From Desulforamulus ferrireducens (GTDB lineage Bacteria; Bacillota; Desulfotomaculia; Desulfotomaculales; Desulfotomaculaceae), in contig NZ_CP019698.1 of the NCBI RefSeq assembly GCF_002005145.1, forward strand, positions 1,736,001 through 1,800,000: 64,000 nucleotides of DNA, read 5' to 3'. The translations under genes were made by a program, and so were the position numbers. A model generated the notes under the pieces. That model was given only the letters and a program-made list of their open reading frames with translations, had not been told where the DNA came from and made no database searches. Below are positions 1-64,000 of the stretch, piece by piece (the first letter of the stretch is position 1; each line of letters starts with the position of its first letter).

Positions 1-2
1 GC

Positions 3-827
3 ATCTTCGGTACGGATTTTTGCAGCCCTAAATTACATCATGCTCCACACATCGATAACTATCTGGGTTTGCCGGAGCTAACCGGTGATGAACTGCGCCA
101 ACGCTTTTTGGCACATGTGCAAAAAATGGGGTTAAAAATTAATGACAACAAGGTCACAGGAGTCTATCCCTCAGAGGGCGGTTTTACCCTGCAGTCCAGG
201 GATAAGTTTTACCAGGCTAAGGCCGTTATTATAGCCACCGGGGTAAATACAGTAAAACCCATTGAACAGGAATTGGATTATCTGGGTAGGGGTGTTAGCT
301 ATTGCGCCACCTGTGACGGTCCGTTGTATAAAGGTAAAAGGGTGATCGTTCTGGCCTATAATCGGGAGGGATTGGAGGAAGCAAATTTCCTGGCAGAAAT
401 TGCTGCCGAGGTAATCTTGGTTTCCCAAGTGAAAGAAAGGGATGCCGCGGGAATTCATCTGGATGAAAGAATAAAACAAATAAAAGGTAAGCCGGTGGGT
501 ATTCTGGGAGAAATGTGGTCTACCGGAGTAAAATTGGAGGATCAAGAGCTCAAGGCCGATGGCATTTTTATTATCAGGGATTCAGTATTGCCAGACCAAT
601 TGGTGCCAGGTCTTAATGTAAGTAATCAAGGCATAGAAGTGGATCGCCACTGTGCCACCAATATCCCAGGCATATTTGCTGCCGGTGATTGCACCGGCAT
701 GCCTTACCAGCTTAGCAAAGCAACCGGCGAAGGTCAGGTAGCCGCCTTAAGTGCCGTGAAGTACCTGGATGAATTGAAAAATAAGGCCAAGAAAGAGTTG
801 GCCAATTGGGATAGGGGGCGGAGATAA
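3..827 (+). CDS. Thioredoxin-reductase-like flavoprotein without an evident NADPH motif (5' truncated by window)
   Basis: The reading frame is open from base 3, so the N-terminus lies outside the window; the TTG at 69 is internal, because the upstream residues (ending HIDNYLGLPE) already match the family. The redox pair is visible as YCATCDGPLYKGK and the C-terminal FAD motif as GIFAAGDCTG. In NADPH-dependent TrxB the segment after CATC carries a GGGxSA loop and an HRRxxxR motif; here the equivalents read VLAYNREGLEEA and VSQVKERD, so neither is recognisable. This resembles pyridine-nucleotide-independent, ferredoxin-linked thioredoxin reductases of clostridia (inference from family knowledge). 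The last codons (from about base 805, NWDRGRR) come from an inserted group II intron remnant, so the native C-terminus was replaced by a few residues. Confidence 0.8.
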   Translation: MFGTDFCSPKLHHAPHIDNYLGLPELTGDELRQRFLAHVQKMGLKINDNKVTGVYPSEGGFTLQSRDKFYQAKAVIIATGVNTVKPIEQELDYLGRGVSYCATCDGPLYKGKRVIVLAYNREGLEEANFLAEIAAEVILVSQVKERDAAGIHLDERIKQIKGKPVGILGEMWSTGVKLEDQELKADGIFIIRDSVLPDQLVPGLNVSNQGIEVDRHCATNIPGIFAAGDCTGMPYQLSKATGEGQVAALSAVKYLDELKNKAKKELANWDRGRR

Positions 828-1451
828 TCTCCGCCGACCCTCCCACACCACCGGACATGCGGGTCCGCATCCGGCGGTTGGCCAGGGTTAACTGATTACT
901 CAGCGATTAAGATTAAGATTTTCGGGTATTGTGCCGGAGAATTCTCAGCCCTTCTATAAGCCATTGTGGCTTCACCACTCCCTCTTATAGATAGGTCTCT
1001 GTTTCAGAGACAACTGCTATCAGCAAATTCTCTCGAACGCACCGTTCTTAGTCTGCCCTGACCTTCGGCCCTTCCTCGTTAGGAGTACTATGGCCTCTGC
1101 TGACTTCTGCCGACTCAGCCGACACCTCACGATGCGGGTTGGTATTGTTAAGGACTTCCTTACCATTACCGGATCGACAGACCTCCCCGGATAAGAGCGA
1201 TAACTTTCATCCCATGTACCTGCCACATTTACTGCTATATCCCTTGGCAACATAGGGCTTTGACTTGTCTGGCAGTCTTGCCCGAATATAACAGCCTCGA
1301 ATGTGATTCGTGTACCTCAGGTCGGGAATTTGCCTCCAGCTTCTTTCAGATTCCACCTCACGATGGACACCCTTGCTCTTGGCTAACAGTTGGTGTTGCC
1401 AACCCCTGTTCGGGACTTTCACCCTAAAGCTATCGCCCATGCCGGGCATAC
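805..1451 (-). mobile_element. Degenerate group II intron without RT gene
   Basis: Read on the minus strand this 647-bp stretch parallels the full introns elsewhere in the window. It starts GTATGCCCGGCATGGGCGA where the intact copies start GTGCGCCTGGCATGGGCG. It keeps the GTGAAAGTCCCGAA block and the segment around 1080-1110 that corresponds to the region just before the RT gene. It ends with a domain V-like hairpin (about 832-878) and a domain VI-like GGCGGAGATTATCTCCGCC ending in CCCAAT. The reverse-transcriptase frame is absent and divergence is high, so it is an old ORF-less or deletion derivative. Like its relatives it lies just downstream of an intrinsic terminator (1458-1486). Short open frames inside it are not genes. 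Confidence 0.75.
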
Positions 1452-1457
1452 CAGTTT

Positions 1458-1486
1458 AAAAGAGAAGGCTGTCGGCCTTCTCTTTT
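1458..1486 (-). terminator. Intrinsic terminator of the GNAT gene
   Basis: A perfect 12-bp stem, AAAAGAGAAGGC / GCCTTCTCTTTT with a 5-base loop, ends in a T-run on either strand, so it can serve both convergent genes. The stop codon of the GNAT gene overlaps it. The degenerate group II intron begins 7 bases beyond it on the minus strand. Confidence 0.8.
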
Positions 1487-1937
1487 ATGCTAACCTTTTA
1501 ATCATGGGGAAATTTTCATCATCAAAGGCATAATGTACTCCTGGCATAAAACCTTGCTTGCCCCAGAAACCCACTGAATTATCCTTGGGGTTTAGTGAAT
1601 TGACCCTGGCTTCCAGAGTAATACACTGGCAGCCCTGTTCACGCAGCAATTGTTCTAAGAGCTGGTAGACTTTACTCCCCAGTTTTTGACTTCTACAGCA
1701 AAGAGGTATCTGTAGAAAATGTATCTTACATTGAAGAATGCCGTTACGGTTTTTCTTCAAATCATAGATTAAATAGAAATTTTCGTCTTCCATTTCGTCG
1801 TTGTGCTGTAAAGAAGTCAAATAAATACAACCCGGAAACAATACATGATTAACATAAGTTAAAGGATGACCCAAAAGCTTTTCCAGAGCTTCCTGGAATA
1901 AGGCCAATTGAGTATTAGGAGCAGCCAACAATTGCAT
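1485..1937 (-). CDS. GNAT-family N-acetyltransferase-like protein
   Basis: About 150 residues. The C-terminal half (LLEQLLREQGCQCITLEARV, then VGFWGKQGFM) has the shape of the GNAT acetyl-CoA-binding helix followed by the beta6-7 'Y/FxKxGF' signature; the N-terminal half is poorly conserved. The substrate cannot be inferred. I place the start at the second Met (1937): the SD AAGGAG then sits 10 bases upstream, whereas for the first Met (1946) the gap would be one base. It is a single-gene transcript convergent with the thioredoxin-reductase-like gene, with its own terminator. It could be a catalytically inactive member; confidence in the fold is moderate. Confidence 0.6.
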   Translation of the reverse strand: MQLLAAPNTQLALFQEALEKLLGHPLTYVNHVLFPGCIYLTSLQHNDEMEDENFYLIYDLKKNRNGILQCKIHFLQIPLCCRSQKLGSKVYQLLEQLLREQGCQCITLEARVNSLNPKDNSVGFWGKQGFMPGVHYAFDDENFPMIKRLA

Positions 1938-2140
1938 AAGAAACATACTCCTTTTAGTTTACTAGTTATAATATATCACTACTGTGTACAATAAGAAACC
2001 ACTCTTGGCTAAAATAAAAAAATGAGAAAATATTGTCAAAACACTAAACCATTTGACAAACGAAAATTGGAATAACTGGAAGGAATAGTTAATTGCCAGT
2101 AAGAAAAACTCCTTATAGATTTAATAAGGAGCGATGACTG

Positions 2141-3193
2141 ATGTGGAAGAAGATTAGTGCTTTTCAGATCATAGCTTCCCTGTTTGAAATAGCCGGAGCA
2201 GATAAACCAGCTCTCCACTTTCTGGAAAAAGCCTTGCGGCGTCAGCCGGACAGGACAGAGCTACATTTGCAAGCCAGTAGGTTATTTTTAAGGCTGGGTC
2301 AAATTGACCGGGCCGCTCTGCATTGTAAAAAAGCTGCTGCAGGAATTGGAGCCGGTAGTTTCATATATTGGTTAAACCGCGCCAACAACGGTGGCATTAA
2401 AGCTAACCTTTGGGAGCAGGAATCCTGTTACGATGCTGCCGAAGAGCTTGAAGCTATTCCCGAAGTCTCCACTGAGGATAAAATCTCTCAGTTCAACAAC
2501 AGTGGTTTATATCTTTTAGAAAACAATAGATTCCAGGAGGCTTTAACCTGTTTTCAACAGGCCTTGTCGTTAGGAGGTCAAGACGCAGCTATTTTCTTCA
2601 ATACCGGCCTGGCCTTAAGCAAGTTGGGTCAGCATCAAGAAGCTCTGGAATACTATTCCCAGGCCCAATCCTTAGGTTTTTCTCCTCCTGAGTTACTAAA
2701 TAATAAAGGTTATACCTTGTTTTACTTGCAGCGATATGAGGAAGCCCTGTCCTGTTACGAAGTGGCCCGACAATTCTTACCCCATGACCTGGATTTATTA
2801 AGTAACCTGGCTTCCTGCTATCATGTACTGGGAAAAGTAGAGGAAGCGATTAATTGCTATCGCAGTGCCATTGCAACCTGCCCTAACGACCCAACCCTTC
2901 ACAATAACCTGGGTATTTGTCTGGAAAAAACCAACGCCCCCTTAGAAGCATTGGAACATTATCAGCAAGCGGTGGCTCTGGCGCCCCAGTGTAGTACCTT
3001 CTTGTTAAACTGCGGTCATTGCTTGCTCTCTTTAGGTCGTTTAGAAGAAGCCTTTGAGATGGTAACTAAGTTGTTGGAATTAGAGCCCCACAATCACCAA
3101 GCTTGGGGACTTAGAGGCGAATTGCTAGCCGAACAAGGTAAAATGAGAGAGGCTGCTGAATGTTACGGCAGAGCATTAGGCTTGGCAGGGTAG
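2141..3193 (+). CDS. Tetratricopeptide-repeat protein
   Basis: 350 residues made almost entirely of 34-residue TPR units from about residue 10 to the C-terminus, for example FNTGLALSKLGQHQEALEYY and LNNKGYTLFYLQRYEEALSC, with the alternating small/large positions (W/L-G-Y-A-P pattern) typical of TPR helices. There is no signal peptide, membrane segment or enzymatic domain, so it probably is a cytosolic protein-protein adaptor. Partners are unknown. The SD AAGGAG at 2126 is 9 bases before ATG; an earlier ATG at 2134 is closed after seven codons. The gene stands alone, ended by the hairpin at 3228-3264. Confidence 0.85.
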   Translation: MWKKISAFQIIASLFEIAGADKPALHFLEKALRRQPDRTELHLQASRLFLRLGQIDRAALHCKKAAAGIGAGSFIYWLNRANNGGIKANLWEQESCYDAAEELEAIPEVSTEDKISQFNNSGLYLLENNRFQEALTCFQQALSLGGQDAAIFFNTGLALSKLGQHQEALEYYSQAQSLGFSPPELLNNKGYTLFYLQRYEEALSCYEVARQFLPHDLDLLSNLASCYHVLGKVEEAINCYRSAIATCPNDPTLHNNLGICLEKTNAPLEALEHYQQAVALAPQCSTFLLNCGHCLLSLGRLEEAFEMVTKLLELEPHNHQAWGLRGELLAEQGKMREAAECYGRALGLAG

Positions 3194-3227
3194 GGAAGCG
3201 CCCTTGGCAAAGATTAAAAACAATGTG

Positions 3228-3264
3228 GTGTCGCAAAACTAAGGTAATGCGACACTTCTTTTTT
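3228..3264 (+). terminator. Intrinsic terminator after the TPR gene
   Basis: Stem GTGTCGCA / TGCGACAC with a 12-base loop, followed by TTCTTTTTT. It separates the TPR gene from the queuosine operon. Confidence 0.75.
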
Positions 3265-3382
3265 GCCAACAGCCCTGTCTTTTTGACAAAATTTTTCCGT
3301 TTTTGGCAGGGGAATTGCATCTGAAAGAGAAATAATTAAAGTTTGGAGCCGGGAGAAATACTATCCTTAAGGAGGACGAAGC

Positions 3383-3766
3383 ATGTACGAATTGACAGTG
3401 AAAAGCAGATTCTCCGCTGCCCATAGTCTTTGCGGTTATCCCGGTGATTGCGCCCGTTTACATGGTCATACCTGGACCGTTGAGGTAAAAGTCTGCGGCC
3501 ATGAATTAGATAAACTTGGTATGTTAGTAGACTTTAAGGATATTAAAAGGCAATTATCCCGCATCATCGACCAGTTAGATCATAGTTTACTCAATGATTT
3601 GCCGGAGTTTAGTACAGGGGGTAGCAATCCCACAGCAGAAAATCTAGCTTATTATATATACCAATCCCTCTTGAAACCTGTAGCGGAATTGAGACCTGGC
3701 TTAAAGCTTAAGGAGATTTCGGTGTGGGAATCTCCCGATGCCTATGCCACCTATCGGGAGGATTAA
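3383..3766 (+). CDS. queD: 6-carboxy-5,6,7,8-tetrahydropterin synthase
   Basis: Converts 7,8-dihydroneopterin triphosphate to 6-carboxytetrahydropterin, the second step to preQ0/queuosine, in the cytosol. The 127-residue length is normal for QueD. Zinc ligands H14 (SAAHSL), H27 and H29 are visible, and the catalytic Cys is C23 in the CARLHGH motif. The conserved Asp-His (QLDHSLLND) and the ExPTAEN-like segment (NPTAENLA) also fit, as does the C-terminal WESPDAYATY glutamate. SD AAGGAGG lies 7 bases upstream of ATG. It is the first gene of the queD-queC-DUF366-queE-folE run. Confidence 0.93.
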   Translation: MYELTVKSRFSAAHSLCGYPGDCARLHGHTWTVEVKVCGHELDKLGMLVDFKDIKRQLSRIIDQLDHSLLNDLPEFSTGGSNPTAENLAYYIYQSLLKPVAELRPGLKLKEISVWESPDAYATYRED

Positions 3767-3770
3767 TACA

Positions 3771-4460
3771 GTGAGTAGTGTAGTATTGTTATCCGGGGGA
3801 CTGGATTCCACTGTAAACCTGGCCTATGCCCTTACCGAAGGGCCGGTAAAGCTAGCCTTAACCATTAATTACGGACAATTGGCAGCCAACCAAGAAATAG
3901 CAGCGGCATCACGCTTAGCCAAGTATTACCATATACCCCATCGGGTTATTGAACTTCCCTGGTTACAGCAAATAACCAACACTGCCTTGGTTAATCAAGG
4001 ACAGACTTTGCCAGAACCTACTACCGAAGCATTGGATCAATATGAGCAAGCCAGTAAGAGTGCGGCAGCAGTTTGGGTACCTAATCGTAACGGCCTATTT
4101 GTTAATATTGCTGCCTGTTTTGCTGAGAGTCTCCAGTGCCAAAGGGTGATTACCGGTTTTAATGGTGAAGAGGCAGCCACCTTTCCGGATAATACACCGG
4201 AATTTACCGAGGCAGTTAGTGCTGCTATGAAATATTCCACGGCCAATCAGGTGAAGGTGCTGAGTTATACCGCACGCATGACCAAAAAAGAAATTGTGGC
4301 TTTGGGCCAACGTTTAGGTGTTCCCTGGGAACTGGTGTGGAGTTGCTACCGGGGGGATCATACCATGTGTGGCAAATGCGAAAGCTGCCAACGTTTAATG
4401 CGAGCCTTTCGTTATCTAAACTTGGACCTACCGGCCCAGTTTGCCAAGGGGGAGGGATAA
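3771..4460 (+). CDS. queC: 7-cyano-7-deazaguanine synthase
   Basis: ATP-dependent conversion of 7-carboxy-7-deazaguanine to preQ0. The N-terminal PP-loop SGGLDST binds ATP, and the C-terminal zinc site is CYRGDHTMCGKCESC (four Cys). I start at the GTG at 3771, five bases after the queD stop with GGGAGG 9 bases upstream, giving 229 residues beginning MSSVVLLSGG; an earlier in-frame ATG lies inside queD and lacks an SD. Position directly after queD supports the role. Confidence 0.93.
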   Translation: MSSVVLLSGGLDSTVNLAYALTEGPVKLALTINYGQLAANQEIAAASRLAKYYHIPHRVIELPWLQQITNTALVNQGQTLPEPTTEALDQYEQASKSAAAVWVPNRNGLFVNIAACFAESLQCQRVITGFNGEEAATFPDNTPEFTEAVSAAMKYSTANQVKVLSYTARMTKKEIVALGQRLGVPWELVWSCYRGDHTMCGKCESCQRLMRAFRYLNLDLPAQFAKGEG

Positions 4461-4465
4461 TCATT

Positions 4466-5029
4466 ATGCTGATTCACACAGTGGAACAACCATTAACATA
4501 TGACGGCAGACAATTGTCTTCTCTGTTTGCCTTTCGCAACTTTGGCCTACAGGGAGACAGTGTGGTAATTTTTCGTGGCGGTTGCCAGGTGGCTCTCACC
4601 GAAATGGTAGACCTGGCCGATGTGCGGGCCAATGCCCCCATTTATAGCGAAGACATGCTGCATTTTATTATTGAGCACTTTGAACAGGATCTGGAAAAAA
4701 CAGTAATACGACAGCGATTACTCATTGCTATCATTAAGGATGTATTACAGGATAAAACAGGTAGCCAGTTGACCCGCAGGGGAGACGATTTATATTTGGG
4801 CACTAATAAGCTCTCCGTTTCTATTGCCACGGCCAGTCCGGTATCTACCATGATTCATACCGGACTTAACATTTCTTCTCAAAACACTCCTGTGCCAACG
4901 GTGGGATTGGCTGACCTTGGCCTAAAGGAGGGGGACATTCTCTCCCTGGGGCGGAGTATTGCTGAAGCCTATGTGGCAGAAACCAACAGCATCCATTTGG
5001 CCCGCTGCAAGGTCAGGGGGGTTGGGTAA
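4466..5029 (+). CDS. DUF366-like protein embedded in the queuosine operon
   Basis: 187 residues, starting at ATG 4466 with a GGGAGGG SD; its stop overlaps the queE start (TAATG). I recognise features of the uncharacterised DUF366 family from memory: FGLQGDSVVIFRG, a central GAPIYSED-like segment (NAPIYSEDMLHFIIEHFE), GDDLYLGTNKLSVSIATASP and a terminal ARCKVRGV. The DUF366 fold has been likened to biotin/lipoate ligases, but no catalytic role is known to me. Tight coupling between queC and queE makes a link with preQ0/queuosine synthesis or salvage likely; this is inference from context only. Confidence 0.65.
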   Translation: MLIHTVEQPLTYDGRQLSSLFAFRNFGLQGDSVVIFRGGCQVALTEMVDLADVRANAPIYSEDMLHFIIEHFEQDLEKTVIRQRLLIAIIKDVLQDKTGSQLTRRGDDLYLGTNKLSVSIATASPVSTMIHTGLNISSQNTPVPTVGLADLGLKEGDILSLGRSIAEAYVAETNSIHLARCKVRGVG

Positions 5030-5772
5030 TGACCCGGTGCCACCTACAGGAAGTATTTTCTTCGGTTCAAGGAGAAGGTCCCTATGTTGGCTGCCGGCAA
5101 ATTTTCATTCGTTTGGCCGGTTGCAATTGGCACTGTAACTTTTGTGACACCCCTGGCAATGCCAGGCCGGCCTCCTTTAGCATAGAAAAGTCGCCAGGAC
5201 AACGAGACTTTATGAACCTCACCAATCCGGTTAACGCTGAAAAACTTGCTTCCCTGATCAAAGGCTACTATGACTTAAAAACTCACCATTCCATCAGTCT
5301 TACCGGTGGGGAACCATTACTGCAGACAGACTATTTAATTAAGCTTATTCCTCTCCTGGCAGGGACCAGGCAAGGTATTTACCTGGAAACCAACGGTACA
5401 CTACCTGATAAACTAAGAGAAATTATTGATTTAGTTGCCATGGTTAGTATGGATATTAAACTGGAGAGTTCCACAGGTACGGCAACTCCTTGGGAACTTC
5501 ATCATAGATTTCTACAAGTTGCTGCTCAAAAGAAAGTTTATGTAAAAATAGTTATTACCTCAGCAACCAGCAGCGCAGAGATCAAAAAAGCAGCGGAACT
5601 TATAAGCAGTGTCAACCCTGCTATTGAGCTGGTATTACAACCTGTTACCCCCAAGGGTGGTTGTGGTCTTCCCACAGCCGAGCAAGTATTACACTGGCAA
5701 TCAGTGGCCCTTGATTACCTGACCAATGTAAGGGTGATCCCACAAACACATCTGATGCTAGGGCAACTTTAG
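5029..5772 (+). CDS. queE: 7-carboxy-7-deazaguanine synthase (radical SAM)
   Basis: Radical-SAM enzyme turning 6-carboxytetrahydropterin into 7-carboxy-7-deazaguanine. The [4Fe-4S]-binding motif is [10 protein letters not shown] (CxxxCxxC), preceded by the QueE-type [20 protein letters not shown], which binds substrate near the N-terminus. LTGGEPLL (SAM-contact GGE) follows at about residue 95. 247 residues, normal for the family with an insertion after the cluster motif. Translationally coupled to the preceding gene (1-base overlap). Confidence 0.93.
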
Positions 5773-5777
5773 AGGAG

Positions 5778-6356
5778 TTGATAACAATTTTTGACCTACC
5801 AAAAATCGAACAAGCAGTTCGCATGATACTAGAAGCCATCGGGGAAGATCCGGATCGTGAAGGTTTGGTGGAAACCCCCGCTCGGGTGGCCAAAATGTAT
5901 CAAGAAGTTTTTGCCGGGTTACAGGAGGACCCCCAGGAGCACTTAAGCAAGATTTTTTCGGAAGAACACGAAGAAATGGTTTTAGTCAAGGATATCCGTC
6001 TATATAGTATGTGTGAGCACCATTTAATTCCCTTTATTGGTAAAGCCCATGTTTGTTATATACCAAGAAATGGTAAGGTGACCGGCCTATCTAAGTTAGC
6101 CAGACTGGTCAATGGCTATGCCCGCCGTCCCCAGTTACAGGAAAGACTAACCAAGCAAATTGCCGATGCCATTATGAATCGGCTGAATCCCTACGGGGTG
6201 ATGGTGGTAGTGGAGGCAGAGCATCTCTGTATGTCCATGCGGGGGGTTCGCTCACCTGGTGCCACAACCGTTACCTCGGCGGTGCGGGGGATATTCAAAA
6301 AAAATGAATCCTCCAGGGCTGAAGCCCTGAGGCTGATAACTAAAGGCAAGTTATAA
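5778..6356 (+). CDS. folE: GTP cyclohydrolase I
   Basis: Type IA GTP cyclohydrolase making dihydroneopterin triphosphate, here as the first step for queuosine (and possibly folate). Visible are [29 protein letters not shown] in the N-terminal helix region, the zinc/active site [11 protein letters not shown], and the second Cys in [12 protein letters not shown]. The start is uncertain: TTG 5778 directly follows the SD-like AGAGGAG with almost no spacing, while the SD would suit an ATT at 5787 (product starting FDLPKIEQ). No ATG lies between; I keep TTG. Confidence 0.9.
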
Positions 6357-6374
6357 AAAGTGGAGGGGAAACCA

Positions 6375-6557
6375 GTGAGTTCCGAGCATAAGACAGAGGG
6401 GAAACTTGAACTAATCGCCCAAAAGACCTTTGCCCCTTATAAAGAAATGTATAAAGTAGTAGATTTTTTAAACAGAACCTTAAAGGAAAAGAATGTAATT
6501 TTTGGTTTAACCAAGGATAAGGATGGCAACATGACCATTTCCATCTATGAAACCTAG
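6375..6557 (+). CDS. Small conserved protein, YpmA/DUF4264-like
   Basis: 60 residues from GTG 6375 (SD GGAGGGG 8 bases upstream; the earlier in-frame GTG at 6360 overlaps that SD). The sequence YKEMYKVVDFLNRTLKEKN followed by VIFGLTKDKDGNMTISIYE matches the small YpmA-like proteins of Firmicutes, whose function is not known to me. No membrane segment or metal motif is present. It follows folE by 18 bases and precedes surE by 35, so it may be co-transcribed with them. Confidence 0.6.
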   Translation: MSSEHKTEGKLELIAQKTFAPYKEMYKVVDFLNRTLKEKNVIFGLTKDKDGNMTISIYET

Positions 6558-6592
6558 GGTGGTTAACAAATAAGAACCTTAAGGAGGGCCAA

Positions 6593-7360
6593 ATGCGGAT
6601 ACTCATTTCCAATGATGACGGTATCTATGCCGAAGGCATCGGGGAATTAAGAAAGGCTATGGAGGAAATTGCCGACGAAGTATATGTGGTTGCTCCAGAC
6701 CGTGAAAGGAGTGCCTGTGGTCACGGTATTACCGTAACCCGTCCCTTACGGGCCAAAGTCCATCAATTTAAATCCGGGCATGCTAAGGGTTGGGTAGTGG
6801 ACGGCACCCCAGCGGATTGTGTGAAATTAGGATTGGAGGCTATTCTGGAAAACCCGCCGGACTTAGTTGTTTCCGGTATTAATTTAGGCCCCAATTTGGG
6901 TAGTGATGTATTATATTCCGGTACAGTGTCTGCAGCTGTAGAAGCAGTCATCAACCACGTACCAGCCATTGCAGTTTCCCTGGCAGACTGGCAAAACTTG
7001 GATTACCGGGCGGCGGCAAAATTTATGCAAGAACTTGTCCCTCTGGTGATGGCTAATCCTTTGGAACAAGGGGTTTTACTAAATGTCAATGTTCCCAACC
7101 ATTACGATGGCAGGGGAGTTAAAGTCACTCGTTTGGCCCGTCGACGTTATGTGGAATGTTTTGACAAAAGGGTAGATCCCAGGGGTAATATTTATTTTTG
7201 GATGGTGGGGAAGCCCCACAATATTGACGAGGATGATCCACAAACCGATGTGGCCGCTGTCAAGGCTGGTTACATTTCCGTCACCCCCATGCATTTGGAT
7301 TTAACCTATTACAATTTTCAAAAGAAAATGGCCGGCTGGTGGCCGACCGATCAGTCATAG
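6593..7360 (+). CDS. surE: 5'/3'-nucleotidase SurE
   Basis: Survival protein E, a divalent-metal-dependent nucleoside 5'/3'-monophosphate phosphatase. The N-terminal MRILISNDDGIYAEG supplies the paired Asp metal ligands, VAPDRERSACGHG is the conserved second motif, and VVSGINLGPNLGSDVLYSGT contains the active-site SGIN/NLG signature. 255 residues, family-typical. SD AAGGAGGG sits 6 bases before ATG. It closes the run of plus-strand genes that begins with queD. Confidence 0.93.
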   Translation: MRILISNDDGIYAEGIGELRKAMEEIADEVYVVAPDRERSACGHGITVTRPLRAKVHQFKSGHAKGWVVDGTPADCVKLGLEAILENPPDLVVSGINLGPNLGSDVLYSGTVSAAVEAVINHVPAIAVSLADWQNLDYRAAAKFMQELVPLVMANPLEQGVLLNVNVPNHYDGRGVKVTRLARRRYVECFDKRVDPRGNIYFWMVGKPHNIDEDDPQTDVAAVKAGYISVTPMHLDLTYYNFQKKMAGWWPTDQS

Positions 7361-7416
7361 CATCCCTTGAGCTGACCTCCCTCTTTGAGGGAGGCGGCAA
7401 CAAAATGCCGAGAGAG

Positions 7417-7584
7417 TTATACAAGCTCATTAGCCCTTTGTAAAGCTATTTTAACGAAATTACCGCACTGACGGGAAGTTAAGTTACCATAGTCGCTGTG
7501 TTCCCCTTCAATTAAGCCTTCCACCCCTTGCTGTCTGGCAGCATAATGCTTCATTCTCCAGTTCATTACTTTATCCCTTGCCAT
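7417..7584 (-). CDS. Small acid-soluble spore protein-like
   Basis: 55 residues starting MARDKVMNWRMKHYAA and ending with GNLTSRQCGNFVKIALQRAN. The GNLTSRQxG block resembles the DNA-binding core of alpha/beta-type SASPs (GDLTSRxNGxxGG), and the MAR start plus short length fit, but the glycine-rich GSVGG part is changed to CGNFV. Likely a divergent spore-DNA-coating protein; it could also be an unrelated small protein. The ATG at 7584 has GGAGG 8 bases upstream; upstream in-frame starts lack an SD. It precedes spoVB, another sporulation gene, on the same strand. Confidence 0.55.
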   Translation of the reverse strand: MARDKVMNWRMKHYAARQQGVEGLIEGEHSDYGNLTSRQCGNFVKIALQRANELV

Positions 7585-7830
7585 GATATCTTCCTCCCTC
7601 AACTCAGATTTTTTCCAAATTGCTCCGCTCACTGCTTGATCCATGATTTGATTTGGGCAGTCAGCCTGCATTTGGTAATGGCGAAACCTACCTACGCAAC
7701 AGGGTTCAGGGAAAAATACCAGGAAAAGCTTAAGGATAAATATTTATTTTATCCTTTGGTTAAGCATAGTATGTAATCTTCTGAAAAAAATTATTTTACT
7801 AAGATTTTGGCGTTTAAACCATTTTTAAAA

Positions 7831-9381
7831 CTAAAACTTTTTTATAATAATTTGTTTAATGGGTCGAAAATCATCCCGGTGTATACTGCCCAGTAAGAAC
7901 AAAAATACAAGATAAACCAAGCAGCCTGCGGTTAAAGCTACCAACAAAGTGAGCAGGGGAGAAATGGGCAGTAAAATAAGTTTAATGTGCCACACCACCA
8001 CAGCCATGCCAACGGCAGCCAAACAAGGTTTAAATATATCATGGGAAAAATGAATACGGTAACCAATTAATTGTTGTAAATCTAAGTAATTTAAAAAAGC
8101 CATGATCATATAACAAAGAACCTGGGCGATTACCGCACCGGTAATACCAAGTCCAGGTATTACTGTGAGGTAGTAGATGCCTAATATCTTAACAATCGAG
8201 GCAATGACCAAATTTTTAAAGGGTTTTACAGCATAACCCAATCCCTGTAAAATTCCTGTGGTGGTTTGTTGAAAATACAAGAATGGACCGCCAATGGCCA
8301 GAGCTGCCAGGATGGGACCAGCTTTGGGATACCCGAACAGTACTCCGCACATTTCCGTAGGTAAGAGGGCAAAGGCTACGGTACAGGGAAGTCCGGCGCA
8401 GATGGTAATACGCAGGGCCTTGGAGGTTCGGGACAACACCAGATGATGATTTTGCAAAGCCAGGGCATCAGAGATAGCAGGAATTAATGCAGTGGCCAGG
8501 GCTGCGGTAATCATGGTGGGAGTAAAAAGCAGAGTATCTGCCACTCCCACCAGCAATCCAAAAATAGAAGTAGCTTCTGTCATGGTCATACCGGCTTCCC
8601 GTAGTCGCATAGGAAGCAATACTGCCTCCACAGACATGAGAAAAGTACTGGTAAAACGGGTCATGGTGACAGGTATACCTAAGCCAAAAATTCTTCTAAA
8701 GGTTTGGGGTAAAGGCTCCTGGGGCATTACCTTACCACTGGGTTGTTTTTGGCGATTAACTAAGTACAAATAAATCATAGTCAGACAGCCCACGAATTCT
8801 CCAATAACTACACCTAAGGATGCCCCCAGGGCTGCATATTCAACACCCCTGGGCAGGAGGAGATAGGCTATGGCTAAACCCGAAGCCACACGCACCATTT
8901 GTTCGATGATCTGAGTCACAGCAGTGGGTGTCATTTGCTGCAGGCCTTGAAAATAACCACGAAAGGCTGAACAAATAGCTACTACGATAATACCTGGTAT
9001 TAGACAAAGGAAAATATAATAAACCTTGGGGTTGGGAAAAACATATTTCATTAACAGAGGAGAGGCCAGTAACAATACCACTGTAAAGAACACACTGAGA
9101 GCTATTAACAAAATTAATGAAAGCTTAAAAATTCTGTTAGCCCCACGAATATTATGCCGCGCCACTTCCTCGGCCACCAGCTTGGCTATAGCCACGGGAA
9201 TACCCATGGTGGCTAATACCAACACCATGACATAGAAAGGGAAAACCATATTAAAGAGACCAATACCCTCAGGTTTAATCAAGCGAACTATAATCATTTG
9301 ATAGGAAAAACCAATTATTCTGTTAATAAAGCTTGCCACCAGTAAAATTAGCGCGCCCGTGATAAATGATTGTCGAGACAT
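7831..9381 (-). CDS. spoVB: Stage V sporulation protein B (MOP/MATE-type flippase)
   Basis: Membrane protein of the polysaccharide/lipid flippase superfamily required for spore cortex formation. 516 residues with about 14 hydrophobic segments spread along the chain; the N-terminus (SFITGALILLVASFINRIIG then IGLFNMVFPFYVM) matches SpoVB. I choose ATG 9381: the SD AAAGGA is 8 bases away, while the ATG at 9387 would leave only two bases. A generic oligosaccharide flippase annotation is the alternative, but the neighbouring SASP-like gene supports the sporulation role. Confidence 0.85.
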   Translation of the reverse strand: MSRQSFITGALILLVASFINRIIGFSYQMIIVRLIKPEGIGLFNMVFPFYVMVLVLATMGIPVAIAKLVAEEVARHNIRGANRIFKLSLILLIALSVFFTVVLLLASPLLMKYVFPNPKVYYIFLCLIPGIIVVAICSAFRGYFQGLQQMTPTAVTQIIEQMVRVASGLAIAYLLLPRGVEYAALGASLGVVIGEFVGCLTMIYLYLVNRQKQPSGKVMPQEPLPQTFRRIFGLGIPVTMTRFTSTFLMSVEAVLLPMRLREAGMTMTEATSIFGLLVGVADTLLFTPTMITAALATALIPAISDALALQNHHLVLSRTSKALRITICAGLPCTVAFALLPTEMCGVLFGYPKAGPILAALAIGGPFLYFQQTTTGILQGLGYAVKPFKNLVIASIVKILGIYYLTVIPGLGITGAVIAQVLCYMIMAFLNYLDLQQLIGYRIHFSHDIFKPCLAAVGMAVVVWHIKLILLPISPLLTLLVALTAGCLVYLVFLFLLGSIHRDDFRPIKQIIIKKF

Positions 9382-9578
9382 GTCCATTTTCCTTTCGCTC
9401 TGGCGTAGCCAGATAATCCACTATGCTATGTTTATGATAGTGGTGGACAGTGTATGAAAAAGCTGGTAACAAGGAGGGCACCGATGGTGGTAAAAAAATA
9501 TAGGCAATTTTCTCTAATTTAGAGGATTTAATTAGAATGTGTAGAAATGTTAACATAAATTTTATTTTTATAACCTTG

Positions 9579-9607
9579 ATTTAGGAGTAGCTATATCACT
9601 CCTAAAT
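9579..9607 (+). promoter_or_regulatory. Perfect inverted repeat upstream of the EF-G paralogue
   Basis: ATTTAGGAGT at 9579-9588 and its exact complement ACTCCTAAAT at 9598-9607, separated by 9 bases. No T-run follows, so it is not a terminator; a TATAAT box overlaps downstream at 9619-9624 without a clear -35 element. It may be a repressor operator or an mRNA hairpin in the 5' leader. The rest of the 9388-9671 spacer shows nothing I can name. Confidence 0.4.
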
Positions 9608-9671
9608 ACGGTTAGAAGTATAATTTCTGGTAATACTGGTAAGACCAATATTAACAAAGGAGGCCTGAACT

Positions 9672-11684
9672 TTGAAAAATTACCAATCAAACCAACTACG
9701 CAATGTGGCAGTGGTGGCGCACGGCGGTTCCGGCAAGACTTCTCTAGTAGAAGCAATGCTCTTTAACACAGGTATTCTCTCCCGCATGGGTAGAGTGGAA
9801 GATGGTACAACCACTTCTGACTACCATCCTGAGGAGACCGCACGTAAAATGACTATTCACACCAGCCTGGTGCCGGTTGAATGGAATAATACAAAGATCA
9901 ATTTATTAGATACCCCAGGTTTCTCCGACTTTATTGGTGAAGTAAAAGGATCTCTGCGTGTTGCTGATGGTGCCGCATTTGTTGTTTCAGCCGTTGATGG
10001 TGTACAGGTGCAGCACGAAGTAATTTGGGACATGGCCGAAGAAATGCCCAAAGTAGTAATTATTAACAAAATGGATCGTGAAAATGCGAACTTTGACAAA
10101 GTTTTAGATGATCTAAAAGCTAAGTTCAGCGGCAACTTTGTACCTATTCAATTACCCATCGGATCCTTTACTGACTTTAGCGGTGTCGTCTCTGTCATTG
10201 ACAAGAAAGCCTATAGCGGCGAAGGTAAAGGTAAGGAGATCCCTGTACCAGAAGACTTGATGGATTACATCGAAACCTATCGTGAAGCCCTGGTAGAAGC
10301 GGCTGCCGAAGGTGATGACGACCTGACCATGAAATACTTGGAAGGGGAAGAATTAACACCGGAAGAAATTAAGGACGGTTTCCAAAAGTCCTTGGCTATG
10401 GGCAAGGTAGTACCTGTATTAGCTTGTAGTGCTGTGAAAAACATTGGGGTAGCTCAAGTTCTGGATTTCCTGGCAGCTTATTTCCCAGCTCCCAAGGTAG
10501 AAGAAGGTCCTGTAGCCGCCCTGGTATTTAAGACCATTGCTGACCCCTATGTTGGCAAAATGAACTTTATTCGCGTATATCGTGGACAATTGAAAAGTGA
10601 TTCAGCCATTGTCAACGTTTCTAAACAAAAACCAGAAAAAATTGGTCAAATTCTCTATGTACGCGGTAAAACAACCCAGCAAACCGATGTTGTTCCCTGT
10701 GGTGATTTAGCTGTCCTGGTTAAACTGCAGGATACCAGTACCAATAATACCCTGGCTGATAAAGATAAACCCATTGAGTTGGATCCCATTGATTTCCCCG
10801 TTCCTACCTTAACCATTGCTGTGGCACCCAAGAGTAAAAACGACGAAGACAAGCTTGGCGACGCTTTATATAAACTGACCGATGAAGACCCCACCATTAA
10901 GGTTCAGAAAAATACCGAAACCAAACAAACTCTGTTGATTACCATGGGTGAAGCCCAAACACAAATTATGGTGGACCGCTTGAAGAAGAGATACGGCGTA
11001 GACGTAACACTGGAAGAAGCAAAAGTTCCTTACCGTGAAACCATTCGTAAGAAAGTGGAAGTGGAAGGTAAGCATAAGAAGCAATCCGGTGGACGTGGAC
11101 AATATGGCCATACCTGGATTCGCTTTGAGCCCTGCGATGAACACTTTATCTTTGCTGAAGAAGTATTCGGCGGTGCTGTACCGAAAAACTTCTTCCCAGC
11201 GGTTGAAAAGGGTCTGCGGGAAGCCATGGAAGAGGGCGTACTGGCAGGTTTCCCTGTCACCGGTATTAAGGCAACCCTTTACGATGGTTCCTACCACCCG
11301 GTGGATTCTTCTGAAATGGCCTTTAAGATTGCAGCCCACCTGGCCTTTAAAAAGGGTTGCGAACAAGCCAGTCCTGTTCTCTTAGAGCCCATTCAAAACG
11401 TTGAAGTAACTGTACCCGAGCAGTTCATGGGTGATATTATTAGCGATTTTAACACCAAACGTGGTCGTGTGCTGGGTACCGAGAGTATTGGTAAGTTGGT
11501 AAAAGTTCGTGCTCAGGTGCCATTATCTGAAATGTACCGTTATGCCATTGATCTGAAGTCCATGACTCAAGGTCGCGGTTCCTTCACTATGGAATTCTAT
11601 AACTATGAAGAATTCTCTGGCCGTGAAGCAGAAATGGTTATTAAAAAGGCACGGGAAGAAAAAGAAGCAGCCAAAGAAAAATAA
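9672..11684 (+). CDS. Elongation factor G-like GTPase (EF-G paralogue)
   Basis: Translational GTPase with the full EF-G domain order in 670 residues, slightly shorter than canonical FusA (about 690-700). P-loop AHGGSGKTS at about 16-24 carries Ser/Gly changes relative to the AHIDAGKTT of FusA. Switch II is DTPGFSDF and the G4 motif is NKMD. Domain IV begins near the PYRETIRKKVEVEGKHKKQS segment, and the C-terminus has the EF-G domain V (QAQVPLSEMYRYAIDLKSMT). The P-loop and missing str-operon context point to the EF-G-2/'EF-G-like' lineage, whose role differs from bulk translocation. Start TTG with AAAGGAGG 9 bases upstream. Confidence 0.85.
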   Translation: MKNYQSNQLRNVAVVAHGGSGKTSLVEAMLFNTGILSRMGRVEDGTTTSDYHPEETARKMTIHTSLVPVEWNNTKINLLDTPGFSDFIGEVKGSLRVADGAAFVVSAVDGVQVQHEVIWDMAEEMPKVVIINKMDRENANFDKVLDDLKAKFSGNFVPIQLPIGSFTDFSGVVSVIDKKAYSGEGKGKEIPVPEDLMDYIETYREALVEAAAEGDDDLTMKYLEGEELTPEEIKDGFQKSLAMGKVVPVLACSAVKNIGVAQVLDFLAAYFPAPKVEEGPVAALVFKTIADPYVGKMNFIRVYRGQLKSDSAIVNVSKQKPEKIGQILYVRGKTTQQTDVVPCGDLAVLVKLQDTSTNNTLADKDKPIELDPIDFPVPTLTIAVAPKSKNDEDKLGDALYKLTDEDPTIKVQKNTETKQTLLITMGEAQTQIMVDRLKKRYGVDVTLEEAKVPYRETIRKKVEVEGKHKKQSGGRGQYGHTWIRFEPCDEHFIFAEEVFGGAVPKNFFPAVEKGLREAMEEGVLAGFPVTGIKATLYDGSYHPVDSSEMAFKIAAHLAFKKGCEQASPVLLEPIQNVEVTVPEQFMGDIISDFNTKRGRVLGTESIGKLVKVRAQVPLSEMYRYAIDLKSMTQGRGSFTMEFYNYEEFSGREAEMVIKKAREEKEAAKEK

Positions 11685-11695
11685 AATTGCCTATA

Positions 11696-13583
11696 ATTGA
11701 GTAGGAGGGAGCGATTAACTCCCGTCCTCTCACACCACCGTACGTACCGTTCGGTATACGGCGGTTCATGTTGTGGAACGAAGTTCGTTGTATCTTTCAA
11801 CTAAACTTTTAAGCCCTTGTTCTTGCCAAAAGGCGAGACCGAGGGCTTTGTTTACTTGTGGCGTGTTTGATAATCTCCAGTATCCCTTACGTGACCCGCT
11901 TATCAGCATTGCCCATTCTGGCGGTATTCCCAGCGCTACTAATTTCTTTCTTTTGGTCTTTGGTTTCTTCCATTGTTTTAAGTAGCACATTCGTAGTCGC
12001 CGTCTTAGCCATTCATCAAGGGATTGAAATACGCTTCTCGTATCAGCTAACCTGTAGTAGCCAATCCACCCGACTATATAGGTGTTGATTGCCTTGATTC
12101 TTTTGTTCATTGACTGGCTTTTGCTTCGGTTGGTTAGCTCCCGTATTTTGTCCATGAATCGCTTTTTCGTCTTTGGGGCTATTCTGATTTTGGGTTCTTT
12201 GTCCCACGTAAATGAAAATCCTAGAAATTTCCTCTTCCACGGCCTGTCTACTGCACTCTTTTGCATATTGACTTTAAGTTTTAGTCTCTCTTCTACAAAC
12301 TTTTTGACACTCGCCATGACTCTTTCCCCGGCTCTTCGGCTCTTTACGTAAATGTTGCAGTCATCTGCATATCTGACGAATCTGTGCCCTCTCCTGCAGA
12401 GTTCTAAGTCCAGTTCATTCAGCATGATGTTGGCTAAAAGTGGGCTCAACGGGCCTCCTTGAGGGGTTCCTTCTCCGGTTGCTATGCAGCATCCGTTTAC
12501 CATTACCCCGGCTTGGAGGTATCTCCGAATGAGCAGTAACACCCTTTTGTCTTGGATTCTTCTGGCCACCTTTGACATAAGTATGTCGTGGTTGACCTTG
12601 TCGAAGAATTTCTCCAAGTCCATGTCCACTACCCACCGGTATCCTTCCTTGATGTATTCTCTTGCCAGTTCTACTGCCGAATGTGCTCTTTTGTGGGGCC
12701 GAAAGCCGAAGCTAAATGGGACAAAGGTTGGTTCAAAGATGTCGTTCATTTTCTGTAGAAGGGCCTGTTGGATTAGGCGGTCTATTACCGTTGGTATTCC
12801 CAACAACCTTGTTCCTCCGTCTGGTTTCGGGATTTCGACTCGACGTACTGGTTTTGGTTGGTAGGTTCCTTTTAGGAGTTGTTCTCTAATTACGGGCCAC
12901 TGGTCTTTGAGGAATGGACGAAGGGATTCTATCGTCATTCCATCTATTCCAGCTGCTCCTTTGTTAGCCTCCACCCGGTATAGCGCATATAGCATATTGT
13001 CCCTTGCTACCACCCGTTCCATCAGGTTGTTACAACTTTCTTCGCGGGTCGTTTCTTTGGTTCGTGCCGGTGATAAACTCGGCCCTCCTCCAGTCCCCTG
13101 CGTATTCACCGCTTCCTCCTGAAGGTAGTTCCCTTTTGGGATTTTCTGCTGTCTTTGCTTACCTCTCGAACTCCCCATGAACTTCCCTCACAATCATGTT
13201 CAGCCCTTCCCTGCTCAGACGTCTCTTTGCAGGTACTATGGCCTCTGCTGACTCCTGCCGGTTCAGTCATACATCTCTGCATGGGTTACCAATTTAATTG
13301 GCGTTTCCGGCAGGCCTCCCCGGGTAAGAACGTTATCTTTCCCTCCATCTACCCGCTCCATTTACTCTCGACAGCCTTTGGTAGCAAGGACTTTATCTTG
13401 CTTTGCAGATTCATCCAACTGTCGCTAGCCTCACCTGGAGTTCGTGGTCCTCGGGCCAGAGGTTTGCCGCCGACTTCCTTCAGATTCTACCTCGCGATAG
13501 ACACCCTTGTCTTAAGCTATGGCTACTGCTACCTTCGCCATTCGGGACTTTCACCCTATAGATAACGCCCATGCCAGGCGCAC
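11696..13583 (-). mobile_element. Group II intron, copy 1 (class C-like), full length
   Basis: 1888 bp on the minus strand. The 5' end is GTGCGCCTGGCATGGGCG at 13583 and the 3' end CCTACTCAAT at 11696. Boundaries are fixed by comparing four copies in the window and by the exact restoration of the hdrA frame at copy 3. The domain V hairpin (about 11715-11765) contains a CGC triad, the RT lies in domain IV, and the 5' exon ends CTCTTT directly after a terminator hairpin: all marks of bacterial class C introns. It sits 11 bases behind the EF-G stop, antisense to it. Confidence 0.92.
11766..13178 (-). CDS. ltrA: Group II intron reverse transcriptase/maturase (copy 1)
   Basis: 470 residues. RT motifs in order: IPKPDGGTRLLGIPTVIDRL, FGFRPHKRAHSAV, DLEKFFDKVNHD, GTPQGGPLSPLLANIML, the catalytic FVRYADD, KFLGF. 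A maturase (X) domain follows (IKAINTYIVGWIGYYRLADT) and the protein ends soon after, with no HNH endonuclease domain, as in class C introns that prime without second-strand cleavage. The ATG is preceded by GAGGGAAG. Intact, so it may also act in trans on copy 2. Confidence 0.95.
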   Translation of the reverse strand: MGSSRGKQRQQKIPKGNYLQEEAVNTQGTGGGPSLSPARTKETTREESCNNLMERVVARDNMLYALYRVEANKGAAGIDGMTIESLRPFLKDQWPVIREQLLKGTYQPKPVRRVEIPKPDGGTRLLGIPTVIDRLIQQALLQKMNDIFEPTFVPFSFGFRPHKRAHSAVELAREYIKEGYRWVVDMDLEKFFDKVNHDILMSKVARRIQDKRVLLLIRRYLQAGVMVNGCCIATGEGTPQGGPLSPLLANIMLNELDLELCRRGHRFVRYADDCNIYVKSRRAGERVMASVKKFVEERLKLKVNMQKSAVDRPWKRKFLGFSFTWDKEPKIRIAPKTKKRFMDKIRELTNRSKSQSMNKRIKAINTYIVGWIGYYRLADTRSVFQSLDEWLRRRLRMCYLKQWKKPKTKRKKLVALGIPPEWAMLISGSRKGYWRLSNTPQVNKALGLAFWQEQGLKSLVERYNELRSTT

Positions 13584-13589
13584 AAAGAG

Positions 13590-13616
13590 AAACCAGAGGA
13601 CTTAAACCTCTGGTTT
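13590..13616. repeat. 27-bp palindromic direct repeat, left copy (former bidirectional terminator)
   Basis: AAACCAGAGG and CCTCTGGTTT arms around a short centre; the identical 27 bp recur at 15224-15250, so they flank the IS1182-like element as direct repeats. The palindrome was the terminator shared by the EF-G gene and the convergent 58-residue gene. Intron copy 1 inserted on its outer side (5' exon CTCTTT). Confidence 0.8.
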
Positions 13617-15223
13617 CAGAGTGTCGACAAAGTCAGTGTCGATACTCTTTTTATTTACACTATGCCCCAAACATAACCATTTATGGTAAAATATATATAT
13701 CAGTTTGTTGGTTTGTGGGGGCGATATAAAGTGCTGAGAAAAAAAGACCGGACTATCATTAATCAGGTTGAATTCGTTAGTATTGATCCATTGGTTCCTG
13801 ATAATCACTTACTTCGTGCGGTAGAAGCTAGTATAGATTTTAACTTTATTTATGATGAAGTCAAAGAATTATACAGCGACAATACCGGAAGGCCTAGCAT
13901 TGATCCAGTAGTACTGATTAAATTGATCATGTTACAAGCTTTGTATGGAATTAGGTCTATGCGTCAAACCATTCAAGAGGTAGAAGTCAACATTGCCTAC
14001 CGTTGGTTTCTTGGCTATAGTCTGGGTGAAAAAATACCCCACTTTTCAACCTTTGGAAAAAACTATGAAAGACGGTTTAAGAAAAGTGATTTGTTTGAGA
14101 AAGTCTTTGAAAAGGTACTGATGGAAGCTATTCAATGTGGTTTTGTCAAAACAGATGCCGTATTTATCGATGCAACCCACGTAAAGGCCAGTGCTAATAA
14201 GAATAAGCACGTTAAAAAAATGGTTAAGCACCGAGTACATAAATATAAACGTAATCTATTTGTAGAGATAAATGCTGATCGTGAAGAGCACGGGAAGAAA
14301 CCCTTTAGAGATGATGATGACGACGATAACAAAGGAGACGGCAATGCGTCTTCTACCCCGACTGAGACCAGAGAAGTTACGGTGAGTAAAACAGATCCTG
14401 AATGTGGAATGTTCCACAAGGGTGAAAAAGAGCGATGTTTTGCCTATATGGCTTCAGTAGCCTGTGATAAAAACAACTTTATTCTTGGAGTAGAAACTGC
14501 CCCTGGAAATATCCATGATAGTCAAGTATTCACCGATATATTTGGAAAAGTAAACAAACAATTTCCAAAAATCCAAGCAGTTGTGGTTGATGCTGGTTAC
14601 AAGACCCCAGGTGTTTGTAGAGAGATCATCAAAGCAGGAAAACTTCCTATTATGCCCTACAAGAGACCCATGACTAAAAAGGGCTACTTTAAAAAATCCG
14701 AGTATGTTTACGATGAATATTACGATTGCTATATTTGCCCTCAGGATCAAATCTTAAAGTATAGTACAACTAACCGAGAAGGATATCGGGAATACAAAAG
14801 TGATCCCAAAATATGCATTAACTGCCCAAAGAGAATGGAATGTACCCAAAGCAAGAATTACACAAAGGTTGTAACCAGGCATATTTGGGAACCATATCGA
14901 GAAATTGCCGAGCATCTACGGTATACTAAGCAGGGAAAGGACTTATACAAAAAGCGGAGTGAAACCATAGAGCGAGTATTTGCCGATGCCAAAGAGAAAC
15001 ATGGCATGAGGTACACTCACTACCGAGGCTTGAGGAAAGTGCAAAACTACCTGACGCTTCTTTTTGCATGCATGAATTTAAAGAAAATAGCGATGTGGAA
15101 GAAAAGATTAGGAATGTTGCCACCGGCACGTTCTATTTTCTTTACGATTAGTAATATTTTTCAATTTAAATGGAAACGCCACTTTAAGTCTTTCGGCTTA
15201 AAGTGGCGTTTGTCTTCAGTCTG
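13617..15223 (+). mobile_element. IS1182-like insertion sequence
   Basis: 1607 bp with weak terminal inverted repeats (CAGAGTGTCGAC versus CAGACTGAAGAC from the other end) between two identical 27-bp palindromes. IS1182-family members are known for variable and long direct repeats. One transposase gene fills the element. A 15-bp stem (AAACGCCACTTTAAG at 15174 with its complement at 15197) covers the right end and may insulate the element from outside transcription. Confidence 0.8.
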
Positions 15224-15224
15224 A
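13731..15224 (+). CDS. IS1182-family-type DDE transposase
   Basis: About 497 residues from GTG 13731 (starting MLRKKDRTIINQVEF); an ATG at 13683 would add 16 residues but has no SD and a poor family match. N-terminal DUF772-type region (VKELYSDNTGRPSIDPVVLI), DDE core with FIDATHVKA (first Asp), VVVDAGYKT (second Asp) and SETIERVFADAKEKHGMRY (Glu). The acidic stretch DDDDDD in the middle is unusual but common in insert loops. The last base of the stop codon belongs to the flanking direct repeat. Confidence 0.85.
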   Translation: MLRKKDRTIINQVEFVSIDPLVPDNHLLRAVEASIDFNFIYDEVKELYSDNTGRPSIDPVVLIKLIMLQALYGIRSMRQTIQEVEVNIAYRWFLGYSLGEKIPHFSTFGKNYERRFKKSDLFEKVFEKVLMEAIQCGFVKTDAVFIDATHVKASANKNKHVKKMVKHRVHKYKRNLFVEINADREEHGKKPFRDDDDDDNKGDGNASSTPTETREVTVSKTDPECGMFHKGEKERCFAYMASVACDKNNFILGVETAPGNIHDSQVFTDIFGKVNKQFPKIQAVVVDAGYKTPGVCREIIKAGKLPIMPYKRPMTKKGYFKKSEYVYDEYYDCYICPQDQILKYSTTNREGYREYKSDPKICINCPKRMECTQSKNYTKVVTRHIWEPYREIAEHLRYTKQGKDLYKKRSETIERVFADAKEKHGMRYTHYRGLRKVQNYLTLLFACMNLKKIAMWKKRLGMLPPARSIFFTISNIFQFKWKRHFKSFGLKWRLSSV

Positions 15225-15250
15225 AACCAGAGGACTTAAACCTCTGGTTT
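15224..15250. repeat. 27-bp palindromic direct repeat, right copy
   Basis: Identical to 13590-13616. It supplies the TGA stop of the transposase (its first A) and contains the TAA stop of the 58-residue gene on the minus strand. On the minus strand it is followed by no long T-run, but on the plus strand by TCTCTTTAT. Confidence 0.8.
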
Positions 15251-15412
15251 CTCTTTATGGTTACGGGCAAACCTGGACAATTCTGCTTCCTTTTCGCAGT
15301 AGGTCCATTCCTCCGGTGCAATTAAACCTTTCCTTTTAGCATTTATATTGGGTTGCAGTTCAGCAGCAGTTTCCATAGAATTTTTAGGGTCATAATATAT
15401 AAATTTACCCAT
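15236..15412 (-). CDS. Hypothetical 58-residue protein next to tlp
   Basis: Starts MGKFIYYDPKNSMETAAELQ and ends RFARNHKEKPEV, with its stop inside the palindromic repeat. It begins 10 bases after the tlp stop, overlapping nothing, with a GGGTGATT stretch as a weak SD, so it is probably expressed with tlp. I do not recognise a family; the composition is hydrophilic, with no membrane segment. Proximity to tlp suggests but does not prove a spore role. Confidence 0.5.
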   Translation of the reverse strand: MGKFIYYDPKNSMETAAELQPNINAKRKGLIAPEEWTYCEKEAELSRFARNHKEKPEV

Positions 15413-15422
15413 TTAATCACCC

Positions 15423-15638
15423 TTAATGTTGATCGGCGTACTCATCTTTTATTTCTTGCCTAAAACCTCTGATACTTTCTTCGCGTCTTTTATTTTTCGC
15501 TATAATGGCTTGTCTTTGTTCTTCACTTAAAGAAGTATTTTCTAAAGTCTCATGGGCCTCTTCTAAATTTTCTATGGTATTTTGCACCATTTCTTGTAGC
15601 TTTTCAACATTATCGCTTCTATCATCAGGTTTAGCCAA
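15423..15638 (-). CDS. tlp: Small acid-soluble spore protein Tlp
   Basis: 71 residues matching the Tlp family: [20 protein letters not shown] near the N-terminus, then a glutamate-rich helix with [19 protein letters not shown]. Tlp is a minor spore core protein of Firmicutes. Start TTG with AAAGGAGG 8 bases upstream. It confirms that the organism makes endospores. Convergent with the mobile elements and divergent from the tRNA. Confidence 0.88.
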
Positions 15639-15777
15639 GGTTTATTCCTCCTTTATTAATATTAATAAAACTTCATAGCTAGTGTTATCTAATAAGAAAA
15701 TTTTATTCCTGGTTACTGGAGTATAATAAAAGCAAACATACAACAAAAGGACCTGTCTAAAATTCTTATCTTTTATG

Positions 15778-15806
15778 TTGACTAACCATTGGTATTTTGA
15801 TATACT
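15778..15806 (+). promoter_or_regulatory. Sigma-A-type promoter of tRNA-Trp
   Basis: TTGACT (15778-15783), 17-base spacer, TATACT (15801-15806). The tRNA starts 33 bases after the -10 box. Confidence 0.75.
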
Positions 15807-15839
15807 TACTCTTGCCGCAGGAATTAACAATTAAATTAC

Positions 15840-15915
15840 GGGGGTATAGCTCAAGTGGTAGAGTAGCGGTCTCCAAAACCGTTGGTTCTGGGTTCGAGTC
15901 CTAGTGCCCCCGCCA
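15840..15915 (+). tRNA. tRNA-Trp (anticodon CCA)
   Basis: 76 bases with the acceptor stem GGGGGTA / TGCCCCC, D-loop AGCTCAAGTGGTAGAGTA, anticodon loop CTCCAAA with CCA, T-arm GGTTCGAGTCC, discriminator G and an encoded CCA end. It stands alone between its promoter and an intrinsic terminator. Confidence 0.95.
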
Positions 15916-15918
15916 GTG

Positions 15919-15955
15919 AAAAAGCAGGAATGCTGATTAGCAATTCCTGCTTTTT
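15919..15955 (+). terminator. Intrinsic terminator of tRNA-Trp
   Basis: AAAAAGCAGGAAT and ATTCCTGCTTTTT pair around an 11-base loop. Group II intron copy 2 starts 5 bases later, after CTTT. Confidence 0.85.
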
Positions 15956-15959
15956 CTTT

Positions 15960-17818
15960 GTGCGCCTGGCATGGGCGTTATCTATAGGGTGAAAGTCCCG
16001 AATGGCGAAGGTAGCAGTAGCTATAGCTTAAGACAAGGGTGTCTATCGCGAGGTAGAATCTGAAGGAAGTCGGCGGCAAACCTCTGGCCCGAGGACCACG
16101 AACTCCAGGTGAGGCTAGCGACAGTTGGATGAATCTGCAAAGCAAGATAAAGTCCATGCTACCAAAGGCTGTCGAGAGTAAATGGAGCGGGTAGATGGAG
16201 GGAAAGAAACGTTCTTACCCGGGGAGGCCTGCCGGAAACGCCAATTAAATTGGTAACCCATGCAGAGATGTATGACTGAACCGGCAGGAGTCAGCAGAGG
16301 CCATAGTACCTGCGAAGAGACGTCTGAGCAGGGAAGGGCTGAACATGATTGTGAGGGAAGTTCATGGGGAGTTCGAGAGGTAAGCAAAGACAGCAGAAAA
16401 TCCCAAAAGGGAACTACCTTCAGGAGGAAGCGGTGAATACGCAGGGGACTGGAGGAGGGCCGAGTTTATCACCGGCACGAACCAAAGAAACGACCCGCGA
16501 AGAAAGTTGTAACAACCTGATGGAACGGGTGGTAGCAAGGGACAATATGCTATATGCGCTATACCGGGTGGAGACTAACAAAGGAGCAGCTGGAATAGAT
16601 GGAATGACGATAGAATCCCTTCGTCCATTCCTCAAAGACCAGTGGCCCGTAATTAGAGAACAACTCCTAAAAGGAACCTACCAACCAAAACCAGTACGTC
16701 GAGTCGAAATCCCGAAACCAGACGGAGGAACAAGGTTGTTGGGAATACCAACGGTAATAGACCGCCTAATCCAACAGGCCCTTCTACAGAAAATGAACGA
16801 CATCTTTGAACCAACCTTTGTCCCATTTAGCTTCGGCTTTCGCCCCCACAAAAGAGCACATTCGGCAGTAGAACTGGCAAGAGAGTACATCAAGGAAGGA
16901 TACAGGTGGGTAGTGGACATGGACTTGGAGAAATTCTTCGACAAGGTCAACCACGACATACTTATGTCAAAGGTGGCCAGAAGAATCCAAGACAAAAGGG
17001 TGTTACTGCTCATTCGGAGATACCTCCAAGCCGGGGTAATGAAGGAACCCCCCAAGGAGGCCCGTTGAGCCCACTTTTAGCCAACATCATGCTGAATGAA
17101 CTGGACTTAGAACTCTGCAGGAGAGGGCACAGATTCGTCAGATATGCAGATGACTGCAACATTTACGTAAAGAGCCGAAGAGCCGGGGAAAGAGTCATGG
17201 CGAGTGTCAAAAAGTTTGTAGAAGAGAGACTAAAACTTAAAGTCAATATGCAAAAGAGTGCAGTAGACAGGCCGTGGAAGAGGAAATTTCTAGGATTTTC
17301 ATTTACGTGGGACAAAGAACCCAAAATCAGAATAGCCCCAAAGACGAAAAAGCGATTCATGGACAAAATACGGGAGCTAACCAACCGAAGCAAAAGCCAG
17401 TCAATGAACAAAAGAATCAAGGCAATCAACACCTATATAGTCGGGTGGATTGGCTACTACAGGTTAGCTGATACGAGAAGCGTATTTCAATCCCTTGATG
17501 AATGGCTAAGACGGCGACTACGAATGTGCTACTTAAAACAATGGAAGAAACCAAAGACCAAAAGAAAGAAATTAGTAGCGCTGGGAATACCGCCAGAATG
17601 GGCAATGCTGATAAGCGGGTCACGTAAGGGATACTGGAGATTATCAAACACGCCACAAGTAAACAAAGCCCTCGGTCTCGCCTTTTGGCAAGAACAAGGG
17701 CTTAAAAGTTTAGTTGAAAGATACAACGAACTTCGTTCCACAACATGAACCGCCGTATACCGAACGGTACGTACGGTGGTGTGAGAGGACGGGAGTTAAT
17801 CGCTCCCTCCTACTCAAT
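15960..17818 (+). mobile_element. Group II intron, copy 2, with two deletions
   Basis: 1859 bp, same ends as the other copies (GTGCG...CCTACTCAAT). It is 29 bp shorter: one base is missing near 16207 (GGGAAAGAAACG instead of GGGAAAGATAACG, in a segment complementary to the TCTTT of the 5' exon and thus a possible EBS1), and 28 bp are missing from the RT at 17041/17042. Inserted directly after the tRNA-Trp terminator. It could move only with RT supplied from another copy. Confidence 0.92.
16364..17748 (+). pseudogene. ltrA: Frameshifted intron reverse transcriptase (copy 2)
   Basis: Same protein as in copies 1, 3 and 4, but a 28-bp deletion between the DKRVLLLIRRYLQAGVM segment and GTPQGG shifts the frame. 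The first frame ends at 17068 after an altered tail. The second frame, holding the YADD motif and the maturase domain, has no start of its own that would make a whole enzyme. Confidence 0.9.
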
Positions 17819-17899
17819 TGTATCAAGAGGAGGTTAGTAACAGCTACCTTATTTCCGACAAACCTTAACAAAATATGACAAATATAATATAATAAATTT

Positions 17900-18565
17900 A
17901 TGGAACTATTAACTATAAGCAAAGCGGCAAAGAAATTAGGTGTACATCCGAACAGCCTGCGCAACTGGGAGAAGCAAGGCTTGATTAAGCCTGTCCGTTT
18001 ACCTGGCGGTCAGCGCCGGTACTCCATGGACGAACTCAACAGGCTTTTGCAGTCCGGTCAATTAACTGATAGTCAAGAAGCAGTTGTGCTTTACGCCCGG
18101 GTATCCACTAACAAGCAGGCCGATGCGGGCAACCTGGACCGGCAGATGGAACGGTTGCGCCAATATGCCCGAGAACGCAAATTTAACGTCAAAGCGGAAT
18201 TAACGGACGTAGCCAGCGGTTTAAACCAAAAACGCCGCGGTCTGACAAACGTGCTCAAGTTGGCAGAGCATGGTGAGTACAAAAAACTAATTATCGAATA
18301 TCCCGACCGGCTGGCCCGGTTCGGGTATTCGTACATTGAGCGGCATTTAAGGTACTGTGGCGTAGAAATCGTAGCCACAGCTGAAAAAGAGCCGGAAGAC
18401 GCACAATCCGAATTGGTCAGGGACTTATTGGCAATAGTCACGTCCTTTTCGGCCCGGCTGTATGGCGCCAGGGGCGGGAAGAAGGTCAGGCAGGGTTTTC
18501 GGGAACTGATAGCGGAGGCATCTCAAAGTGAAAAAACGGAAGAACAACAAGAAGAAGCCGACTAA
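17900..18565 (+). CDS. tnpA: IS607-family serine recombinase (transposase A)
   Basis: 221 residues. N-terminal MerR-like helix-turn-helix (TISKAAKKLGVHPNSLRNWE, residues 5-24) followed by a serine-resolvase catalytic domain with the nucleophile S69 in YARVSTNKQ, then QMERLRQYARERKF and the DRLARFGY arginine motif. The HTH-before-catalytic-domain order is diagnostic of IS607 and opposite to most resolvases. It catalyses excision and insertion. ATG 17900 has no close SD; the region is very A+T rich. The 3' end overlaps tnpB by 38 bases in another frame. Confidence 0.93.
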   Translation: MELLTISKAAKKLGVHPNSLRNWEKQGLIKPVRLPGGQRRYSMDELNRLLQSGQLTDSQEAVVLYARVSTNKQADAGNLDRQMERLRQYARERKFNVKAELTDVASGLNQKRRGLTNVLKLAEHGEYKKLIIEYPDRLARFGYSYIERHLRYCGVEIVATAEKEPEDAQSELVRDLLAIVTSFSARLYGARGGKKVRQGFRELIAEASQSEKTEEQQEEAD

Positions 18566-20237
18566 GACTGACAACGACATAAGCTGCACCGTCTGCGGCG
18601 AATTTTTTCCAGAGGTCTACCCTGCCTTCCGCTCTCAAAAGTGGAGCCGCGGGATGGAGGACCCATTAGACACCGAGATGCGTCTGTTTTGTTCCTGCAC
18701 CCGCTGGGCCTTCAATCGGTTACAGGAAGATAATTCCCGCCAAGAGCTAAAGAAGCAAGGTCAAGGAACATTCGGCATAAACTCCCGCTATTGCGACGAC
18801 GCCATACTGAAGGCCAAAGCCGTAATTGAATCGCAAAAAGAGCTGCTTGAATTGGAGATCGAAGAAACAGAAGCAAAGTTAGCCCGTGCCAAGAAGAAAC
18901 TCAGTTGGGCAGAAAAAGACCTGGACAGGGCTGTTAAAGCAAACAATCCGGCTAAAATCGAGGACTTTAAGCACACCGTACACGGCCGCAAAGCCAGGGT
19001 AAAAAAGCTGGCTGACAAGCTGGACGAGCTAAAGGTCCACCGGGACAACGGCACCATACCAAAAGTAATTTTCGGAGGCCGTTCTCTGTGGAAGCGAGTG
19101 TGCAGAGGCAGGGTTTCGAGAGAAGAATGGCGGCAGGCCCGGCAGGACAGGCTATACGCCCGCGGCGACGAGACCAAAGGAGGCAACCCGAATCTCAAAA
19201 TAAGCTGGCATAATGGAGAGTTCACCCTATCTGTGACCATCTCTCACCTGTCCGAACAGAAAGGGACAGACAAGAAGGGTAGACCCATAATGACCAGGGC
19301 CCCCCGGGTAACGGGCAAGCTCTGGCTGCCTGAGAAGCACCGGCAAAAAGTGCTGGAGCTGCTCTTATCAGGTGTGCCTTACACTGTGGAGCTAATCAAA
19401 GGTAGGGACAGCCGGTATAGGGTGCACATCACCTTTGCCGTTACAGCCCCCGTTTTAGTGACCAACCCCAACCAGGGTTACCTGGGTGCAGACACCAACC
19501 CCGACGGAGCAGCGCTGGCCAACGTCGGTTACACCGGACAGCCCGCGCCCTGGCCGGAAGGTTTCACCGTACCCTATCCGAAAGCACTGCACAAATTCGC
19601 CGGGGAATTTCAGATAACCATGCACCCGAACGGGTTTCTTTACATCAAGGTACCCGAATTGTCCTACAGCCGGGGCTTCCGGCGCACGTACTTAATTGGC
19701 GTGCTTGCCAAAGTAGTGGTGGACACAGCTAAAACTTTAGGCAAACCCATCGCTTTAGAGAGCCTGGACTTCGGCAAAGACCGTTTTGACACCAACCGGA
19801 AATTCAACCGCATGGCGGCCAATTTTCCGTTCAAGAAGATGGTCGAGACCGTCACCCGTAAAGCCTTCAAAGAAGGCGTCGGTGTAAAGCAAGTCTGGCC
19901 GGCGCACACGTCCACCATCGGCTATTACAAATACATGGAGCGTTACGGCATAACTATCCACCACGCCGCGGCATTGGTCGTCGCCCGCCGGGCAATCGGT
20001 TTCAAAGAGTACATAACCAAAGAGTTAAAGCAGAAAGTTCAGGCCGTCAAAGAGAAACTGAGTCAAAAGGTAAATTCCTTGCCTGGGGAAGGAAGAGGGA
20101 TGACCCGAAAGGTGAAGCAACTCTTCAAGCGGCTGGACGGAAAGATTTCTGTACACAACGGTTTGACCCGTTACAAACAGGAATCGTTTCACTCTGTCTG
20201 GCATGACTTGAAACACCTTGCTTTATCAAGTAGGTGA
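18528..20237 (+). CDS. tnpB: Large TnpB-related RNA-guided nuclease-like protein
   Basis: 569 residues against about 400 for typical TnpB. N-terminal CTVCGEFF and FCSC pairs suggest a zinc site; residues about 105-170 form a lysine/glutamate-rich coiled coil (ELLELEIEETEAKLARAKKK). RuvC-I is LGADTNPDGAALAN with D322 and RuvC-II IALESLDFGK with E411. The usual CxxC...CxxC zinc ribbon between RuvC-II and -III is absent and the RuvC-III position reads IHHAAALVVARRAIGF without the canonical Asp. It belongs to the 'TnpB-related' group carried by IS607 elements. Whether it cuts DNA is not determinable from sequence. Start GTG inside tnpA. Confidence 0.8.
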   Translation: MKKRKNNKKKPTKTDNDISCTVCGEFFPEVYPAFRSQKWSRGMEDPLDTEMRLFCSCTRWAFNRLQEDNSRQELKKQGQGTFGINSRYCDDAILKAKAVIESQKELLELEIEETEAKLARAKKKLSWAEKDLDRAVKANNPAKIEDFKHTVHGRKARVKKLADKLDELKVHRDNGTIPKVIFGGRSLWKRVCRGRVSREEWRQARQDRLYARGDETKGGNPNLKISWHNGEFTLSVTISHLSEQKGTDKKGRPIMTRAPRVTGKLWLPEKHRQKVLELLLSGVPYTVELIKGRDSRYRVHITFAVTAPVLVTNPNQGYLGADTNPDGAALANVGYTGQPAPWPEGFTVPYPKALHKFAGEFQITMHPNGFLYIKVPELSYSRGFRRTYLIGVLAKVVVDTAKTLGKPIALESLDFGKDRFDTNRKFNRMAANFPFKKMVETVTRKAFKEGVGVKQVWPAHTSTIGYYKYMERYGITIHHAAALVVARRAIGFKEYITKELKQKVQAVKEKLSQKVNSLPGEGRGMTRKVKQLFKRLDGKISVHNGLTRYKQESFHSVWHDLKHLALSSR

Positions 20238-20490
20238 CCCCGTTTAGCCGGAGTACGGGAACAACCGGTAGGCCGCATCTAACAGATTGCGGGAAGCAGA
20301 GCCGCAAGGCTTTTGCTGGACGGTCAACGCAAGACGGAAACCCCGTGGTTTTCCATATGGCCGCGTTTTGCGCCCGTAAAGCACTGTTTTTCCGTCCGGG
20401 TGAGACTCCCGGGGCCGAGGCCCCCTGTCACCCCAGGGAAAATTTTTCATGGAGGTGTAAAGCCTGGTCATGGGGGCCGGGTTTACAAAA
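20238..20490 (+). ncRNA. Candidate omega/reRNA scaffold behind tnpB
   Basis: About 250 non-coding bases directly after the tnpB stop with strong nested pairing: GACGGAAA (20333-20340) with TTTCCGTC (20389-20396); GGGTGA (20398) with TCACCC (20428); inside it GGGGCC-GA-GGCCCC (20411-20424). Guide RNAs of TnpB lie at exactly this place, ending at the transposon right end. The 3' boundary and guide cannot be read. The rest up to ndk shows no gene. Confidence 0.5.
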
Positions 20491-20540
20491 ATCTAACTTA
20501 TTGTTAGGTATTGTGAACTTTTTTGAACCAGGTTAAAAGC

Positions 20541-20990
20541 ATGGAACGTACTTATTTGATGGTCAAGCCAGACGGAGTTCAACGGGGATTGGTGGGACAA
20601 ATTATCAGCCGTTTTGAGCAGAGAGGCTACAAAATTGTTGGTTTGAAAATGATGCAAATTTCCCGGGAAGTGGCGGAAAAACACTACGGGGAGCATGTAG
20701 GGAAACCTTTTTTCCAGGGACTGGTTGACTTCATTACCTCCGGCCCGGTGGTGGCCATGGTGGTGGAAGGAAAAGATGTTGTGTCCGCCGCCCGTGAAAT
20801 GATGGGGGCCACCAACCCCCTGAAAGCTGCTCCCGGCACTATTCGTGCCACCTTTGGAGTAGATGTGGGACGCAACGTCATCCATGGTTCTGATTCATTG
20901 GAAAGCGCCCAGAGGGAAATCGCACTTTTCTTCCGACCCGAAGAATTGGTGGACTACGGACGTGCCATCGACAGCTGGATTTACGAGTAA
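20541..20990 (+). CDS. ndk: Nucleoside diphosphate kinase
   Basis: Transfers the gamma-phosphate between nucleoside triphosphates and diphosphates. 149 residues starting [16 protein letters not shown], with the phospho-histidine H115 in NVIHGSDS and the Kpn-loop region intact. The SD is weak (AGG 9 bases before ATG), perhaps because the transposon right end lies only some tens of bases upstream and may have displaced the native promoter or leader; an in-frame TTG at 20523 has no SD. Confidence 0.95.
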
Positions 20991-21093
20991 GTTTTATACA
21001 TGAAATTCTCCAGTTAAAAGCTGGGGATTTTTATTGCAACTAATAGAAGAAGTTATATATTTATGCAAAAAATACCATAGAGGGGGTTGTAGA

Positions 21094-21483
21094 GTGGAAT
21101 TAAAAGTAGGGTTGATCCATGAAGCGAGCATCACGGTGGAAGACAGCAATACAGCCATCGCCTATGGCAGCGGCGGGGTCCGGGTTTTTGCCACCCCTGC
21201 CATGATCGGCTTGATGGAAAAAGCCGCCTTGGAACTGGCGGATCAATATTTACCGGAGGGACAAACCACCGTGGGTACCGAAGTCAATGTTAAACACACC
21301 GCCGCCACACCCGTTGGCATGAAGGTGGTGGCCCGGGCGGAATTAATTGAGATTGACGGCAGGCGTCTGGTCTTTAAAGTAGACGCATCGGATGAAGCAG
21401 GCCCCATCGGTTCCGGTACCCATGAACGGTTTATTATTAACCCGGAAAAATTTCTGCAGAAAGTGGAAAGCAAGAAAGCTTAA
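21094..21483 (+). CDS. FlK-like hotdog-fold thioesterase
   Basis: 129 residues from GTG 21094 (AGAGGGGG about 8 bases upstream; earlier in-frame starts lack an SD). The segment FATPAMIGLMEKAALELA, then VGTEVNVKHTAATPVGMKV, parallels fluoroacetyl-CoA thioesterase FlK and its many uncharacterised relatives, with candidate catalytic Thr (ATP), Glu (LMEKA) and His (VKHTAAT). Probably hydrolyses an acyl-CoA; the substrate is unknown. Follows ndk by about 100 bases. Confidence 0.75.
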   Translation: MELKVGLIHEASITVEDSNTAIAYGSGGVRVFATPAMIGLMEKAALELADQYLPEGQTTVGTEVNVKHTAATPVGMKVVARAELIEIDGRRLVFKVDASDEAGPIGSGTHERFIINPEKFLQKVESKKA

Positions 21484-21660
21484 GGGTCACAGTCTTAGGG
21501 GTCAAGTCAACAGCATTTTCAACAAGATGCCATTTTCCAAACGGATTATAAAACCAGAGGGTTGGAATGGGAAGAATAAGCCTTCTTTATGTTCGTTTTA
21601 GAACCATATAATAAGTACTTACGGGAAACACTAAAACAAATGAATTTTGGAGGTGACTGC

Positions 21661-21720
21661 ATGACTAACAAAAGACAAGAAAATTTTAAAAAAATTTGCT
21701 ATTTTCCAAAAGGAAAATAA
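21661..21720 (+). CDS. Possible 19-residue leader peptide before the glp leader RNA
   Basis: ATG to TAA encoding MTNKRQENFKKICYFPKGK, with a good SD (GGAGGTG, 6 bases upstream). It ends just before the conserved RNA at 21751. The last codons lie in a stem-loop ATTTTCC-AAAA-GGAAAAT followed by A's. It may be a remnant or a short regulatory peptide; no homologue comes to mind. The rest of 21484-21750 has nothing recognisable. Confidence 0.3.
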   Translation: MTNKRQENFKKICYFPKGK

Positions 21721-21750
21721 AAAACTATATCGAATTAAAGTTTTAAAAAT

Positions 21751-21907
21751 AATTTGATAGCACGGTTGGAGTAGTCGGAGATAACTTCAAATAGGCAGTT
21801 TCCTTTTGGAATTGTCTTGGTTTGTTGTGTTAATCCATACTCCATCAGAAAAGTGAAACGGCCTATTGGTACATGCTAAAATGTGCTTTAGGTCGTTTAT
21901 TTTTTTG
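21751..21907 (+). promoter_or_regulatory. Leader RNA A with intrinsic terminator, before glpP
   Basis: Shares with the glpF leader (25872-26031) the ordered blocks AATTTGATA, GGAGT, GGAGATAAC, a hairpin AGGCAGTTTCC...GGAATTGTCT (21793-21817) and ACTCC. The closing stem is TGGAGT (21767) with ACTCCA (21839). A terminator follows: AAACGGCCT (21856) / AGGTCGTTT (21890), then ATTTTTTT. The arrangement is that of an antitermination or riboswitch leader. GlpP is the obvious candidate regulator, which would imply autoregulation. Confidence 0.6.
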
Positions 21908-21963
21908 TTAATTCCAGGAAATATTAAAGATTGACTTATTTTTAAACGGTTGGGGGGAAGGAT

Positions 21964-22536
21964 ATGGACTTCTTAGAAAAAGTCATGGGCCGAAGTCATA
22001 TCGGAGCGGCTATTCGGAGGGTTGAAGACCTGGAGGAGGCTGTTCGGCATCCAAATATCCACGCCATTTTCCTTTTAGGTGGGGATATTAACTATCTCCC
22101 CGGGATGATTAAAAAGGTTCGCACCTCAAACAAGGTTATGCTGACGCATATAGATCTGGTTGAAGGCATCGGAAAAGACCGGGCAGGTATTCACCTAATA
22201 AAGCGAATGGGTGTACAGGGAATTGTAACGACAAAATCAAACTTGACCAAATTTGCCAAGGAGGAGGACCTTTGGGTTATCCAGCGCTTATTTATCGTGG
22301 ATTCTGAATCCGTTAAAACCGCTATTCGGGTGGCAGAAAAGATTAAGCCCCATGCAGTTGAAGTATTACCTGCCACAATTCCTCAATATGTTATTGAGGA
22401 CATGAAAAGGTCCCTTGGCCTTCCTGTTTTAGGAGGAGGGTTATTAAGGACGGAAACTGATGTTAAGGAGGCTCTTGGCAAAGGGATTGATGCCATAACA
22501 ACCAGTCTCAGGCAACTTTGGAATGTTAATTTGTGA
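21964..22536 (+). CDS. glpP: Glycerol-3-phosphate-responsive antiterminator
   Basis: GlpP binds glycerol-3-phosphate and glp leader mRNA, preventing termination. 190 residues with the family blocks AIRRVEDLEEAVRHPNIHAI, FLLGGDINYL, VMLTHIDLVEGIGKDRAGI, TTKSNLTKFAKE, HAVEVLPATIP and LPVLGGGLLRTETDV in a TIM-barrel-like chain. SD GGGGGAAGG is 5 bases before ATG. It is preceded by its own terminator-bearing leader and followed by the chemoreceptor, then glpFK-glpABC. Confidence 0.92.
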   Translation: MDFLEKVMGRSHIGAAIRRVEDLEEAVRHPNIHAIFLLGGDINYLPGMIKKVRTSNKVMLTHIDLVEGIGKDRAGIHLIKRMGVQGIVTTKSNLTKFAKEEDLWVIQRLFIVDSESVKTAIRVAEKIKPHAVEVLPATIPQYVIEDMKRSLGLPVLGGGLLRTETDVKEALGKGIDAITTSLRQLWNVNL

Positions 22537-22567
22537 TGTATTACTTAGTAGTTTGGGGGAGAAATAA

Positions 22568-24265
22568 ATGTTTAGGTTTGGGGCAAAAGCGATTTCTCCG
22601 CATAAGGAAAGCAATGAACTTTTATCTCTTGCGGAAAAGTTAGGTTTCGATGCTTATCAGATAAAATGGACAGTCCAGGAAAATTCTGAAGCGGTTAAAA
22701 GTTTTGTCAAAAGTATTGAGGAAAATAACCAGGAATTGATTGCGGGGGCATCTGGATTACAGGAAATTTCCGGTGTTGCACGTATTGTGGAAGAACTTGC
22801 TGAGAAAGTGGCAAACCGCTGTACGACAGGTCTGACACAGGCTCAGATCAGTAATAAGACAATACAGGAAATAGAAACGGAACTCAAAAAAATTGCTAAT
22901 GATATGGGAAATTTCGCAGATTCAGCCGTGAAATTGCGAGATCTTTCTGAGCATATTGCACAATTTGTTGGTGAGGTTAGGGATATTGCACGTCAAACCA
23001 ATTTATTAGCATTAAACGCAGCCATTGAAGCAGCTCGGGCCGGATTGGCAGGAAAGGGTTTCTCCGTTGTGGCAGAGGAGATTCGTAAGTTGGCTGACAT
23101 TAGTGCTCTTTCCGCACAACGGATTCAACTAACTTCCGAACAGGTTACCAAAGGGATTAATGAAGTAGCTTCTGGAGCAGAAAATAGTGCAATTCGACTA
23201 AAATCAATTGGGGCAGGGGTACAGGAATGTGGAGACACCTTTTCTGATTTTGTAGATGTATTCGAAGAAATTACCGCTCTCAATTCAGAGTTGTTTCAAG
23301 GCACGGCTAAACAAGCAAACACCACAGAAAATATGGCGAAAGTATTTGCCAATATTTCTGCTTCTACGCAGCAGGTGCTGGAGGTGGTTGCGGATCAGCA
23401 AAGGCATCATGACTACCTCCGTAGGTTAGTTAACCAAATCAGTAGTAACATATATTTATTGCAAAAAAAGGCGGCTCTATATAAAGGAAAAAATGAGCTT
23501 TTGTTTGGGATAAACCCGGCCATGAGTCCGGAAACCATCCGTGAACTCTACCTTCCTGTTATTAATGCTCTCTGTGAGAATCTCGGTTACCAACCGCGTA
23601 TCGTAATAGCGGCAGACTACAATGCTTTAGCTGACTGTTTAATTGACAATATTGTTGATGTGGGATGGTTTTCTCCCCTGGCTTATGTAAATGCTTCGGC
23701 TAAGAAACCAGTAATACCCTTGGCCACACCAATTGTAAATGGAGCACCTTCTTATAAAGGGTACATCGTTTCTACCGCAGAAACGGGAGTCACTTCTTTA
23801 GCTGAGTTAAAAGGAAAACGAATGGCCTTTGTCGATCCTAAATCCGCATCCGGTTATGCTTATCCTCGACTACTGTTGCGACAAAACGGGATAGATCCGG
23901 ATCGTCAACTGGGAGAAAGCGTATTCCTTGGCACGCATAGTCGGGTTATTGATGCTGTTCTTTCCGGGGCAGTAACAGCAGGCGCTACCTACTCAGAAGC
24001 AATTGATGATGCCAAAAAGCGTGGTTTACCCGTTGACCGTTTAGTTTATCTGGCTGAAACGGAACCGATACCCAAGGACTGCCTGGCGGTTAGAGCAGAC
24101 TATGACACAAGCTTAAGGAAAAAAATACAACAAGGGTTGTTGTCATTAGCTGATACTAAGGAGGGGAAAAGAGTTCTGGCAAACTCGCCTATACAGGGCT
24201 TTATAAAGGTACGTGACGAAGACTACAACATTGTCCGTGAAATCGCCCAAGGAAGTAATACATAA
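22568..24265 (+). CDS. Soluble methyl-accepting chemotaxis receptor fused to a PhnD-like binding domain
   Basis: 565 residues in two modules. Residues about 40-290 are a chemoreceptor signalling coiled coil with the conserved hairpin tip [20 protein letters not shown] (about 137-156) and [13 protein letters not shown]. Residues about 309-560 resemble the phosphate/phosphite/phosphonate ABC-transporter binding protein PhnD ([40 protein letters not shown]). There is no signal peptide or hydrophobic span, so both modules should be cytoplasmic, and the receptor would sense an internal ligand. Context within the glp cluster suggests a phosphorylated C3 compound, as inference. SD GGGGGAGA before ATG. 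Confidence 0.85.
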
Positions 24266-24336
24266 AAGTTTTAAAAAAATAAAAAAATTTAAATTTAAAA
24301 GCAGGAATTCAAGTTTTGTTGTAGAAATATATATAA

Positions 24337-25847
24337 TGAGCCTTTTGCAATTTTGTAATCCCGTAAATACCAAGGTTTCTAGGAGCATAAAAAAGGACTT
24401 CACCCCAAATACGGAGAATTTTCCAAGTGACCAAACCCGAAAAATCCATAAAAGGAAGTGAAGTCACTTTGTATATTCTCCAACAAAACCTATTTTCCTT
24501 TGAACAATGGTTGGAAATTGAATCAGAATACCGGCTAGAACCTTTTTTTAGTGTATTGGACTTACGTCCGTATTCTCAAGCGCTTTGCTCTGATACGAAA
24601 CGGGGAAGAAAGCCCGAGAACCGAGAGGCTATTCTTAGAGCGCTCCTCGTAGCACCTTTCGAAAATATCTCAGAATTCACCGCCCTTCGAGATCGCCTGG
24701 TCAGCGATATTCGTTTTCGGTATCAGTGTGGTTTCGAACTCGCTAAGCGGGTTCCTTCAATCTCTACATTCAGTCGGGTATTTGGTCAGATTATGGAAAA
24801 AGAAATAGCCCAAAAGTTATTTAATGACTTAGTACAACAGTGTTTAGACGAAAAGATTATAGTGGCTGATACCATTGCAATTGACAGTACGGCAATTGAT
24901 GCTTATGAGAAAAAGCAACCCAAGTCTAAAAGCCAAGAAACAGGTAATGCAACTTGGGGAGCCAAATACGATACGTTTAGAAACAAAATTACCTGGTTTG
25001 GCTACAAGATTCATTTAGCTGTTGATACATCAAGCGAATTACCTATAGCCCTTGAGGTTACGCCTGCAAATATTAATGACGGCGATATGGGGCCTACGCT
25101 GATTGAGAAAGTAGCGGCACAAATCCCTGAAGGAAGGTTAAAATATGTCATTGAGGATTCAGGCTACGATCAACAAAAGAACTATGAAGCTGCGAAAGCC
25201 CAGAGAGCGCAGGCAATTATCCCTTTAAACTTAAGGAATGCCCAGGAACCACCGGAAGGGTTTTCATTTAATGGAACTCCCAAGTGCTCTATGGGTTATG
25301 AAATGGTATATTGGGGTTGCGATAAAAACTTCCTTAAGTTTCGATGTCCACATGCACTGGGTAAAGTGGATTGTCCCAATGGAATGGCTTGGTGCTCCTC
25401 TTCAAACTATGGGATGGTTGTAAAGATAAACGTAAAGGACGATCTAAGGCGTTTTTCCCTGCCCCATAGAGGAACTAAGCGATGGGAAGAGCTATATGAC
25501 AAAAGAACTTCTGTGGAACGTTGCAATTCTAGGCTTAAGGAGAATCTTACTGCGAATGACCTCCATATAAGGGGAATTAAAAAGGTTACGGCATATATTT
25601 ACCTTAATGCCATAGTGCTATTAGCAACGGCTTTAGCATCCAAAAAAATAAACTGCTCACCCCAACAAAAAGTAGCTTAAAGCACTTAAAAAATCGGGTC
25701 GATCCAAAAATTCTGTACGTCTAACCATTCATTTGGAATAAAATGTAAATAGGGTTAGGGACAGGTCATTTTTTAATAAAAACCAAACAAAAGTGTCTTT
25801 AGATTGCCTTGTTTTTTTAAAAAAAAGCCAATTATGCAAAAGGCTCA
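24337..25847 (+). mobile_element. DDE insertion sequence between the chemoreceptor and glpF
   Basis: 1511 bp bounded by inverted repeats TGAGCCTTTTGCA (left, 24337) and TGCAAAAGGCTCA (right, ending 25847), flanked by a 3-bp TAA duplication. It carries one transposase and separates the glpP-receptor pair from the leader of glpF. Confidence 0.8.
24469..25680 (+). CDS. DDE transposase of the IS4/IS5/IS1182 superfamily
   Basis: 403 residues from TTG 24469, which has AAAGGAAGTG 9 bases upstream; a GTG at 24427 would add 14 residues without an SD. N-terminal DUF772-like part (RGRKPENREAILRALLVAPF; CGFELAKRVPSISTFSRVFG), DDE residues in AIDSTAID, YVIEDSGYD and TSVERCNSRLKENL. The subfamily is not assigned; a Cys-containing insertion (CPHALGKVDCPNG) lies before the Glu. 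Intact, so possibly active. Confidence 0.8.
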   Translation: MYILQQNLFSFEQWLEIESEYRLEPFFSVLDLRPYSQALCSDTKRGRKPENREAILRALLVAPFENISEFTALRDRLVSDIRFRYQCGFELAKRVPSISTFSRVFGQIMEKEIAQKLFNDLVQQCLDEKIIVADTIAIDSTAIDAYEKKQPKSKSQETGNATWGAKYDTFRNKITWFGYKIHLAVDTSSELPIALEVTPANINDGDMGPTLIEKVAAQIPEGRLKYVIEDSGYDQQKNYEAAKAQRAQAIIPLNLRNAQEPPEGFSFNGTPKCSMGYEMVYWGCDKNFLKFRCPHALGKVDCPNGMAWCSSSNYGMVVKINVKDDLRRFSLPHRGTKRWEELYDKRTSVERCNSRLKENLTANDLHIRGIKKVTAYIYLNAIVLLATALASKKINCSPQQKVA

Positions 25848-25871
25848 TAATATATAAAATAGTAAAAAAAC

Positions 25872-26031
25872 AATTTGATATTTTGGTAGGAGTCTTGGAG
25901 ATAACCCCTGGTAGGCATTTCGTATTTGAAATGTCTAAGTAGGGGTTTTTATACTCCTTCTGGCCAGGAGAAAAGGAGACGGCCCAGACGGACATTCATT
26001 CAAAGAATGTCTGCTCTGGGCTATTTCTTTT
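25872..26031 (+). promoter_or_regulatory. Leader RNA B with intrinsic terminator, before glpF
   Basis: Same ordered blocks as leader A: AATTTGATA, AGGAGT (25888) pairing with ACTCCT (25953), GGAGATAAC, hairpin AGGCATTTC / GAAATGTCT (25913-25936), plus an inner stem AACCCCT / AGGGGTT. Terminator: GCCCAGA (25982), GACATTC / GAATGTC, TCTGGGC (26015), then TATTTCTTTT. The closing pair U-A of leader A is A-U here, a compensatory change. Likely controls glpFK (and perhaps glpABC). Bases 26032-26215 show no further gene. Confidence 0.65.
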
Positions 26032-26215
26032 AAGAAGGGAGGGGCAATGTACCAGAGTAAAAGTTAATAGCTTTTTATCGGGTTTCCACAATGTGACCCA
26101 TAAATATCCTGTGGAACAACCGGGCAATCTGTGATTAAAATGGACGAGTATGGGGTTTGGTAGAATGATTCATTAAACACTAACCAACGAAGAAGGAAAA
26201 TGGAGGGGGAATTTT

Positions 26216-26926
26216 ATGTCACCATTTTTAGCTGAAATTATTGGCACTATGATTTTAATTATATTAGGTGATGGTGTTGTTGCAGGTGTTCTGCTTAGAA
26301 AATCTAAGGCAGAAAACAGTGGCTGGATTGTTATTACAGTGGGTTGGGGTTTAGCTGTGGCAATGGCTGCCTACGCTGTTGGGAGTTTTAGTGGAGCCCA
26401 TTTGAACCCGGCCTTAACTATAGCTCTTGCCGCCATTGGCAAATTTCCTTGGGCTGATGTACCTTCCTATATTCTTGCTCAATTTATTGGTGCTTTTCTG
26501 GGTGCTGTTGTTGTATGGCTGCATTATTTACCTCACTGGAAAGAAACTGAGGACCAGGGAGCAAAATTGGGGATCTTTTGTACAGGCCCTGGCATCCGTG
26601 ACACCTTTGGTAACCTATTAAGTGAAATAATTGGTACCTTTGTTCTGGTATTAGGTATCTTAGCCATTGGAGCAAATAAATTTGCCGATGGTATTAACCC
26701 CTTTATTGTGGGTCTGTTGATTGTAGCCATTGGGGTTTCTTTAGGTGGTACCACCGGCTATGCCATTAACCCAGCCCGTGACCTGGGACCCCGTATTGCA
26801 CACGCTGTGCTGCCCATTGCAGGTAAAGGAAGCTCAGATTGGGGCTATGCCTGGATTCCCGTTGTGGGACCAGTTATCGGTGGCATTTTGGGAGCCTTAT
26901 TTTATAAAGCGTTCTTTTTAGCTTAG
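26216..26926 (+). CDS. glpF: Glycerol uptake facilitator (aquaglyceroporin)
   Basis: 236 residues, six membrane helices plus the two half-helices of the MIP fold marked by AHLNPALTIA (first NPA) and GYAINPARDLGPR (second NPA). The Asp after the second NPAR is the position that widens the pore for glycerol rather than water. Facilitates glycerol diffusion across the cytoplasmic membrane. SD GGAGGGGG, 7 bases before ATG. Followed by glpK after 42 bases. Confidence 0.93.
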   Translation: MSPFLAEIIGTMILIILGDGVVAGVLLRKSKAENSGWIVITVGWGLAVAMAAYAVGSFSGAHLNPALTIALAAIGKFPWADVPSYILAQFIGAFLGAVVVWLHYLPHWKETEDQGAKLGIFCTGPGIRDTFGNLLSEIIGTFVLVLGILAIGANKFADGINPFIVGLLIVAIGVSLGGTTGYAINPARDLGPRIAHAVLPIAGKGSSDWGYAWIPVVGPVIGGILGALFYKAFFLA

Positions 26927-28471
<1,545 letters not shown>

Positions 28472-28496
28472 CTTGATAGCGGCTTGAGAGATGGAG

Positions 28497-28542
28497 AAAG
28501 CCACACAATATCGGGACCCTTCCTGCTATTGTGTGGCTTTTT
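28497..28542 (+). terminator. Strong terminator between glpK and glpA
   Basis: A 14-bp perfect stem AAAGCCACACAATA (28497) / TATTGTGTGGCTTT (28527) with a 16-base loop and a T-run. The glpA start lies 46 bases later without an obvious new promoter, so this may be an attenuator that grades glpABC expression rather than an absolute end. Confidence 0.75.
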
Positions 28543-28587
28543 AATAAAAGTTTTTACTGCCAAGTTTTTGCATCGGGGGTTAGAAGT

Positions 28588-30192
28588 GTGGAGACGGATA
28601 AAGCTCAGGTGGTGGTAATCGGTGGTGGAGCCACCGGCACAGGGATACTTCGGGACTTGGCCCTCAGGGGTATTCCCGCAATACTGGTGGAACAGGGTGA
28701 CCTGGCCCACGGCACCAGCTCCCGGTTTCACGGGCTATTACACAGCGGTGCCCGTTATGCTGTGAAAGATAAAGAAGCCGCCCGGGAATGTATAGAAGAG
28801 AATATGATTCTGCGCCGGATCGCTCCTAATTGTGTGGAACTTACCGGGGGTCTCTTTGTACAACTGCCTGAAGATGACCCCCAATATGCCGACCAGTGGA
28901 TTACAGCTTGTACCGAAGCAGGCATTAGCTGTGCAGAAGCAGACGTGCAGGAATTAATTAAGAAGAATCCCGTTTTATCTCCCAACGTTACCAGGGCCTT
29001 TAAGGTTCCTGATTGTGCGGTGGACGGTTTCCGAATTCTCTGGGGCAATGTCAATTCCGCCCGACGCTACGGTGCAAGAGTTCTAACTTATCACCGTGTT
29101 TCTGCCATTCATCAAAGCAACGGCAGAGTTACAGGGGTAGAATTAATTAACCAACTGAACGGGCAAAAAAGATCTATTGAATGTGAGATGGTTATTAACG
29201 CTGCCGGGCCCTGGGGCGGAGAAGTAGCGGCCATGGCCGGGTTGGAAGTTAATGTGATTAAGGATAAAGGGACTTTGGTGGCTTACAATCACAGGTTAAT
29301 GAATATGGTAGTAAACCGGTTACGACCGCCGGGGGATGGGGATATTTTTGTGCCCCATGGCACCATTACCATCCTTGGTACCACATCTACTACGGTGGAT
29401 GATCCCGGTTGCACCAAACCAGGCCACGATGAAGTCCTTGCACTCATTAAAATCGGCCAGGAAATGGTGCCGGAATTAGAAAGTTACAGACTGATCAGGG
29501 CCTTTGCCGGAGTAAGGCCGTTGTATCAGGCCGGAAACGCCACCGGCGGCAGGTCTGTCACCCGAAATTTTGCTTTGTTGGACCACCAACAGAGAGACGG
29601 GTTAGCCGGCATGGTCAGCATCGTGGGCGGCAAGTTTACCACCTTCCGTCTGATGGCGGAAAAAACCGTTGACTTGGTTGCCAGTAAACTAGGGGTCAAT
29701 GCCCCTTGCCGGACTGCCCGGGAACCGCTGATGACTCCGGTGTCAGAGGAACTGCTTGAGCGGGGCAAAAAAGTCTTTGGCGTTCCCGGTGCCAGAAAGG
29801 CCGCTGAGAGATTGGGAGACAGCTTTGCCCAGGTGGTGGAGCAGGTAGAAAAAAATCCTGACAAAGGCAGGATCCTTTGCGAGTGTGAAGTGGTCAGCCT
29901 GGCTGAAATCGAGCATGCAGCCCACAGTGGGGACAGCTTTACCCTGGGAGACATTCGCCGCAAGACCAGAATGGGCATGGGCACCTGCCAGGGCACCTTT
30001 TGCAGCTATCGTACCCTGGGCGCTTTAAGTGGTTACCCACAGTTTGCCGGGAACCACTGGGAGTATTTAACCAAGTTTTTGCAAAAGCGTTGGAAGGGCA
30101 TGAGACCGGTGTTGTGGGGCCAGCAACTGCGGGAGGCCCAACTGTCAACCGGAATTTATTGCACACTGTTTGCTATGGAGAGAATGAGGTAA
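28588..30192 (+). CDS. glpA: Anaerobic glycerol-3-phosphate dehydrogenase, subunit A
   Basis: FAD-dependent oxidation of glycerol-3-phosphate to dihydroxyacetone phosphate. About 534 residues: N-terminal Rossmann VVVIGGGATGTGILRDLALRG, the HGTSSRFHGLLHSGARYA active-site region, and a C-terminal BFD-like Fe-S domain with CECEVVSLAEI and MGTCQGTFCSYR. I start at GTG 28588 (GGGGG about 10 bases upstream); an earlier in-frame start lies in the T-run of the terminator. Its TAA overlaps the glpB ATG. Confidence 0.92.
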   Translation: METDKAQVVVIGGGATGTGILRDLALRGIPAILVEQGDLAHGTSSRFHGLLHSGARYAVKDKEAARECIEENMILRRIAPNCVELTGGLFVQLPEDDPQYADQWITACTEAGISCAEADVQELIKKNPVLSPNVTRAFKVPDCAVDGFRILWGNVNSARRYGARVLTYHRVSAIHQSNGRVTGVELINQLNGQKRSIECEMVINAAGPWGGEVAAMAGLEVNVIKDKGTLVAYNHRLMNMVVNRLRPPGDGDIFVPHGTITILGTTSTTVDDPGCTKPGHDEVLALIKIGQEMVPELESYRLIRAFAGVRPLYQAGNATGGRSVTRNFALLDHQQRDGLAGMVSIVGGKFTTFRLMAEKTVDLVASKLGVNAPCRTAREPLMTPVSEELLERGKKVFGVPGARKAAERLGDSFAQVVEQVEKNPDKGRILCECEVVSLAEIEHAAHSGDSFTLGDIRRKTRMGMGTCQGTFCSYRTLGALSGYPQFAGNHWEYLTKFLQKRWKGMRPVLWGQQLREAQLSTGIYCTLFAMERMR

Positions 30193-31457
30193 TGAATAAA
30201 TATACGGACGTATTAATAATCGGAGCCGGTCTCTCCGGACTCATGGCCGCTGCCAAAGCTGCCGAACAAGGTAAAGAAGTGATGCTGGTGGCCAAAGGCA
30301 TGGGGGCGGTGGGACTTTCCTCCGGCTGTATTGACCTCTGGGGTTATAACCTGGAGGACCCGAACCAGGTATGTCAGGACCCTCTGGCTGAAATTGCCAG
30401 GCTGTGCGCTGTCAACCCGCAGCATCCCTATGCCAGGGTACGGGATGTGCTGGAGGAAAGCCTTCTCTTTTTCCGGCGGGTTTGCCAGGAAAATGGTAAC
30501 CCGTACCTGGACCACAGGGGGGGCAACTGGCTGCTTCCCACCGCCCTTGGCACTCTGCGCCCCACATACCTGGCCCCCGCCAGCATGGCCGTAGGTGACC
30601 TGCAGCAAGTCCGCGGCGTTCTGGTGGTGGGTTTTCGAGAATTAAAGGATTTCTACCCGGACGTGCTGGCAGCCAACCTGAAAAAGTCCGGGGTACTACA
30701 GGCCGATTGCCCCTTAAATACCCTGATGGTATGCGCCGGCGGGGGAGAACTTACCCCTAACACGCTGGCCTACCGTCTGGAGAACCCGGCGGTGGTGGAT
30801 CGTATCGTTGACCAAATAAAGCCCCACCTGTTGCCCGGTGCGGTCTTGCTGTTGCCGCCGGTACTGGGGGAACGTTGGGATTCCCAAGTGGCAAAGAACC
30901 TGGCCGAGAAACTGGGTCACCCGGTTTACGAAGTGACCAATATACCCCCGGCTTTACCCGGGCAAAGGTTGCAGCAAATGCTGCTGCATCACGTTAAGGG
31001 TCAGGGCGTTGAAGTGGTCATTGGCTGCACGGTCAACGGCGCCCGGGTGGCCGACAAACGCTGTACGGAAGTGCTGGCCACCGGCGCCGGCAAACCAATA
31101 AAAATATCCGCCAAAACCGTTATACTGGCCACCGGTTCATTTCTCGGGGGAGGCCTGGAGTCCAAACCGGGCAAAGCCTGGGAAAGCATTTTCGGTTTGC
31201 CGGTGGAAACCGGCCATGAAAAGTGGTCTGCCCGGGATTTCCTGTCCATGGCAGGGCACCTGTTTAATCAAATGGGCATCAAGGTAAATGAACACTTGCG
31301 GCCGGTCGATAAAACGGGAGAGGTCATCATAGAAAATGTTATGGTCACCGGTGCCAATCTGGCGGGTTGCAACCACCCCATTGAAAAATGCGGCAACGGG
31401 GTGGCGGTTGCTTCGGGATATAAGGCAGGAAAACTGGCAGGGGAGGTGGGAGAATGA
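30192..31457 (+). CDS. glpB: Anaerobic glycerol-3-phosphate dehydrogenase, subunit B
   Basis: FAD-binding partner subunit of GlpAC. 421 residues; the N-terminus DVLIIGAGLSGLMAAAKAAE is a dinucleotide-binding fold, followed by the GlpB-type GAVGLSSGCIDLWGY. C-terminal NLAGCNHPIEKCGNGVAVAS closes the FAD domain. Overlaps glpA by one base and glpC by four bases (ATGA), so translation is coupled. Confidence 0.9.
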   Translation: MNKYTDVLIIGAGLSGLMAAAKAAEQGKEVMLVAKGMGAVGLSSGCIDLWGYNLEDPNQVCQDPLAEIARLCAVNPQHPYARVRDVLEESLLFFRRVCQENGNPYLDHRGGNWLLPTALGTLRPTYLAPASMAVGDLQQVRGVLVVGFRELKDFYPDVLAANLKKSGVLQADCPLNTLMVCAGGGELTPNTLAYRLENPAVVDRIVDQIKPHLLPGAVLLLPPVLGERWDSQVAKNLAEKLGHPVYEVTNIPPALPGQRLQQMLLHHVKGQGVEVVIGCTVNGARVADKRCTEVLATGAGKPIKISAKTVILATGSFLGGGLESKPGKAWESIFGLPVETGHEKWSARDFLSMAGHLFNQMGIKVNEHLRPVDKTGEVIIENVMVTGANLAGCNHPIEKCGNGVAVASGYKAGKLAGEVGE

Positions 31458-32668
31458 GCAGTGATCACCGACTTGCTTTAGATAACTGCATAAAATGCTC
31501 CATTTGCGTGTCCCATTGCCCGGTGGCCAGGGTGACGGACAAGTTTGCCGGTCCCAAGCAAAACGGGCCCGACCTGGAGCGTTTCCGGTTGGAGGAACCG
31601 GCGGCGGTACACCCGTCCATCGGTTATTGCACCAACTGTAAAGGATGTGATGTGGTCTGTCCCTCGGGCGTTGCCGTCTCGGCCATGAACTGCCGGGCCA
31701 GGGGAGAATATGTGTCCATGCATGGCGCTCCCCTGCGGGATAAGATCCTGGCCAGGGTAGACCGGATGGGTAAAGCAGCCCGGCTGGCGCCGTCCCTGGT
31801 GAACCGGTTGGCTGGCTTGCGACCTCTCCGGCTACTGGCGGAAAAAATGCTGGGTATAAGCGCCGCCATGACCATGCCCCGCTATGCCCAAAAAACCTTT
31901 CTGGAATTATATAAGCCCCAAAACGTTGGCGATACCGGGAGAAAAGTGCTGTACTATCCGGGATGCTATGTAAACTACAATGCGCCTGAAGTCGGGTTGG
32001 CCCTGGCAGAAGTTTTGGCGCATAACAACATCCGGGTGGAAGTGGAGCAATTTGACTGTTGCGGCCTGCCGTTAATTGCTAACGGATTGTTAGATACGGC
32101 CAGGGATCAGGCCAAGAAAAACCTGGCCAAGTTACAGGGTTATATCAACAGGGGTTATGATATTGTCACCACCTGTCCCAGCTGCCATCTCACCTTGCGG
32201 CAAGAATACCGGGAACTCTTTCAATTGAATACCGACCCGTTACATGAAAAAATGCTGGATGTCTTTGAATATTTAAGCGTGTTGCTACAGCAAGGGAAAT
32301 TGGTTACCCGTTTTGAGGAATTGCCCTTACAAGTGGGTTACCACCAGCCCTGTCACCTTAAAGCGGCCGGGTGTGGTGTGCCTTCCCGGGAGATCCTGCA
32401 ATTGATCCCCGGTTTGCGGGTGGCAGACCTGGATGCCGGCTGCTGCGGCCTTGCGGGTACCTACGGGTTTAAAAAAGAAAAATACGCCATCAGCCAGGCA
32501 ATCGGCAGCAATGTTTTTAACGCTGTAAAAGAACTGGGGGTTCGGCAGGTCATCAGCGAATGCGGCATGTGCCAGTTACAAATTCACCATCTTACCGGTG
32601 TTGCTGTGTACCATCCCCTCCAGGTGCTGGCACAGGCCTGTGGCCATGGCAAATGGCTTGCCAAGTAA
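31454..32668 (+). CDS. glpC: Anaerobic glycerol-3-phosphate dehydrogenase, subunit C
   Basis: Membrane-associated electron-transfer subunit passing electrons from GlpAB to the quinone pool. 404 residues with two [4Fe-4S] motifs near the N-terminus (CIKCSICVSHCP and CTNCKGCDVVCP) and two CCG domains (YYPGCYVNYN...FDCCGLP and QPCHLKAAG...AGCCGLAG). No membrane span is obvious, as usual for GlpC. Last gene of the glp run; a terminator follows at 32679. Confidence 0.92.
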   Translation: MSSDHRLALDNCIKCSICVSHCPVARVTDKFAGPKQNGPDLERFRLEEPAAVHPSIGYCTNCKGCDVVCPSGVAVSAMNCRARGEYVSMHGAPLRDKILARVDRMGKAARLAPSLVNRLAGLRPLRLLAEKMLGISAAMTMPRYAQKTFLELYKPQNVGDTGRKVLYYPGCYVNYNAPEVGLALAEVLAHNNIRVEVEQFDCCGLPLIANGLLDTARDQAKKNLAKLQGYINRGYDIVTTCPSCHLTLRQEYRELFQLNTDPLHEKMLDVFEYLSVLLQQGKLVTRFEELPLQVGYHQPCHLKAAGCGVPSREILQLIPGLRVADLDAGCCGLAGTYGFKKEKYAISQAIGSNVFNAVKELGVRQVISECGMCQLQIHHLTGVAVYHPLQVLAQACGHGKWLAK

Positions 32669-32678
32669 AATGATATTA

Positions 32679-32709
32679 AAACTTGCATGCATCAGCAAGC
32701 AAGTTTTTT
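32679..32709 (+). terminator. Intrinsic terminator after glpC
   Basis: AAACTTGC / GCAAGTTT with a 12-base loop and a T6 run. It separates the glp genes from the glycolytic cluster. Confidence 0.8.
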
Positions 32710-32731
32710 ACTTGCGTTAATTTTTAAAAAA

Positions 32732-32820
32732 TGTGCAAATAAACAACTTTGTTGGCAGGAATTTGCTCATATGCACAGAATACAATGTTCATATAAACAA
32801 TTGAAAGGATCATTTGAACA
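32732..32820 (+). promoter_or_regulatory. Inverted repeats upstream of pyk (candidate operator region)
   Basis: Two nested dyads: TGTGCA (32732) with TGCACA (32772), and TGTTCATAT (32786) with ATTTGAACA (32812), one mismatch in nine. The area is A+T rich and precedes the pyk SD by about 30 bases. The DeoR-type regulator encoded just downstream is a candidate ligand; no clean -35/-10 pair can be chosen. Confidence 0.35.
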
Positions 32821-32863
32821 TGAGTAGGCAAGTAACCATGACTACCGCGGGGAGGAACGGCGG

Positions 32864-34600
32864 ATGAGAAAAACAAAAATTATTTGTACCATCGGGCCGG
32901 CCAGTGAAAGCCCGGAACAGGTACAGCGGCTGTTGGCTGCCGGAATGGATGTGGCGAGGCTGAATTTTTCCCATGGCACCCACGAAGAACACGGCAGACG
33001 CATCTCCACCCTCCGGGAAGAGGCTGCCAAAATGGGTAAGCATTTGGCCATTATTCTTGATACCAAAGGGCCTGAAATCCGTACAAGAATGATTCCTGAG
33101 CAGGGTGTGTATCTCTGTAGCGGTGACACCTTTATACTGGACACCGATCCCGAACTCGGTTCCCGAGAAAGGGTGGGCATTACTTACCGAGACCTGTGGC
33201 AGGAGGTGGTCCCGGGAACCCGGATTTTAATTGATGACGGGCAAATTGAACTGGAGGTCACCGCTGTGCAGCAGGAGCGGATCATCACCGTGGTGCGCAA
33301 TGGCGGGCTCCTGAAGTCCCAAAAGGGAGTCAACATCCCCGGAGTTTCCATTCAACTGCCTGCCGTTACCGAAAAAGACATTGCGGACATCCGGTTCGGG
33401 CTTTCCCAGGGCATTGATTTCATTGCCGCGTCCTTTGTCCGCAAAGCGGCCGATATTCTGGCGGTACGCCGGATCGTTGAAGAGGCGGGTGCCAGTGTGC
33501 ATATCATTGCCAAAATTGAGAACAGAGAAGGGCTGGAAAACCTCGATGCCATTTTACAAGTGGCCGATGGGCTGATGGTAGCCCGTGGGGACCTCGGGGT
33601 GGAGATTCCGGCTGAGGAAGTGCCCATTGCCCAAAAAGAAATGATCAATAAATGCAATCTTCTGGGCAAGCCGGTGATCGTTGCCACACAAATGTTGGAC
33701 TCTATGATTCGTCAGCCCCGCCCCACCCGGGCCGAAGCCAGCGATGTAGCCAACGCCATTTTAGACGGGGCCGACGCCATCATGTTATCCGGCGAAACCG
33801 CTGCCGGTAAGTTTCCGGTGGAAGCGGTAAAAATGATGGATAAAATCGCCAGACGTACAGAAACTATACTGTCGAACAAAAGCAGAGAGAGAAACCCTCA
33901 CATTAATGTGACGGAAGCAATCAGTCACGCCAGCTGTACCATTGCAGAAGATCTCAATGCAGCGGCTATATTGACGCCCACTCATTCCGGGCTGACTGCC
34001 AGGATGATTTCCAAATACCGTCCCCGGTGCCCCATTGTGGCAGCTACACCCTTTGCAGGGACGGCCCGGCGGTTGGCCCTGCAGTGGGGGGTGCAACCGC
34101 TGCTGGTTCCGGAAAGCGCCGGTACGGACCAGGTGATGTCGGTGGCAGTGACAACGGCTCTGCAGCACAACCTGGTGCAAACCGGTGATGTGGTGGTGAT
34201 TACCGCCGGTGTCCCCGCCGGTCAAGCAGGAACCACCAACATGATCAAGATCCAGGTTGTGGGTAATATTTTAACCAGGGGAGCTGGTATCGGCCGTCAG
34301 GCCTACTCGGGGACTGCCCGGAAGATCACCTCTCCTGAAACGGACACCTTCAACAACGGGGATGTCCTGGTGGCAGCTGCCATTGATGCCGGTTTTATGT
34401 CACTGGTGGCCCGGGCCGGGGCGCTGGTTGTTGAGGAGGGCGGTTTAACTTCCCACGCGGCCATTGCGGCCCTGCATTATGGTATTCCGGCGGTGGTAGG
34501 TGCGGCAGAGGCTTTAATAAAAATTTCCGATGGGCAGACCGTTACGGTGGACGCCCTCTCGGGGGTGGTTTACGAAGGTTCTGTAGCCATTCTTCTGTAG
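32864..34600 (+). CDS. pyk: Pyruvate kinase with C-terminal PEP-utilising domain
   Basis: Phosphoenolpyruvate plus ADP to pyruvate plus ATP. 578 residues: the catalytic barrel begins KTKIICTIGPASESPEQVQR; the Lys/Glu metal site is in IIAKIENREGLENLDAIL; VARGDLGVEIPAEEVP and MLDSMIRQPRPTRAEASDVA follow. The extra C-terminal domain (about 480-578) with the GGLTSHAAIAALHYGIPAVV histidine is the PEP-utiliser mobile domain found in many Firmicutes. SD GGGGAGGAACGG before ATG. First gene of the glycolytic run. Confidence 0.95.
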   Translation: MRKTKIICTIGPASESPEQVQRLLAAGMDVARLNFSHGTHEEHGRRISTLREEAAKMGKHLAIILDTKGPEIRTRMIPEQGVYLCSGDTFILDTDPELGSRERVGITYRDLWQEVVPGTRILIDDGQIELEVTAVQQERIITVVRNGGLLKSQKGVNIPGVSIQLPAVTEKDIADIRFGLSQGIDFIAASFVRKAADILAVRRIVEEAGASVHIIAKIENREGLENLDAILQVADGLMVARGDLGVEIPAEEVPIAQKEMINKCNLLGKPVIVATQMLDSMIRQPRPTRAEASDVANAILDGADAIMLSGETAAGKFPVEAVKMMDKIARRTETILSNKSRERNPHINVTEAISHASCTIAEDLNAAAILTPTHSGLTARMISKYRPRCPIVAATPFAGTARRLALQWGVQPLLVPESAGTDQVMSVAVTTALQHNLVQTGDVVVITAGVPAGQAGTTNMIKIQVVGNILTRGAGIGRQAYSGTARKITSPETDTFNNGDVLVAAAIDAGFMSLVARAGALVVEEGGLTSHAAIAALHYGIPAVVGAAEALIKISDGQTVTVDALSGVVYEGSVAILL

Positions 34601-34643
34601 CCATTCTATAGAGTAAACACAAGTTCAGGTGGGAGGCAATGGA

Positions 34644-35402
34644 ATGAGTGGCGAGCGCCAAGAGAAGATTCGCTTATTACTCCAGGAACACGGGCATCTG
34701 ACCGTCTCGGAATTGGCCCAGCGTTTTGAAGTATCTGAAATGACCATTCGACGGGACTTAAAGGCCCTTGCCGCTTTAGGCCTGGTGCAGCGTGAACACG
34801 GGCGGGCGCTCTATCCTCAGACTGCCACCAATACTCGTTTTTTCTCCCGGTTGGGAGAGGCCGAGCGGGAAAAAACCGCCATTGGCAGTTTGGCTGCGGG
34901 TCTGGTTGCAGAGGGAGAGACCATTATCCTGGACGCGGGGACAACCACCCTGGCTGTTGCGCAATCCATCAACAAACCCTGTGTTGTCATTACCAACTCG
35001 CTGCCCATCGCCTCGGTTCTGGCCAACCGCGAGGGGGAAACCACCGTGCTGGTTACCGGGGGAGAAGTGCGGGGAACCACCCACGCACTGGTGGGGCCAA
35101 TGGCCCGGGCCGGTTTTGCTGGCTTCAATGCTGACAAGTTGTTTCTTGCTGCTACCGGTGTCAGCATTGAACGCGGGTTGTCTACCAACAATATGTTGGA
35201 ATCAGAGGTTAAACAGGCCATGCTGACTGCCGCCAGGGAAGTCATTCTGGTGGCCCATAGTGCGAAATTTAATCATGTATACTATCACACCTTTGCCCGG
35301 TGGGATAAGGTACATACCGTGATTACCGATGCCGGGTTGCCGGAGGCAACCCGCAGGGAACTTGAAAATTTAGGGGTCAAAGTATTGGTAGCTCAACTAT
35401 AA
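34644..35402 (+). CDS. DeoR-family transcriptional regulator
   Basis: 252 residues. N-terminal winged helix RQEKIRLLLQEHGHLTVSEL with recognition helix VSEMTIRRDLKAL; C-terminal sugar-phosphate sensor domain (DAGTTTLAVAQSI, GGEVRGTTHALVGPMA, LVAHSAKFNH). The sensor binds phosphorylated sugars in the family. It stands between pyk and gap, where Bacillus has the unrelated CggR, so control of the glycolytic genes is likely but inferred. Start ATG 34644 with GGGAGG 7 bases upstream; the in-frame GTG at 34629 overlaps that SD. Confidence 0.85.
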   Translation: MSGERQEKIRLLLQEHGHLTVSELAQRFEVSEMTIRRDLKALAALGLVQREHGRALYPQTATNTRFFSRLGEAEREKTAIGSLAAGLVAEGETIILDAGTTTLAVAQSINKPCVVITNSLPIASVLANREGETTVLVTGGEVRGTTHALVGPMARAGFAGFNADKLFLAATGVSIERGLSTNNMLESEVKQAMLTAAREVILVAHSAKFNHVYYHTFARWDKVHTVITDAGLPEATRRELENLGVKVLVAQL

Positions 35403-35461
35403 AACGACCGGTAATAAAAATGTACAGCTTGTAAATTCTTTTCAGTTAATTAAAAAAATAA

Positions 35462-36508
<1,047 letters not shown>

Positions 36509-36511
36509 ACT

Positions 36512-37693
36512 ATGCCAAAAAAGTCTGTCAAAGACATTGAGGTAAAAGGCAAGCGGGTCTTTGTCCGGGTGGATTTCAACGTTCCCCTGGACGGAGAAGT
36601 CATTACCGATGACACCCGTATCCGCAAGGCTTTACCCACCATCCAATACCTGATGGAACAGGGGGCCAGGGTGATTCTGGCCTCCCACCTGGGCCGCCCC
36701 AAAGGCGAAGTGGTTGAAAAATACCGTTTGACCCCGGTGGCCAGAAGGCTTTCGGAATTGCTGGGCAAGGAAGTTATCAAGGTGAACGACTCGGTGGGGG
36801 AAGAAGTTAAGCAAGCCATTGCAGCCATGCAGAACGGTGATGTGCTGCTGCTGGAAAATGTCCGTTTCCATGCCGAGGAAACCAAAAATGATGAAAAATA
36901 CGCCAGACAGCTGGCGGAACTGGCCGATGTCTTTGTCAACGATGCCTTTGGCGCCGCCCACCGGGCCCATGCATCAACAGCCGGAATTGCCAAATATCTG
37001 CCCGCTGTGGCCGGTTTTCTGATGGAGAAGGAACTGACAATGTTGGGCCAGGCGGTAACCACCCCCAGGCGGCCCTTTGTGGCCATTATCGGAGGCGCCA
37101 AGGTATCCGATAAAATCGGCGTCATTGAGAACCTGTTAAGTAAAGTTGATACATTGATCATCGGCGGCGGGATGGCCAACACCTTTTTAAGGGCCCAGGG
37201 TTACCAAACCGGTAAATCCCTGGTGGAACCCGACAAGGTGGACCTGGCCAGAGAACTGATAGAGCGGGCTGCAACCCGCCAGGTGGAACTGCTCTTACCA
37301 ACCGATGTGGTGGTGGCGCGGGCCTTTGAACCAACTGCCGAGAACCGGGTGGTAACGGTGACAAAGATTCCGGAGGACTGGGTGGTGCTGGACATCGGAC
37401 CGGCCACTGCTGCTAAGTATGCTGAAGCGGTTCAAAAAGCAGCAACCGTTGTTTGGAACGGGCCCATGGGAGTTTTTGAAATGGATGTCTTTGCCAAAGG
37501 CACTGAAGCAGTGGCCAAAGCCCTGGCGGATTCTTCTGCCATTACCATTATAGGGGGCGGTGACTCGGTGGCGGCGGTGAATAAGATTGGCGTAGCGGAT
37601 AAGATCAGCCATATCTCAACCGGCGGCGGGGCCTCCCTGGAGTTCCTGGAAGGGAAAGAGTTGCCCGGGGTAGCGGTGCTTCAGAGTAAATAA
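36512..37693 (+). CDS. pgk: Phosphoglycerate kinase
   Basis: Transfers the acyl phosphate of 1,3-bisphosphoglycerate to ADP. 393 residues in two Rossmann-like lobes: [20 protein letters not shown] and [10 protein letters not shown] (substrate side), [20 protein letters not shown] (hinge), [11 protein letters not shown] and the C-terminal [11 protein letters not shown] nucleotide site. Starts 3 bases after gap. Confidence 0.96.
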
Positions 37694-37756
37694 AAGCAAC
37701 AGCGCGGCGGTACATGTGCCGCCGCCATCTAAATGCGTGGTGTTGGAGGTATAACG

Positions 37757-38509
37757 ATGCGGCAGTTAATCATCGCCGGAAACTGGAAGATGCATAAAAA
37801 TATTCAAGAGGCACTGGAGTTTTTGCAAGAATTGCGAGGGAAATTGGACAGCACACCGGTGGAAGCGGTGGTATGCCCGCCCTTTACCGCTCTGGCGCCG
37901 GTGGCCGAAGCCTTAAAGGGCAGCAACATTGCTCTGGGCGCCCAAAACATGCACTGGGAAAAGCAAGGGGCCTATACCGGGGAAGTTTCACCCCTTATGC
38001 TAAGGGAGATCGGGTGTAAATATGTCATCCTGGGCCACTCGGAAAGAAGGCAGTACTTTGGAGAAACCGACGAGAGTGTTAACAAAAAAGTGAAAGCAGC
38101 CCTGGAACACGGCCTTGTTCCCATCATCTGTGTGGGAGAGACCCTGGACCAGCGGGAAGCCGGCATCACCGAACAAGTGGTGGCCACCCAGACCACAGGG
38201 GCCCTGGAGGGTCTGACCCCCGGGCAGGTGGCGGGCCTGGTCATTGCCTATGAACCGGTCTGGGCCATCGGCACCGGTAAAACAGCCTCGGAGAAAGATG
38301 CCCAGCAGGTCAACCGCTACATCCGTAAAGTGATTGCCGACCAATACGGTGCTGCTGCTGCCGAGGCGGTGCGCATACAATATGGCGGCAGTGTGAAGCC
38401 CGGCAATGCCAGGGCGTTAATGTCGCAGCCGGATATCGACGGCGCCCTGGTGGGCGGCGCCAGCCTGCAAGTGGACGACTTTGTCGGTATCATTGAAAAC
38501 TCTCTGTGA
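37757..38509 (+). CDS. tpiA: Triosephosphate isomerase
   Basis: Interconverts dihydroxyacetone phosphate and glyceraldehyde-3-phosphate, the entry point for the product of GlpABC. 250 residues: N-terminal IAGNWKMHKN with catalytic Lys, the His in ILGHSERRQYFGE, the Glu in AYEPVWAIGTGKTAS, and GGSVKPGNA phosphate loop. Start ATG 37757 (GGAGGT 6 bases upstream). Confidence 0.96.
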   Translation: MRQLIIAGNWKMHKNIQEALEFLQELRGKLDSTPVEAVVCPPFTALAPVAEALKGSNIALGAQNMHWEKQGAYTGEVSPLMLREIGCKYVILGHSERRQYFGETDESVNKKVKAALEHGLVPIICVGETLDQREAGITEQVVATQTTGALEGLTPGQVAGLVIAYEPVWAIGTGKTASEKDAQQVNRYIRKVIADQYGAAAAEAVRIQYGGSVKPGNARALMSQPDIDGALVGGASLQVDDFVGIIENSL

Positions 38510-38564
38510 AACATATCAAACCTGCGAGGTTTAAGCTCGAGACCCGGATTAAACAGGGGGATTA

Positions 38565-38598
38565 TTGAACCTCGACCTGCGACCTCGAACCTCGAAAT
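38565..38598. repeat. Heptad-periodic repeat in the tpiA-gpmI spacer
   Basis: Four consecutive 7-mers, CTCGACC, TGCGACC, TCGAACC, TCGAAAT, right before the gpmI SD. Same 7-bp periodicity as arrays near 40285, 49060, 49145, 49560 and 54934. Confidence 0.55.
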
Positions 38599-38615
38599 TG
38601 AGGAGGTTCCCGAAA

Positions 38616-40169
38616 TTGAACAATGAAAAACGTCCCCTGGCCTTAATTATCCTGGATGGCTGGGGTGTCAGTGAAAATGAGAAGGGCAACGCCATTGCCC
38701 AGGCGGAAACACCAAACATTAAGAAATTCATGGCCAACTATCCCTACACTGCTCTGGAGTGTTCCGGACTGGCCGTGGGCCTGCCCGAAGGGCAGATGGG
38801 GAACTCCGAGGTGGGACACCTGAACATGGGGGCCGGTCGGGTGGTTTACCAGGAACTTACCCGCATCACCAAGTCCATCAAAGACGGGGATTTCTTCAGC
38901 AACCCGGAACTGGTGAAGGCTGCGCAAAAAGCCAAAGAAAACAACGCCGCCCTGCACATTATGGGACTGCTGTCGGACGGCGGGGTGCACAGCCACATCA
39001 AACATATCTTTGCCGCCCTCCGACTGGCGGCCCGGCAGGGGCTGACCGGCGTCTATTTTCACGCCTTCCTGGACGGCCGGGATGTGCCGCCCGCCAGCGC
39101 CAAGGGATACATGCGGGCCCTGCTGGCCAAAATGAAAGAACTGGGCGTGGGACAAGTGGCCACCGTCTCCGGACGGTATTATGCCATGGACCGTGACCGC
39201 CGCTGGGAACGCACCGAACAGGCCTACCGGGCCATGGTTTATGCCGAAGGATTGCAGGCCAACTCGCCGGTGGAAGCCATTGATGTGGCCTACGAGCGGG
39301 GAGAAACGGACGAATTTGTCAAACCCACCGTCATCACCGACGAACACAAACAACTGGTGGCCAGGATAGCCGACGGGGATTCCGTCATCTTCATCAATTT
39401 CCGCCCGGACCGGGCCAGACAAATCACCCGGGCCTTTGTGGACGACGACTTTACCGGCTTTAACCGGGGACCCGGCCGGCCCCGGGTACATTTCGTCTGT
39501 ATGACAGTCTATGACAAAACCATTGAAGCGCCGGTGGCCTTCCCGCCCCATCAGCTGGTCAACACCCTGGGAGAATGGCTGAGCAAGCAGGGACTGAAGC
39601 AGCTCCGGCTGGCGGAGACGGAAAAATATGCCCATGTCACTTTCTTCTTCAACGGGGGCGTGGAACCGCCCAACCCCAACGAAGAAAGAATATTAATTCC
39701 TTCTCCCAAAGTGGCCACCTACGACCTGAAGCCGGAAATGTCGGCCAACGAAATTACCGACGCATTCCTCGCCAACCTGCAAAAAGGAACATTCGATGTC
39801 ATCATCACCAACTTTGCCAACCCGGATATGGTGGGCCATACCGGCGACCTGGAAGCCGCCAAAAGCGCCATCGAAACAGTAGACAAGTGCCTGGGCAGAA
39901 TTGTTCCCGCCATGCTGGAAAAGTCGGGCACCGTGATTATTACCGCCGACCACGGCAATGCAGAAAAAATGAGAGACGACCACGGTGGCCCCCACACCGC
40001 CCATACCACCGACCCGGTCCCCTTTGTGCTGGTAAGTGACCGGTACAAAGGAGCCAAACTCCGGGAGGGCGGCAGCCTGCCGGACATCGCCCCCACAATG
40101 CTGGATATTCTGGGCTTGCCCAAGCCCCCGGAAATGACCGGGGAGAGCCTTCTTAAGTCTCAAGGGTAA
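38616..40169 (+). CDS. gpmI: 2,3-bisphosphoglycerate-independent phosphoglycerate mutase
   Basis: Mn-dependent interconversion of 3- and 2-phosphoglycerate. 517 residues of the alkaline-phosphatase-type fold: LIILDGWG at the N-terminus, the catalytic Ser in [29 protein letters not shown], and the metal-binding [11 protein letters not shown] and HTTDPVPF. Start TTG 38616 with GAGGAGG 9 bases upstream. Codons here favour C at third positions, more than the upstream genes. Confidence 0.95.
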
Positions 40170-41660
<1,491 letters not shown>

Positions 41661-41744
41661 ATACAACTACTGGACATCATTTTACCTGCCAATCGGACGG
41701 CTAAAGGTTTGGTGGGAGAATGATCCCAACCAGAATAAGCGGAC

Positions 41745-41782
41745 AAATCCCTTCATAAGTATCTTTTGGAGGGATTTGATTT
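41745..41782 (+). terminator. Intrinsic terminator after eno
   Basis: AAATCCCTTC (41745) pairs with GGAGGGATTT (41768), followed by GATTTTATC. Confidence 0.65.
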
Positions 41783-41918
41783 TATCATCAAAAAGATTGG
41801 CACAATTTTATAATAATTTTGACAAATAGTCACAGCGAAATTTATGTACTTGTTTCGTTTTTTGAGCTGCCCTAATATATTCGAAAACAGCCAACATTTT
41901 TAAAATTTTCTAAAATAA

Positions 41919-41947
41919 TTGACACTACTTGGAAGAAACTATATACT
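41919..41947 (+). promoter_or_regulatory. Sigma-A-type promoter upstream of hdrA with a long leader
   Basis: TTGACA (41919-41924), 17 bases, TATACT (41942-41947). It is the best promoter match in the 740-base eno-hdrA spacer and would give a leader of about 450 bases before the hdrA GTG. The leader contains stems GTCAGG (42089) / CCTGAC (42129) and ACAAGCG-TTT-CGCTTGT (42201-42217). I see no gene in the spacer. Confidence 0.6.
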
Positions 41948-42527
41948 AGCTATAAGAACAAAAGTGCTGAAATTACGGTATTTACAAGTTTATTGTATAC
42001 AGTGATAGATTTATATGTGGTAACTTATATTAATAATGGTACTTCTGACCGATTACACCATAAATAGTATCTTCGTTTCGCTAGGTCCGTCAGGTGGCTG
42101 GCGTGGCAATATAAAATATACAGAGGAGCCTGACTAAGACAAGCCGTCCAATTATGCGACCCGCTAACGCTAAGATACACCTGTTTTTGTTAAGTTTAGT
42201 ACAAGCGTTTCGCTTGTTTGTTAACTGGTTACATAATTTTAGGGGTGAAGCCTCCGTACCATACTTTTAATGGTTCCTTAAAATGAACCGCGCTCCGGAT
42301 TTTACAATATAAATTTAGTTTAAAAATTCCCCACCAAGGGGTTAAGTGTATTTATCGGGGTAATTTTTTACCCCTTGGAAAAGCGTAAATAGGAGGACGG
42401 TGTGAATGCAGAGATGACAACAAAGCCTGAAAAAGTAGGAGCCGTATTAGTGGTAGGTTCCGGTATAGCAGGAATCCAGGCATCATTGGATTTAGCAGAA
42501 TCGGGCTACTATGTATACCTGGTAGAA

Positions 42528-44415
42528 ATTGAGTAGGAGGGAGCGATTAACTCCCGTCCTCTCACACCACCGTACGTACCGTTCGGTATACGGCGGTTCA
42601 TGTTGTGGAACGAAGTTCGTTGTATCTTTCAACTAAACTTTTAAGCCCTTGTTCTTGCCAAAAGGCGAGACCGAGGGCTTTGTTTACTTGTGGCGTGTTT
42701 GATAATCTCCAGTATCCCTTACGTGACCCGCTTATCAGCATTGCCCATTCTGGCGGTATTCCCAGCGCTACTAATTTCTTTCTTTTGGTCTTTGGTTTCT
42801 TCCATTGTTTTAAGTAGCACATTCGTAGTCGCCGTCTTAGCCATTCATCAAGGGATTGAAATACGCTTCTCGTATCAGCTAACCTGTAGTAGCCAATCCA
42901 CCCGACTATATAGGTGTTGATTGCCTTGATTCTTTTGTTCATTGACTGGCTTTTGCTTCGGTTGGTTAGCTCCCGTATTTTGTCCATGAATCGCTTTTTC
43001 GTCTTTGGGGCTATTCTGATTTTGGGTTCTTTGTCCCACGTAAATGAAAATCCTAGAAATTTCCTCTTCCACGGCCTGTCTACTGCACTCTTTTGCATAT
43101 TGACTTTAAGTTTTAGTCTCTCTTCTACAAACTTTTTGACACTCGCCATGACTCTTTCCCCGGCTCTTCGGCTCTTTACGTAAATGTTGCAGTCATCTGC
43201 ATATCTGACGAATCTGTGTCCCCGTTTCCAGAGCTCCCAGTCTAGGTCATTCAGCATGATGTTGGCTAAAAGTGGGCTCAACGGGCCTCCTTGGGGGGTT
43301 CCTTCTCCGGTTGCTATGCAGCATCCGTTTACCATTACCCCGGCTTGGAGGTATCTCCGAATGAGCAGTAACACCCTTTTGTCTTGGATTCTTCTAGACA
43401 CCTTCGACATAAGTATGTCGTGGTTGACCTTGTCAAAGAATTTCTCCAAGTCCATGTCCACTACCCACCTGTATCCTTCCTTGATGTATTCTCTTGCCAG
43501 TTCTACTGCCGAATGTGCTCTTTTGTGGGGGCGAAAGCCGAAGCTAAATGGGACAAAGGTTGGTTCAAAGATGTCGTTCATTTTCTGTAGAAGGGCCTGT
43601 TGGATTAGGCGGTCTATTACCGTTGGTATTCCCAACAACCTTGTTCCTCCGTCTGGTTTCGGGATTTCGACTCGACGTACTGGTTTTGGTTGGTAGGTTC
43701 CTTTTAGGAGTTGTTCTCTAATTACGGGCCACTGGTCTTTGAGGAATGGACGAAGGGATTCTATCGTCATTCCATCTATTCCAGCTGCTCCTTTGTTAGC
43801 CTCCACCCGGTATAGCGCATATAGCATATTGTCCCTTGCTACCACCCGTTCCATCAGGTTGTTACAACTTTCTTCGCGGGTCGTTTCTTTGGTTCGTGCC
43901 GGTGATAAACTCGGCCCTCCTCCAGTCCCCTGCGTATTCACCGCTTCCTCCTGAAGGTAGTTCCCTTTTGGGATTTTCTGCTGTCTTTGCTTACCTCTCG
44001 AACTCCCCATGAACTTCCCTCACAATCATGTTCAGCCCTTCCCTGCTCAGACGTCTCTTCGCAGGTACTATGGCCTCTGCTGACTCCTGCCGGTTCAGTC
44101 ATACATCTCTGCATGGGTTACCAATTTAATTGGCGTTTCCGGCAGGCCTCCCCGGGTAAGAACGTTATCTTTCCCTCCATCTACCCGCTCCATTTACTCT
44201 CGACAGCCTTTGGTAGCATGGACTTTATCTTGCTTTGCAGATTCATCCAACTGTCGCTAGCCTCACCTGGAGTTCGTGGTCCTCGGGCCAGAGGTTTGCC
44301 GCCGACTTCCTTCAGATTCTACCTCGCGATAGACACCCTTGTCTTAAGCTATAGCTACTGCTACCTTCGCCATTCGGGACTTTCACCCTATAGATAACGC
44401 CCATGCCAGGCGCAC
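42528..44415 (-). mobile_element. Group II intron, copy 3, antisense inside hdrA
   Basis: 1888 bp, ends identical to the other copies. The host frame defines both ends to the base. Unlike the other copies it sits in a coding region; its 5' exon (minus strand) reads CCAATGGCCGGCTCTTT, with the usual CTCTTT but only a weak hairpin. Clustered differences from copies 1, 2 and 4 occur at about 43215-43440. Confidence 0.93.
42598..44010 (-). CDS. ltrA: Group II intron reverse transcriptase/maturase (copy 3)
   Basis: 470 residues, intact, with the same RT (FVRYADD) and maturase domains as copy 1 and no endonuclease domain. It differs in a patch: MLNDLDWELWKRGHRF instead of MLNELDLELCRRGHRF, and SKVSRRI instead of SKVARRI. 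The clustering hints at gene conversion from a more distant intron not present in this window. Confidence 0.94.
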   Translation of the reverse strand: MGSSRGKQRQQKIPKGNYLQEEAVNTQGTGGGPSLSPARTKETTREESCNNLMERVVARDNMLYALYRVEANKGAAGIDGMTIESLRPFLKDQWPVIREQLLKGTYQPKPVRRVEIPKPDGGTRLLGIPTVIDRLIQQALLQKMNDIFEPTFVPFSFGFRPHKRAHSAVELAREYIKEGYRWVVDMDLEKFFDKVNHDILMSKVSRRIQDKRVLLLIRRYLQAGVMVNGCCIATGEGTPQGGPLSPLLANIMLNDLDWELWKRGHRFVRYADDCNIYVKSRRAGERVMASVKKFVEERLKLKVNMQKSAVDRPWKRKFLGFSFTWDKEPKIRIAPKTKKRFMDKIRELTNRSKSQSMNKRIKAINTYIVGWIGYYRLADTRSVFQSLDEWLRRRLRMCYLKQWKKPKTKRKKLVALGIPPEWAMLISGSRKGYWRLSNTPQVNKALGLAFWQEQGLKSLVERYNELRSTT

Positions 44416-44883
44416 AAAGAGCCGGCCATTGGCGGGACCATGCCGATGCTGGACAAAACCTTCCCCACCAACGACTGCTCCATGTGCATCCTGTCTCCCA
44501 AGCTGGTGGACTGCGGGAGACACCTGAACATTAAGACCATGACCAACTCCGAACTAGTGGGACTTGCGGGAGAACCCGGCCACTTCAAGGCCACCATCAG
44601 AACCAAAGCCCGTTACGTTGACCCGGCCAAATGCACCGGCTGCGGCAGCTGTGCGGAAGCCTGCCCGGTAAAAGTAGACGATGAATTCAACCAGGGGCTG
44701 GGCAAACGGAAAGCCATCTACAAACTATATGCCCAGGCCTTCCCCAACGCCTATGCCATAGACAACAGCAAATGCCTGAAATTCAAGAACCTGAATAACG
44801 ACAAACTGTGCGGTAAATGTATTAAAGCCTGCCAGGCCGGCGCCATCAACCACCACATGCAAGACGAAGAAATTGAAATTGAA

Positions 44884-44892
44884 GTAGGATCC
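44884..44892 (+). repeat. Target duplication, left copy
   Basis: GTAGGATCC, repeated at 46588-46596 on the other side of the IS. If the terminal C is given to the element, the duplication is 7 bp (TAGGATC). Confidence 0.75.
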
Positions 44893-46587
44893 CTGAATCC
44901 GTAAAGTATTTTTTTGTCTCACCCCTTAATTTGTAGGTAGATGAAGGAATATGTAGAAATATACATTAAATCAATATTCCTACTCTTCACCTCAGGGGTG
45001 CAACATGAAAAAGATAAAAACCAAGAAAATTAAAACAAAAAATGTAGATGATGATAGGCTCACTATCTTTGAAATTGAACAAGGTGACGAAGAATTATCG
45101 ACTCATTCTGGTTTAGCTCTTATAGGAGCATTACTAGCTAATACCAAGATAAAAACTCGGCTAAACAAGACAATGTCTGCTGAACAAAAGAAACCCCATA
45201 TTTCTAATGGAAGTGTTGGTATTGCCTACATTGGCCTACTATGCCAAGGAAAGAGTGATTTTGACCATATTGAACCCTTTCGAGAAGATAATTTCTTTGC
45301 AATCTCGTTAAACATCAAGGAGACACCGTCAAGCCCAACCCTTCGCCAACGACTAGATATGGTTGCTAAAGATAAGCAATGGAATAGTATCCTGTTGGAA
45401 GAATCTGCTGGGCTAATCAAGAAAACCAATGCACCGCTAACGCCAGTGTACCTGGGTCAGGAAAATAGAGTATATCTTCCACTGGATATTGATGTGTCTC
45501 CCTTTGATAACTCTAACACCAAAAAAGAAGGGGTCTCCCGTACCTACAAAGGCACGGATGGTTACGCTCCCATCTTTGCATATCTAGCAAAGGAAGGTTA
45601 TTGCGTAAATACTGAGTTACGCCAAGGAAGTGAACATTGCCAAAAGAACACTTCGGAATTTGTTGCCGAAAGCATTCGCTATGCCAAAAAAATCACCCAT
45701 TTGCCTTTGCTATTAAGAATGGATTCAGGCAATGACAGCGCTAACAATATTGAAATTTGCTTAAATGATGAAACTAAGGCAGATTTCATTATTAAGCGAA
45801 ACCTTCGCAAAGAAACTCCTGAAGGGTGGCTACTATTGGCAAAGAACAACAAAGATATTTACTGTCAGGAACGTGAAGGTAAAAAAGTCTACTATGGTTC
45901 CATGATGAAATACAAAAAGGAACTAAAAAGAGAAATCAGGGTGGTTTACAAGATTACAGAAAGAACCTTTGGTAAAGATGGCCAGATATTTCTCGTACCT
46001 CAAGTAGAGGCAGAAACCTATTGGACATCACTGCCGGACCCACCACATGTTATCGAAAAACTATACCATGAACATGGCACCAGCGAGCAGTTTCACAGTG
46101 AACTTAAGACAGACCTAGATTTAGAAAGACTACCCTCTGGCAAATTTGATACTAACAACCTAGTGTTACATTTCGGGGTAGTGGCCTACAATCTGTTAAG
46201 GATGATTGGTCAATCCACAACCAGGATGCAACATGTACCTATACGTAAGCAGGCAGAACGCCGCAGGATTAGGACAGTGATTCAGAATTTAATTACGTTA
46301 GCATCACGATTAGTGTCTCATGCAAGAAAAAAGAAATTACGATTTGGAAAGCACAGTCCTTGGTTTGAAACATTTAAACAAGCATACGCTGTGTGTTTAG
46401 CAAGGTAGAAATATCCACAGAACAATAAAGCTTTTGCGCTCAAAGAAGTGCTTAGATTGTTATTGCCAAATTTAGGTTTAAAACCATTATGGTAATAATT
46501 ACAGTATAAGACAGCCAGACAACGATACAAAATTTTCCATAAGATACTAAAGGATGGGGTTACCAAATAGGTCACTCACGGATTCAG
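44893..46587 (+). mobile_element. IS1380-like insertion sequence inside hdrA
   Basis: 1695 bp with terminal inverted repeats CTGAATCCGT / CGGATTCAG, flanked by a 9-bp direct repeat that interrupts the hdrA frame. The size and transposase resemble the IS1380 family, although those usually make shorter duplications (4-5 bp as I recall), so the family call is tentative. Inserted in the same orientation as hdrA. Confidence 0.8.
45005..46408 (+). CDS. IS1380-like DDE transposase
   Basis: 467 residues. First catalytic Asp region LPLDIDVSPFDNSNTKKEGV, then SRTYKGTDGYAPIFAYLAKE and CVNTELRQGSEHCQKNTSEF, second Asp in LLLRMDSGNDSANNIE, ADFIIKRNLRKE, and the Glu region HGTSEQFHSELKTDLDLERL. This string of motifs is what I recall of IS1380-type transposases. 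Intact from ATG to stop; the SD is poor (AGGGGTG 8 bases upstream). Confidence 0.75.
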   Translation: MKKIKTKKIKTKNVDDDRLTIFEIEQGDEELSTHSGLALIGALLANTKIKTRLNKTMSAEQKKPHISNGSVGIAYIGLLCQGKSDFDHIEPFREDNFFAISLNIKETPSSPTLRQRLDMVAKDKQWNSILLEESAGLIKKTNAPLTPVYLGQENRVYLPLDIDVSPFDNSNTKKEGVSRTYKGTDGYAPIFAYLAKEGYCVNTELRQGSEHCQKNTSEFVAESIRYAKKITHLPLLLRMDSGNDSANNIEICLNDETKADFIIKRNLRKETPEGWLLLAKNNKDIYCQEREGKKVYYGSMMKYKKELKREIRVVYKITERTFGKDGQIFLVPQVEAETYWTSLPDPPHVIEKLYHEHGTSEQFHSELKTDLDLERLPSGKFDTNNLVLHFGVVAYNLLRMIGQSTTRMQHVPIRKQAERRRIRTVIQNLITLASRLVSHARKKKLRFGKHSPWFETFKQAYAVCLAR

Positions 46588-46596
46588 GTAGGATCC
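46588..46596 (+). repeat. Target duplication, right copy
   Basis: GTAGGATCC, identical to 44884-44892; the hdrA frame resumes at 46597. Confidence 0.75.
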
Positions 46597-49038
46597 GTAC
46601 TGCTGGTACCTGGTTTTGAAATCTTTGACCCCAGCGAACTGGCCCTATACAAATACGGGCAGCTGAAAAACGTAGTTACCTCCCTGGAATTTGAACGGAT
46701 CCTAAGCGCCTCTGGCCCCTTTGGCGGGCATCTGGTGCGACCCAGTGACCATAAAGAACCGCAAAAAATAGCCTGGATCCAATGTGTAGGCTCCCGCAAC
46801 TGCCGCATCGGCCATGGCTACTGCTCCTCCGTATGCTGCATGTACGCCATCAAACAATCAGTGATAGCCAAAGAACACGCAGCCTATGACCTAAATGCCA
46901 ACATCTTCTACATGGACATGCGGACCTACGGCAAAGACTTTGAAAAATACTACGAGCGGGCCCAAAAACAATACGGCGTTAACTTTGTAAGAAGCCGTGT
47001 CTATGGGCTGGACCCGGGCGAAGAAGACAACGTAAAAATCCGCTACGCCCTGGAAGACGGCACGGTAGTGACCGAAGAATACGACATGGTAGTACTGTCA
47101 GTGGGACTGGAGCCTAACCGCAAAGCCGTAGAACTGGCCAAACAACTGGGCGTAGAACTAAACCAATACAACTTTGCCGACGTAACAAAACTAACCGGGG
47201 TAGCCAGCAGCAAACCTGGTATCTACGTAGCCGGTGCCTTCAGCGGTCCGCGGGACATTCCGGAAACCGTCATGCAAGCCAGCGCTGCCGCCGGAGAAGT
47301 ACAAAAACTACTGGCGGAAGCCAAAGGGACCCTGACCAAAACCAAAGAATACCCGGCCCCCAAAGACGTGACCGGAGAAATCGTACGCACCGGCGTATTC
47401 GTCTGTCACTGCGGCATCAACATCGGCAGCGTAGTAGACGTACCGGCGGTGGCCGAATATGCCAAAACCCTGCCGGGCGTAGTATACGCCACCGACAAAC
47501 TATATGCCTGCTCCCAGGACTCCAGCGCCCAAATTAAAGAAGCCATCGAACAATACGGCCTCAACCGGATCGTAGTGGCCTCCTGCAGCCCGCGGACCCA
47601 CGAGCCCATGTTCCAAGAGACCCTAAAAGAAGCCGGGTTAAACCCGCACCTATTTGAAATGGCCAACATTCGGGACCACTGCTCCTGGGTACACCAAAAC
47701 GAACCGGAAAAAGCCACCGAAAAAGCCAAAGACCTGGTAAGAATGGCGGTTAAAAAAGCCGCCCTGTTAGAACCGATACAACCGGTAACCCTGCCCATGA
47801 ACCACGATGCACTGGTGATCGGCGGCGGCGTATCCGGCATGACTGCGGCACTAAACCTGGCGGATCAGGGCTACCAAGTATACCTGGTAGAAAAAGCCAA
47901 GGAACTGGGCGGTATCGCCAAACGCATCCGTTACGGCATGGGCGGCGAAGACGTACCGGCTTTCCTGAACCAGTTAATCAACCAAATACAAAACCATACC
48001 AACATCAAAGTCTACACCGGGGTAGAAATAGCGGATGTACAAGGCTTCATGGGTAACTACCAAACCAAACTCACAAATGGTGAAGAAATCAAACACGGCG
48101 TAGCCATCATCGCCACCGGGGCGGCAGAATACCAGCCGCAAGAATACCTGTACGGCCAAAACCACCGGGTACGGACCCTCTTAGAAGTAGAAGGGCTGCT
48201 GGCAGAAGGGAGACTTAAAAACTCCAACAACTTCGTATTCATCCAATGCGTAGGCAGCCGTGACGAAGAAAGACCGTACTGCAGCCGGATATGCTGCACC
48301 AAATCAATCAAACTGGCCCTAAAAATAAAAGAACAAAAACCCGGTGCCAACATCTTCATCCTGTACCGTGACATCCGGACCTACGGCTACTTTGAAGATT
48401 TATACACCGAAGCAAGACGAAAAGGCATCATCTTCGTAAGATACAGCACCGATGCCAAACCGGTAGTAGAACTAACCAGCACCGGCACCAAAGTAACCTT
48501 CACCGACCATGTACTAAACCGGCCGGTAGAAATATATGCGGACATCATCGGCTTGGCCAGCGCCATCGTACCAAACGACAACACCACGCTGTCCAAACTA
48601 TTCAAAGTACCGTTAAACGCCGAAGGCTTCTTCCTGGAAGCCCACCTGAAACTGCGTCCGGTAGACTTCGGAACCGACGGGGTATTCATGTGCGGCTTAG
48701 CCCACGGGCCCAAAAACCTGGAAGAAAACATCGCCCAGGGTAAAGCAGCCGCCGGCAGAGCCGCCACCGCCCTGGCCAAAGAAAACATCCAAACAGACGG
48801 TAAAGCAGCCTTCGTCAATAAACGGAAATGCATGGCCTGCGGCGTGTGCGTAGAAGTATGCCCGGCCAAAGCAGCCAGCCTGGTAACGGACGAAAGAGGC
48901 AACACCGCGGCCGAAGTAAACCCGGCCCTGTGCAAAGGATGCGGCGCCTGCTCATCCTCCTGCCGCTGCGGAGCCATCAACGTCAAAGGCTGCAGCAACG
49001 AACAAATCATGGCCATGGTGAGAGCGCTGGCCTAGCTT

Positions 49039-49300
49039 TTGGGGTATTTCCCTGGGGTCCGGCTATTCGCCATTCGCTATTCGCTTTTCGACTTACGGGT
49101 AGTGCTTAGGGGTCCGGACTTTGGGGTCTTCCTCTGAGGTCCGGCTGTTAGCCGTTAGCCATTGGCTGTTGGACTTACGGGTAGTGCTTAGGGGTCTAGC
49201 CTCTAGGGTAGGCCTTATGGGTCTGGTTGTTAGACTTTGGGGTAGTCCTCACGGGTCCAGTGGTAAGTCGTTACTCCGGGCCTTAGACATTAGAAAACCA
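49039..49300. repeat. Imperfect tandem repeat with heptad cores after hdrA
   Basis: Two units of about 85 bp share GGGGTCCGGCT at the start and GACTTACGGGTAGTGCTTAG at the end, with different 7-bp arrays in the middle: CTATTCG, CCATTCG, CTATTCG, CTTTTCG at about 49064-49091, and GCTGTTA, GCCGTTA, GCCATTG, GCTGTTG at about 49144-49171. No gene is seen between 49036 and 49659. Confidence 0.6.
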
Positions 49301-49394
49301 AATGCCTAGTAAGGTGCTGGGCGCCTAAAGCCCAGCACCCCCAGATAAACCTAACAGAAGGCACCCGACCTAAAAGAAATACAAACACAAACAA

Positions 49395-49534
49395 GACCCA
49401 AAAGAAATACAGCAATAGGCCAACAACAGGACCCAAAAGAAATACGGCAATAGACCAACAACAAGACCAAAAAGAAATACAGCAATAGACCAACAACAGG
49501 ACCCAAAAGAAAAACAGAAAAAGACAAGACCACA
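49395..49534. repeat. Four tandem copies of a 35-bp unit
   Basis: Units start GACCCAAAAGAAATAC (or GACCAAAAAGAAATAC) at 49395, 49430, 49465 and 49500, with AATAGACCAACAACA in each of the first three. The period of 35 is five heptads. The array is strongly purine/C biased on this strand. A heptad array (AGCTGAA, GGCTGAC, AGCTGAC; GCGAACA units) continues at 49556-49640. Confidence 0.65.
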
Positions 49535-49659
49535 AAGAAATACAGGAAAAGAACTGAAAGCTGAAGGCTGACAGCTGACAGCTAAGCGCCAATAACGCCA
49601 ACCGCGAAAGGCGAACAGCGAACAGCGAGCCAGCCAACAGCTTGACAGGAGGGGAAACA

Positions 49660-50085
49660 ATGGGCGAACAAGAACCGAAAATTGTAGCGTTTCTATGCAA
49701 CTGGTGCAGCTACGCCGGTGCAGACCTGGCAGGGGTAGGCCGACTGCAATACCCCCCGAACGTCCGCGTCATAAGAGTACCCTGCTCCGGACGCATCAAC
49801 CCGCTGTTCATCATTGCGGGCCTAAGATCCGGTGCAGATGCAATACTAACCTCAGGGTGACACCCTGGCGACTGCCACTATGTTAGTGGCAACCTGGTGG
49901 CCCGCCGTAAATTTGCATTATTAAAAAACATGCTGAACTACATGGGCGTAGAAAAAGACCGCGTCAATTTCACCTGGGTATCAGCCTCCGAAGGAGCCAG
50001 ATTTGCCGACCTAATGACCGACCTGACCAACAAAGTAAAAGCCATGGGCCCGAACAAAGGGCTGTTTGAGAAAAAAGCGGAGTGA
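49660..50085 (+). CDS. FlxD/MvhD-like delta subunit with in-frame UGA (probable selenocysteine 67)
   Basis: Frame from ATG 49660 (SD AGGAGGGG) through an in-frame TGA at 49858-49860 to TGA 50085, 141 residues. Before the [23 protein letters not shown] and the Cys in RVPCSGRI; after it: [18 protein letters not shown]. MvhD-family proteins have GCHxGDCHYxxGN here, so the UGA stands exactly where the first Cys is expected, the usual Sec/Cys exchange. A hairpin follows directly. MvhD/FlxD relays electrons between HdrA and an oxidoreductase. A simple nonsense mutation is the alternative but would not choose this codon. Confidence 0.85.
49858..49899 (+). promoter_or_regulatory. Candidate bacterial SECIS hairpin
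   Basis: Immediately after UGA: TGCCACTA (49873-49880), loop TGT, TAGTGGCA (49884-49891), a perfect 8-bp stem whose apex is about 24 bases from the UGA; outer CACC (49861) can pair with GGTG (49896). Position and size suit bSECIS elements. Confidence 0.65.
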
Positions 50086-50096
50086 GGTGAGAGGGA

Positions 50097-51044
50097 ATGG
50101 AAAAACTGACCCAACAAATAAGAGAAACCGCCAAAAAACTGCTGGCAGAAAAGAAAGTAGACCTGGTAGTAGGATTTGCCCAGGGCAGCCTGCCCCTCCG
50201 CAGCACCCCGTACTTTGCCAGAACCCCGGAACAAGCCGAAAACCTGATCTGGAGCAGCACCTGCGAAAACAACCTGGCCAACTACCTGCGTAAACGCGGA
50301 GAAAAAGTGGCCGTCATTGCCAAAGGCTGCGATGTGCGCGCCATTGTAGGCCTCATTAAAGAAGGACAAATCGTCAAAGAAAACCTCTACATCATCGGCG
50401 TACCCTGCGCAGGCATGATCGACCGGAAACAAATCAACGCGGCAGTAGAAGGCAAAGAAATCCTGGCCGCCAGCGACAACGGCAGCGAAATACTGCTGAA
50501 AGGAAAAGACTTTGAAAAGACCGTCGCCAAACAAGACGTCATGTTTGGCTCCTGCAAAACCTGCCAATACAACAACCCGGTGATCTTTGACGAACTTCTG
50601 GGCGAAAAAGTGGCGGCCAGAGAAGCAAACTACGCTGACATCGAAGCCTTTGAAGCCTTAAGCGACGAAGAAAGAAGAGCCTTCATCGCCAAAGAAATGT
50701 CCAAATGCATCCGCTGCTATGCTTGCCGACAAGCCTGCCCCATGTGCTACTGCAGCGAATGCTTCGTAGACTGCAACACCCCGGCCTGGATTGGCAAGAG
50801 CGCCAAGAGTATAGACGACAACGCCCTGTTCCAAGCAGTACGTGTATTCCACCTGGCCGGCCGCTGCGTAGACTGTGGCGCCTGCGAACGGGCCTGCCCC
50901 ATGGGCATCAAACTAAGCCTGCTAACCCGTAAGATGGTAAAAGACGTCAAAGAACTCTTTGGGGCGGAAGCCGGTGTCAACCTGGAAGACCCACCGGCCC
51001 TCAACACCTTCAAATTTGAAGACAAAGAAGACTTCTTGCTATAG
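50097..51044 (+). CDS. 4Fe-4S dicluster protein of the Flx cluster (FlxB-like)
   Basis: 315 residues. The N-terminal half (VDLVVGFAQGSLPLRSTPYF, AVIAKGCDVRAIVGLIKEGQ, GVPCAGMIDRKQI) resembles F420-hydrogenase beta-type subunits; the C-terminal half carries CIRCYACRQACPMCYCSEC and CVDCGACERACPMG, room for at least two [4Fe-4S] clusters. Probably an electron relay between FlxA and HdrA/FlxD. Starts 11 bases after flxD, with GAGGTGAGAGGG as SD. The exact Flx letter is uncertain. Confidence 0.75.
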   Translation: MEKLTQQIRETAKKLLAEKKVDLVVGFAQGSLPLRSTPYFARTPEQAENLIWSSTCENNLANYLRKRGEKVAVIAKGCDVRAIVGLIKEGQIVKENLYIIGVPCAGMIDRKQINAAVEGKEILAASDNGSEILLKGKDFEKTVAKQDVMFGSCKTCQYNNPVIFDELLGEKVAAREANYADIEAFEALSDEERRAFIAKEMSKCIRCYACRQACPMCYCSECFVDCNTPAWIGKSAKSIDDNALFQAVRVFHLAGRCVDCGACERACPMGIKLSLLTRKMVKDVKELFGAEAGVNLEDPPALNTFKFEDKEDFLL

Positions 51045-51061
51045 GAATGAGGTGAAAAAGG

Positions 51062-52066
51062 ATGATCATAAATAAAAACGAAATAGCCAACATACTGACC
51101 AAACTGGCAGAGGAATACCTGGTCATAGCCCCGGTACAAAAAGATGGCATAGTACAATTTTCCGCCATCAAAAACGGTGCAGAAGCCTGCCTCACCTTTG
51201 CCAACACCAAAAAACCCGGCAAAGAAATCCTTTTCCCTCAGTCCGAAGAACTATACAGCTACACCATAGATACTGAAGGAGTAAGGATGCAAGCCAATGT
51301 TGACCAGAAAGAGACCATCGTATTTGGCATGCGCCCCTGCGACGTCAAATCCCTGGTACTATTGGACAACGTCTTTAAAAACGACCAATACCAAGACGTC
51401 TACTACCTGACCCGGCGGGCCAACACCCTGATTGTGGGTTTGGGCTGCAACGAACCGGCAGCCACCTGCTTCTGCAGCAACATGGCCTGCGGCCCGTTCG
51501 CAAAAGAAGGTAGTGATATCTTTCTGACCGACATAGGCGAAGCCTACGTAGCAGAAGGCATCAGCGAAAAAGGTCAAGCACTTTTGGCAAAACTTGGCCT
51601 GGGCAGTGCCACCGCAGAACAAAAAGCCTTAGCTAACCAACTACAAGCCGAAACAAAAGCAGACGGGGGCGTAAACATCGCAGGTATAGCCGAAAAACTG
51701 GGTGGCATGTTTGAACACCCCTTCTGGGACAGCCTGCACGAAAAATGCCTGGGCTGTGCTGCCTGCACCTACCTGTGTCCCACCTGCCACTGCTTTGACA
51801 TAGCGGACGAAGCTACAGACTGCAACGGCTGCCGGGTAAGAAACTGGGATGCCTGCATGTTCCCCTTATTTACCCTGCACGGCTCCGGGCACAACCCCAG
51901 ACCAAACGGGAAAGCCCGCTGGAGACAAAGACTCATGCATAAATTCAACTACTTTGTAGACAGATACAACGCCACCGCCTGCGTTGGTTGCGGTAGGTGC
52001 ATCAAAAACTGTCCTGTAAACCTGGATATCCGCCAAGCACTGGCAGACATCCGGGCGTTGGACTAG
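51062..52066 (+). CDS. Fe-S oxidoreductase subunit, AsrA/FlxC-like
   Basis: 334 residues resembling anaerobic sulfite reductase subunit A and hydrogenase beta-type subunits: FGMRPCDVKSLVLLDNVF, VGLGCNEPAATCFC, CLGCAACTYLCPTCHCFDI and, after a Trp/Arg-rich loop, CVGCGRCIKNCPVNLDI. Two [4Fe-4S] clusters. It would pair with the next gene (AsrB/FlxA-type flavoprotein) as an NAD(P)H-linked electron entry module. Follows the previous gene by 17 bases; SD AGGTGAAAAAGG. Confidence 0.8.
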   Translation: MIINKNEIANILTKLAEEYLVIAPVQKDGIVQFSAIKNGAEACLTFANTKKPGKEILFPQSEELYSYTIDTEGVRMQANVDQKETIVFGMRPCDVKSLVLLDNVFKNDQYQDVYYLTRRANTLIVGLGCNEPAATCFCSNMACGPFAKEGSDIFLTDIGEAYVAEGISEKGQALLAKLGLGSATAEQKALANQLQAETKADGGVNIAGIAEKLGGMFEHPFWDSLHEKCLGCAACTYLCPTCHCFDIADEATDCNGCRVRNWDACMFPLFTLHGSGHNPRPNGKARWRQRLMHKFNYFVDRYNATACVGCGRCIKNCPVNLDIRQALADIRALD

Positions 52067-52088
52067 CGGAAGCGAGGTTGGAAAAGAG

Positions 52089-52922
52089 ATGAGAAACCCT
52101 TATCTACCGCTGCCGATGAAACTGGTGAAAAACTTCACCGAGACATCAGACAAACTAATTCACACCTTCACATTAGAATTCCTAAACGAACAAGATGCCG
52201 AGAACTTCAAATATGAGCCCGGCCAATTTGCTGAAGTAATGGTCTACGGCAAAGGCGAAGCCCCCTTTGGTATTGCCTCATCCCCCACGGAAAAAGGTAT
52301 TCTGAAATTCTCAGTAGCCAAAGTAGGGGTAGTATCCACTGCCCTGCACATGCTGGAAGAAGGCTCAATAGTAGGGGTGCGGGGCCCGCTGGGTAACAGC
52401 TACCCCCTGGAACAACTGAAAGGCAAGAGTCTCACCATCATCGGCGGAGGCTTTGCCTTCACCACCCTGCGCTCCACTATCCAGTACATCCTGGATCCGG
52501 CCAACCGAGGGGACTATGGAGACCTAACCGTTATCTACGGGGCCCGTAATCCCGGCCTTTTACTATACAAAGACGAACTGGCGGCCTGGGATGCCAGAAG
52601 CGACATCAACCTGGTAACCACCATTGACCGGGCGGTGGAAGGTTGGAACGGACGGGTAGGCTTTATCCCGGCAGTAACCAAAGAAGTGGCACCAAAGACC
52701 GACTATGCCATCATCTGCGGACCGCCGGTAATGATTAAATTTACCCTGCCGGTACTGGAAGAATGCGGCTTCACCCCTGACCGGATCATCATGAGCCTAG
52801 AGAACAGAATGAAGTGTGGCATTGGCATGTGCGGTCGCTGCAACGTAGGCAGCAAATATGTCTGCAAGGACGGCCCGGTGTTCACCAAGGAGCAGCTGGA
52901 TAAACTGCCCAATGAGTATTAA
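52089..52922 (+). CDS. FAD/NAD(P)-binding oxidoreductase, FlxA/AsrB-like
   Basis: 277 residues of the ferredoxin-NADP reductase fold: flavin-binding YEPGQFAEVMVYGKGEAPFG, nucleotide-binding LTIIGGGFAFTTLRS and ICGPPVMIKF, and a C-terminal PyrK-like [2Fe-2S] motif MKCGIGMCGRCNVG...VCKDGPVF. Feeds NADH electrons to the Fe-S partners. Last gene of the hdrA-flx run; ended by a terminator hairpin. Confidence 0.85.
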   Translation: MRNPYLPLPMKLVKNFTETSDKLIHTFTLEFLNEQDAENFKYEPGQFAEVMVYGKGEAPFGIASSPTEKGILKFSVAKVGVVSTALHMLEEGSIVGVRGPLGNSYPLEQLKGKSLTIIGGGFAFTTLRSTIQYILDPANRGDYGDLTVIYGARNPGLLLYKDELAAWDARSDINLVTTIDRAVEGWNGRVGFIPAVTKEVAPKTDYAIICGPPVMIKFTLPVLEECGFTPDRIIMSLENRMKCGIGMCGRCNVGSKYVCKDGPVFTKEQLDKLPNEY

Positions 52923-52960
52923 AAAACAATCTGTTCGGATAGGATAAATATATCAATTGA

Positions 52961-52996
52961 AAGAGAAGCGGTGGTTTATGCCAATCGCTTCTCTTT
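52961..52996 (+). terminator. Intrinsic terminator of the flx cluster
   Basis: AAGAGAAGCG (52961) / CGCTTCTCTT (52986) with a 15-base loop. Intron copy 4 starts at 52997, directly after CTCTTT. Confidence 0.8.
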
Positions 52997-54884
52997 GTGC
53001 GCCTGGCATGGGCGTTATCTATAGGGTGAAAGTCCCGAATGGCGAAGGTAGCAGTAGCTATAGCTTAAGACAAGGGTGTCTATCGCGAGGTAGAATCTGA
53101 AGGAAGTCGGCGGCAAACCTCTGGCCCGAGGACCACGAACTCCAGGTGAGGCTAGCGACAGTTGGATGAATCTGCAAAGCAAGATAAAGTCCATGCTACC
53201 AAAGGCTGTCGAGAGTAAATGGAGCGGGTAGATGGAGGGAAAGATAACGTTCTTACCCGGGGAGGCCTGCCGGAAACGCCAATTAAATTGGTAACCCATG
53301 CAGAGATGTATGACTGAACCGGCAGGAGTCAGCAGAGGCCATAGTACCTGCAAAGAGACGTCTGAGCAGGGAAGGGCTGAACATGATTGTGAGGGAAGTT
53401 CATGGGGAGTTCGAGAGGTAAGCAAAGACAGCAGAAAATCCCAAAAGGGAACTACCTTCAGGAGGAAGCGGTGAATACGCAGGGGACTGGAGGAGGGCCG
53501 AGTTTATCACCGGCACGAACCAAAGAAACGACCCGCGAAGAAAGTTGTAACAACCTGATGGAACGGGTGGCAGCAAGGGACAATATGCTATATGCGCTAT
53601 CCCGGGTGGAGGCTAACAAAGGAGCAGCTGGAATAGATGGAATGACGATAGAATCCCTTCGTCCATTCCTCAAAGACCAGTGGCCCGTAATTAGAGAACA
53701 ACTCCTAAAAGGAACCTACCAACCAAAACCAGTACGTCGAGTCGAAATCCCGAAACCAGACGGAGGAACAAGGTTGTTGGGAATACCAACGGTAATAGAC
53801 CGCCTAATCCAACAGGCACTTCTACAGAAAATGAACGACATCTTTGAACCAACCTTTGTCCCATTTAGCTTCGGCTTTCGGCCCCACAAAAGAGCACATT
53901 CGGCAGTAGAACTGGCAAGAGAATACATCAAGGAAGGATACAGGTGGGTAGTGGACATGGACTTGGAGAAATTCTTCGACAAGGTCAACCACGACATACT
54001 TATGTCAAAGGTGGCCAGAAGAATCCAAGACAAAAGGGTGTTACTGCTCATTCGGAGATACCTCCAAGCCGGGGTAATGGTAAACGGATGCTGCATAGCA
54101 ACCGGAGAAGGAACCCCTCAAGGAGGACCGTTAAGTCCACTCTTAGCCAACATCATGCTGAATGAACTGGACTTAGAACTCTGCAGGAGAGGGCACAGAT
54201 TCGTCAGATATGCAGATGACTGCAACATTTACGTAAAGAGCCGAAGAGCCGGGGAAAGAGTCATGGCGAGTGTCAAAAAGTTTGTAGAAGAGAGACTAAA
54301 ACTTAAAGTCAATATGCAAAAGAGTGCAGTAGACAGGCCGTGGAAGAGGAAATTTCTAGGATTTTCATTTACGTGGGACAAAGAACCCAAAATCAGAATA
54401 GCCCCAAAGACGAAAAAGCGATTCATGGACAAAATACGGGAGCTAACCAACCGAAGCAAAAGCCAGTCAATGAACAAAAGAATCAAGGCAATCAACACCT
54501 ATATAGTCGGGTGGATTGGCTACTACAGGTTAGCTGATACGAGAAGCGTATTTCAATCCCTTGATGAATGGCTAAGACGGCGACTACGAATGTGCTACTT
54601 AAAACAATGGAAGAAACCAAAGACCAAAAGAAAGAAATTAGTAGCGCTGGGAATACCGCCAGAATGGGCAATGCTGATAAGCGGGTCACGTAAGGGATAC
54701 TGGAGATTATCAAACACGCCACAAGTAAACAAAGCCCTCGGTCTCGCCTTTTGGCAAGAACAAGGGCTTAAAAGTTTAGTTGAAAGATACAACGAACTTC
54801 GTTCCACAACATGAACCGCCGTATACCGAACGGTACGTACGGTGGTGTGAGAGGACGGGAGTTAATCGCTCCCTCCTACTCAAT
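52997..54884 (+). mobile_element. Group II intron, copy 4, full length
   Basis: 1888 bp, GTGCG to CCTACTCAAT, plus strand, downstream of the flx terminator and so not disrupting any gene. It differs from the other copies by a cluster of silent changes at about 54118-54141. Confidence 0.93.
53402..54814 (+). CDS. ltrA: Group II intron reverse transcriptase/maturase (copy 4)
   Basis: 470 residues, intact; differs from copy 1 by a few residues (VAARDN, LSRVEANK). The same RT and maturase domains, no endonuclease domain. Silent changes around the GTPQGGPLSPLLA codons suggest a patch received from another copy. Confidence 0.95.
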   Translation: MGSSRGKQRQQKIPKGNYLQEEAVNTQGTGGGPSLSPARTKETTREESCNNLMERVAARDNMLYALSRVEANKGAAGIDGMTIESLRPFLKDQWPVIREQLLKGTYQPKPVRRVEIPKPDGGTRLLGIPTVIDRLIQQALLQKMNDIFEPTFVPFSFGFRPHKRAHSAVELAREYIKEGYRWVVDMDLEKFFDKVNHDILMSKVARRIQDKRVLLLIRRYLQAGVMVNGCCIATGEGTPQGGPLSPLLANIMLNELDLELCRRGHRFVRYADDCNIYVKSRRAGERVMASVKKFVEERLKLKVNMQKSAVDRPWKRKFLGFSFTWDKEPKIRIAPKTKKRFMDKIRELTNRSKSQSMNKRIKAINTYIVGWIGYYRLADTRSVFQSLDEWLRRRLRMCYLKQWKKPKTKRKKLVALGIPPEWAMLISGSRKGYWRLSNTPQVNKALGLAFWQEQGLKSLVERYNELRSTT

Positions 54885-54933
54885 TAATATGTTAACCAAA
54901 AGGTGCTGTAGCTTAATAGGGATGATGTGTATT

Positions 54934-55215
54934 GGCCGTCGGCCATCGGCCATCAGCTTTCGGCTTTAAAGGATTGGCCTTAGGCCTTAAGCCATAGGCC
55001 TTTTTTGACATCCCTTTCAGGGAGGTGTCGGCGAAGTCGAAGGAGGGAGTTAGGTACATAATCCTGCAATACTCCCCCAGTCGCTTCGCGCCAGCCCCCT
55101 CAACGAGGGGGCTTTATAATACTCTCCCCAGGAGAATGTGCTAAGAGTACTAGGTTTAATTCAACTAAGCCAATGGCCATATTTTAGCCGACAGCCGAAG
55201 GCTGATGGCCGATGG
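54934..55215. repeat. Heptad-periodic arrays and inverted segments in the flx-hydrogenase spacer
   Basis: 54934-55000 reads in 7-mers: GGCCGTC, GGCCATC, GGCCATC, AGCTTTC, GGCTTTA, then GGCCTTA, GGCCTTA, AGCCATA, GGCCTTT. A second array at 55186-55217 (AGCCGAA, GGCTGAT, GGCCGAT) is its approximate reverse complement. Between them CCCCCTC-AACG-AGGGGGC (about 55095-55115) forms a hairpin followed by TTTATAAT. No gene is seen in 54885-55217. Confidence 0.6.
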
Positions 55216-55218
55216 CCC

Positions 55219-55246
55219 AAAAAATGCCGCATTACCATAGTAATGC
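55219..55246 (-). terminator. Intrinsic terminator of the hydrogenase gene
   Basis: On the minus strand GCATTAC-TATG-GTAATGC followed by GGCATTTTTT. It lies 18 bases beyond the hydrogenase stop. Confidence 0.7.
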
Positions 55247-55263
55247 GACACTTACTTTAATAA

Positions 55264-56652
55264 TTAAGGCTCGATAGTACTTTCCTGCGCATACTTCTCC
55301 ACAGCCCGGCTGCCCACAGTGCTACTGACCATGGTGCCAGGGCCACCCACGCAGCCACCCTCGCAGGCCATACATTCAATAAAGGTAAATACTTCCTGAG
55401 AGGGTTTTTTAATCACACTCTTAAGGGTAGACAGGCATTGCCCTAACCCCTGTACTTGAATAGTCTCTAAATTCATATCGCCTAAATGATGTTTCACTGC
55501 TGCGGTTACACCACCGGCTCTGGCGAAAAGGCGACCGTTGGCAGAGGCATCCGTTAGTTCTGTTGCCTCCATGGTGGCTAAATCGTATTCCTTGGCGGAA
55601 AATATCGCCGCCAATTCCTCAAAGGTTAAGACATAATCAATTTCCGAACCCATGGCAGCCTCGGACTTTTTAGCAATACATGGTCCTATGAAGACAGTGG
55701 TTACCTGTTGGTTATATCTGTCCTTCACTAACTGACCAGTAACACGCATGGGAGAGAGGGTAGTGGAGAGCTTATCCACCTGTTCGGGAAATTTTAAGGC
55801 AAGAGCTTTGGCGAAGGCCGGACAACAGGAGTTAGTCATAAATTTATTATTTGCTGCATGCTCTTTAATTTCTGCTGCCTCTTCTCTGGCCACAATATCC
55901 GCTCCGGAGGCAGCTTCTATTACCTCATCAAAGCCCAGCTTAAGTAAAGCGGTTTTAATTTGGGCAGTACTAACCTTAACACCAAATTGGCCAGCTATGG
56001 CCGGAGCTATGATAGCCACATGGGGCAGTTCATTTATCTGTAGCGAGACTATTACATCAAGCATTTGCGATTGATCAGTAATGGCACCAAAGGGACAAAC
56101 AGTTACACACATGCCACAGGCCACACAGTTCTCCGGATCAATTACTGCCCGGCGAGAATCATCTACCTTGATAGCCTGAACAGCACAAGCTCTTTCGCAG
56201 GGACGGATAATCTCAATAATTGCATTATAGGGACAGGCTTTGGCACATTTACCACATTCTATACAATTAGTTTGATCGATAAAGGCTCTGTTTTGAATAA
56301 CTGTAATGGTCTTTTTGGGACAACTGTTTCTGCATGGGTGTGCAACACAGTTTTGACAGGCATCGGTAACAGTATATTTGTACAAAGAACAGCCATTACA
56401 TGCCTCGGAAATAACTGATACCTGTTGATTAAGTGTTGTTAAACCTACCGCATTTTTAATCCTCTCTTCAGCAATGGCCCTTTCTTTATGAATACAGCAA
56501 CGGTAACGGGCGGGTCCATCAGGGATAATTTCCTTTACCATTTCGGCTATATCCATTTCCAAAGGTACATCCATGGATTGATTGAAGGCCCAACTGGCAA
56601 CCCTGGTAAAAATATCCCTGCGGAGTTTTGTCACTTCCGAAACAGGATTCAT
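55264..56652 (-). CDS. [FeFe] hydrogenase, single-subunit (group B-like)
   Basis: 462 residues. N-terminal Fe-S region with CQNCVAHPCRNSCP, CIECGKCAKACP and CVACGMCVTVCP (several [4Fe-4S] clusters). The H-cluster domain has the three signatures: TNSCCPAF (C276, C277), IGPCIAKKSE and ECMACEGGCVGGPG. The L1 and L2 motifs (SCCP, GPCIAKK) differ from those of group A enzymes (TSCCPxW, MPCxxKxxE) and match group B. Reversible H2 oxidation/proton reduction with ferredoxin is probable. Monocistronic, divergent from ddl; no maturase genes nearby. Confidence 0.85.
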   Translation of the reverse strand: MNPVSEVTKLRRDIFTRVASWAFNQSMDVPLEMDIAEMVKEIIPDGPARYRCCIHKERAIAEERIKNAVGLTTLNQQVSVISEACNGCSLYKYTVTDACQNCVAHPCRNSCPKKTITVIQNRAFIDQTNCIECGKCAKACPYNAIIEIIRPCERACAVQAIKVDDSRRAVIDPENCVACGMCVTVCPFGAITDQSQMLDVIVSLQINELPHVAIIAPAIAGQFGVKVSTAQIKTALLKLGFDEVIEAASGADIVAREEAAEIKEHAANNKFMTNSCCPAFAKALALKFPEQVDKLSTTLSPMRVTGQLVKDRYNQQVTTVFIGPCIAKKSEAAMGSEIDYVLTFEELAAIFSAKEYDLATMEATELTDASANGRLFARAGGVTAAVKHHLGDMNLETIQVQGLGQCLSTLKSVIKKPSQEVFTFIECMACEGGCVGGPGTMVSSTVGSRAVEKYAQESTIEP

Positions 56653-56938
56653 TCAATCCCCTCCATCTCTATTCTGCTGGCTAGATTATCTCATGGCGTT
56701 CTACAAGTGTCAATTTATAATACTTAAGTTGTAATATATTAAACTGTCAATAAATTTAGACAACGCAAAGCTATAAACTTTACCTGTATATATTCTCAAT
56801 TATCTAAATTTTTTCACCATGTTTTCCCTAAAGAAGCTGATTTTGAAAAAAAATATCCTGAGGATTTTACAGCAAACCCAGGAATATAATAGAATAGTAT
56901 TGTTGTTTGGAGTCGATTAATATGGAGGTGTATATAGA

Positions 56939-57877
56939 TTGACATTAAAAATAGGGGTGATTTACGGTGGCCGATCCGCGGAGCGGGAGGTATCTCTCAG
57001 AAGCGGTGAAGCTGTTTACCAGGCCTTATTAGCTGCGGGCTACAGTAATGTTGTAAAAATAGATGCCAAGGAAAATCTAGTTGAGCAGCTTAAGACCAAT
57101 AATATCGACTTGGCTTTTCTGGCTTTACATGGTAAATATGGTGAGGATGGAACTATCCAAGGTTTATTGGAAATGTTGGATATTCCCTATACAGGTAGTG
57201 GCGTTTTAGCCAGCGCTATGGCCATCAGCAAGATTACCTCCAAAAAAATATTCCTATTAGAGGGCATTCCCACACCAAGTTTTACCGTGGTAACCCGGCG
57301 GGAAGTTAATAAACATGGACTGGCAGCAGCGTCAGCCAGGGTCCTGCAAGAGGTTGGGGTGCCGGCGGTGGTAAAAGCCAATACCCAGGGTTCTACCATT
57401 GGCATTACCTTTGTCCATAGTGCAGATAAAATGTCTGAGGCCATAACTTCAGCCTTAAATTATGACCAGGATGTATTAATAGAAGAATTTATTACCGGCA
57501 TGGAAGTAACTGCTTCTGTGCTGGGCAATGAAGATCCGGTGGCTTTACCACTAATAGAAATCACTTCCGCCAAAGGTATCTATGACTACGAGGCTAAATA
57601 TACACCTGGCATGAGTGACCACATCATACCACCAAGACTTCCGGAAGAAGTGCAAAGAAAAATAGAAAGCTTGGCTGTCAAGGCCTATATGGCTTTAGGT
57701 TGCCGTGGCTTAGGCCGGGTTGATTTTATGGTTACGGAATCCGCTATATATGCTTTGGAGATTAATACTTTACCTGGCATGACGGCCACCAGTCTCTTTC
57801 CTGACGCGGCCCGTTATGCAGGTATAGAATTCCCACAGTTGGTTGACCGTTTGGTAAAATTAGCTTTGGAACGGTAA
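56939..57877 (+). CDS. ddl: D-alanine--D-alanine ligase
   Basis: ATP-grasp enzyme making the D-Ala-D-Ala dipeptide for peptidoglycan. 312 residues: IGVIYGGRSAEREVSLRSGE at the N-terminus, ALHGKYGEDGTIQG, PYTGSGVLASAMAISKITSK, VKANTQGSTIGI, and the metal-binding LEINTLPGMTATSLFP. Start TTG with GGAGGT 9 bases upstream. Stands alone, with a terminator behind. Confidence 0.95.
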   Translation: MTLKIGVIYGGRSAEREVSLRSGEAVYQALLAAGYSNVVKIDAKENLVEQLKTNNIDLAFLALHGKYGEDGTIQGLLEMLDIPYTGSGVLASAMAISKITSKKIFLLEGIPTPSFTVVTRREVNKHGLAAASARVLQEVGVPAVVKANTQGSTIGITFVHSADKMSEAITSALNYDQDVLIEEFITGMEVTASVLGNEDPVALPLIEITSAKGIYDYEAKYTPGMSDHIIPPRLPEEVQRKIESLAVKAYMALGCRGLGRVDFMVTESAIYALEINTLPGMTATSLFPDAARYAGIEFPQLVDRLVKLALER

Positions 57878-57904
57878 GGGCAGATAAATTTCTGCCTTTT
57901 GTTT
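57876..57904 (+). terminator. Intrinsic terminator after ddl
   Basis: GGCAGA-TAAATT-TCTGCC, then TTTTGTTTTG; the stem abuts the ddl stop codon. Confidence 0.7.
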
Positions 57905-58080
57905 TGTTTTATGGGATTCCTGGTTAACCTATAAACAGCCATAAAATGGTAGGATTGCCAATAAAACTGGTTATGTTTGGACTTTTTTAACTTTACAGAA
58001 AAAGAGGCAGGAATTCTGTCACTCTGAGAAGAAATTCACATTTAAACGCCCTTGCGGGCTATATTGCGGAGGTGGCAGAA

Positions 58081-58275
58081 TTGGAAAAGCAAGAACAAGG
58101 CATTCGGTGCATTATGTGTGGCCGCGTAATTGTCATCGAAAAAAGTGAAGACCCCTGGGAAGAGGAGGATGATTTTATTCCGAAACCCAAAAAATCAGTG
58201 TCCTTTTGCCAACTATGTGAGGCTAAGTTAAGAAAAGAATCTGATGACCAAGTAAAGGGCACGAAACCAATGTAG
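58081..58275 (+). CDS. Small zinc-ribbon protein
   Basis: 64 residues from TTG 58081 with the SD GGAGGTGG 6 bases upstream (the GTG at 58072 is part of that SD). Two CxxC pairs, CIMCGR and CQLCEA, separated by an acidic, proline-containing loop (DPWEEEDDFIPKPKK), indicate one zinc site. It looks like the small YlaI/DUF2197-type proteins of Firmicutes, but the match is loose. Located 30 bases upstream of the UPF0182 gene, so probably co-transcribed. Confidence 0.55.
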   Translation: MEKQEQGIRCIMCGRVIVIEKSEDPWEEEDDFIPKPKKSVSFCQLCEAKLRKESDDQVKGTKPM

Positions 58276-58305
58276 TTCTCAAGATTTGTTTCCGGAGGTG
58301 TTGTC

Positions 58306-61098
58306 GTGAATCAAAGGTCTCGGACTTCCCTTGGTATTATCATTGTCGCTGCAACAATCCTGGTGGCTTTGATAGGCTGGGGGGCTGGGCTTTACATTGA
58401 TTGGTTATGGTTTAAGTCATTAAATTATCAACAGGTCTTTATAACTTATTTGGCTTCCAATATTGGACTGAAAATTTTGGTTGGCATTATCATGTTCGCC
58501 CTGTTGTTACTGAACCTAATGCTCACCAGAAAATCTGTGCTCCAGGCTGTGGAGGCTTCCAAAGCCTTTCGACCTATGTTTGAGGATGACAATGTCATTA
58601 CTATTAACTATCCACCTCGGGTTGATTGGCGTGAACAAATTACCCCTGGCAGGTTGACAGCGGTATTTGCCGGTATCAGTTTGTTGTTAGGCTTTTTATA
58701 CAGCTCAACCATATCAGGCGAATGGACCACTGTGTTGAAATTTTTTAAGCAGACTGCCTTTGGTACCAACGATCCCATCTTTAATAAAGACATAGGCTTT
58801 TATATCTTTAGTCTGCCTTTTTATCAACTGCTCTACCGTTTGCTGGCTTCTGCCATCTTTTTAAATATCGTCTTGGTAGCCTTGGTGTATCTCCTCACGG
58901 ATACTGCCCGGGGCGGTTTGACTAAGATATTCCGTTTCCCAGCAGCCAGGTATCATCTGTCTGTTTTAGCGGCTCTGTTCTTTATTCTCAAGAGTTGGGG
59001 CTACCGTCTGGACCAGTATTTCTTGCTTTTGTCCTCTTCCGGGGTGGTACATGGGGCTGGCTACACCGATATCCACGCCTCTTTATTGGCTTATCGTGTT
59101 TTGACAGTCCTATCACTAATCACGGCTGCAGTCATTATCGCTAATATCTTCTTAAAGCGATTCCGTATCACGGCCTACGCCATTGTAGGTTTATTGGTAG
59201 TCTCTATTTTACTGGGTGGGGTTTATCCCAGCGTTGTTCAAAAGTTTATTGTTTTACCCAACGAATTTAACCGTGAAGCACCTTACTTGGCCAACAACAT
59301 TAAGCTTTCGCAACAAGCCTATAACTTAGATACCATTGAACGCAAGGATTTTCCCGCCGGCCGTACCCTGCAGGCTCAGGATATCCTTGATAACCGCAAT
59401 ACCATCGAGAACATTCGTTTGTGGGATTGGCAGCCCTTACAGCAAACCTATAGCCAGTTACAGGAAATGCGGTTGTATTATGAATTGAAAAATATTGACG
59501 TGGATCGCTACATGATTAATGGCGAATACCGTCAGGTAATGCTGGCAGTCCGGGAAATGAATCAGAATCAACTGCAACAGCAGGCCCAGACATGGATTAA
59601 CCAGCGGCTGGTCTATACCCACGGTTATGGTGTAGCCATGAGCCCGGTTAATGAAGTTACCGGAGAAGGCTTACCAAACTTCTTCCTGAAGGATATCCCA
59701 CCCGTAGGCCCAACAGACATTCAGGTAACCAGACCGGAAATTTATTACGGGGAATCTGATGATGGTTATGTTATCGTTAATACAAAAACCAAAGAATTTG
59801 ACCATCCTCAGGGAGATGGCAATGCCTACTGTCTGTATGAGGGTACCAGCGGGGTTAAGGTTAATTCCTTCTTAAGAAAGGTAATCTTAGCTTTTGTCCT
59901 GACTGATTACAAAATGCTCCTCACCGGAGACATAACTAATGACAGTCAGGTGCTGCTCTACCGTAATATTAAAGAGCGGGTGCCTAAGATTGCCCCCTTC
60001 TTAAGCTATGACAGTGATCCATATCCTGTTATTGATAGCAAGGGTGAAATATATTGGATGTGGGATGCTTACACCATCAGTAACATGTATCCCTATTCAG
60101 AACCCTTTGATAGTCGGGGCAATAACTATATTCGTAACTCCGTAAAGATAACGATTAATGCCTATGATGGAGCTGTGCAATTTTATATAGCAGACAGCAA
60201 AGACCCGATTATTCAAACCTACAGTAAAATCTTCCCCAACATGTTTAAAACCCTGGAGCAAATGCCTGATGATTTAAGAGAGCATATTCGTTATCCAGAA
60301 GATCTCTTCCAAATTCAGGCTAGAATGTATACACTCTATCATATGACTGATCCCCAGGTGTTCTATAACAGGGAAGATAAGTGGACCTTACCCACCGAAA
60401 AGTATGGTAATGAAGAAAAGCCCATGGAGGCCTACTATACCATTACCGTGCTGCCAGGGGAAAAGGAGCCGGAATTTGTTCTAATTATGCCCTTTAACCC
60501 GCAGAACAAGAAAAACATGATTGCCTGGCTGGGTGCCCGTTCCGATGGCGAAAACTACGGCAAAATGGTAGTATACGAATTCCCCAAACAGGAACTGGTT
60601 TACGGTCCCATGCAAATCGAAGCCAGGATTGACCAGGATACTGTCATCTCACAGCAACTATCCCTGTGGGATCAGCGGGGTTCCTCGGTTATTAGAGGTA
60701 ATCTATTAGTTATTCCTGTTAAAGACTCACTTCTCTATGTGGAACCTTTGTATCTGCAGTCCGAGCAAAGCAGGATGCCGGAACTGCGCAGGGTTATTGT
60801 GGCTGCCGGTGATAAAATTGTTATGGAGCCTACCCTGGACCTGGCCCTACAAAAAATCTTCGGGGAAGGTGCAATCCCCGGTAAACAACAGGAACCCGGC
60901 ACACAGCCGCAAACACCAACCGAACCCACTGAGCCTGTTCCTCAGGATACAGTGAAGGAACTTGCTGCGGAGGCCAATCGCTTATATGATGAAGCCCAGG
61001 CAAAACTAAAGGCCGGTGATTGGGCTGGTTATGGAGCATCCTTAGAGCAGCTAAAACAAGTACTCACTAAGCTACAGGAGCAGTCACAAACACAGTAA
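58306..61098 (+). CDS. UPF0182 family membrane protein
   Basis: 930 residues. About seven hydrophobic spans in the first 310 residues (for example IIIVAATILVALIGWGAGLY, IGLKILVGIIMFALLLLNLM), then a large, probably extracytoplasmic, domain with family-typical stretches (NNIKLSQQAYNLDTIERKDF; TPVNEVTGEGLPNF-like SPVNEVTGEGLPNFFLKDIP) and a proline-rich linker with a helical tail. The family is common in Actinobacteria and clostridia, without known function. Start GTG with GGAGGTG 6 bases upstream. Confidence 0.9.
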   Translation: MNQRSRTSLGIIIVAATILVALIGWGAGLYIDWLWFKSLNYQQVFITYLASNIGLKILVGIIMFALLLLNLMLTRKSVLQAVEASKAFRPMFEDDNVITINYPPRVDWREQITPGRLTAVFAGISLLLGFLYSSTISGEWTTVLKFFKQTAFGTNDPIFNKDIGFYIFSLPFYQLLYRLLASAIFLNIVLVALVYLLTDTARGGLTKIFRFPAARYHLSVLAALFFILKSWGYRLDQYFLLLSSSGVVHGAGYTDIHASLLAYRVLTVLSLITAAVIIANIFLKRFRITAYAIVGLLVVSILLGGVYPSVVQKFIVLPNEFNREAPYLANNIKLSQQAYNLDTIERKDFPAGRTLQAQDILDNRNTIENIRLWDWQPLQQTYSQLQEMRLYYELKNIDVDRYMINGEYRQVMLAVREMNQNQLQQQAQTWINQRLVYTHGYGVAMSPVNEVTGEGLPNFFLKDIPPVGPTDIQVTRPEIYYGESDDGYVIVNTKTKEFDHPQGDGNAYCLYEGTSGVKVNSFLRKVILAFVLTDYKMLLTGDITNDSQVLLYRNIKERVPKIAPFLSYDSDPYPVIDSKGEIYWMWDAYTISNMYPYSEPFDSRGNNYIRNSVKITINAYDGAVQFYIADSKDPIIQTYSKIFPNMFKTLEQMPDDLREHIRYPEDLFQIQARMYTLYHMTDPQVFYNREDKWTLPTEKYGNEEKPMEAYYTITVLPGEKEPEFVLIMPFNPQNKKNMIAWLGARSDGENYGKMVVYEFPKQELVYGPMQIEARIDQDTVISQQLSLWDQRGSSVIRGNLLVIPVKDSLLYVEPLYLQSEQSRMPELRRVIVAAGDKIVMEPTLDLALQKIFGEGAIPGKQQEPGTQPQTPTEPTEPVPQDTVKELAAEANRLYDEAQAKLKAGDWAGYGASLEQLKQVLTKLQEQSQTQ

Positions 61099-61108
61099 TT
61101 TAACTAAA

Positions 61109-61146
61109 ACAACAAGGGGTTGTCCTTTATGACAGCCCCTTGTTGT
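61109..61146. terminator. Long hairpin after the UPF0182 gene
   Basis: ACAACAAGGGG (61109) pairs with CCCCTTGTTGT (61136), and the stem continues inward through TTGTC / GACAG, giving 16 pairs with a 6-base loop. No T-run follows on the plus strand, so termination is likely but not certain. Confidence 0.5.
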
Positions 61147-61211
61147 ACACTAAAGAAAACATTAACTAATTATGGTAAGATTTAATACTACTTTGTGCGG
61201 GGGGATAGAAG

Positions 61212-62285
61212 ATGAAAAGATTAGGTGTCTTAACCGGCGGCGGCGATGCCCCCGGACTAAATGCGGTAATCCGGGCCATTGTGAAAACTGCCATCAGAGA
61301 ATACGGTATAGAGGTCATTGGTTTTCGTGATGGTTTTAAGGGAGTACTGGAGGACCGACATGTATTATTAACCGAGTCTGCGGTGTCCGGTATCTTACCT
61401 AGAGGTGGTACCATTCTGGGCACCACTAACCGGGATAACCCCTTTAAATTTCCGGTAGCAGAAGGTCGTTTTGAGGACCGTTCCGAGGAATGTATCGAGA
61501 TAATTAGGGATCGTGTGGATGCCCTCATTGTCATCGGTGGAGATGGTTCCCTTTCCATCGCCCATGAATTAGCCTTAAAGGGTTTACCGGTGGTGGGCTG
61601 TCCGAAAACCATTGACAACGACCTGGCAGTAGGACAAGCTAAAACCTTCGGCTTTGATACTGCCTATGCCTTTGCCACCGAGGCCTTGGATAGACTTCAT
61701 TCCACAGCCGAATCACATCACCGCATCATCGTGCTGGAGGTGATGGGGCGTTATGCCGGTCATATTGCGTTACATTCCGGTCTGGCAGGCGGGGCAGATA
61801 TTATTCTCATACCGGAGATTCCTTTTAGCTATAATAAAATAATAGACAAAATACAAGATCGACTTAAACAAAATAAACGCTTTAGCCTGGTTGTGGTGGC
61901 AGAAGGCGCCAAAGAAGTGGGAGGAGAAATGGTCATTCAAAAAATGATCGCCGGCAGTGACGATCCCGTTCGTCTGGGCGGCATTGGAGAAACTGTGGCC
62001 AGGCAATTGGAAAGGTTAACTGGCATTGAATCCCGTGTGACAGTATTGGGACATCTGCAGCGGGGCGGTAGTCCAACTCCCTATGATCGTATCTTAGCCA
62101 CCCGTTATGGGGTAGCAGCCACAGATTTAGCTGTGCAGGGACAATTTGGTTATGTGGTTTCTTTGGATGGAGAAAAAATTAAGCCCATTCACCTTTCCGA
62201 GGTAGCACATGGTATTAGGAAGGTTGATACAGAGGGTGAATTATTGAAGGCTGCCAGAAAAATTGGCATTTGTTTCGGTGATTAA
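61212..62285 (+). CDS. pfkA: 6-phosphofructokinase
   Basis: Phosphorylates fructose-6-phosphate. 357 residues: LGVLTGGGDAPGLNAVIRA, GGDGSLSIA (109-113), PKTIDNDLAV, GRYAGHIAL and LGHLQRGGSPTPYDR. The phosphoryl-donor site has Gly at the position that is Asp in PPi-dependent enzymes, which indicates ATP, while K132 in PKTIDND is the residue typical of PPi enzymes (Gly in E. coli PfkA). This mixed signature is known from ATP-dependent group III enzymes such as that of Streptomyces. SD GGGGGGAT before ATG. Confidence 0.92.
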   Translation: MKRLGVLTGGGDAPGLNAVIRAIVKTAIREYGIEVIGFRDGFKGVLEDRHVLLTESAVSGILPRGGTILGTTNRDNPFKFPVAEGRFEDRSEECIEIIRDRVDALIVIGGDGSLSIAHELALKGLPVVGCPKTIDNDLAVGQAKTFGFDTAYAFATEALDRLHSTAESHHRIIVLEVMGRYAGHIALHSGLAGGADIILIPEIPFSYNKIIDKIQDRLKQNKRFSLVVVAEGAKEVGGEMVIQKMIAGSDDPVRLGGIGETVARQLERLTGIESRVTVLGHLQRGGSPTPYDRILATRYGVAATDLAVQGQFGYVVSLDGEKIKPIHLSEVAHGIRKVDTEGELLKAARKIGICFGD

Positions 62286-62300
62286 GTGAGGTGAAACAGC

Positions 62301-62573
62301 GTGTTAAAAAACTATATGGAATTGGCAGTGGAGGAAATGCTGGATGATGTTCTAGCTGACTATGCGAAGAAAAATCCTGATACCTGTACCTGCCCCCGCT
62401 GTCGTTTGGATATTATGGCCATTGCCCTCAATACACTACCTACACGCTATGTGGTTACCGATGAAGGCGGTATTTATACTAAAGTAGCTATGGAACTGGT
62501 GGGGGGCCGTGCCCAAGTAATTGCCGCTATATTAAATGGAATTAAATCTGTTAAAAATAGTCCGAGGCATTAG
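62301..62573 (+). CDS. ComFB-like late competence protein
   Basis: 90 residues from GTG 62301 (GAGGTGAAA upstream): NYMELAVEEMLDDVLADY, then CTCPRCRLDIMAIALNTLPT with a CxCxxC cluster, and YVVTDEGGIYTKV. These match the ComFB family (zinc-binding, function unclear; in Bacillus within the comF operon, elsewhere linked to signalling). It follows pfkA by 15 bases. Confidence 0.75.
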   Translation: MLKNYMELAVEEMLDDVLADYAKKNPDTCTCPRCRLDIMAIALNTLPTRYVVTDEGGIYTKVAMELVGGRAQVIAAILNGIKSVKNSPRH

Positions 62574-62640
62574 TTTTCTAAGTTTAATTAATCACTCCTT
62601 GGTTAATACTCTTAATTAGTTAGTATTATAAGGGGTGTCT

Positions 62641-63804
62641 GTGTTGCGCATCGGTATTTTCTCAGATAGTTACAAGCCTTATGTTGGCGGTGTTGTCAGG
62701 TCTATAGAAACCTTTAGTAAGGAATTAAAAAAATTAGGACATGAGGTATATATTTTTGCTCCCAATTATCCGGGCATACCTGACGAAAAGGATGTCTTTA
62801 GATTCCCTTCCATACCGTCAACCTATAAAGGATTTTATCTTGGTCTGCCCTTTTCCCGTCGCTTAAATGACTTTCTAGCCAGTCATCCATTGGATATTGT
62901 CCATGTTCATTCACCCTTTATCCTGGGACGGCTGGGAGCAAGGGTAGCTAAAAGACTGGGTGTCCCTTTAGTGTTTACCTATCATACCCTTTATGACCAG
63001 TACACCCATTATGTTCCATTCTTGAGGGGGCTCTCCAAGGAAATAACCCGTAAGGTGGCAGTGGATTTTTGCAACCGTTGTGACTTAGTAATTACCCCAA
63101 CAGAGATTATAGGCAAACACATTCAGGGTATGGGGGTAAAAACTAATATCCGTTGGTTGCCCACGGGCATTGACCTAACAGAATTCAATAACAATGATCG
63201 CACCTGGCTCAAGCTAAGTTTGGGGCTGGAACCAGATGCTCCTGTACTGTTATATGTGGGCAGGATTGCCAAGGAGAAGAATATTACCTTTCTTATTGAT
63301 GTTTTTACCCTAATTGTCAGAGAACATAGCAAAGTAAATTTAGTGTTAGTAGGGGAAGGACCGGAAAGCAAGAATTTAAAAAAGTATGCTGCGGAACTGC
63401 AATTAGCTGACCGCATTCACTTCACCGGCAAACTCCTGCGGCCAGCATTAGTTAATGCCTATTGCGGGGCTGATATCTTTGTTTTTGGTTCCGTTACAGA
63501 AACCCAGGGCATAGTGATTGCCGAAGCTAAGGCAGCTGGGTTACCGGTGGTAGCTGTCAATGCCTTTGGTGTTTCTAACATGGTAGCAGATGGGGAGGAT
63601 GGTTATCTCTTAGAGATGGATGCGCAGGCCTTTGCCCGGCAAATACTTAACTTACTAGGGGACCATGATTTGCGCCAACGCTTAAGTAAGAAGGCTTTAG
63701 AAAATGCCCGGCATTTCTCTGCCCAGCTTTGTGCTGAGAAATTAGTTGATTACTATCGAGAGCTAATACCAAAAGACACCACGGTGAGACAACATGTACA
63801 ATAA
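62641..63804 (+). CDS. GT4-type glycosyltransferase
   Basis: About 387 residues. N-terminal acceptor lobe RIGIFSDSYKPYVGGVVRSI with the GG loop, PLDIVHVHSPFILG and FTYHTLYDQYTHYVP; C-terminal GT-B lobe with LLYVGRIAKEKNITFLIDVF (nucleotide-sugar site) and FVFGSVTETQGIVIAEAKAAGLPV (EX7E motif). Resembles diglucosyl-diacylglycerol or mannosyl transferases; the acceptor is unknown. Starts possible at GTG 62635, GTG 62641 and TTG 62644; AAGGGG at 62629 favours the latter two. Confidence 0.85.
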   Translation: MLRIGIFSDSYKPYVGGVVRSIETFSKELKKLGHEVYIFAPNYPGIPDEKDVFRFPSIPSTYKGFYLGLPFSRRLNDFLASHPLDIVHVHSPFILGRLGARVAKRLGVPLVFTYHTLYDQYTHYVPFLRGLSKEITRKVAVDFCNRCDLVITPTEIIGKHIQGMGVKTNIRWLPTGIDLTEFNNNDRTWLKLSLGLEPDAPVLLYVGRIAKEKNITFLIDVFTLIVREHSKVNLVLVGEGPESKNLKKYAAELQLADRIHFTGKLLRPALVNAYCGADIFVFGSVTETQGIVIAEAKAAGLPVVAVNAFGVSNMVADGEDGYLLEMDAQAFARQILNLLGDHDLRQRLSKKALENARHFSAQLCAEKLVDYYRELIPKDTTVRQHVQ

Positions 63805-63825
63805 AAGCACCTGCCGGTGCTTTTA
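63804..63825. terminator. Bidirectional terminator
   Basis: AAAAGCACC-TG-CCGGTGCTTTT type palindrome between two convergent genes, giving T-runs on both strands. Confidence 0.7.
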
Positions 63826-64000
63826 TCACTTGGGTTTGTTTTGGTTTTTTAAATCTGTTAAAACAGCAATTATTTCATCCAACTGATCTTCGTACACTTC
63901 AAAGAACACTGCTTGCTTGTTTATTTCGTCCATATTATCTTTGACAACCAATTTAAGTAGAATGGTTTCCTGGGCAGGGTAGTTAGGGCTGGCAGCTTTA
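63826..64000 (-). CDS. Unknown protein, C-terminal part (runs off the window)
   Basis: Open from the window edge to TGA at 63826-63828 on the minus strand. Visible residues include SPNYPAQETILLKLVVKDNM and a helical end EDQLDEIIAVLTDLKNQNKP. Not recognised. Its beginning lies beyond base 64000. Confidence 0.55.
   Translation of the reverse strand, partial: KAASPNYPAQETILLKLVVKDNMDEINKQAVFFEVYEDQLDEIIAVLTDLKNQNKPK

What the first reader, a model, noticed from the sequence alone, without database searches (positions are those of the whole stretch)
49660..50085. Selenocysteine-type UGA in an MvhD/FlxD-like subunit
The frame is split by TGA at 49858 exactly where the family motif GC-HxGDCHY has its first Cys; the protein continues without any other lesion ([11 protein letters not shown]) to the next stop. 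An 8-bp perfect hairpin begins 13 bases after the UGA. Ordinary gene callers would report two fragments and miss the protein. Sec at this position would tune the redox site between the Flx oxidoreductase and HdrA.
Basis: partly seen in the sequence, partly recalled or inferred. Interest (0 to 1): 0.85.

Follow-up and report, generated by a model that had tools for sequence, protein, structure and literature searches.

The report
Selenocysteine-containing FlxD/MvhD electron-transfer subunit

Summary
Window 49660-50085 encodes an FlpD/MvhD-family protein (PF02662, E 6e-52) whose codon 67 is TGA (49858-49860), with an 8-bp hairpin, loop UGU, starting at the 13th base after it. The genome has selA, selB, selD and a tRNA-Sec with UCA anticodon. 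In the 253 homologue copies analysed the aligned codon is TGA (85) or a Cys codon (168), with no other stop in the aligned domain. The hairpin tracks the TGA: all 8 pairs in 50 of 50 distinct Sec copies of the phylum set, 0 of 96 distinct Cys copies. selA is over its cut-off in 47 of 47 TGA-bearing phylum genomes and in 13 of 19 chosen Cys-only ones. UGA is therefore very probably selenocysteine. The kind is known: Zhang et al. 2006 (PMC1794560, Table 3) list FrhD (2) among the selenoproteins of Desulfotomaculum reducens; Desulfobacterium autotrophicum has four MvhD selenoproteins (PMC2702500). No protein-level evidence was available here.

The parts
49660..50085 (+). flxD/mvhD selenoprotein gene, 141 aa with Sec67; terminal stop TGA 50083-50085
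   Evidence: PF02662 175.2 bits vs cut-off 22.3; 99% identical orthologue with one TGA in sister genome G399
49858..49860 (+). in-frame UGA read as selenocysteine (codon 67)
   Evidence: Cys codon or TGA in 253 of 253 homologue copies analysed
49873..49891 (+). bacterial SECIS hairpin: arms 49873-49880 and 49884-49891, loop UGU 49881-49883
   Evidence: all 8 pairs in 50 of 50 distinct Sec copies of the phylum set vs 0 of 96 Cys copies
49647..49652 (+). AGGAGG ribosome-binding-like site
   Evidence: read
50097..51044 (+). flxC-like 4Fe-4S subunit
   Evidence: Fer4 domains; same gene order in the tandem operon copies
51062..52066 (+). flxB-like subunit (Fer4_22; resembles sulfhydrogenase beta, below that model's cut-off)
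52089..52922 (+). flxA-like FAD/NAD(P)-binding subunit
42420..42528 (+). hdrA, first fragment (tblastn to HdrA residues 2-39)
42529..44415 (-). group II intron (maturase ORF 42598-44010) inserted antisense in hdrA; the uninterrupted site is present in sister genome G399
44416..44892 (+). hdrA, second fragment (tblastn to residues 37-197)
44893..46581 (+). IS1380-family element (transposase ORF 45005-46408) in hdrA; the flanks overlap by 15 bp on the G399 sequence, as a target duplication would
46582..49035 (+). hdrA, third fragment (tblastn to residues 192-1008)

Best explanation
The gene encodes a FlxD/MvhD-type electron-transfer subunit in which UGA codon 67 is decoded as selenocysteine by SelB and tRNA-Sec, directed by the hairpin that begins at the 13th base after the UGA. 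The homology, the machinery and the association of UGA with the hairpin are shown here; decoding itself is inferred. By analogy with MvhD, which carries a [2Fe-2S] cluster, FlxD most likely passes electrons from the NAD(P)H-oxidising FlxABC module to the bifurcating FAD of HdrA, with Sec replacing a conserved Cys at or next to the cluster site to adjust its chemistry (inferred; ligands not tested). Because the hdrA of this operon is disrupted, the FlxDCBA made here would work with HdrA from the two complete tandem copies elsewhere in the genome, or is a spare copy (inferred). The confidence is for Sec decoding, not for the role.
For: selA, selB, selD and tRNA-Sec(UCA) in the genome, each over its family cut-off. 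Four flxD copies in the genome, each with exactly one TGA; all 9 genomes searched in the genus have TGA-bearing copies, 23 in all. Codon 67 is TGA in 85 and Cys in 168 of 253 copies, nothing else, and no other stop in the aligned domain. All 8 template pairs in 50/50 distinct phylum Sec copies vs 0/96 distinct Cys copies, MWU p=2e-25 (relatedness not corrected); 49 of 50 vs 9 of 96 have a bSECIS-like stem of at least 6 bp with G in the first two loop bases. Coding constraint continues in frame past the UGA: against the G400 orthologue (L141), 20 codons differ synonymously and 5 not, reversed in the shifted frames (7 vs 20; 0 vs 26). selA over cut-off in 47 of 47 TGA genomes of the phylum set. 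Four Desulfobacterota Sec copies (L117, L120, L122, L135) have another stem there, ATTACCT-GGA-AGGTAAT (read by eye). Solved MvhD chains 5odc_D and 7bkb_F have Cys there.
Against: No protein-level evidence. The single-gene hairpin statistic is weak (z -1.5; 1.7% of synonymous re-codings). Of 10 Sec copies among the named loci only 2 have all 8 template pairs and 7 have a bSECIS-like stem of at least 6 bp with the G rule; L061 and L062 have a 7-bp stem whose loop (ATGTA) has its G third, and L113 has only 3 template pairs and no evident stem. In the phylum set L198 keeps the stem but has no G in its loop (TTC). The operon's hdrA is broken, so this copy may be drifting, although flxD (save the TGA), flxC, flxB and flxA are open and the DNA of 49535-52925 is 99.4% identical to the sister genome G399, whose own flxB matches there only in two pieces.
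Confidence: 0.95

Rival explanations
1. The TGA is a nonsense mutation or sequencing error in a decaying operon; the gene is a pseudogene split in two.
For: hdrA of the same operon is broken by two mobile elements, and a decayed flxD fragment with a TAA lies in the tandem copy of sister genome G399.
Against: One TGA stands in each of the 23 full-length copies of the 9 genus genomes searched and in 52 of 150 phylum copies, at one column only, with no other stop in the domain; the hairpin is kept; frame constraint continues downstream.
Confidence: 0.02
2. UGA is read as tryptophan or another residue by near-cognate read-through or a reassigned code, without selenium.
For: None found; the window carries a tRNA-Trp with the ordinary CCA anticodon (the rest of the genome was not surveyed for tRNA-Trp).
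Against: The same gene ends in TGA; Trp is not found at the column in any of 253 copies; a tRNA-Sec with UCA anticodon and selA/B/D exist.
Confidence: 0.02
3. The codon is a genuine Sec codon, but this particular operon is non-functional because hdrA is disrupted and expression is blocked; the product matters only from the other loci. (Compatible with Sec decoding; it concerns function, so its odds are not exclusive of the best explanation.)
For: Antisense group II intron and IS1380-family element inside hdrA upstream; two complete hdrA copies in the tandem operons elsewhere; the consensus scan of 49000-50150 found no promoter-like site upstream of flxD.
Against: flxC, flxB and flxA frames are intact and flxD differs from the G399 copy by one synonymous codon in the parts compared, although recent insertion would also explain this.
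Confidence: 0.35

Closest known systems
FrhD (= MvhD) selenoproteins of Desulfotomaculum reducens, Moorella thermoacetica, Carboxydothermus hydrogenoformans, Syntrophomonas wolfei (Zhang et al. 2006, PMC1794560; passages incl. Table 3 seen)
   Same: Same family, listed as selenoproteins; D. reducens with FrhD (2). That D. reducens now belongs to the genus of the nearest named relative (Desulforamulus) is recalled, from no call
   Different: Different species; the passages seen do not give this locus, the broken hdrA or the hairpin conservation
MvhD1, 2, 3, 5 of Desulfobacterium autotrophicum HRM2 (PMC2702500, passages)
   Same: Sec-containing MvhD encoded beside hdrA or hdrL
   Different: Loci with Mvh, Fdh or HdrL partners; two HdrA there are selenoproteins too, whereas the three hdrA pieces in the window are open without a TGA
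VhuD of methanogenic archaea
   Same: Sec-containing PF02662 subunit between donor module and HdrA (PMC13188914 and PMC6019823, passages)
   Different: Archaeal SECIS lies in the 3' untranslated region (PMC1088965, passage); the NCBIfam VhuD model scores 122.8 vs cut-off 215
FlxD of FlxABCD-HdrABC of Desulfovibrio vulgaris (as cited in PMC4759654)
   Same: MvhD-like subunit beside an FAD/NAD(P) subunit, two Fe-S subunits and hdrA
   Different: hdrB/hdrC were not found beside it here; hdrA broken; no sequence comparison with D. vulgaris was made

Membership tests
FlpD/MvhD (PF02662) | Profile score above gathering cut-off | tested here: met
   175.2 vs 22.3 bits, profile 1-123/123
Bacterial selenoprotein gene | In-frame UGA aligned with a conserved Cys | tested here: met
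   253 of 253 copies analysed have TGA or a Cys codon
Bacterial selenoprotein gene | bSECIS: 3-9 nt loop, 4-16 bp stem, G in first two loop bases, 16-37 nt from UGA | tested here: met
   3 nt, 8 bp, G at loop position 2, 20 nt; constraints from PMC13188914. The bSECISearch program itself was not run
Bacterial selenoprotein gene | selA, selB, selC, selD in the genome | tested here: met
   each over its family cut-off
Bacterial selenoprotein gene | Selenium in the protein / full-length product | not testable with these tools
   needs mass spectrometry or 75Se
VhuD (NF045873) | Score above curated cut-off | tested here: not met
   122.8 vs 215 bits
FlxABCD-HdrABC complex | flxA, flxB, flxC, flxD contiguous | tested here: met
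   49660-52922, order D-C-B-A, by domain content; orthology to D. vulgaris Flx by sequence was not tested
FlxABCD-HdrABC complex | intact hdrA with hdrB and hdrC | tested here: not met
   hdrA in three pieces; the HdrD-like gene of the tandem operon has no tblastn hit in the window at E 1e-15; no dedicated hdrB/hdrC search was made

The most novel reading that the evidence does not exclude
In the phylum set the Sec form of FlxD/MvhD carries an almost invariant 19-nt SECIS (43 of 50 distinct Sec copies share TGCCACTATGNTAGTGGCA), while Sec and Cys forms interchange several times on the tree. The most novel reading is that Sec-MvhD is an old, selectively kept form of the bifurcating electron donor whose selenium tunes its [2Fe-2S] potential for FlxABCD-HdrA, and that the window operon, having lost its own HdrA to mobile elements, supplies Sec-FlxD to HdrA made elsewhere.
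Probability: 0.25. Interest if true: 0.45.

Novelty: new member of a known kind. Interest (0 to 1): 0.27.

Why it matters
It gives the correct reading of a core energy-metabolism subunit that would otherwise appear as two fragments or a pseudogene, and adds a well-supported case, with Sec and Cys homologues side by side, in which the role of selenium in electron bifurcation could be tested. The kind of protein is already catalogued, so the step for the field is small.

Tried and rejected
Pseudogene or sequencing error: rejected because the TGA is fixed across the genus genomes searched and sits at one column in the phylum set. UGA = Trp: rejected. Hairpin as a mere by-product of the conserved peptide: possible for one gene (1.7% of synonymous re-codings give 8 pairs) but not across the family. 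Promoter/terminator scan of 49000-50150 gave nothing above shuffles: 1 promoter-like site vs mean 0.7, lying inside flxD, and 2 terminator-like sites vs 2.2. A tree of 238 rows needs at least 13 Sec/Cys changes by parsimony, at least 5 if only starred branches are believed; it cannot tell gain from loss, and 98 of 234 inner branches are open. The Sec/Cys column was not masked there, but Sec had been entered as C, so it carried no difference. Structure prediction was not run; sequence matches to solved MvhD sufficed. I did not find which residues bind the cluster: the passages seen in PMC6019823, PMC6085437 and PMC13188914 do not say. A full-text search for selenocysteine with FlxD found 0 papers; with MvhD 20 papers.

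Biases and dropped rows: the 150 phylum copies are the top-scoring rows printed (398 genomes, 160 with a match; further matches were not printed), 30 given as loci and 120 fetched, so weaker homologues are missing. The 80 named loci came from two peptide patterns, one of which contains the Cys codon, so Sec is under-represented there; they were counted apart. Left out before counting: the distant relatives and fragments of the genus (L005, L159-L165), of which L159 is a short decayed G399 piece with a TAA. In one search copies identical over the 63 nt from codon 67 were counted once (52 to 50 Sec, 98 to 96 Cys in the phylum set; 23 to 15 in the genus). selA does not imply Sec-FlxD: of 19 genomes chosen because their only match is a Cys copy, 14 have a selA match, 13 over cut-off, and 5 none.

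Full report
What is there. The frame 49660-50085 (+) starts with ATG after an AGGAGG and runs to a TGA at 50083-50085, with a single internal stop, TGA at 49858-49860. Read through, the 141-residue product is an FlpD/MvhD-family protein (PF02662, 175.2 bits) and matches solved MvhD chains such as 5odc_D at E 6e-57; the two alignments displayed, to 5odc_D and 7bkb_F, have Cys at the UGA position. The gene order is hdrA (broken), flxD, flxC, flxB, flxA.

Machinery. The window lies in a one-contig genome of 3,240,180 bases. It has SelA (623.7 bits, cut-off 267.9), SelB (378.4, cut-off 242.25) next to SelA, SelD (403, cut-off 125) and a tRNA-Sec (68.7, gathering 47) with anticodon TCA. SelD itself has one in-frame TGA near its start. 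The nearest named relative found is Desulforamulus aquiferis, 88% (which may leave out the window's own genome); the genus Desulforamulus is therefore inferred, not stated by any record.

Sec or Cys. The genome has four TGA-bearing flxD copies (window; 299667 and 308172, identical to each other; 1240410, 54% identical to the window's) and one more distant relative, 28%, without a stop. All 9 genomes searched in the genus have TGA copies. I analysed 253 copies: 23 from the genus, 150 top-scoring printed rows from 398 genomes of the phylum (160 of them with a match), and 80 named loci found by peptide patterns. Codon 67 is TGA in 23, 52 and 10, and TGC/TGT in 0, 98 and 70; none has another residue there or another stop in the aligned domain.

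Hairpin. The stem 49873-49880/49884-49891 with loop UGU fits the bSECIS model quoted in PMC13188914 (passages): loop 3 nt, stem 8 bp, G second in the loop, 20 nt from UGA. All 8 pairs are present in 15 of 15 distinct genus Sec copies and 50 of 50 distinct phylum Sec copies, and in 0 of 96 distinct phylum Cys copies; median folding energy is -14.4 vs -8.6 kcal/mol for the two phylum groups. With the G rule and a stem of at least 6 bp anywhere in the range searched, the counts are 49 of 50 vs 9 of 96; the Sec exception, L198, has loop TTC. 43 of 50 distinct phylum Sec copies share the 19-mer TGCCACTATGNTAGTGGCA; none of the 96 phylum or 70 named Cys copies does. Among the 10 named Sec loci 2 have all 8 template pairs and 7 meet the G rule with at least 6 bp; one of the 70 named Cys loci has all 8 template pairs, and 5 of the 70 meet the G rule. 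Four Desulfobacterota copies have another 7-bp stem with loop GGA at a shifted place (read by eye), as a structural rather than a sequence requirement would predict; L061 and L062 have a 7-bp stem with the G third in the loop, and L113 no evident stem. The single-gene statistics are weak and are not what the case rests on. The gene's own terminal TGA has no hairpin.

Coding constraint beyond the UGA. Between the window copy and orthologues of 8 other genomes of the genus plus the in-genome copy L002, codon differences downstream of the UGA are mostly synonymous in frame (20 vs 5 for L141, 22 vs 5 for L143; weakest 14 vs 9 for L146) and mostly non-synonymous in the shifted frames. The G399 orthologue (L140) differs by one synonymous codon downstream and none upstream, so it is uninformative by itself.

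Co-occurrence. selA is over cut-off in 47 of 47 phylum genomes with a TGA copy among the printed rows. Of 19 genomes chosen because their single match is a Cys copy, 13 are over cut-off, 1 has a match below it and 5 have none.

hdrA is in three pieces, matching HdrA residues 2-39, 37-197 and 192-1008, each open in its frame. Sister genome G399 has the uninterrupted sequence: an antisense group II intron (42529-44415) and an IS1380-family element (44893-46581, flanks overlapping by 15 bp) stand in the window. Being antisense to hdrA, the intron cannot splice from the hdrA transcript (inference). Two other copies of the operon, about 7 kb each and 99.2% identical, lie in tandem at about 295.9-311.4 kb, with hdrA open for 1009 and 1014 codons from the starts taken, so HdrA is still encoded.

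Mechanism. In the methanogen complex MvhD carries a [2Fe-2S] cluster that hands electrons to the FAD of HdrA (PMC6019823, passages). By analogy FlxD joins the FlxABC module to HdrA. That Sec67 modifies this site is inference; no passage I saw names the ligands.

Known or new. FrhD (= MvhD) is a listed selenoprotein family: 19 bacterial selenoproteins in Table 1 of the 2006 survey, with Desulfotomaculum reducens listed as having FrhD (2) (PMC1794560, passages); four MvhD selenoproteins in Desulfobacterium autotrophicum (PMC2702500, passages); the family is also in the tables of PMC9312934 and PMC13188914 (passages). In D. reducens, MvhD proteins Dred_1329 and Dred_0144 have proteomic abundance values, and Dred_0138, by position probably the other tandem copy of this gene (my inference), is listed as a pseudogene (PMC4759654, section 13 read); whether peptides beyond the UGA were seen is not stated there. 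The finding is a correct, well-supported new member of a known kind.

Noticed in passing
window 42420-49035: hdrA of the operon is broken by an antisense group II intron and an IS1380-family element; sister genome G399 shows the uninterrupted site.
   Followed up: partly
window 11692-13596, 15947-17822, 42527-44421, 52989-54886: Four near-identical group II introns (about 98.6-99.9% over the matched stretches) in 64 kb, plus a fifth related one near 805-1367.
   Followed up: no
G000:C1 about 295.9-311.4 kb (L026, L027): The hdrA-flxDCBA operon is present as a tandem duplication of about 7 kb units at 99.2% identity; flxD pairs about 8 kb apart also occur in G401 and G203, and a decayed second copy in G399.
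   Followed up: partly
L023 (G000:C1:1148670-1149593): SelD itself has an in-frame TGA near its N-terminus (TKSAG-U-AAKLGP), so it is probably a selenoprotein too.
   Followed up: partly
window 49038-49641: The hdrA-flxD spacer is largely made of diverged tandem repeats, with 82-nt, 35-nt (3.9 copies) and 7-nt units among them.
   Followed up: no
window 21001: Another TGA with at least 40 open codons on both sides and an 8-bp bSECIS-like stem (loop GCAACT) on the + strand; not checked for homology.
   Followed up: no
L028 869-8360: Beside the 54% flxD paralogue lie two large hdrA genes (1483 and 1018 aa), the first with an inserted glutamate-synthase-like domain by eye; resembles D. reducens locus VI as described in PMC4759654.
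   Followed up: no
L117, L120, L122, L135: Four Desulfobacterota Sec-MvhD copies have a different stem-loop (ATTACCT-GGA-AGGTAAT) a few bases further from the UGA.
   Followed up: no
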